From the NCBI GenBank assembly GCA_014730235.1, contig WJIO01000133.1, positions 1-49,430 of the forward strand: 49,430 nucleotides of DNA, read 5' to 3'. Positions 1 through 49,430 of the stretch are shown here, in pieces. A model generated the notes under the pieces. The model was not told the DNA's origin and made no database searches. It worked only from the letters and a program-made list of their open reading frames with translations. How positions within the stretch are numbered: position 1 is the first letter of the stretch; the number at the start of each line of letters is the position of its first letter. A program made the translations under genes and the position numbers. This DNA is from Candidatus Poribacteria bacterium (GTDB lineage Bacteria > Poribacteria > DTPJ01 > WJIO01).

Positions 1-365
1 GCGTAAACCCGTCCATCAGTTTTTAATACCCGGTAAATTTCGGACACCACCATCTTTGGCTCTCGCACATGCTCAAGCACTGCCTCAATTATAACGGCAT
101 CGAACACACCATCTTTAAAAGGCAGCCAGTGACCATCAGCCACCAGATCAACATTTGGCATGGGTGCTATTTCCAGATTCATAATTTTTTCGGCCCGGCG
201 GCGACTGCCTGATCCCAGATCAAGGATGCGGGATTCAGGCCCAAGCTCCCGGATCATCCGGGCAACTTGCTTGTCATATTCAGCTGACCTGTAGGGACAG
301 CCGCTGATAAATTTCAGGAACGGGTTTCGGCTGAATTTTCGCTTGAGTTTAGCGATTTTATTCAT
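1..365 (-). CDS. SAM-dependent methyltransferase, class I (partial)
   Basis: This is the N-terminal 121 residues of a methyltransferase whose 3' end lies beyond the left edge. The protein starts MNKIAKLKRKFSRNP and carries SAM-binding motif I as ILDLGSGSRR, then WLPFKDGVFDAVIIEAVLEHV, the usual layout of the Methyltransf_11 group. Its ATG lies inside the last codons of the upstream glycosyltransferase (ATGAATAA, 8-nt overlap), so the two are translationally coupled. Together with the DegT aminotransferase further upstream this suggests methylation of a sugar or glycan during surface-polysaccharide synthesis. The substrate cannot be told from the sequence. The fold call is secure; the role is inferred from context. 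Confidence 0.8.
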   Translation of the reverse strand, partial: MNKIAKLKRKFSRNPFLKFISGCPYRSAEYDKQVARMIRELGPESRILDLGSGSRRRAEKIMNLEIAPMPNVDLVADGHWLPFKDGVFDAVIIEAVLEHVREPKMVVSEIYRVLKTDGRVY

Positions 366-1503
366 TTTGCTGGTATTTATTATAATACTGTTCTGCTATA
401 TTTGCCCAATCATATTTTTTAACTATCCGGGTGCTTTCCATGCCCATATTTCCAAGCCGTTGATTATTATCTATCGCTTTTGTCAGCTTTCTGCCTAAAC
501 TCATGTAATCTCCCAGTGAAAACAGGTATCCGTTGACACCTTCTTTTACCAACTGCTGAATCCCCTGGACTCTACTGGCCACAACCGGAAGACCTGATGC
601 CATAGCTTCCAGCACTACCAGGGGCATACCTTCGGCCAGGGATGAAAGCACAAATATGTGGGCTTGCCTGTATTTTTCGTCCAGCTTTTCGTAGGGAACT
701 GAACCGGCGAATATTACTTTATCCTCCAACCCGAGCTTTTTCGTCAGCTTCAAAAGCTCTGTTTTCATAGGGCCGTCGCCAACTATCTCTACACAAAAAT
801 CCCTGCTGGTTAATTTCATTACCTCCGGCAGGCTCTGTATGAGAAGATGGAATCCCTTGCGGGGAATTAATCTCCCAATAGCAAGTATCCTGATTTTTTC
901 GGGATTATCATCCTTTGTTTCGGGGTGAAACCTGCTAAGATCAACTCCGTCGGGTATTACATTTATCCTGGAATTTTCACACGTTTTCAGGGCCATATCC
1001 CTTAGATCGTCACTGCATGCCACAACTGCTTTAGCATTACCCCATATACTTTTTATAGCAGGCGACAAAACACCATACATCCATCGGTAAAATGGCGGAT
1101 CTGGATGTGGTCGAGGAACGTCGCGGCCGCCCAGAAACACAACATAAGGAAAACCGTAGATTTTTTTCAGGATATAAGCTACAGGCCCTGAAGGTATACC
1201 AAAAAACACATGAATTACATCCGGCTTGAATTCTCTGGTAAACCTGAGGCAGTAGAAACTGGCGCTGATCACATAAGTCAGCATTTCATGAACACCACAG
1301 ACATTGGGATTTTTTCTTATTACCGGCACTCGATGGACATGAAAACCATCCATTTTCTGATATTTCGGTAAATCCCTGAAACCCGATGTAATCACATGGA
1401 TTTCATGACCAACCTGGGCAAGATGTTTGGATATGTAATAAGTGACATTTCCACCGCCACCGCCGATAGGAGGAAACTCATAGTTAATCATCAATATTCG
1501 CAT
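358..1503 (-). CDS. GT4-family glycosyltransferase
   Basis: A 381-residue retaining glycosyltransferase with two Rossmann-like domains. The N-terminal acceptor domain opens with MRILMINYEFPPIGGGGGN, the glycine-rich loop typical of GT4 enzymes. The C-terminal donor domain has IRILAIGRLIPRKG and the E-x7-E motif in LAEGMPLVVLEAMASGLPVV, which binds the nucleotide sugar. It likely adds a sugar to a lipid-linked or secreted glycan at the inner face of the cytoplasmic membrane. It lies 40 nt downstream of the DegT aminotransferase on the same strand, and its stop overlaps the methyltransferase start, so the three form an operon. No clear ribosome binding site precedes the ATG. Donor and acceptor sugars are not predictable. 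Confidence 0.9.
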   Translation of the reverse strand: MRILMINYEFPPIGGGGGNVTYYISKHLAQVGHEIHVITSGFRDLPKYQKMDGFHVHRVPVIRKNPNVCGVHEMLTYVISASFYCLRFTREFKPDVIHVFFGIPSGPVAYILKKIYGFPYVVFLGGRDVPRPHPDPPFYRWMYGVLSPAIKSIWGNAKAVVACSDDLRDMALKTCENSRINVIPDGVDLSRFHPETKDDNPEKIRILAIGRLIPRKGFHLLIQSLPEVMKLTSRDFCVEIVGDGPMKTELLKLTKKLGLEDKVIFAGSVPYEKLDEKYRQAHIFVLSSLAEGMPLVVLEAMASGLPVVASRVQGIQQLVKEGVNGYLFSLGDYMSLGRKLTKAIDNNQRLGNMGMESTRIVKKYDWANIAEQYYNKYQQNE

Positions 1504-1543
1504 GTCTAAATGCCGGAAAACATGTTTCCCCTTATCTCCATTC

Positions 1544-2734
1544 TTATCTGCTGTAGTAATTCACAATCCTAGTCACTGCGGATATAACATCCCGAACATC
1601 ATCTTCAGTAAGTTTTGGGGAGAAAGGCATGGTTACAACCCTGTCTGCAACGTATTCAGCATTGGGATAATCACCGGGTTTGTAACCAAAATTCTCACGG
1701 TAATAAGAATTTAGATGAACTGCCCGGTAATGTATGGATGGCGTAATATTTTCAGCTTTAAGACATTTGACGAATTCATCCCGGTCTACCTTCAGCTTTT
1801 CAAGTTCCAGCCTTATTACAAACATATTTTCCCCATGACGGATGTTATCTATCCGCTTCAGCAATTTCAACTGGGGAAGCTGTTTAAAAGCCTCTGTATA
1901 CATTCGGGCATATTTCTGACGGGTGGCGATGTATGATTCCAGCTTGCTTAGCTGGGCCAATCCCATTGCTGCCTGAATGTCCGTCATATTATACTTGAAT
2001 CCGGGAAAAACTACATCATAATGAACCTTTGATTCCGAAGCTCTCCCCCAGGCATCTTTTGTCATACCATGCAAACGCATCACCCTGATCTTTTTTGCCC
2101 ATTCGTCGTTATCTGTAGATACCATACCACCTTCAGCTGTGGTTATATTTTTGTGTACATGAAAGCTAAAGGCCGCTGCATGACCAATACTGCCAACTTT
2201 TTTACCTTTGTATTCGGCTCCCAGGGCGTGGGCGGCGTCTTCTATTACTATAAGATCATTTTTCCGGGCAATGTCGAGGATTTCATCCATCTCACATGCC
2301 TGTCCCGAATAATGAACGGGCATAATGGCCTTTGTTCTGGATGTAATTTTGCTTTCAATTTCAGCCGGATCAATGTTCATGGTATCTCTGTTTATATCGG
2401 CAAAAACAGGAGTTGCCCCACAGTGTATAACGGAATTGGACGTAGCGGTAAAGGTCATGGGTGTTGTAATAACTTCGTCACCCTCACCAATGCCTGCTGC
2501 AACAAGGGAAACGTGCATCCCGGCAGTACATGAATTAACCGCTACTGCGTATTTACTTCCCACATATTCCCTGAATTTTTTCTCTAATTCCTGAGTTTTT
2601 GGCCCAGTGCTGATCCAGCCGGATTTCAACACCTCCACCACACCATTTATTTCTTCTTGCTCTATAAGCGGTACACCAAAGCTTAATGGTTTGTTCCTTA
2701 TTGGTTCACCACCGGCTATTGCAGGTTTTTCCAT
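1544..2734 (-). CDS. DegT/DnrJ/EryC1 PLP-dependent sugar aminotransferase
   Basis: A 396-residue enzyme that transfers an amino group, usually from glutamate, to a keto-sugar nucleotide (ArnB/WecE/PseC type). It begins MEKPAIAGGEPIRNK, a common start in this family. The PLP Schiff-base lysine is K195 in SFHVHKNITTAEGG, and D166 in VIEDAAHALGAEY contacts the pyridine nitrogen. I chose the ATG at 2734 because AGGGAA lies just upstream; an upstream extension to 2788 has no family homology that I recognise. It is the first gene of an operon with the GT4 glycosyltransferase and the methyltransferase, consistent with making an amino sugar for a surface glycan. The exact sugar product is unknown. 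Confidence 0.92.
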   Translation of the reverse strand: MEKPAIAGGEPIRNKPLSFGVPLIEQEEINGVVEVLKSGWISTGPKTQELEKKFREYVGSKYAVAVNSCTAGMHVSLVAAGIGEGDEVITTPMTFTATSNSVIHCGATPVFADINRDTMNIDPAEIESKITSRTKAIMPVHYSGQACEMDEILDIARKNDLIVIEDAAHALGAEYKGKKVGSIGHAAAFSFHVHKNITTAEGGMVSTDNDEWAKKIRVMRLHGMTKDAWGRASESKVHYDVVFPGFKYNMTDIQAAMGLAQLSKLESYIATRQKYARMYTEAFKQLPQLKLLKRIDNIRHGENMFVIRLELEKLKVDRDEFVKCLKAENITPSIHYRAVHLNSYYRENFGYKPGDYPNAEYVADRVVTMPFSPKLTEDDVRDVISAVTRIVNYYSR

Positions 2735-2799
2735 GTTAAGTTCCCTATTTCCTAAATCATAGTGCTTGCTACAAAAAACTACCCCCAATTTTTCTTAAA

Positions 2800-2828
2800 A
2801 GTATACAATAGTATTGATAAAATGTACA
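2800..2828 (-). promoter_or_regulatory. possible promoter of the DegT operon
   Basis: On the minus strand a TATACT -10 (2800-2805) lies 17 bp from TGTACA (2823-2828), a four-of-six match to the -35 consensus. The distance to the DegT start is about 65 nt. Moderate to weak. Confidence 0.35.
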
Positions 2829-2904
2829 CACTTTTCTATATTTCGTGATTATTATGGAATTTGCTATTTGTGTTGTGTGTTTATTAACTGGTTATGTAGT
2901 CAGA

Positions 2905-2934
2905 TTACAGGCTTGTTTGTTTTAAAAATATAAT
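2905..2934 (+). promoter_or_regulatory. possible promoter of the DUF3078 gene
   Basis: TTACAG (2905-2910), an 18-bp spacer and a perfect TATAAT (2929-2934) lie just upstream of the gene at 2956. The -35 is weak and the leader would be very short, with the AGGAGAGG ribosome binding site at about 2940. Confidence 0.35.
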
Positions 2935-2955
2935 TAACCAAGGAGAGGTGCTTAC

Positions 2956-3831
2956 ATGTTTTTGATAAAAAAGACACAATTCATATTTTTTATTTCAGTG
3001 CTTATGTGCTTTACATACTCCCTGGCTTTTGGTCAGGAAGGAGAAGAAGCTGCTCCACCAAAAACCTTACATCACAGCATTGTCGCCGGGTTATCATTAT
3101 CCCAGGTGGCCTTTCAGGATTGGGCCAAGGGTGGTGAAAATAGTGTTGCCTGGACAACTACACTGGATGGTAAATCTACATACGATCCGGAAAAAATCAA
3201 CTGGGCTAATACATACAAGTTTGCCTTCGGTCAGACCAAGCTGGGTTCGGATGACTTTCGCAAGACTGACGACAACATAGACCTGGAATCGGTCTTTACA
3301 TACAAAACCGGATTTTATATCAACCCTTACGCAGCCGCAACATTGAAAACCCAATTTTTAAAGGGTTATGAATACGATGATGAAGGTGAGAAAACTGCTG
3401 TATCAAAGTTTTTTGATCCTGCATACCTGACCCAGAGTGCTGGTGTGGGCTACGAACCAATAAAGCAGGTCAAAACCCGTCTTGGTGCTGCTGTCAGAGA
3501 GATAATCACCGGCGAATTCAACAGCTATTCAGATGATCCCGAAACTGAGGATATTGAAGAAATCAGGTTTGACGCGGGTTTTGAGTCTGTAACAGAGGGT
3601 GAATGGAACCTCAGGCAGAATGTAATACTCAAGTCCAAGCTGGAAATATTTGTAGCACTTACTGAACCTCGAGATGCTGCCATTCGCAGTGATAGCACCC
3701 TGGCCATAAAAGTGAGTAAAAATGTAAACGTAAACCTGAATGTATTGATAGTTAAAGATGAAACCCTGAGCGAAAAAACTCAGATTAAAGAATCCCTGGC
3801 TGTAGGATTCAGTTATATTTTTGTTGAATAA
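2956..3831 (+). CDS. DUF3078-like outer-membrane protein
   Basis: A 291-residue exported protein. Residues 1-26 form a signal peptide (MFLIKKTQFIFFISVLMCF..., cleavage probably after LAFG). The mature part has the signature of DUF3078: an early GLSLSQVAFQDWAKGGENS, then alternating aromatic/polar strands such as NWANTYKFAFGQTK and FYINPYAAATLKTQF. The regular strand pattern to a C-terminal aromatic strand (SLAVGFSYIFVE) suggests a small outer-membrane beta-barrel. The family is mostly found in Bacteroidota and related phyla and has no assigned function. AGGAGAGG precedes the ATG. It is monocistronic between divergent DegT and a long 3' inverted repeat. Family call fairly sure; barrel topology inferred. 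Confidence 0.75.
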   Translation: MFLIKKTQFIFFISVLMCFTYSLAFGQEGEEAAPPKTLHHSIVAGLSLSQVAFQDWAKGGENSVAWTTTLDGKSTYDPEKINWANTYKFAFGQTKLGSDDFRKTDDNIDLESVFTYKTGFYINPYAAATLKTQFLKGYEYDDEGEKTAVSKFFDPAYLTQSAGVGYEPIKQVKTRLGAAVREIITGEFNSYSDDPETEDIEEIRFDAGFESVTEGEWNLRQNVILKSKLEIFVALTEPRDAAIRSDSTLAIKVSKNVNVNLNVLIVKDETLSEKTQIKESLAVGFSYIFVE

Positions 3832-3872
3832 CCCCATTGTATTCATTCTGCAATGAATGATAAGCCGTCTCA

Positions 3873-3957
3873 CAGGCTCATAGAGACGTTTTCTTTGCCT
3901 GTTCCTGTAACCCATCAGGTTGATGAATAAAACGTCTATATGGGCTTGTGAGAGCTT
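3873..3957. terminator. imperfect 26-bp inverted repeat after the DUF3078 gene
   Basis: The arm at 3873-3898 (begins GTCTCACAGGCTCATA) pairs with the arm at about 3931-3957 (ends GGGCTTGTGAGAGC), leaving a 30-nt loop. A run of seven T follows at 3957-3963, so on the plus strand it can act as a rho-independent terminator for the DUF3078 gene. The long loop means a folded mobile-element remnant is also possible. Confidence 0.5.
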
Positions 3958-3980
3958 TTTTTCTCCTGCCTGCATTCTTA

Positions 3981-4094
3981 AAACTCTTCCATCTGTGCCG
4001 AAAATTCCCTCATCTTTTTGTCATCCCTGTGGAAGCAGGAATGACAAGCTGAGAAAATTTTCAAATTATTATCATACTCAAACAAGAAGAGCCA
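3981..4094. repeat. dispersed MITE copy 1 (degenerate left end)
   Basis: The core runs from 4020 to 4045 (GTCATCCCTG...AGCAGGAATGAC), followed by the A-type arm (AAGCTGAGAAAATTTTCAA) and a mutated right terminal repeat ending GAAGAGCC. The left end has decayed to CTCTTCCATCTGTGCC. The sequence beyond the right end resembles that beyond copy 2 at 10264. It forms much of the 386-bp gap before the EamA gene. Confidence 0.65.
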
Positions 4095-4141
4095 AAGTTT
4101 TCATAGACATAAATTTTATGTTTGGTCTATGTATTACTCTA

Positions 4142-4170
4142 TTGACGCTTTTTTTATGCTGTAGTAGAAT
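4142..4170 (+). promoter_or_regulatory. sigma-70 type promoter of the EamA-uxuA operon
   Basis: TTGACG (4142-4147), a 17-bp spacer and TAGAAT (4165-4170) stand about 47 nt upstream of the transporter start. This is a good match in sequence and spacing. Confidence 0.6.
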
Positions 4171-4217
4171 ATGCCAAACAATTTCCAGCATCAAAAACAA
4201 ACCGGAGATAGACTAAC

Positions 4218-5108
4218 ATGAAATTTGAAACAAAAGCGACAATAGCGTTGGCTTGTTCCGCTTTATTGTGGAGCACAGGTGGTTTATTTATCAAATTGGT
4301 AGATTGGAACAGCGTTTCTATTGCCGGTAGCAGGAGTTTCATCGCAAGTTTTGTACTTCTGGTACACCTTAAGAAACCCAAACCCGATTTTAGCAGGCCG
4401 CAAATAGCAGCGGCTTTTAGTTCTGCGTGTGCCATGATATTTTACGTTCTGGCAAATAAAATGACTACAGCCGCAAATACCATCTTGCTTCAGTATACCG
4501 CTCCAGTATATGTAGCTATTCTTGCATGGATAATATTGAAGGAAAAACCCACATTCGATAATTGGATCGCATTATTTATAATCATGTCCGGCATGGTGCT
4601 GTTTTTCTCAGAAAAATTATCAACCGGTAACATGTATGGAAATATAATTGCCGTTTTCAGCGGTCTGGCCTTGGCCTTCTTCACAGTTTTTATGCGTATG
4701 CAAAAAGGTAAATCATCCTATGAATCATTTTATCTGGCTCACATCATCACATTTTTAATATCAATACCTTTTATAATCAGGTCATCTTTTCCCGACACAT
4801 CAGGATGGCTGGGGATATTTGCACTGGGTATTTTTCAGACAGGCTTTGCATCTCTGCTTTTTGCCTATGGTATAAAATATATTCCAGCCCTTAAAGCTGT
4901 ATTTATAATGACCCTTGAACCCATATTAAATCCCCTATGGGTTTTTATTTTTACCGGTGAAGCTCCCGGTATATATGCGATAATCGGCGGTATAATTATA
5001 ATTTCTGCGGTTCTTTTTACAACTGCTTATTCTTCTCAGAGAAAAAGAATTATACAAAAAAAGAAAGGTGGAGCATATGAAACTGGGCGTAAGTCATCAA
5101 CGACCTGA
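4218..5108 (+). CDS. EamA/DMT-superfamily transporter
   Basis: A 296-residue inner-membrane protein with about ten hydrophobic segments in two EamA halves (roughly residues 8-135 and 140-280). It starts ATIALACSALLWSTGGLFIKL, the usual first helix of drug/metabolite transporters, and has the second-half marker ALKAVFIMTLEPILNPLWVF. GGAG lies about 11 nt before the ATG. The 3' end overlaps the start of the mannonate dehydratase gene by 32 nt, so the two are coupled. The pairing suggests uptake or export of a sugar acid or related metabolite, but the substrate is not known. The C-terminal tail after the last helix is basic and lies in the overlap. Confidence 0.85.
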   Translation: MKFETKATIALACSALLWSTGGLFIKLVDWNSVSIAGSRSFIASFVLLVHLKKPKPDFSRPQIAAAFSSACAMIFYVLANKMTTAANTILLQYTAPVYVAILAWIILKEKPTFDNWIALFIIMSGMVLFFSEKLSTGNMYGNIIAVFSGLALAFFTVFMRMQKGKSSYESFYLAHIITFLISIPFIIRSSFPDTSGWLGIFALGIFQTGFASLLFAYGIKYIPALKAVFIMTLEPILNPLWVFIFTGEAPGIYAIIGGIIIISAVLFTTAYSSQRKRIIQKKKGGAYETGRKSSTT

Positions 5109-6048
5109 AATGCTGACTCCGGGATATCTGAATTACCTAAAACAAATGGGCGTGGAATCCCTGGAGATCCGATTGCCAGCCCGGGACAGCGGTTATGAAA
5201 ACCTTGTGAGGATAAAACAAAAGGTAGAGGATGCTGGCTTTAATGTATTTGAAATAATGCTGGCTGATAAATACACATCCCGGAAATTTGCTCTTGGTCT
5301 TCCCGGGCGCGATGAAGAGATAGAATTTTTCAATGCCTTCATCAAAGATCTTTCAAAAGCTGGTATTGACTGCACCACCTATGCCTGGGATACCGGCGGG
5401 ATTTACACCACAGGCAGAACCATGACCCGGGGATGTCAAACCCGATATTTCCAGCTTGAAGAAGCCTTAAAGAGTCCAATTACTTTAGATCGTGAGTATA
5501 CTGATGATGAAATGTGGGATAACTACAAATACTTTATTGAAAGTGTACTCCCGGTTGCTGAGGATGCCGGTGTAAGGTTACAGCTTCATCCAAATGATCC
5601 GCCTGTGACACATCAGGGTGCAGCCCGGATATTCCGCAGTAACGAGGCTTTCAGTCGCGCTATGGAAATATCCAACCACAGCCCATATTCGGGAATTCTG
5701 TTTTGTGTTGGAACATGGGGTGAGATGTTCGGCCCTGACGGTAACGGTGAGGATATAGTAGGTGCTATACATAAGTTCGGTTCAAAGGGTCACATATATC
5801 AGGTTCATTTCAGAAACGTAAGTTCCCCCATGCCCGACTTCTACGAGACATTCCCTGATAACGGCTACCTGAATATGTATAAAATAATGAAAGCTTTAGG
5901 TGAAGTAAATTTTGATGGCATGGTTGTGCCGGATCACGTTCCCGTCTGCATTGACAGCGAAGCAGGCCCAAAAGCCGCTGAAGCTTATATTTTTGGATAC
6001 ATAAGGGCGTTGATGCAGGCGGCGGAAACAGAACTTAATCATAAATAA
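5077..6048 (+). CDS. uxuA: mannonate dehydratase-like TIM-barrel protein (UxuA family)
   Basis: A 323-residue protein of the UxuA/xylose-isomerase-like superfamily. Matching features are TRGCQTRYF, the metal-site segment VRLQLHPNDPP, VHFRNV and the late VVPDHVP, in the same order as D-mannonate dehydratase. That enzyme converts D-mannonate to 2-keto-3-deoxygluconate in uronate catabolism. It is shorter than the E. coli enzyme (about 390 residues) and nearer the short bacterial form. I chose ATG 5077 because GGTGGAG precedes it; a GTG nine bases upstream overlaps that site. It is coupled to the EamA transporter. A related sugar-acid dehydratase or isomerase with another substrate is possible, since no other uronate gene is nearby. 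Confidence 0.75.
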   Translation: MKLGVSHQRPEMLTPGYLNYLKQMGVESLEIRLPARDSGYENLVRIKQKVEDAGFNVFEIMLADKYTSRKFALGLPGRDEEIEFFNAFIKDLSKAGIDCTTYAWDTGGIYTTGRTMTRGCQTRYFQLEEALKSPITLDREYTDDEMWDNYKYFIESVLPVAEDAGVRLQLHPNDPPVTHQGAARIFRSNEAFSRAMEISNHSPYSGILFCVGTWGEMFGPDGNGEDIVGAIHKFGSKGHIYQVHFRNVSSPMPDFYETFPDNGYLNMYKIMKALGEVNFDGMVVPDHVPVCIDSEAGPKAAEAYIFGYIRALMQAAETELNHK

Positions 6049-6170
6049 CACTACGAACAAAAAACAGCTAAAATACGTCTAATAAATGCACTATTTGGTG
6101 CGATTGATATGAGTTTGTCTTCTTATTCCATGTAAATTAATCCTTCCAATATAGGTTTACAGGACTTATC

Positions 6171-6199
6171 TTGCCATAATTTCCAGTATGGTATATAAT
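6171..6199 (+). promoter_or_regulatory. sigma-70 type promoter of the YCF48-repeat lipoprotein
   Basis: TTGCCA (6171-6176), a 17-bp spacer and TATAAT (6194-6199) lie about 60 nt upstream of the start at 6264. Apart from this promoter I see nothing in the 215-bp gap from 6049. Confidence 0.6.
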
Positions 6200-6263
6200 T
6201 TGCGTATGATGAATATAGATAAATTTATTCATTAATAATATAAATATTTGCAGGAGGTAGATA

Positions 6264-9200
6264 ATGTTTCGTATTTCTGTTATGTTGGTATTACTATGTC
6301 TTATAGCTGTGTTTTTATTTGGCTGTGTAAAAAGCGAAGTAGTCAGAAAAGCCGACTGGGAAGAGCATTTCAACGATATATGTTTTATTGACAATCGATA
6401 CGGTTGGCTTGCTGGCGAAGGTGGGTTGATTGCATATACAGATGACGGTGGTCGGACATGGGAAAAGCAGAGAACAGATACGGATATTACACTTAAAGCA
6501 ATTTATTTTGTCAACAAAACCAAAGGCTGGGCATCCGGTGAAAAAGGCCTTATACTGTATACCAGGGATGGTGGACTCCACTGGACAAAACAAAAAAGCA
6601 CAGGTACAGCCACACTGGACGATATATACTTCCTGAAAAACGGCATGGAAGGCTGGGCTGTAGGTGAAAGCAACAAGATATATCATACACGAAACGCTGG
6701 TGAAACATGGGTTCAGGAACCTACCGGGGCTGACGTATCATTACGCAGCGTATACTTCCATGATCGCAACAGGGGCTGGATAGTAGGAGACATGGACAGG
6801 GTCTATAAAACCACAGACGGCGGGGAAAAATGGGAGTTTATAAAATACCGAAGCGATGAAGACTGGGAACGGGTGCAGATGGTAAACACCCTCTATACTA
6901 TACAGTTCGTGTCGGAAAAATACGGCTGGATTACAGGTACTGACGGATCAATATTTAAAACCTCCGATGGCGGCGAAACGTGGCAAAGACAGGAAAGCCA
7001 TATACCTAACTGGGGGCATGTTAAATTTCCCTCCCACGATATTAATTTTTACGACGAAAATTACGGGTGTGCAGTATGTCTTTCAGGATACATAGTCACA
7101 ACTCAGGACGGAGGCGAAAATTGGGTACTGAGAGACAGCGGAACAAAGAATACATTAAACGGTGTCCAGGTAACAGGACCGGGGGAAATATGGGTTGTGG
7201 GTGAATATGGACTGATCCTCTATTCTGGTGACGGTGGTGAAAACTGGGAACTCCGGGGCGGCTCTACAGGTATTGCCGCCAACGATCTGGAGGACGTGCA
7301 GTTTGTGGATTCCGAAAGAGGATGGGCTGTGGGCCGACGCGGAACCATTACTCGTACAGAAGACGGAGGCCGGACCTGGATCACTGATGAAACGGATATA
7401 TGGTCAAACCTGAACAGTTTGTATTTCATAAACGAAAAAGAAGGCTGGGCCACAGGAGAACTGGGAACTGTATTGCATACAACCGACGGTGGTCAGACAT
7501 GGGAAACTCAGCGAAGTGGCTTCAACCTACCCCTCAACGGCATTTTCTTCAGAAACTCAAAAGAAGGTTGGGCAGTGGGAACAATTGGCACTGTGATACA
7601 TACAACAGACGGCGGCGAAACATGGACTCAGCAGGTAAGCCCATCGTGGAAAACCCTGTATGGCGTTTTCTTTCTCAACTCAAATCTGGGCTGGGCTGTG
7701 GGATGGCCGGGAATTGTTGTTCGCACCGTCAACGGTGGTCTGTCGTGGGATAAGCAGGAGATTGATACGTTTAATGAGCTTTACGGTGTGTTCTTTGTTG
7801 ATGAAAATTACGGGTGGATAGTGGGTCAGTTCGGTGTTATATTCCATACGGAAAACGGTGGAGAAACATGGGTTCAGCAGAGAAGCGGCGTGGAGACTAA
7901 CCTGCGGAAGGTTCATTTTGCCAATCCAAAAGTAGGTCTGGTGGCCGGAGATCAGGGTACATTATTAACCACAACAAACGGCGGCAGGACATGGACAAAG
8001 CAGGACAGTGGTACAGATAAAGACATAAACGGCATCAGCTTTACCGGCGAAAGCCTTTTTGTAGTGGGTGAACGAGGTGTGGCTATTAAATATTCTGTAG
8101 AAACCTTCAGCGGTGAAACAGAAGACCTGGTTGACATGCCGGAGAAAAAAGGCGAGGAAGAGGTAGAAATCGAAGAAGAACCTGTTCCAATAGAAGAAGG
8201 TATGTGGAGTGTTGTCAGACAACCGGAGTGGACGGTTGATTTCCGGGATATATTTATTCATGACGAACTAAACGGCTGGGCTGTTGGCTCAGAAGGCTTT
8301 GTAGCCGCAACCAAAGATGGTGGTAAAATATGGTCTCAGCAGCTAAGCGGTACGGAGGATGATCTGTTGAGCGTGTTCTTTATGGACAACAGCAAAGGCT
8401 GGATCGCAGGCAGAAGAGGTCTTTTGTTATACACCGAAGACGGTGGGGAAAACTGGGTAAAACGAAAATCAGGTACTACAAACGATATAACCAGCATATA
8501 TTTCACCGACGAAACTCACGGATGGGCCACATCCGGCAACGGCAGCTTTATAATTACAGAAGACGCAGGCATGACATGGAAAGCTCAGGAAACAGGCTTG
8601 ACATACCGGGGATTTGCCGATGTGTTCTTCATAAATCCACAAATCGGATGGTCTGTAAGCAGTACCGGTCTGGGTCGGGCCATGATAGTAAAATCAACCA
8701 ACGGCGGCAAACACTGGACTATTTGCATGGAAGGTGAGGATAGAGGCCATACGGTAAAACGGGTGCAGTTCCTGGATGAGCGGATTGGTTTTGCTATTGA
8801 ACCCTTTGAGACACTTTACAGGACTTCCGACGGTGGGGAAACATGGCAAAACCTTAACATAACAATTGAAGGTCGTCTCAACGACATGCAGTTTGTGGAT
8901 GACCAGAAAGGCTGGATAATCGGTGACGGTGGACTTATAATACACACTAACGACGGAGGAAAAACCTGGCAGACGCAGGAAAGCGGCGTGGATGAAGACA
9001 TGGCTGGACTGCATTTCCTGAACGAGTCTGTGGGCTGGACTGCTGGCGAAATGGGAACAATACTGCATACCTCAGATGGTGGAATGACATGGAAACCACA
9101 GATACAGGGTAACGGATACTCTCTGCATAAGGGATACTTCCTTAGCAGCAGGGAAGGATGGGCCATAGGCGGTGAAGGTATGATATTGTATACCGATAAC

Positions 9201-9980
9201 GGCGGTGATACATGGCGCATACAGGAAAGCGGAACAAATACCCGACTGCTGGATGCAAAATTTACCGAAGGCTCTCTGGGCTGGGGATGGATTATGGGCA
9301 GCGACGGAAAGGTATTATTTACTACATCCAGGGGAGAAAAATGGCAGTTCCAGAAAGACCAGAAAATCCGACCAAAAGGTAACTACAGGCTGCGGGATGT
9401 GCATTATGTAAACCTCAGCGAAGGCTGGGCCGTTGGTTATAATGGCCTGTTGATACATAACGTTGACGGTGGTAAGATATGGACAGTGCAGGAAAGCAAG
9501 ACAACCCGCATGTTAAATGCTGTGAATTTCCCCGGCTTTGGCACAGGATGGGTTGTCGGTAACAACGGCACAGTTTTATGGGGCGGTTTGGACGGATCTG
9601 TCTGGGGATTCAGAGATCCGGGTACAGGTGTAAACCTTACAGGTATTGATTTTGCCAATCCTTTTGAAGGCTGGATAGTAGGCGAAGCAGGACTTATAAT
9701 CCATAGCGAAGACAACGGAACAACATGGCAGGGGCAGCAAAGCGGAGTAACGGAAAATCTTTATGATGTGGAATTCCTGGACGAAAATGAAGGTTATGTT
9801 GTAGGTGCAAAAGGTCTGATACTACATACCACTGATAAAGGCAATACGTGGATACTACAGGAAAGTAAGACGACCAATGACCTGTATGATATTAACCTCG
9901 CTCCTGATGGTAGCATGTGGATCGTGGGTGAATGGGGTTTAATCCTAAGGCATAATCAATCTCAGGAACAACCTTTATAG
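6264..9980 (+). CDS. giant YCF48/BNR-repeat lipoprotein
   Basis: A 1238-residue exported lipoprotein. Residues 1-20 are a signal peptide ending in a lipobox, LFGC, with C21 as the lipidated cysteine. The rest is built of about 43-residue repeats of the form GWAVG..G.I..T.DGG.TW..Q.SGT...L..V.F. I count 13 Asp-box motifs (DGGxTW and variants) before an acidic, proline-containing linker at about residues 618-650 and about 13 after it, so it probably forms two or more beta-propellers. YCF48/HCF136 proteins help assemble photosystem II in phototrophs, but in non-phototrophs such proteins are surface or binding proteins of unknown role. A strong AGGAGG precedes the ATG. It is monocistronic. Repeat class and export are clear; function unknown. 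Confidence 0.85.
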   Translation: MFRISVMLVLLCLIAVFLFGCVKSEVVRKADWEEHFNDICFIDNRYGWLAGEGGLIAYTDDGGRTWEKQRTDTDITLKAIYFVNKTKGWASGEKGLILYTRDGGLHWTKQKSTGTATLDDIYFLKNGMEGWAVGESNKIYHTRNAGETWVQEPTGADVSLRSVYFHDRNRGWIVGDMDRVYKTTDGGEKWEFIKYRSDEDWERVQMVNTLYTIQFVSEKYGWITGTDGSIFKTSDGGETWQRQESHIPNWGHVKFPSHDINFYDENYGCAVCLSGYIVTTQDGGENWVLRDSGTKNTLNGVQVTGPGEIWVVGEYGLILYSGDGGENWELRGGSTGIAANDLEDVQFVDSERGWAVGRRGTITRTEDGGRTWITDETDIWSNLNSLYFINEKEGWATGELGTVLHTTDGGQTWETQRSGFNLPLNGIFFRNSKEGWAVGTIGTVIHTTDGGETWTQQVSPSWKTLYGVFFLNSNLGWAVGWPGIVVRTVNGGLSWDKQEIDTFNELYGVFFVDENYGWIVGQFGVIFHTENGGETWVQQRSGVETNLRKVHFANPKVGLVAGDQGTLLTTTNGGRTWTKQDSGTDKDINGISFTGESLFVVGERGVAIKYSVETFSGETEDLVDMPEKKGEEEVEIEEEPVPIEEGMWSVVRQPEWTVDFRDIFIHDELNGWAVGSEGFVAATKDGGKIWSQQLSGTEDDLLSVFFMDNSKGWIAGRRGLLLYTEDGGENWVKRKSGTTNDITSIYFTDETHGWATSGNGSFIITEDAGMTWKAQETGLTYRGFADVFFINPQIGWSVSSTGLGRAMIVKSTNGGKHWTICMEGEDRGHTVKRVQFLDERIGFAIEPFETLYRTSDGGETWQNLNITIEGRLNDMQFVDDQKGWIIGDGGLIIHTNDGGKTWQTQESGVDEDMAGLHFLNESVGWTAGEMGTILHTSDGGMTWKPQIQGNGYSLHKGYFLSSREGWAIGGEGMILYTDNGGDTWRIQESGTNTRLLDAKFTEGSLGWGWIMGSDGKVLFTTSRGEKWQFQKDQKIRPKGNYRLRDVHYVNLSEGWAVGYNGLLIHNVDGGKIWTVQESKTTRMLNAVNFPGFGTGWVVGNNGTVLWGGLDGSVWGFRDPGTGVNLTGIDFANPFEGWIVGEAGLIIHSEDNGTTWQGQQSGVTENLYDVEFLDENEGYVVGAKGLILHTTDKGNTWILQESKTTNDLYDINLAPDGSMWIVGEWGLILRHNQSQEQPL

Positions 9981-10081
9981 ATGGACGGTTCTTAAACATT
10001 ACAAAGCATAAATTTTACATCTCTGTGTTATTGCGAAGAACGAAGTAACAAATAAAGTTTTTAGTCTGTATCAGAAGTTTT

Positions 10082-10263
10082 GGCTCATCCAGTTTGAATG
10101 TAGAGGTGTAAAAAACATTGTCCAATTAAGAAAAAATATCCTACATTTGTCATTCCTGCTTCAAGCTTTTTGAAAAAGCTTGAGCAAAAAGGAATAAGAG
10201 TTTCGCAGGAATGACAAGCTGAGAAAATTTTCAAATTATTACCATACTCAAACCAGAAGAGCC
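10082..10263. repeat. dispersed MITE copy 2 (182 bp)
   Basis: The left end is GGCTCATCC and the right end is GAAGAGCC. Flanks are GAAGTTTT (10074-10081) and AAAGTTTT (10264-10271), a 7/8 target duplication. The core (10149-10215) carries an internal AAGCTTTTTGAAAAAGCTT palindrome shared with copies 3 and 7. Beyond both ends lie related inverted sequences (GCATAAATTTTACAT near 10004 and ATAAATTTTATGC near 10279), so it may sit in a larger inverted-repeat unit. It fills most of the 417-bp gap 9981-10397. Confidence 0.8.
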
Positions 10264-10311
10264 AAAGTTTTCACGGATATAAATTTTATGCTTGGTAAAC
10301 ATTATTTTTAT

Positions 10312-10340
10312 TTGATTTATAACATAAAAGTTGCTAAAAT
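10312..10340 (+). promoter_or_regulatory. possible promoter of the LamG gene
   Basis: TTGATT (10312-10317), a 17-bp spacer and TAAAAT (10335-10340) lie about 58 nt before the ATG at 10398, which has AGGAGG upstream. Confidence 0.5.
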
Positions 10341-10397
10341 TTAATATGGAAGTATTTAGTTGATTTTTAAGAGCAGAGAAAAATCAAGGAGGTTAAA

Positions 10398-11168
10398 ATG
10401 TTTAAGTCTACTTTCACTGTGATTTTGGTGTTTACTATTTTATTTGTTTACCCCGTATATGCTCAGGAATTTGTTACTGATGGACTCATAGGCTTCTGGC
10501 CTTTGGATAGTTCTACCATTGATGGTGGAACAGTCACAGATGTTTTTGGAGAAAATGACGGTGATGCCCAGGGTAATCCGGCCAAAGCTGATGGTGTAAT
10601 CAATGAAGGTCTGGAATTTGATGGCGCTGGAGCCAGGGTTGAATTGCCCAAAGAGCTAATGGTGGGCCTGGAATCGTTCACAATTGAATGTTGGTTTAAT
10701 TACACCGATTCGGGCAACTGGAGATGGATGTTTGGCGGCGGCCCGGAATGGAATCATGGTGTTGGTTGTTGTATATATTCGGGAAGTAACATAGTTCGTT
10801 ACCATCTGAAGACTGATGGCGGCGAATTTACCGACGGTAATGGAAGCACTGCTCTGGATCCGGGTGAATGGTATCATATAGCATACACATATGACGGCGA
10901 AATGGTCAGAAGTTACGTCAATGGTGAAATTGATTTTGAAAGGGCTCATCAGGGTGCAGTCGTTATTGATACAAGTGTTCTTGCCATTGGTGGCGGCTAT
11001 TTCCAGAATAATGAATATTTCTTAGGATTGTTGGATGAAGTTCGGGTTTATGACCGGGCACTGGAGCAGGATGAAGTTCAGAAAAATATGGAAGCGACCT
11101 CAAACTCGATGGCTGTAGAACCTTTGGACAAACTTTATGAAACATGGGGGGAAATAAAAACCCGGTAG
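10398..11168 (+). CDS. secreted LamG/concanavalin A-like domain protein
   Basis: A 256-residue exported protein. Residues 1-22 are a signal peptide (cleavage after VYAQ or VYA). Residues about 30-225 form a LamG/ConA-like lectin fold: GLIGFWPLDSS, the FTIECWFNY strand, DPGEWYHIAYTYDG and the closing GLLDEVRVYDRAL are the standard landmarks of LamG_3 domains. Such domains bind carbohydrate or mediate adhesion. The C-terminal tail AVEPLDKLYETWGEIKTR resembles a short tail I associate with LamG proteins of Poribacteria-like genomes; that is recollection, not a search. A good AGGAGG site precedes the ATG. It is monocistronic, ending at a palindrome shared with the convergent GNAT gene. The ligand is unknown. 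Confidence 0.85.
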   Translation: MFKSTFTVILVFTILFVYPVYAQEFVTDGLIGFWPLDSSTIDGGTVTDVFGENDGDAQGNPAKADGVINEGLEFDGAGARVELPKELMVGLESFTIECWFNYTDSGNWRWMFGGGPEWNHGVGCCIYSGSNIVRYHLKTDGGEFTDGNGSTALDPGEWYHIAYTYDGEMVRSYVNGEIDFERAHQGAVVIDTSVLAIGGGYFQNNEYFLGLLDEVRVYDRALEQDEVQKNMEATSNSMAVEPLDKLYETWGEIKTR

Positions 11169-11187
11169 TTTATTATTTTTATATTTA

Positions 11188-11219
11188 TAATAGGGCACGC
11201 ATATATGCGTGCCCTATTA
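11188..11219. terminator. perfect 32-nt palindrome between convergent genes
   Basis: A self-complementary sequence centred on GGGCACGCATATATGCGTGC lies 19 nt after the LamG stop and 4 nt before the GNAT stop. Its place between convergent ends suggests a bidirectional terminator. There is no real T-run on either side. Confidence 0.7.
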
Positions 11220-11223
11220 AAAC

Positions 11224-11709
11224 TTAAAGCTTTGCATAATATGTAACCATATATAATTTAGGTTCAAATCCAACTTTTTCGTATGCAGCCCTCGCCGGTG
11301 CATGGGATTCATCACATCCTGTATAAACTTCCGCGTATTTCATACCTGCTTGTCTAAATCTATCCAGCGCAGTCTGATGCTGTTTAGTTCCAAAACCCAT
11401 ACCCTGAAATTCTGGCTTAATGGCATTATTACCTATAACACCAAGCTTTTTATGTTTAACCAGGTGGTAAGTTAAAAAACCTATTACTTGACCTTTGTGT
11501 TCTGTAACAAAAACATATTCAGGATATTCCCTGAAATGATTTTCCACCTGACGGGCTTTTTCTGTTTTCCAGTCGCTTCGGGTTGCGTTAAAGAATTCGT
11601 CTCCCATGAGTTTACGAAAGGAATCATATATTGACTCCCATGCTTCAACGGCTATTGCTTTTATGCTTTCTACATCTTTTTCCTCTGCATCTCTGATAAT
11701 TGTTTCCAT
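11224..11709 (-). CDS. GNAT-family N-acetyltransferase
   Basis: A 161-residue acetyl-CoA-dependent acetyltransferase. It begins METIIRDAEEKDVESIKAIA, the usual first strand and helix of Acetyltransf_1, has the beta4 strand VIGFLTYHL, and the pyrophosphate-binding loop is in EFQGMGFGTKQHQTAL (Q/RxxGxG type). The C-terminal ARAAYEKVGFEPKLYMVTYYAKL is the standard end of the fold. The substrate may be an amine, amino acid or antibiotic and cannot be told. GAAAGG lies upstream of the ATG. It is a single gene convergent with the LamG gene, with a dispersed repeat inserted in its upstream region from 11839. Confidence 0.88.
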   Translation of the reverse strand: METIIRDAEEKDVESIKAIAVEAWESIYDSFRKLMGDEFFNATRSDWKTEKARQVENHFREYPEYVFVTEHKGQVIGFLTYHLVKHKKLGVIGNNAIKPEFQGMGFGTKQHQTALDRFRQAGMKYAEVYTGCDESHAPARAAYEKVGFEPKLYMVTYYAKL

Positions 11710-11838
11710 ACATTTTTACCTTTCTCATTTTGTAATCATTGACTAAAACTAAACGAATATTCTGGATTTCTATCCTGAGCAGAAAGCTTAACAGAATTAA
11801 CGTAATACTGTCAATAACAATTGACATCAAATATTTTT

Positions 11839-12043
11839 GGCTTTTCCGGGTTCAGTGTGGTTATAATTGAAAATTCTCTCAGCTTGTCATTCCTGCGAAA
11901 CTCTTATTACTTTTTGCTCAAGCTTTTTCAAAAAGCTTGAAGTAGGAATCCAGTAGATCCCCATAAATAGTGGATTCCTGCTTCCGCAGGAATGACAGCA
12001 TATAGAAGTTTCTTATCTTTAACATACTAAACCCGGAAGAACC
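11839..12043. repeat. dispersed MITE copy 3 (205 bp)
   Basis: Terminal repeats are GGCTTTTCCGGGTTCAGTG on the left and ACTAAACCCGGAAGAACC on the right. The A-type arm is on the left and the B-type arm on the right. Flanks are ATATTTTT and ATAATTTT (7/8). The long core combines the AAGCTTTTT palindrome of copy 2, in the opposite chromosomal orientation, with a second unit TAGTGGATTCCTGCTTCCGC. Confidence 0.85.
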
Positions 12044-12073
12044 ATAATTTTTAACAAATCCAATACATTTTAC

Positions 12074-12103
12074 TTGACAATCTTAACGTATGTGTAGTAT
12101 AAT
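12074..12103 (+). promoter_or_regulatory. consensus sigma-70 promoter of the double uvrA operon
   Basis: A perfect TTGACA (12074-12079), an 18-bp spacer and a perfect TATAAT (12098-12103) lie between repeat copies 3 and 4. The transcript would start near 12110 and carry copy 4 in a leader of about 250 nt before the GTG at 12365. I see no clear LexA-type operator. Confidence 0.75.
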
Positions 12104-12134
12104 CTAACAAAAGGAAATTTTACTTAACATTTTT

Positions 12135-12337
12135 GGATCTTCCGCTTGAATGTGGAAATATACAGAATATTGTCTAATTAGTATTCACTGATTTTCTGTG
12201 TTGCCTATAGAATTCGTCATTCCTACGAAGGTATGAAACCAAAAAAACGTTATTTTGGAAAAACTGGATTCCCGCTTCCGCAGGAATGACAAGCTGAGAG
12301 AATTTACAATTATTACCACAATCAATTCGGAAGAACC
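12135..12337. repeat. dispersed MITE copy 4 (203 bp)
   Basis: It is flanked by perfect 8-bp direct repeats ACATTTTT (12127-12134 and 12338-12345). The left end is GGATCTTCCGCTTGAATGTGG and the right end is CAATTCGGAAGAACC. The left arm (AATATTGTCTAATTAG) is shared with copy 2 and the right arm is A-type. It lies inside the leader of the uvrA transcript. Confidence 0.85.
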
Positions 12338-12364
12338 ACATTTTTACAAACCGGAGCAGAATAA

Positions 12365-15300
12365 GTGCAAGAAGAAAAGATAATAATCAAAGGTGCAAGA
12401 GAGCACAACCTGAGAGATGTTAATCTTGAATTACCAAGAAACAAACTTATTGTTTTTACAGGTGTCAGCGGTTCGGGTAAATCTTCTCTGGCCTTTGACA
12501 CCTTATATTCTGAAGGTCAGCGCAGGTATGTAGAATCTCTTTCTGCCTATGCACGACAGTTTCTGGGTCAGATGGAAAGACCGGATGTTGATTTTATCGA
12601 GGGACTTTCACCGGCTATATCCATCGAGCAGAAAACCGTAAGCAGAAACCCCAGATCTACTGTCGCCACCATAACAGAAATATACGATTATATGCGTGTC
12701 CTGTATGCCCGTATCGGTGTGATGCACTGCACCAGTTGCGGCAGAGAAGTAGGTACTCAGACAGTTGACCAGATTATAGACCGAATACTCCAGTTACCAG
12801 AGGGAAGAAGAATTCAGATACTTGCCCCCATAGCCCGGGAACAGAAGGGTGAGTATAAGGACGATTTTGAAGCAGCCTTAAGGTCTGGTTATACCCGGGC
12901 CAGAATAGATGGACGATTATACGAATTAACCGACAATATCAGACTCGACAGGCAGATCCGCCACAACATAGAGATAGTAGTTGATCGTATAGTCATTCGG
13001 GAGAACATCAGAAGTCGTCTTAATGAATCAGTAGAAGCCGCCCTTGAGCTTGCCGAAGGCGCTATTATAGTAAATGTTCTCGAGGATAAAAAAGCCGACC
13101 CACCTGTAGAGGAAGAGGATATTCTATTTAATAAAAACCTCGTCTGTCCTGTCTGTGGTATCAGCTTCGAGGAACTCATACCCCAGATGTTTTCCTTTAA
13201 CAGCCCCCAGGGCATGTGCCAGACTTGTAAAGGGCTTGGCTTTAATATGGAAATAGATCCAGATCTGGTGGTTCCAGATAAAAGCAGGTCAATAAATCAA
13301 GGTGCTATAGCTCTTATCGGCGAACCAAAAGGATTATGGATAAAGCACCTGATGGAAGGCCTTGCAAAGCATTATAAATTTTCTTTGGATACCCCCTGGT
13401 CTAAACTGACCAAAACCCAGCAAAAAGCCGTACTTTACGGCACTGGCAGAAAGAAAATAAGCTTTGTCTATACATCCAGTGATGGACGTAAATTTCGACG
13501 CAAAAGGAAATACGAGGGTATCATCCCGAACCATGAGCGAAGATTTAACGACACAAACTCCGATGGAATGCGAGAGCATGTAGCAAAATTCATGGGAAGT
13601 ATTCCATGCAGTGCATGCAAAGGGAATAAACTCCGTCCGGAAAGCCTGGCCGTTACAGTTGGGGATAAGAACATCATGGATATTGTGAAACTGTCCATTG
13701 ATGAAGCCGCCGATTTCTTCGACAAACTTCCCCCAAAACTTAACGCCACTCAGCTTTTTATCGGTGATGAGCTTATAAAGGAAATTCGCGGGCGTATTGA
13801 GTTTTTGCTTAATGTGGGATTAAACTACCTGACACTAAACAGAACCGCACCAACCCTATCCGGCGGAGAAGCTCAGAGAATACGTCTTGCAAGCCAGATT
13901 GGAAGTGGTCTCGTTGGTGTTTTATATATACTGGATGAACCAACCATCGGTCTGCATTCTAGGGATAACCGACGTCTTCTGGATGCCCTTAAAGCTCTTA
14001 GAGACAGGGGAAACACCGTCATAGTGGTCGAACACGACGAAGAAACCATGCTGGCCGGAGATATGATAGTAGATTTCGGCCCGGGCCCCGGTGTAAAGGG
14101 TGGTTATATCGTTGCCCATGGTACACCCTACGAGATAAGTCAGAATGGAAAATCCGTCACTGGTAAGTATCTAAGCGGTCAGTTGATGATAGACATACCT
14201 GATAAGCGCAGACCCATCAACGGTGAATGGATCACTGTAAAAGGCGCAAGGCATAATAATTTGAAGGATATTGATGTAAAAATCCCTCTGGGTGTTTTTA
14301 CATGTGTTACAGGTGTTTCCGGTTCCGGTAAAAGTTCCCTTGTAAACGACATCCTTCACAAAACCCTGGCCAGGGATTTAATGCGGGCCTATGCTAATCC
14401 CGGCGAACACGATAGCATAGAGGGCATGGAACTGTTGAATAAGGTTATTGATATAGACCAATCGCCAATTGGTCGCACACCCAGATCAAATCCTGCCACA
14501 TATGTAAAGCTTTTTGACGTAATAAGGGATTTATTCTCTAAGCTGCCTGAATCCCAGGTTCGAGGCTATAAACCCGGCAGATTCAGCTTTAATGTCAAGG
14601 GTGGTCGCTGCGAAGCCTGTAAAGGTAACGGCATGAAGGAAATCAAGATGCATTTCTTACCCGATGTATGGGTAAAGTGTGAAGTGTGCAACGGTATGCG
14701 TTATAACAACGAAACCCTTCAGATAAAATTCAAGGGTAAGAACATATCCCAGGTTCTGGATATGGACGTTCAGGAAGCCCTGGAACACTTTGAAAATGTG
14801 CCAAAAGCGTCCAGGATAATCCAGACACTGCATGACGTAGGTCTGGATTATATAAAGCTGGGACAGCCAGCACCTACCCTTTCCGGCGGAGAAGCACAAA
14901 GGGTAAAGCTGGCAAAAGAGCTTTGTCGGGTAGCCACAGGCAAAACCATATACATACTGGACGAACCTACAACTGGCATGCACTTCGCCGACACCCAGAA
15001 GCTGCTGGATGTGCTTAACAGGCTTGTGGACGCAGGCAATACAGTCGTAGTTATCGAGCATAACATGGAGGTTATTAAAACCGCCGATTACATAATTGAC
15101 CTGGGACCCGAAGGCGGCGAAGGCGGTGGATGGGTTGTAGCTGAAGGAACACCTGAGGAGATGGCCCAGAGGGATGATTCTTATACAGGAAAGGTACTCA
15201 GGGAAGTATTAAGCAACGGAGGCAAAAAGCAGTTACCAGAAGAATCTTATCTTGATCAAACCCCCAACAAACCTATGACCCATATAAAAGTCAAAGGTGC

Positions 15301-18106
15301 TAGAGAACATAACCTTAAAAGTATTGATGTGGATATACCTTTGAGGCGGATGACAGTATTAACAGGGGTAAGTGGTTCAGGTAAAACATCCCTGGCTCTG
15401 GATACCATATACGCAGAGGGACAGCGGCGATATGTGGAATCCCTGTCCAGCTATGCAAGGCAGTTCCTGGGGCAGATGCCAAAACCCCATGTGGACTATA
15501 TAACAGGTCTGGCCCCTGCGGTGGCTATCGAACAAAAACCAGCCAGCATTAGCCCGCGCTCAACAGTGGGAACAGTTACTGAAATATACGATTACATGCG
15601 GGTATTGTTTGCCCGGATCGGTATACCTCATTGTCACCAGTGTGGTAGGGAGATAAGCACCCAATCCGTCCAGCAGATGGTGGACAGGATCATGGAATCA
15701 CCGGAAGACACCCGGGTGTATGTTATGGCACCAGTAATACTGGATCGGAATGAAGATTATGAGACAGTGCTTAAGAGGGCATACAGTGATGGTTTTGTAA
15801 GAGCCTGGGTGGACGGTAATTTGTTCGATCTACAACAGGATATACAGATTGACAGACGAAGCAAGCACGATGTTGCCATAGTTGTAGATAGGATAGTAAT
15901 AAGGGAAGATAACAGGAGCAGGCTTGCAGAAGCTGTGGAAACAGCGTTATCCGAAGACCACTCGGATCATAAGGTAATTGTTGAGTTCTTTCCGCCTTCA
16001 GGTGTGGATGATCCAAATGATGAACTGCATAGAATAGAAACTTTCAGCGAAGAATTTGCATGTGTCCATTGTGGTATAAGCTTTGATGAAATAACCCCCC
16101 AGAGCTTTTCGTTTAATGCACCCGACGGCATGTGTACCAGATGTAACGGATTAGGAACAGTTCGAGCTGCTGACCCGGAATTGATAGCACCTAATAGTAA
16201 TATTTTTGCTGTTAGGGAAGGCGCATTGCAGCCTCTTGGACATCTGTCGTATAGAAATCCCATATGGGATTATCTTAAAGTTTTAGCTGATCATTACAAA
16301 TTTTCTCTTAATAAGGCTTTTGGAAATCTATCAAAAAAACATCAGGATATTATACTTTATGGAACTGATGAGTATCTGGAACTGAATGGCCTGGAATTCC
16401 GATGGAGAGGTATTGCCAGATCTTTGGAATGGGTTTATGAACGAAGGCGATACCGCAGGGAGATAAGCCAGTTTATGACAGATGTAACCTGTCCTGAATG
16501 TGATGGTGGACGTTTGGTTTCTGAAAGTGTTTCAGTGACTATAAACGATGAATCAATAGTCAGCGTGATTAACATGTCTATTGCTGAAGCAAAAAGATTT
16601 TTTGATAACGTGGAACTTACGGAAAATCAGAAAAAGATCAGCGCGGAAGTCCTTAATGAAATCCGAAGCAGACTTCAGTTTCTTGTGGACGTAGGTCTTG
16701 AATATCTAACCCTGGCCCGTTCTGCCCCGACCCTGTCCGGTGGTGAAGCTGAACGTATAAGACTTGCCAGCCAGTTAGGTTGTGGTCTTGCCGGTGTGCT
16801 TTATGTATTGGATGAACCTACAGTTGGTCTACACCAGAGGGACACCAGCAGGCTGTTAAAGGCCTTAAGAAATTTAAGGGATCTGGGAAACAGCGTGCTG
16901 GTAGTTGAACATGATCGCGATACAATTAACACCGCCGATCATATGCTGGATTTCGGCCCCGGGGCTGGCGTAATGGGTGGTCAGATAGTCGCCCAGGGAA
17001 ATCCTGAGGAGATAAAATCTCAAAATAATTCCCTTACTGCCAGCTATCTTAACGGCAACCTGAATATACATGCGTCTCGATTCAGAAGACCTGCAAATAA
17101 AAAATGGCTTGAAGTTATAGGGGCGCGCCATCACAACTTAAAAAATATTGATGTTAGAATTCCCTTGGGAGTATTTACATGTATAACCGGCGTGTCCGGC
17201 TCCGGCAAAAGTTCACTGGTGAATGATATTATTCATAATTCCCTGGCACATAAGCTGCACAGGGCAAATACAAAACCGGGGAAACATGATGAAATCAAGG
17301 GTATAGAGAATGTAGACAAGGTTATAGATATAGACCAGAAGGCCATTGGGGATACACCCAGGTCAAACCCGGTTACATACATTGATGCTTTTACAGACAT
17401 AAGGCATCTGTATGCAGAATTACCCGATGCTAAAGTCAGGGGTTTCAGCGCCCGGAAATTTAGCTTTAATGTAAAAGGCGGTCAGTGTGATGACTGTGGC
17501 GGTAACGGTTACAAGAGAATTGAAATGCATTTTCTGGCTGACGTATGGATAGAATGTGATACCTGTCATGGAAATCGTTATAAACGGGAGGTGCTGGAAG
17601 TAAAATACAAAGATAAAAGCATCTCTGATGTATTAAACATGACAGCCCGGGAGGCACTGGAACTGTTTGAAAATGTACCAAAGGTAAAAAGACGGCTGCA
17701 AATGCTTTGCGATGTTGGTCTTGATTATATTCAATTGGGACAATCGGCTACAACCCTTTCCGGCGGCGAAGCCCAAAGGGTTAAGCTGGCCAGCGAACTG
17801 GCAAGACCCAGCACCGGCAGAACCCTGTATTTACTGGATGAACCAACAACAGGTCTGCATTTTGCCGATGTTCAGAAATTGCTGGATGTGCTTAATCGGC
17901 TTGTGGATAAGGGTAATACGGTGGTTGTTATTGAGCATAATATGGATGTTATTAAGAATGCAGATTACATAATAGACCTGGGTCCTGAAGGAGGGGAGCA
18001 GGGAGGTTATATAGTAGCTACAGGAACTCCTGAACAGGTGGCAGAAGTAAGGGAATCCCATACAGGTTTATATGTCAGAGAAGCCCTTCAGTTGCAGGAG
18101 GCATAA
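12365..18106 (+). CDS. uvrA: tandem double UvrA (two full excinuclease A subunits fused)
   Basis: A 1913-residue fusion of two complete UvrA proteins, the damage-recognition ATPase of nucleotide excision repair that loads UvrB on DNA. Copy one spans about residues 1-970: Walker A GVSGSGKS at 33-40, zinc motifs CTSCG, CPVCG/CQTC and CSAC, signature LSGGEAQRIRLASQIG, a second Walker A, the CEACKGNG...CEVCNG finger and LSGGEAQRVKLAKEL. Copy two starts near M971 (MTHIKVKGAREHNLKSIDV) and repeats every element over about 943 residues. So four ATPase sites and two full zinc-finger sets are present, against two ATPase sites in a standard UvrA of about 940 residues. Normal UvrA works as a dimer, so this protein may fold as a covalent dimer. 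The start is GTG, with GGAG 8 nt upstream. Confidence 0.95.
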   Translation: MQEEKIIIKGAREHNLRDVNLELPRNKLIVFTGVSGSGKSSLAFDTLYSEGQRRYVESLSAYARQFLGQMERPDVDFIEGLSPAISIEQKTVSRNPRSTVATITEIYDYMRVLYARIGVMHCTSCGREVGTQTVDQIIDRILQLPEGRRIQILAPIAREQKGEYKDDFEAALRSGYTRARIDGRLYELTDNIRLDRQIRHNIEIVVDRIVIRENIRSRLNESVEAALELAEGAIIVNVLEDKKADPPVEEEDILFNKNLVCPVCGISFEELIPQMFSFNSPQGMCQTCKGLGFNMEIDPDLVVPDKSRSINQGAIALIGEPKGLWIKHLMEGLAKHYKFSLDTPWSKLTKTQQKAVLYGTGRKKISFVYTSSDGRKFRRKRKYEGIIPNHERRFNDTNSDGMREHVAKFMGSIPCSACKGNKLRPESLAVTVGDKNIMDIVKLSIDEAADFFDKLPPKLNATQLFIGDELIKEIRGRIEFLLNVGLNYLTLNRTAPTLSGGEAQRIRLASQIGSGLVGVLYILDEPTIGLHSRDNRRLLDALKALRDRGNTVIVVEHDEETMLAGDMIVDFGPGPGVKGGYIVAHGTPYEISQNGKSVTGKYLSGQLMIDIPDKRRPINGEWITVKGARHNNLKDIDVKIPLGVFTCVTGVSGSGKSSLVNDILHKTLARDLMRAYANPGEHDSIEGMELLNKVIDIDQSPIGRTPRSNPATYVKLFDVIRDLFSKLPESQVRGYKPGRFSFNVKGGRCEACKGNGMKEIKMHFLPDVWVKCEVCNGMRYNNETLQIKFKGKNISQVLDMDVQEALEHFENVPKASRIIQTLHDVGLDYIKLGQPAPTLSGGEAQRVKLAKELCRVATGKTIYILDEPTTGMHFADTQKLLDVLNRLVDAGNTVVVIEHNMEVIKTADYIIDLGPEGGEGGGWVVAEGTPEEMAQRDDSYTGKVLREVLSNGGKKQLPEESYLDQTPNKPMTHIKVKGAREHNLKSIDVDIPLRRMTVLTGVSGSGKTSLALDTIYAEGQRRYVESLSSYARQFLGQMPKPHVDYITGLAPAVAIEQKPASISPRSTVGTVTEIYDYMRVLFARIGIPHCHQCGREISTQSVQQMVDRIMESPEDTRVYVMAPVILDRNEDYETVLKRAYSDGFVRAWVDGNLFDLQQDIQIDRRSKHDVAIVVDRIVIREDNRSRLAEAVETALSEDHSDHKVIVEFFPPSGVDDPNDELHRIETFSEEFACVHCGISFDEITPQSFSFNAPDGMCTRCNGLGTVRAADPELIAPNSNIFAVREGALQPLGHLSYRNPIWDYLKVLADHYKFSLNKAFGNLSKKHQDIILYGTDEYLELNGLEFRWRGIARSLEWVYERRRYRREISQFMTDVTCPECDGGRLVSESVSVTINDESIVSVINMSIAEAKRFFDNVELTENQKKISAEVLNEIRSRLQFLVDVGLEYLTLARSAPTLSGGEAERIRLASQLGCGLAGVLYVLDEPTVGLHQRDTSRLLKALRNLRDLGNSVLVVEHDRDTINTADHMLDFGPGAGVMGGQIVAQGNPEEIKSQNNSLTASYLNGNLNIHASRFRRPANKKWLEVIGARHHNLKNIDVRIPLGVFTCITGVSGSGKSSLVNDIIHNSLAHKLHRANTKPGKHDEIKGIENVDKVIDIDQKAIGDTPRSNPVTYIDAFTDIRHLYAELPDAKVRGFSARKFSFNVKGGQCDDCGGNGYKRIEMHFLADVWIECDTCHGNRYKREVLEVKYKDKSISDVLNMTAREALELFENVPKVKRRLQMLCDVGLDYIQLGQSATTLSGGEAQRVKLASELARPSTGRTLYLLDEPTTGLHFADVQKLLDVLNRLVDKGNTVVVIEHNMDVIKNADYIIDLGPEGGEQGGYIVATGTPEQVAEVRESHTGLYVREALQLQEA

Positions 18107-18111
18107 GTTAG

Positions 18112-19218
18112 ATGATCGGGAATTTTGAATGGACGCAGGAAAGGTTCGATACCAGCTTAACCAGTCGATGCTGGTGGTATACACCTTATGATATAGAAGC
18201 AGAAAGCCGCTGGAAGCTGGTATTCAAGGACAATGAATTTAAAGAATTAGTATATATGGAAAGTCAACTGGAAAGCATACCAACATGGGTAGAAAAGATA
18301 ATAAACAGAATTTGTTATATTCCCCCATGTGGTCACTATATGTTTCCGGAACCATTTCTTCAGGTAATAAACCTGATAGGTTCATCTGATCTTTCTGTAA
18401 TAGAAAAATCCTATCCTCATACATGCTACTGTGTTAAGCATAATCGCAAAGAGGCAGCTATGGATTACTGCCTTTGCCTTGATGCATGGCTTGCTAATAC
18501 GTCCTCAGACATCCCGGCTCGAGAACTGGAAGCATTGGGTTTTAGGAAAATTGATTGGTATTCCGTTTGTAATGACTTGTGGGAAACGTTGGGAGAACAT
18601 ACTCTAAAAAAAGAGCTTTTAATTGAATTGACACTGCATGTTATAAGACATGCGATTAAAGCATCCTCATGGGATGATGATAAAGCTACCAATTTTGGCA
18701 GAGATGAATATCTGGGTGATTTTTACATGGACTCAAAAGGCTGTGCAGTATTTAAACAATGGAACTCACCTCGGCTAAAAAATATAGAATCAAGACTCTC
18801 AGAATTATGTCCTGAATGGAGAAATATAGTTACTGTGGATTATGGATTCTGGTGGCTTTGTGCCCCAAAGGTCTTTCGTTTTCTTGAAAGAAATCTATGG
18901 GCTATTGGAAAAATGAAGCCATTAAAACCGGATGAAAAAGTTCCCGGCTTCCTCAGATGTGAGGATACCTATCCTGATCAGGATAAAGCCGCTCTCTGGT
19001 ATAGAGAGTTTTATTCGGCTCTTAATAGCTGGTGGGAAGGTAAAAATACCACAAAAGACATCTCACAGCGATTGGGAGAACCAACTCCAACAAAGAAATG
19101 GCTTGTAAGGTTGTTTAGACACAAGCTAAGGTTGTTAGAGCTTAATGGAGAAGAATTCGCCAGTTTAATTAACCCAGAAAATACCCACAGAAAAGGCTCA
19201 AAACCATTAGTTATTTAG
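18112..19218 (+). CDS. uncharacterised Trp/Cys-rich protein
   Basis: A 368-residue soluble protein I do not recognise. It has no signal peptide or membrane segment. It is unusually rich in tryptophan (for example RCWWYTPYDIE, DYGFWWLCAP, ALNSWWEGK) and has scattered cysteines (RICYIPPCGHY, HTCYCVKHN, DYCLCLDAW). The CxxxxPCGH and CYC/CLC pairs could bind metal but match no motif I know. The C-terminal part (KKWLVRLFRHKLRLLEL) is basic and amphipathic. It begins 5 nt after the uvrA stop, using the AGGAGG at the end of uvrA, so it is co-transcribed and probably translationally coupled with uvrA. A link to DNA repair is possible only by that context. Confidence 0.7.
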   Translation: MIGNFEWTQERFDTSLTSRCWWYTPYDIEAESRWKLVFKDNEFKELVYMESQLESIPTWVEKIINRICYIPPCGHYMFPEPFLQVINLIGSSDLSVIEKSYPHTCYCVKHNRKEAAMDYCLCLDAWLANTSSDIPARELEALGFRKIDWYSVCNDLWETLGEHTLKKELLIELTLHVIRHAIKASSWDDDKATNFGRDEYLGDFYMDSKGCAVFKQWNSPRLKNIESRLSELCPEWRNIVTVDYGFWWLCAPKVFRFLERNLWAIGKMKPLKPDEKVPGFLRCEDTYPDQDKAALWYREFYSALNSWWEGKNTTKDISQRLGEPTPTKKWLVRLFRHKLRLLELNGEEFASLINPENTHRKGSKPLVI

Positions 19219-19243
19219 AGCCAATACCACAGGGAGTTTAAAA

Positions 19244-19507
19244 ATGTCTAAGCTTTATTTCAACAAAGCATCAATTTCCCCAAACCATCGCTTGCTCAAT
19301 ATACTTATATCATTAGTAGAAAAGGGCATTGCCAAAATCGAAAGGCAGCACAGTTTTCGTGAGCTATACGACATAGAAATCCTGGGTATAACAATATACT
19401 ACAGGAAAAACTGGCGATATGATAAATCAAACGATGAAAATTCAATGAAAGAGCGGGAGAAAATAAAATATAATAAAAAACGTGCTCTGGAAGCTGCCAA
19501 GATCTAA
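19244..19507 (+). CDS. small uncharacterised basic protein
   Basis: An 87-residue, lysine- and arginine-rich protein with no recognised family. The first half (LLNILISLVEKGIAKIERQHSFRELYDIEIL) looks helical; the last third is a charged stretch (KEREKIKYNKKRALEAAKI) that could be a helix or nucleic-acid contact. GGGAG precedes the ATG at good spacing, 25 nt after the 368-residue gene, so it is probably the third gene of the uvrA operon. Its 3' end overlaps by 4 nt the end of the convergent sugar isomerase gene. Being a real gene rests on the ribosome binding site and position only. Confidence 0.5.
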   Translation: MSKLYFNKASISPNHRLLNILISLVEKGIAKIERQHSFRELYDIEILGITIYYRKNWRYDKSNDENSMKEREKIKYNKKRALEAAKI

Positions 19508-20286
19508 TCTTCTCCCCACATTTCCAGAAGCTTATCACGACTGGCCAAAAGGTATCTCTTATCTCTGGAGAATACTTCAAGGGTAATAGTGCCGTCATAA
19601 CCGGATTTCTTGAGTGCTGAAATCATTTTGTTCCATGGTATAAGTCCAGCACCTAGAGGCAAATGCAGGTCAGCGTTTCCTGATTTATTATCAGACATGT
19701 GAACATGTTCCAGCCTGTCGGCAAAGTTTTCCAGTAATTCTGGTGTTTTATTCTTTTCCGTATTAAGATTAGCATGCCCTACATCCAGGTGAAAGCCAAC
19801 ACCATCTACTGATTCAAATAGTCTATTAAAATCTTTAACTGAATTAAAAATCCTGAGAGAATTTTCCAGAATTAACTTCAATCCAAAATTGGAAGCTTCT
19901 TTTTCTATACGTTCAATAGCCTTTATATTTCTTACAATCGCCCGTTCCTTGCTAAGTATACCCGCCGCTAATTCATCCGGATGAAGATTTACCTTTTGTA
20001 CTTCCAGCATCTGAAAAACAATGAAACACCTCCGTAATTCATCCACAGCCAGGTCTGCAAATCTCTGATAAGGTGATGCAATGGGAAGGTAATAAGCCGT
20101 ATGACCGATAACATCAAGCCTATATTTATTGAGTAAATCTCTGACACTTTCTACGTCAACTTCCTCAGCAAGTGCTCCGGGTGGTTCCAGAGTTAGGTCA
20201 ATGAAATCAAAGTTATTTTCACCGATCCATTGTATTTCCCTGAGCAAATTTTTCATCGGGTTGTTCATCGCTCCGATTTTTATCAA
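19504..20286 (-). CDS. sugar phosphate isomerase/epimerase (AP_endonuc_2 family)
   Basis: A 260-residue xylose-isomerase-like TIM barrel. Barrel landmarks in order: IKIGAMNNP (strand 1), FDFIDLTLEPPG, LDVIGHTAYYLP, VQKVNLHPDE, LKLILENSL with a likely metal-binding glutamate, VGFHLDVGHAN with D and H ligands, LEHVHMSDN and DGTITLEVF. These are the usual metal ligands of the family. It may epimerise or isomerise a sugar or inositol derivative. The start is TTG; I keep it because an ATG start further in would lose the first barrel strand. It lies 14 nt downstream of an MFS transporter gene on the same strand, so the pair may import and process one compound. Confidence 0.8.
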   Translation of the reverse strand: MIKIGAMNNPMKNLLREIQWIGENNFDFIDLTLEPPGALAEEVDVESVRDLLNKYRLDVIGHTAYYLPIASPYQRFADLAVDELRRCFIVFQMLEVQKVNLHPDELAAGILSKERAIVRNIKAIERIEKEASNFGLKLILENSLRIFNSVKDFNRLFESVDGVGFHLDVGHANLNTEKNKTPELLENFADRLEHVHMSDNKSGNADLHLPLGAGLIPWNKMISALKKSGYDGTITLEVFSRDKRYLLASRDKLLEMWGED

Positions 20287-20300
20287 TTTATTCCCGCTTT

Positions 20301-21464
20301 CTAATTTTGAGATGTTTCATCATCCCTTTGAGTTTTGAGATATTGGACAAGAACTAAAGAAATAACGGCCACGGCAGAACCTATAAAGAATATCGTTTCA
20401 TAACTGCCAATTGCCTCCCATAGAAGTCCACCAGTCACTGGAACCAGAACAGATGCCACATGATCCATAGTTACTCCCATGGATAGAGTAGGTCTTATAT
20501 CTTCCTGAGGGGCAATTCTATTTAGGTAAGTTGTTACCGCTATACTGAACATAAAGACCAGATTGTCCAGGCAGTAAAGCACATATAGAGCCATACGATT
20601 ATGAATCAGTCCGTATCCAAGGAAAATCAATGCCAGACAGGAATAGCATATAGAGAGGGACTTACGTTCACCTATAGTATCTACTATCCGACCGACAACT
20701 GGTGCAAATATAAGGATTACTACTTTGTTTACTGCCATCAGTCTTCCAACGATATTAACCCTTGTTTCATAAACCCGAACCAGGGTAAAAATGGCAAAAG
20801 TTCCGAATATCTGCTTTCGACAGCCCTGTAAAAACATCAGTGCATAATAAAGGCTGTATTTACGCCGCATAACCAGACGGGGCATTTTTGTATGGATCTT
20901 CTCCCGGGATACGGAAAATATGATAAAAGCCGCAGTGGCAATAACAAAACCAGAAACAATAAACATGGTTCTTATTATTCCGTGAGTGCCTATGAATGAA
21001 ATAATAAGCATACCCAAAAGTGCAGCCGCATTGGATATACGCCGCATTTGCCCTAGCCTTTGGCCCTTGCGTTCATCTTTAGTTAGACTTAACACCATAG
21101 CTGGCTGAAGCGGTGCCCAGCAGTGAAATCCCACACTCCAGAACACAGCCCAGAAAGTCAGGGCCGTAACAGTATGCACTTGAGAAAGAGCACCAATACC
21201 CACAGCCATTATTAGAAGAACAACGCCGCTTAAAACAGGACTGGGAATCTGCATGGTAAGGGCGGCAATAAATGCGGATAAAAATCCCGGTGATTCCCTT
21301 ATGGATTCCACAATGCCCAATTGTGTTGGCTCAATACCGATCTCATCAGCCACAAAGCTGTTGTAGATGGACATATAAATACCCATAAAACCGATATTGA
21401 GAACAAATACAGCAACCGCGACCATTATTAAATCCCGGCCCCAATCGGATTTCCGCTTCTGCAT
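20301..21464 (-). CDS. MFS transporter
   Basis: A 387-residue major facilitator protein with about 12 hydrophobic helices. It begins with DLIMVAVAVFVLNIGFMGIY; a charged central segment after helix 6 (REKIHTKMPRLVMRRKYS) divides the two halves; the second half has IVGRLMAVNKVVILIFAPVVGRIVDTIGERKSL, a variant of the MFS motif A. GGCAGGAAA is placed well for the ATG. It is followed after 14 nt by a sugar phosphate isomerase/epimerase gene, which suggests a carbohydrate substrate. The direction of transport is not predictable. Confidence 0.85.
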   Translation of the reverse strand: MQKRKSDWGRDLIMVAVAVFVLNIGFMGIYMSIYNSFVADEIGIEPTQLGIVESIRESPGFLSAFIAALTMQIPSPVLSGVVLLIMAVGIGALSQVHTVTALTFWAVFWSVGFHCWAPLQPAMVLSLTKDERKGQRLGQMRRISNAAALLGMLIISFIGTHGIIRTMFIVSGFVIATAAFIIFSVSREKIHTKMPRLVMRRKYSLYYALMFLQGCRKQIFGTFAIFTLVRVYETRVNIVGRLMAVNKVVILIFAPVVGRIVDTIGERKSLSICYSCLALIFLGYGLIHNRMALYVLYCLDNLVFMFSIAVTTYLNRIAPQEDIRPTLSMGVTMDHVASVLVPVTGGLLWEAIGSYETIFFIGSAVAVISLVLVQYLKTQRDDETSQN

Positions 21465-21487
21465 ATTTTCCTGCCCTTTCTAAAAAA

Positions 21488-22420
21488 TTAAATACTCCAA
21501 ACCAAAACATGGCTCATAAGTTTGCTGTGTCTGCGTATTTTAAAATCAGCATCAAGCTGAAAATTTGCATACTTCATCTTTTCCAATATCTGATCGTGCA
21601 TGTCCGCCGCTATAAAAAGCACAATCTTTCCCGGAGACTTAACCACCCTCTGCAATTCGCTTATGGAGTCTAATACATCCTGTCGGTATTTTATGTCAAA
21701 AGGTGGTTCTGTTATAATACTATCAAAGGTTTTATCCCTGAAGGGCAGTTTACGAGCATCGGCAATAGCAAGTTGATTATCTGAAAAATCCGCAAGACCT
21801 GGACGCAGGGATTTATCAATTTCTGTAGCATGCACTTTAAATCCACGTTCAACACACTCTATAACCAACCCACCCAGACCAGCAAAGGGATCCAAAATAA
21901 CCTCTTTACCCTGTAGTCTGGCGATATTTAATATGAATTTGGCATCGTTAGGGGAGACACCTCTTCTTTTGCGGTGACCTTTTACTTCACTGACAGAACC
22001 ATCCTGTTCCAGTAAAAAAGTTCTCCTGTCCGGGGCATTTTCCAGAATTTTATCCTCATCCTGTCTGTAAACTTCCGTAAGGAGTATTTTATTATCACCT
22101 TTCCTTATCCATCCCAGAGCCCATCTGCCTGTTCTGTATGAATAAAGCGCCGCTCCCCTGTAAGGTTCTTCATAAACCCTGGTAATTCCCATTGTATAAC
22201 CGAGCTTTTCCGCTTTCTTTCTTACTATTTCAGGGGGATACTTTATCTTTATATCCATCCTCATACGTCCAGGATATTCCCAGATAAATTCCGTATCATT
22301 TTCACCAAAGACACTGAGAAATTCAGCTTTTGCCGTCTCGTATTCTATCCCGCATCCACCCTTTTTAGTCCTGAAGAAAACCTGATACCTGTATACATTT
22401 TTATAATCCGGGTTTTCCAT
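21488..22420 (-). CDS. class I methyltransferase, TRM11/UPF0020-like
   Basis: A 310-residue predicted N-methyltransferase. The C-terminal half holds SAM motif I as VILDPFAGLGGLVIECVERG, an acidic ribose-binding strand (KVHATEID), a motif ADARKLPFRDKTFDSIITEPPF with the catalytic EPPF box (the [DNS]PP[YF] type of amino-methyltransferases), and a closing IVLFIAADMHDQILEKM. This resembles tRNA guanine-N2 methylases of the Trm11/Trm14 group. The N-terminal 140 residues are not clearly a THUMP domain and may bind substrate. It starts 7 nt after the pheA stop and has no ribosome binding site of its own, so it is probably coupled to pheA. The substrate, RNA or DNA, is uncertain. Confidence 0.7.
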   Translation of the reverse strand: MENPDYKNVYRYQVFFRTKKGGCGIEYETAKAEFLSVFGENDTEFIWEYPGRMRMDIKIKYPPEIVRKKAEKLGYTMGITRVYEEPYRGAALYSYRTGRWALGWIRKGDNKILLTEVYRQDEDKILENAPDRRTFLLEQDGSVSEVKGHRKRRGVSPNDAKFILNIARLQGKEVILDPFAGLGGLVIECVERGFKVHATEIDKSLRPGLADFSDNQLAIADARKLPFRDKTFDSIITEPPFDIKYRQDVLDSISELQRVVKSPGKIVLFIAADMHDQILEKMKYANFQLDADFKIRRHSKLMSHVLVWSI

Positions 22421-22427
22421 GACTATT

Positions 22428-23498
22428 TTATATACGTCTTTTCGCTTTAGGATATGATCCCAGCGTCTTTACAAGGATGGAATGTTTCTCAAGCTCAGTA
22501 AGGGCGGTTTTTACCGGAAGGTCTTCCATGTGACCTTCAACGTCCACAAAGAAAGTATACTCCCAGGCTTTCATGCCAGATGGACGCAGTTGTATATTGG
22601 TTAAATTTAAACCATATAGGGCCAGCAATGTTAATGCTCTGGCCAATGCACCAGCTTCGTGTTTAACCGAAAACAGTATTGAAGTTTTATCATCCCCTGT
22701 AGGCTGGCTGTGATGATGACCTATAACAAGGAATCGGGTTGTATTATTGGACATATCCTGAATTTGTTCTGCCAGTATATTCAGACCATACATATCAGCC
22801 GCCAGACGGCTTCCAATAGCTGCTATACGTTTTTCCCTCACTGCCAGCTTAGCCGCTTCCGCGCTGCTGGATGCAGCAACTATTCTGGCATTTCGCAGAT
22901 TTGCCTGAAGCCAGTTCTTGCATTGGGCCAAGACCTGGGGATGGGAATAGACTTCTTCAATTTCATTTACAGAACAGTTGGCCAGGAGATAGTGGGATAT
23001 CTGAACCATTACCTCGGAACAGATCAATAGGTTTGACTTAACAAAGGCATCTAGGGTAGGATTTACAGCACCTTCGGTGGAATTTTCGATGGCCAGTATT
23101 CCGTAATCAGCCCGATGGGTCTCCACTTCCCTGAACACATCACCCTGACTGCTTACGGGTTTGAGTTCCACAGATGAACCAAAGTGCTTTATGGCTGCTA
23201 TGTGGGTATGAGATGCCTTCGGGCCGAGATATGCCACTGTTAAAAGTTTTTCCAGGGAACGACACGCTGAAATGATCTCGTTATAAACAGCGTCCAGAGC
23301 TTTGTTGGGAAAATTACCCTGATTAAGGGATATAAGCCTATCCACAACTTCCTGCTCTCTGACCGGATCGTGGTAATTCATACCGGTTTTAGTTTTCAGT
23401 TTACCTATATCCAGCACGATTTCCGTTCTCTGGTTCAGGAGGTCTAGGATCTGCTCATCAATTTTATCTATTTTCTTTCTCAGTTCACTTAAATCCAC
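22428..23498 (-). CDS. pheA: bifunctional chorismate mutase/prephenate dehydratase (P-protein)
   Basis: A 356-residue enzyme making phenylpyruvate from chorismate in phenylalanine synthesis. Residues 1-85 are an AroQ chorismate mutase (LRKKIDKIDEQILDLLNQRTEIV...). Residues about 87-265 are prephenate dehydratase (VAYLGPKASHTHIAA, ENSTEGAVNPTLD, SHPQVLAQC, and the TRF motif in NTTRFLVIG). Residues about 275-350 are the regulatory ACT domain. In that domain the Phe-binding ESRP motif reads QLRP and the GALV motif reads GALA, so feedback inhibition may be altered. The start is GTG with AGGAAA upstream. A dispersed repeat lies close upstream at 23517. Downstream it is coupled to the methyltransferase gene. 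Confidence 0.95.
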   Translation of the reverse strand: MDLSELRKKIDKIDEQILDLLNQRTEIVLDIGKLKTKTGMNYHDPVREQEVVDRLISLNQGNFPNKALDAVYNEIISACRSLEKLLTVAYLGPKASHTHIAAIKHFGSSVELKPVSSQGDVFREVETHRADYGILAIENSTEGAVNPTLDAFVKSNLLICSEVMVQISHYLLANCSVNEIEEVYSHPQVLAQCKNWLQANLRNARIVAASSSAEAAKLAVREKRIAAIGSRLAADMYGLNILAEQIQDMSNNTTRFLVIGHHHSQPTGDDKTSILFSVKHEAGALARALTLLALYGLNLTNIQLRPSGMKAWEYTFFVDVEGHMEDLPVKTALTELEKHSILVKTLGSYPKAKRRI

Positions 23499-23516
23499 AG
23501 TTCTTTTTTCCTAACT

Positions 23517-23610
23517 ATAATCGTTAAAAATAAATTTAGTTGTCATTCCTGCGAAAGCAGGAATGACAAGCTGAGAGAATTTTCAATTATAATTACACTA
23601 TAAATTAAAA
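23517..23610. repeat. dispersed MITE copy 5 (decayed ends)
   Basis: The core GTCATTCCTGCG...GCAGGAATGAC is at 23542-23567, followed by the A-type arm. The left arm (TAATCGTTAAAAAT) is the C type also found in copies 8 and 11. The right terminal repeat has decayed. It fills the 99-bp gap upstream of pheA. Confidence 0.65.
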
Positions 23611-24374
23611 ATCTTATCCATATGTTCGCTGGTATCATACACCATCTGTTCAGGAAAGCTTGTATAAGGAGGCATTTCGGCTGTTATATAGCCATCATAA
23701 TTAATATCATGAAAAGCTTTCATTACCTCCGCCCAGTTTATATCGCTGTCCAGCAGATATGTAAAGCTCTTGGGTCCGACCTTAAATCCCTTTACATGCA
23801 CCTTTTTGATTCTGGAACCAAGGGTGCGGATCCAATGCTGAGGATACCCGTAAAGCAGTATATTACCAACGTCAAAATAGGCGGCAACGTAATCGCTGTC
23901 AATTTCATCAACGTAATTGGCAAATTCTATAGGGCTAAGGAGGAATTTATTCCACACGTTTTCAATGGCAATAAATACTTCCCGGTCTTCCGCATCTCTG
24001 GCCAGGTTCTTGATCTCTTTCTGAGACGTTTCATATGCGTCTTCATAGCATACATTTTCGTTCACAACCCCAGGAACCAGAAGAACTGTATCTGCACCGA
24101 CAATAGATGCGGATGAAAGGGATTTCATCATACCATCTACAGATTTTGCCCTTACTTCCGAGTCGGGATCGGACATGGGAAACTGCCAGTGTGCGCTGTT
24201 CATAATGCTTGGTATTTCCAGTCCGTTTTTATCAGCCAGTTCCTTTAGCTTTTCGCTTTCCTCGTCAGTATCCACAGTGTTTATCTCAACGCCATCAAAT
24301 CCTGCGGCTTTAGCCAGTCTAAATTTTTCTTCCAGATCTCCTGGTACTGATCCTATACAAATTCCTTTTTTCAT
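23598..24374 (-). CDS. sugar phosphate isomerase/epimerase (AP_endonuc_2 family)
   Basis: A 258-residue TIM-barrel protein of the xylose-isomerase-like superfamily. It starts KKGICIGSVPGD and shows FDGVEINTVD, LEIPSIMNSAHWQFP, GADTVLLVPG, VFIAIENVWNKF with the metal-ligand glutamate, VAAYFDVGNILLYG (Asp ligand), IKKVHVKGFK and DGYITAEMP, in the right order for this family. Relatives include hydroxypyruvate isomerase, L-ribulose-5-phosphate epimerase and myo-inositol enzymes; the substrate is not resolved. I chose ATG 24374 because AAAGGAG lies 9 nt upstream; a longer reading to 24410 overlaps the end of the M20 peptidase gene. It lies 14 nt after that gene and is co-transcribed with it. Confidence 0.85.
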   Translation of the reverse strand: MKKGICIGSVPGDLEEKFRLAKAAGFDGVEINTVDTDEESEKLKELADKNGLEIPSIMNSAHWQFPMSDPDSEVRAKSVDGMMKSLSSASIVGADTVLLVPGVVNENVCYEDAYETSQKEIKNLARDAEDREVFIAIENVWNKFLLSPIEFANYVDEIDSDYVAAYFDVGNILLYGYPQHWIRTLGSRIKKVHVKGFKVGPKSFTYLLDSDINWAEVMKAFHDINYDGYITAEMPPYTSFPEQMVYDTSEHMDKIFNL

Positions 24375-24388
24375 GATTTTTTTCTCCT

Positions 24389-25549
24389 TTATTTTTGTGA
24401 TCCAAACCAATTCAAGGCTATTTCTCTATAAACATGTGCAGCCTGACAAACGGCATCCAGTTCTATGGTTTCGTCAGGTTTATGGGCCATGGATGTTTTA
24501 CCCGGCCCAAGAATAACAGTGGGTATATCCGCCCCTCTGACCAGACTCCACATATCGCAGCAGGCAGTAAAACCTGAGATTTCCGGCTCTGATCCTGTAA
24601 TTGATGCCATACCCTGTTTTACAGCTTTTACTATTGCTTCATTTGATGAAATCCTGCATGGTTCTATTCCAATAGTCCTGTTGACAGAAACTCCGGAAGT
24701 GGGTTTATCAGCTTCCAATGTATTGATAATTTCCTGAAATGCAGTATCCACCGACTCACCGGGCAGTAGACGTCTGTCCAGATTTATAATACATTCATCG
24801 GGGATAACGTTTGGAGCCTGACCGGCTTTGATCTGGGTTACAGCCAGACTTGCATGACCGAAAAGGGGATCCCGGCGATTCATTATTTCATCAGCGAGAT
24901 TCCTGAGTCTATTAACCAGGTCCACTGATCTATAAATGGCGTTTATCCCTTCCTCAGGCGCGCTGGCATGGGCGGCTTTGCCTGATACTTTAACTTCAAC
25001 CCCCAGGCCTCCTTTATGCCCTATCATGGGAATCATATCAGTAGGTTCACCTACAATGGCGGCATCTGCTGTAATACCCCTTTTTACTTCCTTCTGAGTT
25101 CCTCTGCCTTTAGTCTCTTCACAGCAAACAGCTTGCAGTATAAGTCTTCCATTTAACTTATTCTGAATATTTGATAAAGCTTCAAAGGCCATCATCATGG
25201 AAGCCAGAGACCCTTTTGCATCACAGCACCCCAGACCATATATGTTTTTATTTTCAATGGTGAGTTCCAGCGCAGGATAATGCCAATCCTCCGGTTTACC
25301 CGGTGGCACAGTATCCATATGGCTGTTAAATATGAGGGATTTATCTCCTGAGCCGATAAAAGCCGTTAGATTGGCTCTGTCAGGAATTACCTCGGTTATT
25401 TCATATTTTATCCCTAATTTATCCATCCTTCGGGATATATAATCTACAATGCCTTGTTCATTATCATAGCTTGGTATATTTACAAGATCAGATAATAAAT
25501 TAAGTGTATTCTGCCTGTTTATCTCATCAAAGCGCAAATTTTTTGCCAT
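24389..25549 (-). CDS. M20-family metallopeptidase/deacylase (ArgE/DapE/CPG2-like)
   Basis: A 386-residue zinc hydrolase. The di-zinc site is marked by SLIFNSHMDTVPPG (His ligand and catalytic Asp), YGLGCCDAKGSLASM (bridging Asp), the EE pair in VCCEETKGRG, GEPT, and the C-terminal MAHKPDE His ligand. The dimerisation domain is inserted at about residues 185-295 (GLGVEVKVSGKAAHAS...). Family members remove acyl groups from amino acids such as acetylornithine and succinyl-diaminopimelate, or cleave dipeptides. No arg or dap gene is adjacent, so the substrate is open. AGAGGT precedes the ATG. It leads an operon with a sugar isomerase gene. Confidence 0.88.
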   Translation of the reverse strand: MAKNLRFDEINRQNTLNLLSDLVNIPSYDNEQGIVDYISRRMDKLGIKYEITEVIPDRANLTAFIGSGDKSLIFNSHMDTVPPGKPEDWHYPALELTIENKNIYGLGCCDAKGSLASMMMAFEALSNIQNKLNGRLILQAVCCEETKGRGTQKEVKRGITADAAIVGEPTDMIPMIGHKGGLGVEVKVSGKAAHASAPEEGINAIYRSVDLVNRLRNLADEIMNRRDPLFGHASLAVTQIKAGQAPNVIPDECIINLDRRLLPGESVDTAFQEIINTLEADKPTSGVSVNRTIGIEPCRISSNEAIVKAVKQGMASITGSEPEISGFTACCDMWSLVRGADIPTVILGPGKTSMAHKPDETIELDAVCQAAHVYREIALNWFGSQK

Positions 25550-25691
25550 AAAAGAACCTCTTAAAGTGTTCTTATACGTCTATTAATAAAAGACATTTTT
25601 ATCTCTGGTAGATTTATATTTCAGAGTTCTGTAATATCATAAATTAAGACAAACCTAAGGTCAAGGTAAAAGTGCTAGACGAGAGAAAATC

Positions 25692-26828
25692 ATGATTAAT
25701 TGCAAACTTTGTAGAAACAAATGTGAAGATAACGCAAATTATTGTGAACAATGTGGTCTGAAGCTCGATTCACCTTATGAAATCTATGAATCCGGATCTG
25801 CAGAATATGAACCAACAGAAGAACTATTTGAATTGAGCAAAATTTTCAGTTCATCCCTGGATTTGCATATGCTTCTCAGAAAAGTGGATGAATCAGCAGC
25901 ATCAATAACTAATGCAGAAGCAGGACTTATAATGCTCCTGGATGCTGATAAAAAGAATTTGAGATTTCGGGGTTCTCACGATATTAAGACAACTACTGTT
26001 CGGCCTTTCCCTGTAAACGAAGGCATACCATGGTGGGTTGCTCAACATGGTTTACCGGCGAGAATTCCTGATGTAAATCAGGATGTCAGATATACCGGCG
26101 TTATAGATAGATTGTTAGATATTGAAACTGAAAATTTATTATGCGTTCCCGTATATCAGGAAAATGAAGTTATAGGTATAATTCAGGCCTGTAACAAAAA
26201 AGACGAAAATGGTTTTATAGATCAGGATGAACAGATGCTTTCAGTATTGGCTAATCAAACTGCTGTTGCCATTAAAAATGCAAAACTGGCAACGGAACAA
26301 AGGGATTTTTTCACCCATGTGATCGAAATACTCGTAAGAGCCGTAGAATCTACACTTCTGGTTCCTGAGGGACACTGCTGGAAGGTAGCCAAATTATCAA
26401 CGGCCATAGACAGGGAATTAGGAGCTAAAGAAAAGCAATTTCAGGACCTATATTATGCCGCTGCTTTGCATGATCTGGGATTTCTTTTAATCAGACAAAA
26501 TGGTAATCCTAACAAAGAGAAGTTGAAACAACACCCGATTCTGGGAGCTAATATGGTTAGTGACATTAACCTGTTAAGCAGCACCAAACCTATAATTTTA
26601 CACCACCATGAGTTCATGAACGGTAGTGGATACCCCAACGGATTAAAAGGCGAAGAAATTCCATTTAACGCAAGGATAATAGCCGTAGTTGAGGCATATG
26701 AAAGCGCTGTTGCAGAAAATAATTCCCTTGATTCTGCCAGAAGTTATATTGAGGAAAACGCGGGTATACTTTTCGATTCTACAGTTGTGGAAGTCTTTTT
26801 AGACCTTATTGATTTTTACGAAGACTAA
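25692..26828 (+). CDS. zinc-ribbon/GAF/HD-GYP-like regulator
   Basis: A 378-residue cytoplasmic signalling protein. Residues 1-25 are a zinc ribbon with paired cysteines (CKLCRNKC and CEQCG). Residues about 45-195 are a GAF domain (LFELSKIFSSSLDLHMLLRKV, then VPVYQENEVIGIIQACNK). The last 180 residues resemble an HD-GYP phosphodiesterase: HDLG, HPILGANM, HHHEFMNGSGYPNGLKG and ARIIAVVEAYESAV. Two conserved positions differ: the lysine of HDxGK is phenylalanine, and the ADxxD motif reads VEAYE, so cyclic-di-GMP hydrolysis may be lost or changed. GAGAG lies before the ATG. It is a single gene between the divergent M20 operon and the convergent flavoprotein operon. Confidence 0.8.
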   Translation: MINCKLCRNKCEDNANYCEQCGLKLDSPYEIYESGSAEYEPTEELFELSKIFSSSLDLHMLLRKVDESAASITNAEAGLIMLLDADKKNLRFRGSHDIKTTTVRPFPVNEGIPWWVAQHGLPARIPDVNQDVRYTGVIDRLLDIETENLLCVPVYQENEVIGIIQACNKKDENGFIDQDEQMLSVLANQTAVAIKNAKLATEQRDFFTHVIEILVRAVESTLLVPEGHCWKVAKLSTAIDRELGAKEKQFQDLYYAAALHDLGFLLIRQNGNPNKEKLKQHPILGANMVSDINLLSSTKPIILHHHEFMNGSGYPNGLKGEEIPFNARIIAVVEAYESAVAENNSLDSARSYIEENAGILFDSTVVEVFLDLIDFYED

Positions 26829-26839
26829 TACGAATTATA

Positions 26840-28171
26840 TCATTCATGAAAATTAGGCAGAAATGCCCCCATGGCTTTTAATTGTGTCTGCAACTGGGGG
26901 ATACTTATACCCCTTGTATCTGTATTTCCTTTTACGCAGAGAGCCGCTGCCATACCCGCCGCCTGACCGGTGATGTAGCATCCGGGCATAACTCGAATAG
27001 AAGCCTGCATACTCCGGTCAGTACTTACACAACGGCCTGACACCAGCAAGTTCTTTACGCCCTTTGGTGTCAAAATCCGATAGGGTATTCCGTAGCTTTC
27101 GCCCTTTTTCAGACGGAGTGTGGTAAATTCCTCCCGGAATTTTTCATAGCTTTCTTTATCCGGTTTTGCAATATGAATATCAACCGGATATGAATATCTT
27201 CCTATTTCATCAACGAATACAGATAAATTCTTGAAGTCGTCTATGTTAAGTATGTAATCACCGATAATGCGCCGGGTTTCCCGCACTCCCATTAAAGAGC
27301 CGGTAGCCACCAGTTCCATATTTTCAAATCCCTTGAGGTAATCTTTATAATACTTTTCATATTCCGGAATGGATTTGCGTCCCCAAATATAGGCTTCTGT
27401 AAGGGAAACTTCATCCGAACCATCCATGTCAAAGGTATGCCCTATGTTTCCCCCTCCGACAGTCTCTCCTACCTGCCACATCCCTGGCAGATGCCGGTCT
27501 TCCAGGGTAAAAACACCGTCTTTGAATGCTTCCTCGATTTTGCTGTTACCTGTACCAAACCCTGATTCCCGGACTTTTTTCCAGTCAATACCAGCCCACA
27601 GACTGCAAAGGGTACCGGGCATCATATTTCCGTCCTCGTCGCCTTTTTCGTAAGGTGCTCCGGCCATAACTGCAAGGATGCCGTCGCCTGTGCCATCAAT
27701 AAAAACCTTTGCCTTTATGGCAAATAAGCCATTTTTACCGGCACAAACACCTTTTGAAACATGGCCATTTTCCATAACGACATCCACAAGCTGTGTATGG
27801 AAGGTAAAATCAACGCCAGCAAAAACAAGAAGTTCATCATAGACCCTTTTGAGGACTTCCGCTTTAATTCCCATTCCGTCAGGAGGATAAGAACCACCAG
27901 CATCTTGCAGAGCTTCAAGAATTTCACGTCCAATTCCATCAGCAAGGAAATTAACACCGTCACTGAAAGTCATAAACACAGGAACCATACCCGCAGTTCC
28001 CATTCCTCCCAGAGCGCTGTGAGATTCTATAAGCCGGACAGAAACTCCATGTCTTGCAGCCGCCAGGGCTGCGCTGATACCCGCAGGGCCTCCACCTACA
28101 ACTAATATATCAGTCTCATATTTTATTTCAATATCCCGTTTATACGAAAATACTTGTTTATTATGTGACAT
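26840..28171 (-). CDS. FAD-dependent oxidoreductase (FAD_oxidored family)
   Basis: A 443-residue flavoprotein. The Rossmann FAD site is ILVVGGGPAGISAALAAARHG with acidic VRLIE, followed by GGMGTAGMVP; a second FAD segment is KVFIDGTGDGILAVMAGAPYEKG. The C-terminal part has MGVRETRRIIGDY and VSTDRSMQASIRVMPGCYITGQAAGMAAALC, typical of the FAD-dependent oxidoreductases common in uncultured Planctomycetes- and Poribacteria-like genomes. The substrate is unknown. ATG 28171 is preferred because AGGAGAG precedes it; the 16 residues further upstream overlap the end of the neighbouring gene. It follows another flavoprotein gene by 19 nt, so the two are one operon. Confidence 0.88.
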   Translation of the reverse strand: MSHNKQVFSYKRDIEIKYETDILVVGGGPAGISAALAAARHGVSVRLIESHSALGGMGTAGMVPVFMTFSDGVNFLADGIGREILEALQDAGGSYPPDGMGIKAEVLKRVYDELLVFAGVDFTFHTQLVDVVMENGHVSKGVCAGKNGLFAIKAKVFIDGTGDGILAVMAGAPYEKGDEDGNMMPGTLCSLWAGIDWKKVRESGFGTGNSKIEEAFKDGVFTLEDRHLPGMWQVGETVGGGNIGHTFDMDGSDEVSLTEAYIWGRKSIPEYEKYYKDYLKGFENMELVATGSLMGVRETRRIIGDYILNIDDFKNLSVFVDEIGRYSYPVDIHIAKPDKESYEKFREEFTTLRLKKGESYGIPYRILTPKGVKNLLVSGRCVSTDRSMQASIRVMPGCYITGQAAGMAAALCVKGNTDTRGISIPQLQTQLKAMGAFLPNFHE

Positions 28172-28190
28172 TATTACTCTCCTGATTCGA

Positions 28191-29618
28191 TTATAAATAT
28201 CCAAAGCAGCCTTGACCAATAGGTGGATTACCAGCTTCTGTTATCTTCGTCATCTTTACAGGTTCTACCTTTGTACCTATATTTTCACCATCCTTAAAAG
28301 CTGTAATATTTACCAGACAGTTATCATTATCCGGTTCTGGATATTCAATACGCCAGTAATTACCACGAGTTTCTTTTCTCAGCATAGAGGTTTGGGCTAT
28401 TATCCTTCCCTGTTCCAGAATATTTCGAGCTTCCAGGATTTTCTGCCATTCCTCATGAATGCCGCCAGAAAGGTTCATGACCCGGTCTTTTATACCACCT
28501 AGCATTTCATAACCTTTAGCAAGAGATTCATCAGTCTTTGTTATGCCAATATATTTCCAGAGGACAGATCGTAATTCTGCGTAGGAATCATCGGGTTTTT
28601 CACCGTCATTTGCCAGTATTTTCTGTAATCTGTTTCTTTCAGAATTTAACTGATCTATGTCCTGCTCAGAAGTTTCCGCTGATTTTGCATATTCGGCAGC
28701 GGTCTTGCCTGCCCGAGCGCCAAAAACGATAATATCTGCCATAGCTGATCCACCAATGCGACCAGCACCAAAGACTCCGCCTGTTACCTCTCCGGCGGCG
28801 AAAAGGCCATTGACGTTGGTTCTGCAATCCTTATCTATCTTTATCCCTCCCAGGGAATAATGTGCTATTCCCCTTTCCAGGGTTCTATCTGGCGGTTGTT
28901 TTGTCTTTAGCATTTCATCCAGCAGATCATTGGGAAGGTTAAAGGATATCAACTCCATGTCTACCAGTTCAGCACCGGCGTTGAAAGCCAGAATAAAACC
29001 ATCTCCAGTTGTTCCCGCTGGGGTGTTATTCCGTTCAAAGGCATCGGCCCCACCTCCGGTAGCAATGATAGTAGATTTTGCCGAAATAGTTATTATCTGA
29101 CCATTTTCCAGATCCAGAGCAACCGCACCCGTTGCCTTTCCATCAACCGCCAACAAGCTGGATACGGCCGTATTATCCAGAAGCGAGATACCCATATCTT
29201 CACATGTCTCGCGCATAGGATGAAGCATGGAATATCCCCGGGGATGACCGGGTGTTGATGGTATTGTATAATGACCGGGTTTATGAGGTTCGCGTCCTTC
29301 ATTTTCCGACAGCGGAACACCATATTCACCCAACTCCGGGATTCTATGGGTTACATCCCGGGCCAGAACTTCCACAAGCTCCTGATTATTCAGATACCCA
29401 CCTATATGCACCACCTGGCGAAAAAGCTCTTCCTCGCTCTGGGCTGTTGAACATGTAAACCATCCAGCCGTCATCAGCGTGCTGCTGCTTCCACCAGCAG
29501 GCATTTTTGATACCAGAGTTACATTAACATCTTGGGAACGGGCTTCTATTGCGGCTCTCATTCCCGCACCAGCACCGCCTATAACTAAAACATCTGTATT
29601 TATATTTTTTTTATCCAT
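28191..29618 (-). CDS. fumarate reductase/L-aspartate oxidase-type flavoprotein
   Basis: A 475-residue FAD protein of the SdhA/FrdA/NadB superfamily. The dinucleotide-binding segment is DVLVIGGAGAGMRAAIEARS; the FAD-covering segment GGSSSTLMTAGWF, the IIATGGG strand, GDGFILAFNAGAELVDME and GLFAAGEVTGGVFGAGRIGGSA are standard. The C-terminal helical domain (LEARNILEQGRIIAQTSMLRKETRG) is the family's capping bundle. At 475 residues it is shorter than SdhA and no iron-sulfur or membrane subunit is adjacent, so a soluble dehydrogenase or adenylylsulfate-reductase-like role is possible. ATG 29618 is preferred: AGAGGAG lies 8 nt upstream, while another ATG two codons earlier is too close. It leads the two-gene flavoprotein operon. 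Confidence 0.88.
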   Translation of the reverse strand: MDKKNINTDVLVIGGAGAGMRAAIEARSQDVNVTLVSKMPAGGSSSTLMTAGWFTCSTAQSEEELFRQVVHIGGYLNNQELVEVLARDVTHRIPELGEYGVPLSENEGREPHKPGHYTIPSTPGHPRGYSMLHPMRETCEDMGISLLDNTAVSSLLAVDGKATGAVALDLENGQIITISAKSTIIATGGGADAFERNNTPAGTTGDGFILAFNAGAELVDMELISFNLPNDLLDEMLKTKQPPDRTLERGIAHYSLGGIKIDKDCRTNVNGLFAAGEVTGGVFGAGRIGGSAMADIIVFGARAGKTAAEYAKSAETSEQDIDQLNSERNRLQKILANDGEKPDDSYAELRSVLWKYIGITKTDESLAKGYEMLGGIKDRVMNLSGGIHEEWQKILEARNILEQGRIIAQTSMLRKETRGNYWRIEYPEPDNDNCLVNITAFKDGENIGTKVEPVKMTKITEAGNPPIGQGCFGYL

Positions 29619-29664
29619 TTGCATTGCTCCTCTGAAAATTTCCACTTTTATTTAAGCTTTGTTA

Positions 29665-29693
29665 ATATTAACGGAAATTATGACTTATGTCAA
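29665..29693 (-). promoter_or_regulatory. sigma-70 promoter of the flavoprotein operon
   Basis: On the minus strand TTGACA (29688-29693) is followed by a 17-bp spacer and TAATAT (29665-29670), about 47 nt before the first flavoprotein start. Its -35 box is two bases from the -35 box of the divergent promoter. Confidence 0.65.
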
Positions 29694-29695
29694 TA

Positions 29696-29724
29696 TTGAC
29701 AATAAAGGTAAACATTGGTATACT
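29696..29724 (+). promoter_or_regulatory. sigma-70 promoter of the spermidine synthase-like/TPR gene
   Basis: TTGACA (29696-29701), a 17-bp spacer and TATACT (29719-29724) form a near-consensus promoter. The leader to 30043 would be about 310 nt and includes repeat copy 6. The stretch 29730-29893 holds nothing clear except CCTTAATAAGGGGGCGAGGG, which looks like a fragment of another common intergenic repeat. Confidence 0.65.
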
Positions 29725-29901
29725 AACGGTTGTATATTAATCCCTCAATTAATTCGAAATCATCGGTTTCGTTATAAGTGGTTTTCAATAAATTTTTTTC
29801 AACTTTCTCCTAATGTGCAAAGCCCATTATTTCGCCTTAATAAGGGGGCGAGGGAATTTTTAGGACGGTTGAAAACTTCAGGAGCATTTGTAAAATTTGC
29901 T

Positions 29902-30011
29902 GGCTCTTCCGTATTCAGTGTGGTAAAGATAAGAAACTTCTTTATGCTTGTCATTCCTGCGAAAGCAGGAATGACAAGCTGAAGGATAACCACACTCAAT
30001 CCGGAAGAACC
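29902..30011. repeat. dispersed MITE copy 6 (110 bp, perfect target duplication)
   Basis: The shortest intact copy. Terminal repeats are GGCTCTTCCGTATTCAGTGT on the left and ACTCAATCCGGAAGAACC on the right. It is flanked by perfect AATTTGCT (29894-29901 and 30012-30019). The B-type arm is on the left, with a shortened A arm on the right. It lies in the leader of the next gene. Confidence 0.9.
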
Positions 30012-30042
30012 AATTTGCTTAATTGGTTAAAAAAGATAATTT

Positions 30043-33000
30043 ATGTTTAATCTCCCAAAAAATGTCATATCTGTCTTTGGTCTGGCTGAAACTGATTCCG
30101 ACCAATCACAATCCGGTAAAAGCTACGCAAGTGTAAGATTAATATTGCTTTCGTTGTTTTTCTTTTCCGGTGCTACGGGACTTATATACCAGATTGTATG
30201 GAATCGCATGCTTACACTGGTATTTGGTTCAACGGTTTTTGCTGTTACAACGGTATTAACCGCATTTATGGCCGGAATGGCTTTAGGGAGTTTCTATTTC
30301 GGCAGGTTTATTGATAAGCGCGGTGAACCGTTAAAAATATACGCCCTGATGCAGCTAGGTATAGGGATCTTTGCTTTACTTCTACCATTTATTCTTGATG
30401 CCGTAAGTTTAATATATATACCTATCCATAGAAATCTTCAAACAAGTTTTTACCTGCTTTCCCTGGTGAAATTTATCCTCTGTTTTATTGTAATAATAAT
30501 ACCTACGACTTTAATGGGCGGAACTCTCCCGGTTGTAAGTAAATTCTTCACCAATAGATTGGGAAGACTGGGCTGGAATATCGGTCTGTTATACGCTGTA
30601 AATACATTCGGTGCTGTTCTGGGATGCTTTTCCGCTGGATTTATACTGATTCGGGGTGTCGGGGTATCGGGCACCATATATATAGCCGCATCAATAAACA
30701 TTGTTATAGCCCTATTATCCCTATATTTATACAGCCGCACCGGAAAAATCTCCCGGGATGAGGTTGTCACAGAGGAAGTTCAACAGCCGTCTGATCTTCC
30801 CGAATGGTCTGGTAAACTTGCTCTTGTTGTAATAGCTGTATCGGGTTTCTGCGGTCTTGCTTACGAGGTACTTTGGACAAGAGTTCTGACGTTGTTTCTT
30901 GGTTCGACTACTTATGCCTTTACTACCATGCTTTCCGCTTTTTTGTGCGGCATTGCGATGGGTAGTTTTATTTTGGCCAGGTTTGTAGATAAGCGGAAAA
31001 ATCTTTTTGCCATTCTGGGTGTTATTCAGATATGTATTGGACTATCGGCTGTTTTATTAGTACCGGTTTTTGGAAAGCTTTATTCCATAGGTACGTCATT
31101 TGTAAAACCCGGATGGTGGAACTTTATATCAAGTCGTTTCACCTTATCTTTTCTTGTTATGCTGGTTCCCACGATGTTAATGGGTGCAACTTTTCCCCTT
31201 GTTGTTAAAATATATTCCAGAAGTTTCAGGCATCTGGGTCAAAGTATCGGCAACGTCTATTCCATAAACACCCTGGGAAGTATCTTTGGCTCTTTTATGA
31301 CAGGCTTTGTATTTATCCCACTTATAGGTATACAGAGGTCTATTATAATTATAGCTTTTCTGAATGCCGCAGCCGGTACTGTGGTTTCCATTTTAAGCGC
31401 AACTTACTCGTCATCCCTGATGAATCAAGAGCGACATTCCAGCAACATGATCTATATAATTCCACCTTCTGTAGCTATCTTAATCATGGCTTTGGTAAGT
31501 ATATTCATAGACATGGAAAAACCCCTTACTGAATATACGTCTATTTTCAAGGGAACAGGTATAGCCAACAAAATGCTCTTTTATGAGGAAGATATTGACG
31601 CTTCTGTGACTGTGGTTGAAGATACTCAGAATGTAAGAAGGGCTTTTGTGGATGCAAACCAGGCGGCTGAGGATTCCCGGTGGGATTTACCATCCCACAG
31701 CGTTATAGGTCATCTACCTATATTGCTACATCCAGAGCCTGAAAATGCCCTGGTTATAGGTTTTGGGATGGGGGTTACGTCCTGGTCAATATCAAGGCAT
31801 GGTGTTGAGGTTGACGCGGTTGAAATATCCCCGGGCATGATAAAAGCCAACAAGTATTTTACCAAAATAAACAATAATGTTCTGGACGAACCACTGGTAA
31901 ATCTATACCTGGACGACGGCAGAAACTTCGCTTTAACCACAGATAAAAAATACGACATGATATCCACCGGTATAATACACCCTCTGGTAAGTGCCAACAG
32001 CGCGGGATTTTATACTATTGACTTCTATGACATATGCAAAAGGATTTTATCTGAAGATGGGATAATGTGCCAGTGGGTACCTCTGCATCGCGTGCCGGAA
32101 GAACATTACAGGATGATCGTAAGGACTTTTAAATCTGCTTTTCCCCATACGACACTATGGTTTAAATATACCCCTGACTTTGTCATCTTAATAGGTATGC
32201 CAAAAAAATTAAAAATTGATTATATGGACTTTAAGAACCGCATGTCAAAACCCGGTGTAAAAGAGGATCTGGCTCTGGTAAATATGGACGATCCTGTAGC
32301 CTTTCTGGATTCTTTCATGATGGATGAAGATAATGTGGAACAATACGCGGGTGATGGCCCTCTGCATACAGACAATCGTCCTCGCATGGAGTTTTTTGGT
32401 ACTACCATGGGTAACACAACAATCCAGAACATCCGGGGGATGATGCCCTATCGGGAAAGCGTTTTACCATTTTTGACTAACCTTGGCAGCAATGCAAATG
32501 AAATAAAAGAGCAGTTGAAAAATGCTTATCAGGCTACAGAATACGTAATCGCTGGTCAAATTTTCTATGTGACGGGAGATTTTGAAAATTCCATAAGACA
32601 ATACAGAATGGCCCTGGATATGAATCCACAGGATGAAAATGCCCGATGGCTTATGAGTTATGTAGAAAACGTGTTGGATGAAGAAGCTTTGGACGAATAT
32701 AAAGAAATAGTAGAAGTTCAGCCCGATTCAGCCACTGCCCACACGGGTCTTGGCCTGCTTTACGAAAAGCAGGGCGATCTGGATAAAGCTGTGGAGGAAT
32801 TTAAAACCGCAATCCAACTGGATCCCACCATTGCAGTAGCTCGGATCAACCTGGGTGCAATATACATGAAAATGGGCATGATTGACGAAGCTATAGAACA
32901 ATATGAGGCTTTGGTGAATACCGAAGCCGGTTCTGCTGTTATACATGGTAGGTTAGGCGATCTGTATCGGGCAAAAGGTGACTATACCAGGGCAGAACAG

Positions 33001-33291
33001 CAGTTTCAGAAGGCCCTGGAGCTTGATTTTGAAATGCATCTGGCCCATTACAGTCTGGCATCATTATACATGGAACAGGGTATAAAGCTGGATAAGGCCC
33101 TGGAACATGCCCGGAAAGCTGTTGAGATAAATTCTTCTCCCAAATTTGTGGCTTTGCTGGCTGTTTTGTATTATGAAAAAGGTATGTATTCAGAAGCCAG
33201 AAGAGAAATAAAACGGGCTTTAGAAACAGAGCCTGATAATGAGAGATATAAAGCAATTTTGAGTGAAATTGAAAACAAACTGGAGAGATAA
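30043..33291 (+). CDS. membrane spermidine synthase-like protein with C-terminal TPR domain
   Basis: A 1082-residue three-part fusion. Residues about 25-500 are a polytopic membrane region in two related halves (LFFFSGATGLIYQIVWNRML and VSGFCGLAYEVLWTRVLTL open them). Residues about 510-780 are a spermidine synthase-type Rossmann methyltransferase-like fold with SAM loop ALVIGFGMGVTSWSISRHGV at about 568 and DDGRNFALTTDKKYD. Residues about 840-1080 contain six or so TPR units (SATAHTGLGLLYEKQGDLDKA...). True aminopropyltransferases have a catalytic Asp in a DxxDP loop; here the loop reads STGIIHP, so polyamine synthesis is doubtful. The ribosome binding site is weak. A 218-residue gene follows after 5 nt. 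Domain order is clear; the reaction is unknown. Confidence 0.85.
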   Translation: MFNLPKNVISVFGLAETDSDQSQSGKSYASVRLILLSLFFFSGATGLIYQIVWNRMLTLVFGSTVFAVTTVLTAFMAGMALGSFYFGRFIDKRGEPLKIYALMQLGIGIFALLLPFILDAVSLIYIPIHRNLQTSFYLLSLVKFILCFIVIIIPTTLMGGTLPVVSKFFTNRLGRLGWNIGLLYAVNTFGAVLGCFSAGFILIRGVGVSGTIYIAASINIVIALLSLYLYSRTGKISRDEVVTEEVQQPSDLPEWSGKLALVVIAVSGFCGLAYEVLWTRVLTLFLGSTTYAFTTMLSAFLCGIAMGSFILARFVDKRKNLFAILGVIQICIGLSAVLLVPVFGKLYSIGTSFVKPGWWNFISSRFTLSFLVMLVPTMLMGATFPLVVKIYSRSFRHLGQSIGNVYSINTLGSIFGSFMTGFVFIPLIGIQRSIIIIAFLNAAAGTVVSILSATYSSSLMNQERHSSNMIYIIPPSVAILIMALVSIFIDMEKPLTEYTSIFKGTGIANKMLFYEEDIDASVTVVEDTQNVRRAFVDANQAAEDSRWDLPSHSVIGHLPILLHPEPENALVIGFGMGVTSWSISRHGVEVDAVEISPGMIKANKYFTKINNNVLDEPLVNLYLDDGRNFALTTDKKYDMISTGIIHPLVSANSAGFYTIDFYDICKRILSEDGIMCQWVPLHRVPEEHYRMIVRTFKSAFPHTTLWFKYTPDFVILIGMPKKLKIDYMDFKNRMSKPGVKEDLALVNMDDPVAFLDSFMMDEDNVEQYAGDGPLHTDNRPRMEFFGTTMGNTTIQNIRGMMPYRESVLPFLTNLGSNANEIKEQLKNAYQATEYVIAGQIFYVTGDFENSIRQYRMALDMNPQDENARWLMSYVENVLDEEALDEYKEIVEVQPDSATAHTGLGLLYEKQGDLDKAVEEFKTAIQLDPTIAVARINLGAIYMKMGMIDEAIEQYEALVNTEAGSAVIHGRLGDLYRAKGDYTRAEQQFQKALELDFEMHLAHYSLASLYMEQGIKLDKALEHARKAVEINSSPKFVALLAVLYYEKGMYSEARREIKRALETEPDNERYKAILSEIENKLER

Positions 33292-33296
33292 GTATT

Positions 33297-33953
33297 ATGA
33301 GCGAAGATATAAACCCTATCCTTCAGGAATGGGATAAAGACCCAAATTCAGATAAAATTAGGATGATTACAGGTGCTGATGGCAGGGACAAAATCCAGAT
33401 ACGCATAAAATTCGGTCTTTTGCAGATGGAATCCGATGGAAGACCCGATGGTAAAAGACCCTATGGCAAAGAATCCCTCCTGGAACATTACCTGTCATTG
33501 ATTGAAATATATAAAAAAGAATACGGTAACGATGATGGTTTTACTTTGGATAACCATGACTGTGAGCGCTTAAGAGATGAATCTATTCAGTATTACCACA
33601 GATATGTCACTTTGTTTGAACTAAGCGATTACAGACGCGCAGAGCGGGATACTGCCAGAAATCTCAGGGTGTTGGCATTACTGAAAAAATATGCCGAACT
33701 TCAGGACGATGCAAACTCTCTGGAACAATATAAACCTTATATCACTATGATGAATGCCAGATCAAAGGCGATCCTCCTTATGAAGGAAGATAAATATGGC
33801 GATGCCTTGACAAGCATAAATAAAGCTATAAATTCAATAATAGATTTCTATAGAGAAAGCAACTACGATGAAAAAAAGATTGAGGAAAGTCAAGAGCTTA
33901 AAATCCTGAGAGAATCGGCAATAGATATAAGGAATAAATGGGAAAGTAAGTAA
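33297..33953 (+). CDS. conserved hypothetical protein, helical
   Basis: A 218-residue soluble protein without signal or membrane segments. It has a distinctive early block KIQIRIKFGLLQMESDGRPDGKRPYGKES that I associate with uncharacterised proteins of planctomycete-like genomes; the rest is charged helices, with a TPR-like stretch near residues 150-185 (ARSKAILLMKEDKYGDALTSINKAI). It begins 5 nt after the spermidine synthase-like/TPR gene and is very likely co-translated with it, so it may be a partner of that membrane protein. Function unknown. Confidence 0.75.
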   Translation: MSEDINPILQEWDKDPNSDKIRMITGADGRDKIQIRIKFGLLQMESDGRPDGKRPYGKESLLEHYLSLIEIYKKEYGNDDGFTLDNHDCERLRDESIQYYHRYVTLFELSDYRRAERDTARNLRVLALLKKYAELQDDANSLEQYKPYITMMNARSKAILLMKEDKYGDALTSINKAINSIIDFYRESNYDEKKIEESQELKILRESAIDIRNKWESK

Positions 33954-33977
33954 TTAGTATTTACTGTTTTTTTTGCA

Positions 33978-34101
33978 AATAATTCTAAAAAGTAAAGATT
34001 AGTTTCTGTCATTCCTGCTTCAAGCTTTTTCAAAAAGCTTGAAGCAGGAATGACAAGCTGAGAGAATTTTCAATTATTACCACACTAAAACCGGAAGAAC
34101 C
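33978..34101. repeat. dispersed MITE copy 7 (perfect hairpin core)
   Basis: The core at 34008-34054 is a perfect 47-nt inverted repeat (23-bp arms around one base), containing AAGCTTTTTCAAAAAGCTT. The A-type arm and the right terminal repeat ACTAAAACCGGAAGAACC follow. The left end is decayed (TAATTCTAAAAAG, C-type). It occupies most of the 207-bp gap between convergent genes. Confidence 0.75.
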
Positions 34102-34160
34102 ATCTTATATATGATTAGGTGACCGATTTTAGTAATATTTTTTCTCTCCATCAAACAAAA

Positions 34161-34607
34161 TTACGCTTCTGCCAAAACGTTCTGATCGTATTCACTTTCC
34201 AGGCGCAGTTTATGCTTTGATTCCTGTTGAGACATAAAGTTAAGGAGTTTTTTGAGCTTTGCATCGGATGCGTTGGAAGCCATATCATCATAAAGTTTAA
34301 CTGAGCTTTCTTCTCTTTTCATGGCCATAATCAATATATCCTGGTATTCCATATCAGGCTTAAATTCCACATCCACAAGATAATCGCTTATTTTCAAATC
34401 AGGTGTATCTTTGATTTTCAGATCCGGGATATCTTCCTTACTCATATCCTGCAGAAATTCCTTATGTTTAACTTCCTCTTCCATCAATTCACTAAACATA
34501 ACCTGAGCGCTTTTCTTTTCCACCATACCACCGAGTTTTTTATACAGTTCAGCGGCTTCTATTTCTTTTTCTACAGCAAAATTCATTATTTCTTCATATG
34601 TTGGCAA
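34161..34607 (-). CDS. rubrerythrin/ferritin-like diiron protein
   Basis: A 148-residue four-helix protein. Diiron ligand candidates are the glutamates in EKEIEAAELYKKL, the ELMEEEVKHKEFL motif (E...ExxH), EESSVKLYDDM in helix 3 and QQESKHKLRLE (ExxH) in helix 4, the spacing seen in rubrerythrin-type ferritin-like proteins. There is no C-terminal rubredoxin domain with CxxC pairs. A repeated motif, PDLKIKDTPDLKISDY, links the two helix pairs. Such proteins reduce peroxide or store iron in anaerobes. The start is TTG with a strong TTTGGAGG 7 nt upstream. It is a single gene upstream of a repeat copy. Confidence 0.85.
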   Translation of the reverse strand: MPTYEEIMNFAVEKEIEAAELYKKLGGMVEKKSAQVMFSELMEEEVKHKEFLQDMSKEDIPDLKIKDTPDLKISDYLVDVEFKPDMEYQDILIMAMKREESSVKLYDDMASNASDAKLKKLLNFMSQQESKHKLRLESEYDQNVLAEA

Positions 34608-34689
34608 TTTTTACCTCCAAATTTGAAGTAAAATAGTTAATTTTTACAACTCTCGAATACTAAACAACTCATATATAATATGTTATTCC

Positions 34690-35445
34690 CTAAAACAGGG
34701 AATCAGCTTCCAGTTTACGGCATTGATCAACAATTTCCATGGCCTTTTCAACCTGTGACTTGTCACCCTCTATTAAAAGCCATACAGAACCTTCTGCTCC
34801 TGCAACGCCGCCAGCAGCTACCTGAATAGCTTTTACACCTGCTAGTATCTCCAGGGCTTCAATTTCGGTAACTATATGTCCTGATACAGGCATCAGCGTC
34901 GGCGCACCGCCCATATATTCATCAGCAGACCTGACACTTTTGCTAATTTCGTTCATATCAGCATATACGCTTTTTTCTAATCCAACTGGTAGTATAAGGT
35001 GAATTTTTCTGGCTACAACAGTTCCTATAGTGCCGCCTATAGTGCCTCCTGTAGTATGCCCGATAAGTATGCCACCCATTTTCTGCTGGTAATTAACAGC
35101 ATTACAGCCTTTAATGAAAACATCCCCCTTCTTCATCTCAGCCACAGACTCCACCGATGTTATACCTTCAACACCCTCACCATTTTTCAGAACAACATCT
35201 GGCAAAGATGCGGAAAGCTTTACACCACCTCTGGCTCCGCTTGAGGGGAGAACTCTACCTGTTACATAGCCGCTCCTGTCAAAACTTTCACCTGTTACTT
35301 CCTCAACAACCCGGCCGTTGGTAGTACCTTTGGCAATGGATACAATACCTTCTTTCAATGCTTTTCTGACAATTTCCATGGCTGCAACACCTTTAGCAAT
35401 AAGCCTTTTGGATTCAGGAACAGTCAGAGTAACATGAGCTTTCAT
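34690..35445 (-). CDS. conserved hypothetical protein
   Basis: A 251-residue soluble protein. It begins MKAHVTLTVPESKRLIAKGV, followed by IVSIAKGTTNGRVVEEVTGE, GDVFIKGCNAVNY, glycine-rich GGILIGHTTGGTIGGTIGTV and HLILPVGLEKSV. This pattern resembles an uncharacterised family that I recall from bacteria and methanogens; I cannot name it. The glycine-rich loop and the KGCNAV segment suggest a small-molecule or nucleotide binding site. A clear TAGGAGGG precedes the ATG. It shares the minus strand with the ferritin-like gene 83 nt downstream and may be co-transcribed. Function unknown. Confidence 0.75.
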   Translation of the reverse strand: MKAHVTLTVPESKRLIAKGVAAMEIVRKALKEGIVSIAKGTTNGRVVEEVTGESFDRSGYVTGRVLPSSGARGGVKLSASLPDVVLKNGEGVEGITSVESVAEMKKGDVFIKGCNAVNYQQKMGGILIGHTTGGTIGGTIGTVVARKIHLILPVGLEKSVYADMNEISKSVRSADEYMGGAPTLMPVSGHIVTEIEALEILAGVKAIQVAAGGVAGAEGSVWLLIEGDKSQVEKAMEIVDQCRKLEADSLF

Positions 35446-35478
35446 TTTGCCCTCCTATTATATAGTTTTCATTTTATA

Positions 35479-35647
35479 GTAATCGTTAAAAAATGAAGAT
35501 TTTTATAAAAAAACAAGCCTAAATTTTTGTCATTCCTGCGGAAGCAGAAATCCAGAAGTATCAGCACAAATACTGGATTTCTGCTTCCGCAGGAATGACA
35601 GGCTGAGAAAATTTTCAAATTATTACCACACCAAACCCGGAAGAACC
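35479..35647. repeat. dispersed MITE copy 8 (169 bp)
   Basis: The left end is C-type (GTAATCGTTAAAAAATGAAG) without the usual terminal repeat; the right end is CCAAACCCGGAAGAACC. Flanks ATTTTATA (35471-35478) and ATTTTATC (35648-35655) match 7/8. The long core has mirrored units TCCAGAAGTATC and TACTGGATTTCTGCTTCCGC. Confidence 0.75.
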
Positions 35648-35656
35648 ATTTTATCT

Positions 35657-35800
35657 AACTACTATACTTTTGCACTTTTTATATATCAAAACGGTAAATG
35701 CAGATTTCATAAGGGTTATCGGCGTAGGGACACGGCATGCCGTATCCCTACAAGCGCATAAATACTATGTCTTTTAAAAAAGTGCGAAAGTATAGCAACT
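35657..35800. repeat. second MITE-like element with nested palindrome (about 144 bp)
   Basis: Terminal inverted repeats CTATACTTTTGCACTTTTT (left, 35662-35680) and its near-complement ending GTGCGAAAGTATAG (right) match 18 of 19. The middle has a separate near-perfect palindrome at 35724-35751, GTAGGGACACGGCA paired with TGCCGTATCCCTAC, a type seen dispersed in many bacterial genomes. It sits directly beside MITE copy 8, so this 396-bp gap is almost all mobile sequence. Confidence 0.65.
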
Positions 35801-35841
35801 AAACACCTTTTTATTGTATGTATAAATAACACTTGTTGAAT

Positions 35842-37188
35842 TTATTCCAAATAACCTAAATCTTTTAGACGTTTCTTCACTTCTTGACTATAAATAATAT
35901 TATGTTTTTCAATTTCAAGTTTATCTTGTAATTCTTTATTTGTCTGTATAATGAAATCCAATTTTTCTCGCATAGAATCAATTATATATTTTTCAGAAGA
36001 AATATCCTTTTCGTTATTTATATCAGTCATAAATATAAGGGAATCTTTAGGAAGAAGTCTGTAAATGAATCTTTTTGCTATGGAATTTCCATTTAAATTT
36101 TTTTTATCACAGCGGAAATACTTATATTGAGCATTTCTCAAAACATAATATTTAGGATGTTTTTTACTCATTTTGCTTTCCGATAATATATATCGCTTAT
36201 GAATTTTAGCATCACTATTCAGAACCTCAAGCAAACTTATTCCCTGAGTTTCGAGATCTGCTCCAAGTAAAGTGGAAATTGTTGTCAGTATATCAATACA
36301 TTCCACCAAGCTATTACAATTCCCTACAATTTGCTGTTCCGGAAGTTTCATAATTAAAGGTATTCTAATAAGTTCTTCATATGGAAATCCACCATGACCC
36401 AATATTCCGTATTTATTCCTAAAAAAATGTTTTAAAAAAGGAGCAAAATCAAACTTACCATGATCATTAAATACTTCACCATGATCAGAAGTTATAAAAA
36501 ATAAACTTTCACTATATCTATTAATATCTTTTAAAAATTCTATAATATCGCCAATATTTTTATCAAAATATGAAATAGAATTATCATAATTATTAATACT
36601 TTTATTGAGAGATTCTATCTTTTTTCTATGATGATTAAGTTTTATATTTGAGACTTCTTTAGAACATTTACTAAATTTTACTTGATCTTTCGGAAAATTA
36701 TATGGGATGTGAGTGTCTGAAAACCAGAGAACAGCAAATATTTTAAAGTCTTTGTTTTTTTCTAACCAACTACAAAATTTTTCCACTACTTCACAAGCTG
36801 TTATTTTATGACCAATTTCTGACCAGAGTAATGGAAAATAATCATCAAAATCTTTATCAAGATTTACATGATGGGATACATGTTCTATTGTGGAAAATAA
36901 AGCACTTCGGAATCCAAATTCATTTGTGATATTTGGTAAGGTTACGATATTATCGGATAAAGCGTCTTCAGGAGTTTCAACCCCATGCACGCCGGGATAT
37001 AAACCTGTAAGTAGAGATGTAGCAACAGGTCTTGTCCAGGTTGATTGTGAATAAGCATTTCTAAATACTAATGATTCAGTTGCCAAAATGTCAATACAAG
37101 GGCTTGTATTACGTTCATAATCATAGCATGATAAGTGATCTGGTCTAAGCGAATCAGCAATAATTATTATTATACTATTAATTTCCAT
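35842..37188 (-). CDS. sulfatase-fold (alkaline phosphatase superfamily) protein, Thr-type
   Basis: A 448-residue protein with the sulfatase/phosphatase fold. It opens IIIIIADSLRPDHLSCYDY (metal-ligand Asp 12), has SQSTWTRPVATSLLTGLYPG at the active-site position, then FSDTHIPYNFP and the metal site FITSDHGEVFNDHG. Aligned with the sulfatase motif CxPSRxxLLTG, the cysteine that becomes formylglycine is T52 and the arginine is Ala, so it is not a standard sulfatase; a phosphohydrolase or phosphotransferase is more likely. The C-terminal RLKDLGYLE is a common family ending. The gene is visibly more AT-rich than its neighbours and has no clear ribosome binding site, which suggests acquisition by transfer. 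There is no signal peptide. Confidence 0.8.
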   Translation of the reverse strand: MEINSIIIIIADSLRPDHLSCYDYERNTSPCIDILATESLVFRNAYSQSTWTRPVATSLLTGLYPGVHGVETPEDALSDNIVTLPNITNEFGFRSALFSTIEHVSHHVNLDKDFDDYFPLLWSEIGHKITACEVVEKFCSWLEKNKDFKIFAVLWFSDTHIPYNFPKDQVKFSKCSKEVSNIKLNHHRKKIESLNKSINNYDNSISYFDKNIGDIIEFLKDINRYSESLFFITSDHGEVFNDHGKFDFAPFLKHFFRNKYGILGHGGFPYEELIRIPLIMKLPEQQIVGNCNSLVECIDILTTISTLLGADLETQGISLLEVLNSDAKIHKRYILSESKMSKKHPKYYVLRNAQYKYFRCDKKNLNGNSIAKRFIYRLLPKDSLIFMTDINNEKDISSEKYIIDSMREKLDFIIQTNKELQDKLEIEKHNIIYSQEVKKRLKDLGYLE

Positions 37189-37234
37189 TATCTAATTATA
37201 ATTTGTTCATCATATTGAGCAGCATATTAGTGTC

Positions 37235-37269
37235 TAATACAGGCTGTGTGACTCACACAGCCTGTATTA
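37235..37269. terminator. perfect 17-bp hairpin after ilvC
   Basis: TAATACAGGCTGTGTGA and its exact complement are separated by one base, 10 nt after the ilvC stop. The position suggests the 3' end of the ilv operon, though no T-run follows. Confidence 0.7.
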
Positions 37270-37279
37270 TCCATATTAA

Positions 37280-38272
37280 CTACTTCTTAAGCCAGCTCAT
37301 CATACCCCGAAGTTCTTTACCAACTTTTTCAACCACAAGATCGTTGGTCTGATTATGAAGGGCGTTAAAGACCGGTCTGCCTGCCTGGTTTTCCAGTATC
37401 CACTCCCGGGCGAATTCGCCGCTCTGGATTTCCTTCAGCATCTTTTTCATCTCAGCGCGAGTATCATCAGTAATGACTCTGGGGCCTCTTGTAAGGTCGC
37501 CGTATTCGGCTGTATCGCTGACGGAATAGCGCATGTATTCCAGACCACCTTCGTAAATAAGGTCAACGATCAATTTAAGCTCGTGCAGGCATTCAAAATA
37601 AGCTATCTCGGGCTGATAACCGGCTTCCACCAGCGTATCAAAAGCGGCTTTAATAAGTTCAGTTACGCCGCCGCATAGAACAGCCTGTTCACCAAACAGA
37701 TCGGTTTCAGTTTCCTCAGCAAATGTTGTCTCGATAACACCGGCTCTAGTTCCTCCGATGCCCTTTGCATAGGCCAGGGCGTTGGCCTTAGCGTTACCAG
37801 AGTGATCCTGATAGACGGCTATAAGGCACGGTACCCCAACACCTTCCACGTAGACTCTTCTGAGCAGATGTCCCGGGCCTTTGGGGGCGATCATTATAAC
37901 ATCAATCTCCGGCGGCGGAACGATTTGACCGAAGTGAATGTTAAAACCATGAGAAAATACCAGGGTTTTGCCTTCAACCATATGTGGAGCAACGAAGGAT
38001 TTGTATACTTTCGCCTGGACATCATCGGGAACCAGCATCTGGATGAAGTCACCTTCTTTGGCGGCTTCTTCTGCCGATACTGGTTTAAATCCATGTTCCA
38101 CAGCCAGCTTCCAGTTTTCCGTTCCCTCCAACTCGCTGACTATTACATCAACGCCGCTGTCCCGAAGATTTTGAGCTTGGGAATGACCTTGACTTCCGTA
38201 TCCTATAATAGCGACTTTTTTTCCGCTAAGAAGTCCGAGATCAGCATCTTCATCATAATACATTTTAGCCAT
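37280..38272 (-). CDS. ilvC: ketol-acid reductoisomerase
   Basis: A 330-residue class I enzyme that converts 2-acetolactate to 2,3-dihydroxyisovalerate (and the isoleucine analogue) using NADPH and Mg2+. The N-terminal Rossmann site is [23 protein letters not shown]; the Mg site residues lie in [21 protein letters not shown] and [27 protein letters not shown] is the usual C-terminal landmark. The length is normal for the short form. AGGAG precedes the ATG. It is the last gene of the ilvD-ilvB-ilvN-ilvC series; a palindromic insertion separates it from ilvN, and a strong hairpin follows it. Confidence 0.97.
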
Positions 38273-38304
38273 TTTCTAATCTCCTGTTTTGATTTTTACC
38301 AATT

Positions 38305-38426
38305 ACCTGAAAATATTGTCTTTTGTAGGTTGGGTTGAGTCTGCGAAACCCAACTTTTCTGCTGATGTGTTTCGCAGACTCAACCCAACCTAAACGGTAT
38401 TATTTATCAATTCAGTATTTTCAGGT
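38305..38426. repeat. palindromic insertion between ilvN and ilvC
   Basis: A perfect 23-bp inverted repeat (38327-38349 and 38369-38391), beginning AGGTTGGGTTGAGTC, lies inside an outer perfect 11-bp inverted repeat ACCTGAAAATA/TATTTTCAGGT (38305-38315 and 38416-38426). The outer copy abuts the ilvN stop codon. The TAGGTTGGGTTGAG...CGAAACCCAAC unit is a dispersed repeat type met in many bacteria. I see no target duplication. Confidence 0.65.
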
Positions 38427-38902
38427 TACTTGCCTCTTACTATAGCAACTCTACCCGAACGGGCTATCTCTTTAATCCCATAGGGATTAAGTATATTAAT
38501 TAACGCGGCTATTTTTTCTTCGTTGCCTGTAACAGCTATAATCATGGCCTCGTGACCAACGTCAACGATGTTGGCCCGGAAGATGTCGGCTATGTGTATA
38601 ATCTCCGATCTGTTTCCGGGTTGGGATGATACTTTTATCATAACAAGTTCCCGCTCAACATGCTTTTCCGTACTCAGATCGTTGACTTTTATAACATCAA
38701 CCAACCGGTTTAGCTGTTTGGTTATCTGTTCCAGTATTTTATCATCACCCCGGGCGACGATTGTCATCCTCGAAACAGTCGTGTCCTCGGTTTCAGCCAC
38801 GTTAAGACTATCTATGTTATAACCACGACCACTGAATAATCCTGCCACCCTGGCCAGCACTCCGGATTTATTTTCCACCAGAACCGAAATTGTATGTCTC
38901 AT
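38426..38902 (-). CDS. ilvN: acetolactate synthase small (regulatory) subunit
   Basis: A 158-residue regulatory subunit (also named IlvH). The N-terminal ACT domain is RHTISVLVENKSGVLARVAGLFSGRGYNIDSLNV, the valine-binding signature of this family; the C-terminal ALS_ss domain ends GIKEIARSGRVAIVRGK. It binds the large subunit, raises its activity and gives valine feedback. GGAGG lies 9 nt before the ATG. It follows ilvB by 53 nt and precedes ilvC. Confidence 0.96.
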   Translation of the reverse strand: MRHTISVLVENKSGVLARVAGLFSGRGYNIDSLNVAETEDTTVSRMTIVARGDDKILEQITKQLNRLVDVIKVNDLSTEKHVERELVMIKVSSQPGNRSEIIHIADIFRANIVDVGHEAMIIAVTGNEEKIAALINILNPYGIKEIARSGRVAIVRGK

Positions 38903-38955
38903 TATCTTATACCTCCGTAATCAGGAAATTTCAATATCTAATCGGAATGAAAAGC

Positions 38956-40635
38956 TTATGCCATACCTTCAATGATTCCGATCATCTCGTGTATTGATGC
39001 ACCGGCTGGAACCATTGGGAAAACGTTCTCGCTTCGGTCTACTATGAAATCCAAGAATACGGGGCCTGGTGTTTCCAGGGCCTTGTCAATTGCTTTTCTT
39101 ACTTCGTCTGGTCTTGCTGCCCGGATGCCTGTGGCGCCAAAAGCTTCTGCCACTTTCACAAAATCCGGGTTTGTTACAAGATCAACCCCGGAAAGCCGAC
39201 CATCATAAAATAGGTCCTGCCATTGGCGAACCATACCTAAAAAGCTGTTATTCAGTATAGCGACTTTAACAGGAAGTTTATTTGCCACAGCAGTAGTGAT
39301 CTCCTGTATATTCATCTGGATACTACCATCGCCGGCAATATCAAATACTATTTTGTCCGGACATCCCACCTGAGCACCTATAGCCGCTGGAAAGCCATAT
39401 CCCATTGTACCTAGACCGCCTGATGACAGGAATGTTCGTGGTCTCGTATATTTATAGAATTGTGCAGCCCACATCTGGTTTTGTCCTACCTCTGTGACGA
39501 TTATGGCCTCACCCTTTGTGGCTTCATAGATCTGTTCCACAACGTATTGGGGTTTTATGATATCATCACCTTGATTATAACACAATGGATATTTCTTTTT
39601 CCATGCGTCTATCTGTTCTATCCAGGATTCTGCGGAAGGATTCTCTATCCGTTTTGTTAATTCAGTAAGTATATTCCTGGCATCGCCAACTATGGGAACA
39701 TCAACATCCACATTTTTACTGATAGCCGCAGGATCAATATCGATATGTATAATCTTGGCATTAGGCGCAAAGGTTTCAAGCTTTCCGGTAACTCTGTCAT
39801 CAAATCTTGAACCAACAGCAATCAGGAGATCGCAGTTGGTTACAGCATGGTTTGCGTAACCAGTCCCGTGCATACCAAGCATACCCAGTGACAGACGATG
39901 TGTTTCCGGAAAACTTCCCAGTCCCAGAAGCGTAGTAGTAACAGGAATCTGGGCTTTTTCCGCCAGTTGTTTCAGTTCTTCATGGGCGCCGGATATTATC
40001 GCCCCTCCACCCACATATAAAACTGGTTGTTTTGCCGCATTAATTATTTCCGCAGCTTTATCAATCTGTTTGGGATGACCGGAGTAAGTTGGTTTGTATC
40101 CCCGAATTTTAATATTTTCGGGGTAGACAAATTCAGTCTCTGTCCGTTGAGCGTCCTTTGCAATATCGATAACCACTGGTCCCGGTCTGCCGGTTCTGGC
40201 AATATGGAAAGCCTCTTTGACTGTTACTGCCAGTTCTTCCACGCTCTTTATCAGGTAATTATGCTTGGTAATAGGGCGTGTAATACCAGTCACGTCAGCT
40301 TCCTGGAAAGCGTCGTTGCCGATAAGGTGTGAATATACCTGTCCGGTAATGGCCACAATAGGAACTGAGTCCATGTATGCCGTAGCTATACCTGTAACAA
40401 GGTTAGTCGCGCCGGGGCCGGATGTGGCAATACACACACCCACTTTGCCTGTTGCTCTTGCATATCCATCGGCGGCATGGGCTGCTCCCTGCTCATGACG
40501 GGTAAGGTAATACTTTATGGCTGGTTCATCATACAGAGCATCGAATATATCAATAACCGATCCCCCGGATATACCAAACATCACTTCAACGCCTTCTTTT
40601 TTAAGGCATTCCAGGAGTATTTTTGCTCCTTTCAT
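38956..40635 (-). CDS. ilvB: acetolactate synthase large (catalytic) subunit
   Basis: A 559-residue ThDP- and FAD-dependent enzyme that makes 2-acetolactate or 2-aceto-2-hydroxybutyrate. The catalytic glutamate lies in [18 protein letters not shown], the FAD/middle domain in [15 protein letters not shown], and the ThDP-Mg motif in [15 protein letters not shown] ending in NN. The length is normal. The start is uncertain: ATG 40635 begins [15 protein letters not shown], but TTG codons at 40641 and 40650 are in frame and AGGGG lies just before the latter. It is in the ilv operon, downstream of ilvD with a palindrome and a MITE copy in between. Confidence 0.96.
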
Positions 40636-40663
40636 TTTCAATTTTATCAACCCCTATATACTT

Positions 40664-40705
40664 GATCATTGCCGGACATTTTTATAAAAATGTCCGGCAA
40701 TGATC
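40664..40705. terminator. perfect 42-nt palindrome between ilvD and ilvB
   Basis: A fully self-complementary sequence centred on ACATTTTTATAAAAATGT. If MITE copy 9 and one of its target copies are removed, this palindrome lies just after the ilvD stop, so it probably formed the original 3' structure of ilvD, as an attenuator or RNA-stabilising hairpin inside the operon. Confidence 0.7.
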
Positions 40706-40715
40706 TGATTTATTC

Positions 40716-40834
40716 GGTTTTTCCGGGTTCAGTGTGGTTATAATTGAAAATTCTCTCAGCTTGTCATTCCTGCAAGGCAGGAATGACAGCATAAAGAAGT
40801 CTCTTATCTTTACCACACTGAACCCGGAAGAGCC
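40716..40834. repeat. dispersed MITE copy 9 (119 bp, perfect target duplication at the ilvD stop)
   Basis: Terminal repeats are GGTTTTTCCGGGTTCAGTGT and ACTGAACCCGGAAGAGCC. Perfect 8-bp flanks ATTTATTC are at 40708-40715 and 40835-40842; the right copy contains the ilvD stop codon (minus-strand GAATAAAT). The A arm is on the left, the B arm on the right, and the core is short. Confidence 0.92.
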
Positions 40835-40836
40835 AT

Positions 40837-42489
40837 TTATTCTAATACCGCACCAGTTCCCGCCGATGTCACCAGTTTTGCGTATCTGGATAAGTAGCCC
40901 TTTTTAATCTTGGGTTCTGGTGCTGTCCATTTGCTTCTTCGTTCTTCCATTTCTGATTCAGAAAGATGTAAATCCAGCTTTCTGTTGGGAATGTCTATAG
41001 TTATCTTGTCCCCGTCCTGAACCAGTCCAATGGGACCACCTGCCATACCTTCTGGAGATACATGGCCTATACATGGTCCCCTGGTTCCACCGGAGAATCT
41101 GCCGTCAGTGATTAGAGCCACGCTGTCGGCCAGGTCTTTTCCAACTATAGCTGCCGTTGGCAGAAGCATTTCCCTCATACCTGGGCCTCCCTTGGGGCCT
41201 TCGTAGCGAATTACCACTACATCACCGGGTTTAATTTCATCGTCAAGAATGGCCCTCATGGCAATTTCTTCACCGTCAAATACCCGGGCTTTGCCTGTAA
41301 AGACCATTACATCATCTTTAACAGCAGTTTGTTTTACCACCGCGCCGCCGGGTGCTAATGAACCTCTGAGGATGGCAACGCCGCCCTGTTTGTGATAGGC
41401 TTTGTCCATAGTCTTTATAACATCAGGATTTACAACCGCACCGCTGGCGGAAATCTCCTTAACGGTAGATCCGCTGACTGTTATGTGATCTTTAAGCTTT
41501 GATTCCAGGACGTTCATAACGGCTGGAATACCACCGGCGTATTCCAGGTCTTCCATGAAGTGATCTCCTCCAGGACGTATGTTTGCTACGTGGGGAGTGT
41601 CCTTGCTTATTTTATCAAAGAGTTCCAGCTCAATATCAACCCCTGCATCGTGTGCAATGGCGGGTATATGCAGGACGGTATTGGTTGAACCACCCAGTGA
41701 CATATCAATTCGGATGGCATTTTCTATGGATTCCCTGGTGATTATCTGTCTGGATGTAATATCTTTCCGCACCAATTCCACGACCCTTATACCGCTTTCA
41801 TAGGCAATTCTGCGTTTATTAGCCATACCTGCCAGCCCTGTAGCACATCCGGGAAGGGACATGCCCATAGCTTCAGTCACACAAGCCATAGTATTGGCTG
41901 TATACACTCCTTGACACGATCCAGGGCCAGGGCATGCACACATTTCAACAGCTTCAAGCTCTGTAGCGTCGATCTTGCCCGCGCTGTATGCCCCTACAGC
42001 CTCAAACGTATCTCTAACCAGAGACCGTCTCTGCATCTTATACATACCGGACATCATAGGACCTGCCGTCACCACTATACAGGGAATATCCAACCTGGCA
42101 GCCGCCATAAGCATTCCCGGGGTGATCTTGTCGCAGTTGGTAAGCAGCACCAGACCATCCAGAGCATGGGCTTCAGTTATAGATTCGATCATATCAGCAA
42201 TCAATTCCCGAGAAGCCAGGGAATAGTGCATTCCCCTGTGCCCCATGGCAATACCGTCACATATACCCGGTACGCCGAAGATAAAAGAGGCTCCGCCTCC
42301 GGTATGTATACCTTTCTCAATAAATCGCTCCAGTTCCCGCATACCTATATGACCAGGTATTAGGTCTGTGAAGCTTGTTACCAGACCGATAAACGGATGC
42401 TCCATCTGCCGTTTAGCAACGCCTGTAGCATATAACAAAGCACGATGTGGTGCTCGTTCATAACCTTTTTTTACTGCATCACTTCTCAT
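40837..42489 (-). CDS. ilvD: dihydroxy-acid dehydratase
   Basis: A 550-residue iron-sulfur enzyme that dehydrates 2,3-dihydroxyisovalerate to 2-ketoisovalerate in valine, leucine and isoleucine synthesis. Cluster cysteines lie in [11 protein letters not shown] and [20 protein letters not shown]; the C-terminal [20 protein letters not shown] is a family signature. I start at ATG 42489 ([19 protein letters not shown]): this matches family N-termini and has GGGGTG upstream. The reading frame continues open to 42582, but that part encodes the T-box terminator. Its stop codon falls within the target duplication of MITE copy 9. Confidence 0.96.
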
Positions 42490-42555
42490 TATGAACACCC
42501 CAGTTCTTCTTTTGTCGAAAACCCCATTCGACCTTTTGAATATATAATAAGCTAC

Positions 42556-42876
42556 AACAACAAAAAAGCCCTTTTCTCTCACAAAGAGACGAAAAGGGTC
42601 TAATCCGCGGTACCACTCTATTTCCTTTGACAGACTTAATGTTATCTATCAAAGACGCTTTCAGTGCATTAACGGTCACAAACCGTCCAGATCTAATAGC
42701 ATATACGTTCAACCTGGAGACTCCAGGGCGACCTTCCCATCAGAATCCTTTTGTTTCTCTGCGGAGACCTCTCAGCCGGTGAATCTCCTTCTCTGTCGCA
42801 GCGATTCTGAAGGTACTACTCCCTTTCAGTGTCTTTTTAATTATTTATTATAGACAGCCTTGTGATAAAACTGTAT
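42556..42876 (-). ncRNA. T-box riboswitch leader of ilvD
   Basis: Read on the minus strand, the leader has the Stem I start GGGAGTAGTACC, the GACAGAGA and CTGAGAGG segments, a CCGTTAATGCAC stem III region, and the T-box AGAGTGGTACCGCGG (42605-42619) whose TGGT pairs with an uncharged tRNA ACCA end. A terminator stem CCCTTTTC/GAAAAGGG with a T-run follows (42562-42598). The likely specifier loop reads GAAGGTCG (42729-42736), best read as GUC, a valine codon. Low charged tRNA-Val would then permit transcription of the ilv operon. The class is sure; the specifier reading is an inference from hand folding. Confidence 0.93.
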
Positions 42877-42882
42877 GCCTGT

Positions 42883-42911
42883 AGTATATACGAAGGATTT
42901 GGATATGTCAA
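42883..42911 (-). promoter_or_regulatory. consensus sigma-70 promoter of the ilv operon
   Basis: On the minus strand a perfect TTGACA (42906-42911), a 17-bp spacer and TATACT (42883-42888) place the transcript start near 42876, at the beginning of the T-box leader. MITE copy 10 starts only 24 bp upstream of the -35 box. Confidence 0.75.
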
Positions 42912-42935
42912 GCATTATTTGCGGTTAAATTATGT

Positions 42936-43055
42936 GGTTCTTCCGGGTTTAGTGTGGTTATAATTGAAAATTCTCTCAGCTTGTCATTCCTGCAAAAGCA
43001 GGAATGACAGCATAAGGAAGTTCCTTATATTTATCACACTAAACCCGGAAGAACC
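42936..43055. repeat. dispersed MITE copy 10 (120 bp, near-consensus)
   Basis: The cleanest copy. Terminal repeats are GGTTCTTCCGGGTTTAGTGT and ACACTAAACCCGGAAGAACC, perfectly complementary. Perfect 8-bp flanks AATTATGT are at 42928-42935 and 43056-43063. The A arm is on the left and the B arm on the right. The core is GTCATTCCTGCAAAAGCAGG. Confidence 0.95.
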
Positions 43056-43103
43056 AATTATGTTTTATCCTTTACTTAAAAGTATCATGAAGTATATAAT
43101 TAA

Positions 43104-43205
43104 GTAATTGCTAAAAAATGAATATCACTTCTTGTCATTCCTGATTTCACAAAAATGACAATACATAAAAGCTTCTTATTATATCACACTTAATCCCGAA
43201 GAATC
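43104..43205. repeat. dispersed MITE copy 11 (degenerate)
   Basis: C-type left arm GTAATTGCTAAAAAATGAA, an eroded core (GTCATTCCTGATTTCAC then AAATGAC), a B-type right arm and a mutated end ACTTAATCCCGAAGAATC. No target duplication is visible. It lies just upstream of the lipoamide dehydrogenase gene. Confidence 0.6.
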
Positions 43206-43273
43206 AATCTAATTTACAGATAAGTTAAATAGGGATTTTAAAGAATTAAAGAATATTGAAAGGAAAATTACAT

Positions 43274-44656
43274 ATGAGTAAGTATGATGTTGTTATTATA
43301 GGTTCAGGCCCGGGGGGATATGTTGCAGCTTTAAGAGCAAGTCAATTGGGTATGAAAACTGCCATAATAGAACGGGAAAACATAGGTGGTGTATGTCTTA
43401 ACTGGGGGTGTATACCTTCCAAATCTCTGTTGAAAAATGCTGAAGTGCTTACTACCTTAAGGAAAGCCGATACATTTGGCATAAGTTTTGATAATATGAA
43501 ATACGATCTGGGCAAAGCGATGGACCGCAGCCGGGAAGTATCCGGAAGGTTGACCAGAGGTGTTGAATTTCTGCTCAAAAGAGGCAAAGTTGATGTTATC
43601 ATGGGTGAAGGTGTAATTCAGGATGTGGGTAAGGTTAAGGTCAATCCTGATGGTGATACGCTGGAAGCGGATAACATAATTATCGCCACTGGTGCGCGTC
43701 CCAGATTACTACCGGGTGTTGAGTTTGATGGCGAGGTCATAATAAGCAGCTATGATGCCCTGAAACTAAGGGAAGTGCCGGAGAGGTTTATTGTTGTAGG
43801 TGGAGGAGCCATCGGTGTTGAATTTGCCTATTTCTACAACACATACGGAAGCAACGTCTCAGTGATAGAATTACTGCCTCATATTCTTCCTAACGAAGAT
43901 CCCGAAATAAGCACCATACTGGAAAAATCCTTATCAAACGAAGGTATTGAATTACTGCCAGGATGTCCGGTTCAGGAGATAAAGAGAAATAAGGACAAAG
44001 GTCTTGTGAGATTTTCTTCACCTAACGGTGAAAGGGTTATTGAGGGTGACAAAATTCTCATGTCAATTGGCGTAGCCGGAAACAGCCAGAATATAGGCCT
44101 TGAGCAAGTAGGGGTAGAAATCGAGCGCGGGTTTGTATTGATAGACGAAAAAATGTCCACCAACATTGAAGGAATATATGCTATTGGTGATGTGACTGGA
44201 GCACCCCTCCTGGCCCATGTAGCATCGGCTCAGGGAATTATTGCCATAGAAACTATAGCAGGCGAAGAGACTACTCCGTTATCATATGTTGATATGCCAA
44301 GAGCAACATACTGTCATCCACAGGTCGCCAGCCTGGGTCTAACAGAACTCCAGGCCAAAGAGATGGGGTATAAAGTTAAAGTAGGGAAATTCCCGTTTGT
44401 TGGTAGTGGAAAGGCTATAGCACTTGATGATTCTGAGGGTTTGATTAAATTTGTTGTAGATGAAGAATATGATGAGCTTCTAGGTGCTCATCTGATAGGC
44501 CCGGAAGTATCGGAATTGCTGGCAGAAATTTGCGTGGCCAAAAAGCTGGAGTATTCTGCCGCTGATATTGCCCATACAGTCCACGCTCACCCGACTCTTT
44601 CCGAATCCATTATGGAAGCAGCTCTGGCGGCTGGTGAAGGAGCTATACATATATAG
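43274..44656 (+). CDS. lpdA: dihydrolipoamide dehydrogenase
   Basis: A 460-residue FAD enzyme (E3) that reoxidises dihydrolipoamide of 2-oxoacid dehydrogenase or glycine cleavage complexes with NAD+. The FAD site is DVVIIGSGPGGYVAALRASQ; the redox disulfide is in GGVCLNWGCIPSKSLL; the NAD site is IVVGGGAIGVEFAYFYNTYG; the second FAD motif is GIYAIGDV; the C-terminal active-site dyad is in HTVHAHPTLSESIMEA. I start at ATG 43274 with AGGA 9 nt upstream; a TTG 18 nt earlier overlaps that site. No E1, E2 or gcv gene is adjacent. A fructosamine-kinase-like gene follows after 5 nt. Confidence 0.96.
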   Translation: MSKYDVVIIGSGPGGYVAALRASQLGMKTAIIERENIGGVCLNWGCIPSKSLLKNAEVLTTLRKADTFGISFDNMKYDLGKAMDRSREVSGRLTRGVEFLLKRGKVDVIMGEGVIQDVGKVKVNPDGDTLEADNIIIATGARPRLLPGVEFDGEVIISSYDALKLREVPERFIVVGGGAIGVEFAYFYNTYGSNVSVIELLPHILPNEDPEISTILEKSLSNEGIELLPGCPVQEIKRNKDKGLVRFSSPNGERVIEGDKILMSIGVAGNSQNIGLEQVGVEIERGFVLIDEKMSTNIEGIYAIGDVTGAPLLAHVASAQGIIAIETIAGEETTPLSYVDMPRATYCHPQVASLGLTELQAKEMGYKVKVGKFPFVGSGKAIALDDSEGLIKFVVDEEYDELLGAHLIGPEVSELLAEICVAKKLEYSAADIAHTVHAHPTLSESIMEAALAAGEGAIHI

Positions 44657-44661
44657 ACATC

Positions 44662-45585
44662 ATGAGTAAAAAACACACTGACATTAATCTGACAATACCC
44701 CACGCCGAATCAGCATTAAAGGCGTGGCTTGGAAGTCAGGTTAAATGCACAAATTTGCAGCGGCTTCACGGTGGTATGATTAACTCCGTCTGGAAATTGT
44801 CATTTGATAAAGAGCCATACACCGCGGTCATGAAAATAAGGCCTGCCGGTGATAATGATTTTATAAACGAGGCGTGCAAGCTGAATTACCTGTTGGATAA
44901 TACCAGCTTTCCATGCCCGAAGGTTTACCATGAAGACAGCACCGGCAAGTATATACCCTTTGCTTTTCTAATTCTGGAAACTATACCCGGTGAATCTATG
45001 GTCACAGCAAAAATCAATCCTATGGGACGTATATCCATAGACCGACAGATGGCAGAAATACTGCTGGAACTTCATTCACATAAACGCGCAACCTTCGGTA
45101 ATCCACACATCGAGGATGATTTAACTAACTGGTTAGTTGTATTCGTTCCGCGTCTCAGGGATATGCACCATAAAGTAAATAGCAAATTATCCAGCAAGAT
45201 CCTTCGTAACATTGACAAAGCCCTGGATGCGGCTGAGGATGTATTTAGTCAGCAGGGAGAGCCAACCCTGATTCATGGTGATATATGGGCGGGTAATGTT
45301 ATGGTAGACCGGAAAGATGATGGTTGGCATCTCACAGGAATAGTTGATCCTGGAACTCAATATGCCCATGTGGAGATGGAATTGGCCTATTTGGAAGTGT
45401 TCAGCACCGTAGGAGATGAATTTTTCCGTATATACACGGCAAAAAATCCCCTGCGTCAGGGTTATCCATTGCGACGCTTATACTACTGGCTTAATACATA
45501 TATGATACATGTATGGATATTTGGCGACCAGCACTATCGTGTCATGACATCCAGAGTCGCAGAAGCTATTGTAAAACAGTTATGA
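44662..45585 (+). CDS. fructosamine kinase/aminoglycoside phosphotransferase family protein
   Basis: A 307-residue small-molecule kinase. The N-lobe has the glycine-containing GGMINSVWKLSF and lysine-bearing TAVMKIRP; the catalytic loop is TLIHGDIWAGNVMVD (HGDxxxxN with catalytic Asp), and the metal-binding Asp is in GIVDPGTQYAHVEMELAYLEVF, which closely follows the fructosamine kinase pattern (IDPAxYxGHxExDLA). Fructosamine kinases phosphorylate sugars bound to protein amines, triggering deglycation. It is coupled to lpdA, 5 nt downstream, without its own ribosome binding site. Family sure; substrate inferred. Confidence 0.85.
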   Translation: MSKKHTDINLTIPHAESALKAWLGSQVKCTNLQRLHGGMINSVWKLSFDKEPYTAVMKIRPAGDNDFINEACKLNYLLDNTSFPCPKVYHEDSTGKYIPFAFLILETIPGESMVTAKINPMGRISIDRQMAEILLELHSHKRATFGNPHIEDDLTNWLVVFVPRLRDMHHKVNSKLSSKILRNIDKALDAAEDVFSQQGEPTLIHGDIWAGNVMVDRKDDGWHLTGIVDPGTQYAHVEMELAYLEVFSTVGDEFFRIYTAKNPLRQGYPLRRLYYWLNTYMIHVWIFGDQHYRVMTSRVAEAIVKQL

Positions 45586-45602
45586 AGTAAAGTTTACCAA
45601 AC

Positions 45603-45671
45603 TAAATGCGGTTTGACTTTTAATGAATCTTTTTTATTAATCAATCTTCATTAAAAGTCAAACCGCATTTA
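45603..45671. terminator. perfect 24-bp inverted repeat between convergent genes
   Basis: Arms at 45603-45626 (starts TAAATGCGGTTTGAC) and 45648-45671 are exact complements with a 21-nt loop containing a T-run. It lies 17 nt after the kinase gene and 11 nt before the histidine kinase stop. A bidirectional terminator is the simplest reading. Confidence 0.65.
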
Positions 45672-45682
45672 ATATGAAAAAT

Positions 45683-47590
45683 TCAATTTACGTTTGTAAA
45701 CTCATAAACTACTTTTGCTAAATCCTGTATTTTGTATGGTTTTCTAATAAAACCCTTGAAACCAAATTTTTCATAATTGCTTATTATAGGATCATTAGAG
45801 TAGCCGCTTGACACTATTGCATTAACATCCGGATCAAATTCTTTTATTTTCTCTATAGTTTCTTTTCCCCCCATACCTCCAGGAACTGTTAGATCCAGTA
45901 TTACCATATCAAATTTTTCACCTGAGTTTATTGCCCTTTTATATTCATCAATAGCCTGATTTCCATCCTCAACAGTAGTAGTAACATAGCCAAAATGCTC
46001 CAGAGATTGCATTACAAATTCTCTTATGATATGTTCATCATCCATTATTAAAATTCTTTTTTGTTGAGATGGTATATATTTCTCGGTATCAGGTTGAGAA
46101 ACATCCTCTGGTTCTGATATAAAAACTTCAGAATGAGCCGGGAGATATAGGTAAAAGATTGATCCAGCTCCTGTTTTTGATTCAACTTCTATATTTCCAC
46201 CATGCTTTTTTGCTATTGAATATGCGGTTGTCAGTCCCAATCCGCTTTGCTGATCCCTGGTGGTAAAATATGGGTCAAATATTTTCTGGATATTCTCTTC
46301 AGAAATTCCCTCTCCTTCATCCTTGAAAGCTATTCTTACATATTTACCTTTATTCAACTGCATATGGTTATTACCAAATATAAAATTCTCAGCTTTTATT
46401 ATAATTTTGCCTTTACCTGACATTGACTGGGCAGCATTAGTGACTAAATTGTTTATGGTAAGACTTATCTGCTCTCTATCTACCTCTACAGGCCAGATAT
46501 CATCAGGAATCAGGAATTCACATCTGGTATTATATTCCTTTAAAGCCAGCATGGTTGAATCTTTCAGAATACCTGATATCGGCATAAACTGCTTGATAGG
46601 TGATCCACCTCTGGAAAAAGTTAAAAGCTTGTGAGTTAGATCTGTTGCCCGTAGTGATGCCGCTTCCGCCGCTGATAGTCTTTCGTTTATTTTATCTATA
46701 TCTTTATAACTCTGAGCCAGGGATATATTACCAATAATAGCCGTCAGGATATTGTTAAAATCATGGGCAATGCCTCCGGCTAGTATCCCTATGGATTCCA
46801 GCTTTTGCGACCTTATTAAGTCTTTCTCCATTTTCCTTTTTTCTGTTATATTCCTTAAAATTGTTAATATAGTAGACTTACCCATGTATGAAAACGGTGC
46901 TGAATTAGCTATTTCTATGTATATTCTTGAACCATCCTTTTTTAAAGCACTTAAAATATAGCACTCTGGCTCCTTTTTTTCCTCTATGTTTCTATGTTTA
47001 TATTCCTGAAAGAGATTTAAATCATCGGGGGAGATTAATTCGCTGAAATCTTTATTCAGAAGTTCATCTTTTTCATAACCGAAGGTTTTACAAAAAGTGC
47101 TGTTTGTGTATATAATTTTACCATCCTGTGTTAAAGATACACAACAAATTGGGTTATCTATTATACGTTTGTGTTTCTCCTCGACAGAATTATATTCTGT
47201 AATGTCTCTGTAATGTTTCATCACATGAGTGATTTTTCCCTCAGCATTAATCAGGGGATAAGCATATATATCAATACATCTCTCTTTACCGTCAATTTTA
47301 TGTATATGCGCTATATTAACAGGATTTCCTGTTTCCTTTATAACTTTAACTGGACAAATAGGAACATTACATGGCTTGTCGAGGTTATGATTAAAAGCGT
47401 AACATGTTTCACCTTTATAAGGATAGGAGTATCTATAAAAAGCCGAATTGGCGATTTTTATAGTATAGTCCTGAACATCAATAATGCAAAACATTTGTTC
47501 TATTGATTCAAGAACGGACTTAAAAATATTGTTTTGTGAAATCTCTTCGATTTGCTTGTTTATCGTTTCACGATTTTCCAAAATCCCCAT
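45683..47590 (-). CDS. hybrid sensor histidine kinase with two PAS domains and a receiver
   Basis: A 635-residue cytoplasmic signalling protein with no membrane segment. PAS domain one (about 25-135) holds a C63-H68-C74-C79 set (CYAFNHNLDKPCNVPICP), a pattern seen in PAS domains that may bind metal or sense redox. PAS domain two is at about 137-255. The HisKA H-box is GGIAHDFNNILTAIIGN, followed by the ATPase N-box (LVTNAAQS) and the G boxes DEGEGIS and GLGLTTAYSIAKKHGG. A C-terminal receiver (about 515-635) has RILIMDDEHI and phospho-acceptor Asp in MVILDLTVPGG, with KP in IRKPYK. AGAGGAG abuts the ATG, so a TTG at codon 4 is an alternative start. No separate response regulator is nearby. 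Confidence 0.92.
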   Translation of the reverse strand: MGILENRETINKQIEEISQNNIFKSVLESIEQMFCIIDVQDYTIKIANSAFYRYSYPYKGETCYAFNHNLDKPCNVPICPVKVIKETGNPVNIAHIHKIDGKERCIDIYAYPLINAEGKITHVMKHYRDITEYNSVEEKHKRIIDNPICCVSLTQDGKIIYTNSTFCKTFGYEKDELLNKDFSELISPDDLNLFQEYKHRNIEEKKEPECYILSALKKDGSRIYIEIANSAPFSYMGKSTILTILRNITEKRKMEKDLIRSQKLESIGILAGGIAHDFNNILTAIIGNISLAQSYKDIDKINERLSAAEAASLRATDLTHKLLTFSRGGSPIKQFMPISGILKDSTMLALKEYNTRCEFLIPDDIWPVEVDREQISLTINNLVTNAAQSMSGKGKIIIKAENFIFGNNHMQLNKGKYVRIAFKDEGEGISEENIQKIFDPYFTTRDQQSGLGLTTAYSIAKKHGGNIEVESKTGAGSIFYLYLPAHSEVFISEPEDVSQPDTEKYIPSQQKRILIMDDEHIIREFVMQSLEHFGYVTTTVEDGNQAIDEYKRAINSGEKFDMVILDLTVPGGMGGKETIEKIKEFDPDVNAIVSSGYSNDPIISNYEKFGFKGFIRKPYKIQDLAKVVYEFTNVN

Positions 47591-47668
47591 CTCCTCTTTT
47601 ATGTTTAATTTGGAACTACCGTCGTATAGCTGAAGAGCAAACCTAAAAATTTAGAAACCCTCAAACAT

Positions 47669-47697
47669 ACTATAAATTAACATTTACTAATTGTCAA
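47669..47697 (-). promoter_or_regulatory. sigma-70 promoter of the histidine kinase gene
   Basis: On the minus strand a perfect TTGACA (47692-47697), a 17-bp spacer and TATAGT (47669-47674) lie about 80 nt upstream of the ATG. Confidence 0.7.
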
Positions 47698-47771
47698 CAA
47701 TTTATTTTCCAGGCATAAATTTTACTTTCCTGTGTCATATGCCTGTTTCAATTTAGTAGGTTGAAATTTTT

Positions 47772-47915
47772 GGTTTTTCCGGGTTAGGTGCGGTAAAGAT
47801 AAGAAACTTCTTTATGCCGTTATTCCTGCGAAAGCAGGAATCCAGGAACTTAACATTATGACCGGATTCCTGCTTTCGCAGGTTTATTTGCCAATTCTAA
47901 TCACATTATACTAAA
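47772..47915. repeat. dispersed MITE copy 12 (right end lost)
   Basis: Left terminal repeat GGTTTTTCCGGGTTAGGTG, B-type arm, and a long core with GGAATCCAGGAACTTAAC and GACCGGATTCCTGCTTTCGC. The right arm and terminal repeat are eroded. The left half and core are almost identical to copy 13, 250 bp away. Confidence 0.75.
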
Positions 47916-47942
47916 AAAAGCGCCAGCCGATGCCGCTGACGC
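47913..47942 (-). terminator. rho-independent terminator of a truncated gene
   Basis: On the minus strand GCGTCAGC pairs with GCTGGCGC across a 7-nt loop and is followed by seven T. It lies 18 nt after the stop of the gene tail at 47960. Confidence 0.65.
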
Positions 47943-47959
47943 CTTTATTGGGTATTTAT

Positions 47960-48024
47960 TTAATTTGTGAAGCTGAATTCTTCATCAAAATCACCCATAT
48001 CTGTTTTAGTAGTAGGATTTTTTT
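47960..48024 (-). pseudogene. C-terminal tail of a truncated gene
   Basis: Between MITE copies 12 and 13 an open frame reads NPTTKTDMGDFDEEFSFTN and stops, followed at good distance by a terminator. Upstream, in copy 13, the frame meets a stop and there is no start. The acidic, phenylalanine-containing end faintly recalls single-strand-binding protein tails but lacks the usual DDDIPF, so I do not assign it. The body of the gene is missing; insertion and deletion around the element are the likely cause. Confidence 0.35.
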
Positions 48025-48210
48025 GGTTCTTCCGGGTTAAGTGTGGTAAAGATAAGAAATTTCTTTATGCTGTCATTCCTGCGAAAGCAGGAATCCAGGA
48101 ACTTAACATTATGACCGGATTCGTGCTTTCACAGAAATGACAGGCAAAGTAGGTTTTTCCTGTATAATTTGTGATTTGTTTTCATTACCACAACTAAACC
48201 CGGAAGAATC
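48025..48210. repeat. dispersed MITE copy 13 (186 bp)
   Basis: Left end GGTTCTTCCGGGTTAAGTGT, B-type arm, the same long core as copy 12, a divergent right arm and an end CTAAACCCGGAAGAATC. Flanks are GATTTTTTT (left) and GATTTTTT (right), a target duplication with one-base slippage. The stretch 48211-48385 after it holds nothing I can support. Confidence 0.82.
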
Positions 48211-48385
48211 GATTTTTTAGGAGAAGGTTGAACCAGATTAATCACTTTATGTTGCAAATATTATGCCACAAACAGGTGGGATGGACTATATACAAGCTAT
48301 AATAAAGGTTTACAAGCTTTTTGTTAATATCTGGTTAAGAAAAGGTTGTTTGCTAAGTGATCATATAATGAAGGATGCAGATCCA

Positions 48386-48769
48386 TTATTGAAAATTACT
48401 CATCCGGGTTATTCTACCTTTAAAGTGCTTTTTTAGTCTTTCTCTTACAAAGTTACGAGTCCACGGGATAACGAAGGAAAAACCAGCCAGATCAGTTAAT
48501 ATTCCCGGAGTAATAAGCAAAGCTCCACCAATAAGAATTAATAATCCATCTATAAGGGCGTCATGAGGTAGTTGACCGTTCTGAAGGGATTTTTTTATAG
48601 ACAGATATACTTTAATTCCCTGGCTTTTAGCCAGAGTTGCACCTACAAAACCTGTTATAACAATAATCCCAATAGTCGGCAATGTACCTATAAGCTTGCC
48701 CAACTCTATCAGAATGGCCATCTCTAAAACAGGTGTTATTATAAATAGTGTTAGCAGTTTAAGAAACAT
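48386..48769 (-). CDS. fxsA: FxsA-family cytoplasmic membrane protein
   Basis: A 127-residue inner-membrane protein. It begins MFLKLLTLFIITPVLEMAILIELG, followed by the second helix GIIVITGFVGATLAKSQG and the family core LIDGLLILIGGALLITPGILTDLAGF, which is diagnostic of FxsA. The E. coli protein suppresses F-plasmid exclusion of phage T7 when overproduced; its normal role is unknown. The C-terminus is basic and cytoplasmic. Its ATG overlaps the stop of the upstream gene in TAATG, so the two are translationally coupled. Confidence 0.9.
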   Translation of the reverse strand: MFLKLLTLFIITPVLEMAILIELGKLIGTLPTIGIIVITGFVGATLAKSQGIKVYLSIKKSLQNGQLPHDALIDGLLILIGGALLITPGILTDLAGFSFVIPWTRNFVRERLKKHFKGRITRMSNFQ

Positions 48770-49344
48770 TATACCATATTATTAGCATTGGCCCGATTTG
48801 GGGCTGTCAGAAGTTGATTAATATCTTTTCTTCGCTTTGAGCGTTTCATGGAGCTGCCAATAACCCTTGTTATAACTTTCCAGCAGACATAACCGGCGAT
48901 CAAGCCTATTATTAAAGCCCGGATTATTTCTGGTGTGGCCCTACCAACGGCTTCCATTGCTTTGGCCATATCTACAACAGAGAGTTGAATCTTTTTCATT
49001 CCCATCCAGAACAACAGGTTATCCCCAAAACCGCTTAGCTGTTCATCTACAAGGGAATTGGCAAATTCTCTGGCGGCGATAAATTCAGCCGCTAATGCGG
49101 CTACTATTACCGCAGATAGATAACTTCCAATTTTGTCAACGATAGTTTTAATCCCCCGGCCTATTTTACCCCTTGTCCACCAGGACGATCCATATTTATA
49201 TTTTTTAACCAGCTCTGATACATTATCAGGATTAACATTGGTTAAATTTGCCTTTTCAAGCTCAGGTTGTATTTTATCATGTCTGACATAACCCTTTTTA
49301 ATGATTTTTTCGATACTTTTTACATTCGGATCTACTTTTGCCAT
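48769..49344 (-). CDS. uncharacterised membrane protein
   Basis: A 191-residue protein of unknown family. The first 70 residues are soluble and charged (VKSIEKIIKKGYVRHDKIQPELEKANL). There are two hydrophobic segments, IGSYLSAVIVAALAAEFIAA at about residues 70-90 and IIRALIIGLIAGYVCWKVI at about 143-161, and a basic C-terminus. I start at ATG 49344 because AGGAGG lies 7 nt upstream; 21 further residues to 49407 are unlikely to be coding. It is coupled to fxsA by a TAATG overlap, which hints at a shared membrane role. Upstream, 49345-49430 has several short GATCA repeats but no clear promoter. Confidence 0.75.
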   Translation of the reverse strand: MAKVDPNVKSIEKIIKKGYVRHDKIQPELEKANLTNVNPDNVSELVKKYKYGSSWWTRGKIGRGIKTIVDKIGSYLSAVIVAALAAEFIAAREFANSLVDEQLSGFGDNLLFWMGMKKIQLSVVDMAKAMEAVGRATPEIIRALIIGLIAGYVCWKVITRVIGSSMKRSKRRKDINQLLTAPNRANANNMV

Positions 49345-49430
49345 CTTTATCCTCCTGGAAGTGTGGTCAATGATCACCAAGATCACCAACCCCTGATCGC
49401 TGATCACTATTCATCGTTTAATTACTTTAA

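Follow-up and report, generated by a model that had tools for sequence, protein, structure and literature searches.

The window analysed here, a stretch of 49,430 nucleotides from a Candidatus Poribacteria bacterium, carries on its reverse strand the genes ilvD, ilvB, ilvN and ilvC, in that order and each recognised by its Pfam domains, with a T-box leader ahead of ilvD (Table 1). The T-box is a type of switch well known from Gram-positive bacteria. The segment under study (42556-42911) runs from the -35 box of a candidate promoter at one end to just beyond the poly-U tract of a terminator at the other. The start of ilvD is the ATG at 42489, in agreement with the start of the homologue in genome G016; the end of the ilvD reading frame at 42582, as given in the open reading frame list, was rejected as an artefact, since the start in relatives matches this ATG.

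Table 1. Features of the T-box leader and the ilv operon (positions are those of the window)
Feature	Position	Strand	Basis
Predicted sigma-70-type promoter: -35 TTGACA (42911-42906), 17-nt spacer, -10 TATACT (42888-42883)	42883..42911	-	Consensus match only
T-box leader RNA (Stem I, Stem II region, F-box, Stem III, antiterminator)	42582..42838	-	RF00230
Stem I tRNA-elbow-reading elements	42770..42820	-	Motif positions within Rfam alignment
AGUA box	42820-42815	-	Motif position
AG bulge CAGAGA	42795-42790	-	Motif position
GNUG loop CGGCUGAGA	42778-42770	-	Motif position
Specifier loop GAA-G-GUC-G (GAAGGTCG, as quoted in the earlier note)	42736-42729	-	Motif position
Specifier codon GUC (Val)	42730..42732	-	Rfam alignment; register from relatives
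F-box GACCGUUA	42670..42677	-	Aligned to CCGUUA of Rfam consensus
Antiterminator	42585..42619	-	Aligned to Rfam antiterminator
Antiterminator 5' arm (AGAG, GCGGA)	42619-42604	-	
tRNA-acceptor-binding bulge UGGUACC (predicted)	42615-42609	-	
Antiterminator 3' arm UUCGUCUCU	42593-42585	-	
Intrinsic terminator: hairpin (42598-42568) and U-tract (42567-42562)	42562..42598	-	Fold prediction
ilvD, dihydroxy-acid dehydratase	40837..42489	-	PF00920 9.4e-123, PF24877 5.8e-79
ilvB, acetolactate synthase large subunit	38956..40650	-	PF02775, PF00205, PF02776
ilvN, acetolactate synthase small subunit	38426..38902	-	PF10369 2.9e-30, PF22629 7.3e-25
ilvC, ketol-acid reductoisomerase	37280..38272	-	PF07991 1.4e-72, PF01450 2.1e-67

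An earlier note on this DNA had described a complete T-box leader with a terminator, lying behind a consensus promoter and preceding ilvD in an ilv operon, and had suggested an Rfam covariance-model search as a check. In that search, the leader matched RF00230 over the full length of the model (positions 1-219 of 219) with 100.1 bits (gathering score 93; E 5.5e-21), and the window has no other Rfam match that reaches its gathering score. From motif positions and the Rfam alignment, all the hallmark motifs are found within the leader in transcript order, and the fold of the whole leader beats 100 of 100 shuffles (z -3.75). By its RF00230 match and the features that can be read from its sequence, the leader is classed as a canonical T-box riboswitch, with the structure predicted by the Rfam model.

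The promoter candidate agrees with the consensus at 11 of 12 positions and is the best in the region in a consensus scan. The predicted antiterminator has nine standard pairs and, when enforced, comes to between -3.6 kcal/mol (short transcript) and -5.8 kcal/mol (whole stretch), and the terminator to -23.0 kcal/mol over a 74-nt stretch (z -2.72), with a tract of six U residues directly after its hairpin. The segment UUCGUCUCU (42593-42585) is common to both, making them mutually exclusive structures, as in an attenuating-type leader. The earlier description is therefore borne out in each of its parts, the promoter as a consensus match.

Elements of other kinds lie within and next to the operon. 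Short inverted-repeat elements with ends (G)CTTCCGGGTTYAGTGTG occur just upstream of the T-box promoter (42932-43058) and again between ilvD and ilvB (approximately 40700-40836). With at most one mismatch allowed, the 5.5 Mb genome has 548 occurrences of the 17-base end (277 and 271 on the two strands) and none of its reversed control, so that these elements look like a very abundant MITE family, which at two ends per copy would number about 270. Long hairpins lie in the gaps between ilvD and ilvB (40651-40836: GATCATTGCCGGACATTTTT...AAAAATGTCCGGCAATGATC) and between ilvN and ilvC (38273-38425: GGTTGGGTTGAGTCTGCGAAAC...GTTTCGCAGACTCAACCCAACC), and could affect read-through of the operon. Elsewhere in the genome (G000) there are two more paralogues of the IlvD/EDD family, at C138:1766-3394 and C202:9979-11388 (46% and 39% identity, respectively, to the window's IlvD).

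Which amino acid the leader senses depends on the register of the specifier. The loop GAAGGUCG allows three readings (GGU, GUC and UCG), and TBDB, which by preference takes positions 2-4 counted from the bulge's 3' end, also considers the -1 and +1 frames, so that the operon might conceivably sense glycine (GGU) or serine (UCG) rather than valine. Against this, leaders at the same locus in relatives have GAA-U-GUC-G, GAA-C-GUC-G or GAA-U-GUC-A, in which only GUC is invariant: it is preceded by G, U or C and followed by G or A in the phylum's ilv leaders. Since the flanking bases differ among relatives and GUC does not, the register is that of GUC, which is also where the Rfam alignment puts the specifier. 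GUC is present in 38 of the 40 ilv leaders; one further leader (L145) has GUC by eye, and one (L144) has AUC. The pheS leaders, in the same register, have UUC with variable neighbours. Moreover, the pathway suits valine, and the genome has a gene for tRNA-Val(GAC), with discriminator A and an encoded CCA, whose ACCA end matches UGGU in the bulge (a gene for tRNA-Phe(GAA) likewise ends in ACCA). A different register is thus improbable in the extreme, and we read the specifier as GUC, for valine, as the earlier note had preferred.

The AUC leader (L144, at the T-box/ilvB locus of genome G115 in family f8) would specify isoleucine, whereas G024, of the same genus, has GUC for valine; on a comparison of the two sequences, a single-base substitution at this locus has changed the tRNA specificity.

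We have little doubt that the T-box controls ilvD-ilvB-ilvN-ilvC by transcription attenuation in response to tRNA-Val(GAC), and that the leader has been inherited within Poribacteria. Its mode of action would be the standard one, taken by analogy from the T-box family. Uncharged tRNA-Val(GAC) would pair through its anticodon with the GUC specifier and through its free ACCA end with the UGGU bulge, holding the antiterminator in place and allowing RNA polymerase to read into ilvD; charged tRNA-Val would not make the 3'-end pairing, and the stronger terminator would form. Read-through would extend across the whole operon, although T-box control past ilvD is uncertain because a MITE and a long hairpin sit between ilvD and ilvB.

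Contig C53, which is the window, belongs to a genome of 5.53 Mb (91.6% complete, with 4.8% contamination), in which two T-boxes were found: the ilv leader, and a leader with a UUC (Phe) specifier upstream of pheS, in the gene order infC, rplT, T-box, pheS. Two genomes give one and the same pair of T-box matches: G050, which shares the phylum of the window's genome, and G068 (locus L044), named 'Candidatus Poribacteria bacterium isolate jk18xAbins.24'. In both, the matches lie at C47:55409-55688 (99.7 bits) and C10:61163-61369 (73.9 bits). By this identity G050 is taken to be the named MAG, and the window's genome is accordingly assigned to Candidatus Poribacteria. As a separate observation, the window contains on its forward strand (12365-18106) an open reading frame of 1913 residues in which the UvrA interaction and UvrA DNA-binding domains each occur twice, that is, a tandem UvrA fusion.

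Across the phylum, T-boxes were found in 78 of the 83 genomes with completeness of at least 70, in 16 of 20 genera, and in 55 of 56 high-quality genomes. This is the 'overlooked lineage distribution' that the earlier note had offered as one of two explanations for a T-box in such a genome. A typical Poribacteria genome has two, one for Val (before ilvB or ilvD) and one for Phe (UUC, before pheS). Among leaders with enough downstream sequence for the following gene to be read, those of the ilv type have ilvB next, with two exceptions: the window's genome and G016 (family f7) have ilvD first and ilvB second. The phylum's other leaders have pheS next. A terminator and poly-U tract follow 54 of the 57 leaders in the phylum set (37 of 40 ilv, 17 of 17 phe), the remaining three comprising two with weaker hairpins and one at a contig end.

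Leaders are missing or altered in a few genomes. The T-box search found none in G001, the single genome of the same order as the window's, in which the ilv contig begins inside ilvD, so that the leader region would be missing, and in which there is no T-box in the approximately 1.5 kb upstream of pheS. G108 (family f7, with ilvD of the window's type) lacks a T-box both within 500 nt upstream of its ilvD and before pheS, and G003 and G024 have pheS without a leader. Upstream of ilvB in G109 (L262) there is a T-box-like leader with a GUC loop and a terminator, in which UGCUACC replaces UGGUACC and there is no recognisable Stem I tip; it was missed by Rfam at E 0.05, and may be a decayed leader, a variant or an assembly error. 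Such losses and alterations among relatives raise the question of whether the window's leader might itself be decayed or silent, or act on translation rather than transcription. We judge this very unlikely, as its hallmark motifs are all intact, the terminator with its six-U tract follows directly, and the terminator is conserved so widely in the set; attenuation of transcription remains our reading. In G058, a pheS gene preceded by a T-box (C173, L256) groups with Anaerolineae (99), which suggests either that a contig of Chloroflexota origin was binned with Poribacteria or that genes have passed from one group to the other; the contig being probably foreign, this locus was not counted as Poribacterial evidence.

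In a set of 49 named genomes, mostly from other groups and drawn by IlvB similarity (and thus not a census), 15 have T-boxes: a Poribacteria MAG, members of Bacillota, Atribacterota and Chloroflexota, Aquicultor, two MAGs labelled Deltaproteobacteria or Proteobacteria (one of which, L117, has its T-box before leuA), and one of Endomicrobia. No T-box was found in the Omnitrophota, Latescibacterota and Nitrospirae genomes of this set.

The other explanation put forward in the earlier note was a recent acquisition of the ilv operon together with its T-box from a Clostridia-like donor. More than 95% of T-box hits are in Firmicutes (PMC2494555), and the window's IlvD is of a type unlike that of most Poribacteria, both of which might favour such a transfer. 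In the IlvB tree (95 rows), however, the window's protein pairs with that of G001 (support 99; 78% identity) within a clade of 14 Poribacteria (SH-aLRT 95), and the Firmicutes clade (95) lies outside it. In the PheS tree, the Poribacteria again fall outside Firmicutes, the foreign-looking contig of G058 aside. IlvD of the type shared by the window and f7 groups with Latescibacterota, Nitrospirae, Omnitrophota and Endomicrobia, and the first three of these have no T-box in the sampled genomes. With T-boxes phylum-wide in Poribacteria as well, a clostridial source for the ilv genes is contradicted as far as these trees go, and a recent joint transfer of operon and leader seems most unlikely. The IlvB and PheS trees agree in placing the host in Candidatus Poribacteria, the phylum of G050 and outside Firmicutes, in keeping with the non-Firmicute appearance noted earlier, and on these trees both proteins are taken to be inherited vertically within the phylum. 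A mis-binned contig is likewise unlikely, given the pairing with G001.

The history of IlvD, by comparison, is mosaic. In the IlvB tree, the window's lineage branches first and f7 next; from this order it is plausible that a Val leader followed by ilvD-ilvB-ilvN-ilvC was the ancestral arrangement and that ilvD was later lost from the operon.

The leaders themselves are less informative about their own origin. In a leader-RNA tree of 43 rows, the Poribacterial leaders form one clade (98); in one of 51 rows they do not, and a single clade is not rejected (p-AU 0.63). The window joins other Val leaders in both (support 97 and 77, respectively). Such a tree is unstable to the choice of rows, and has too little strength to show by what route T-boxes first reached the phylum. 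It is quite possible, if somewhat short of probable, that an ancestor of Poribacteria acquired leaders without genes from Firmicutes, Chloroflexota, Actinomycetota or Atribacterota, and that these later came to occupy two loci. Such a transfer concerns origin alone, and is compatible with the function of a valine T-box now. It would fit the patchy distribution among phyla (15 of the 49 named genomes, chiefly those of Bacillota, Atribacterota, Chloroflexota and Aquicultor) and the presence in Candidatus Aquicultor (L120) of a T-box with a GUC specifier and ilvD as its first gene, as in the window. The IlvD of Aquicultor is in a clade with Firmicutes, unlike that of the window.

T-boxes have been recorded in Firmicutes, Actinobacteria, Chloroflexi, Deinococcus-Thermus and Geobacter/Pelobacter (PMC2494555, PMC3766115), and none of the open-literature papers searched mentioned both T-boxes and Poribacteria. 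The window's leader resembles the transcriptional T-boxes of Firmicutes (RF00230) in its full-length match, hallmark motifs, specifier, UGGU bulge, F-box and competing terminator, and in having amino acid biosynthesis as its target; it differs in its host, Candidatus Poribacteria, where there are usually two leaders per genome, against 10-31 in the sampled Bacillota. The leuA T-boxes of Geobacter and Pelobacter (PMC2494555) are similar in their branched-chain biosynthesis target, Gram-negative hosts and small number per genome, but there is one in each genome, on leuA, whereas Poribacteria have Val leaders on ilvD or ilvB and Phe leaders on pheS. The T-boxes of Chloroflexota and Deinococcus-Thermus, a handful in each, are also in non-Firmicute hosts, but their reported targets (ile and gly tRNA ligase and trp genes) are unlike those found here (PMC2494555, PMC3766115); one sampled Anaerolineae genome has a T-box before pheS.

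A bolder reading, at only a little under an even chance, is that a fixed regulon of two leaders (Val-ilv and Phe-pheS, perhaps related by one duplication) dates back to the last common ancestor that Candidatus Poribacteria share and has since been inherited vertically, with the change from GUC to AUC in G115 taking place in situ. This would support an origin of T-boxes that is older, or a spread that is far earlier, than in the Firmicutes-centred picture. The switch is of a known type, and the accepted view of how T-boxes work is unchanged by the Poribacterial leaders; what is added is a phylum-wide extension to Poribacteria. A near-universal two-leader regulon in an uncultured phylum provides a clean, vertically inherited test case, and its ilv leaders provide a natural series of specifier changes at one locus.
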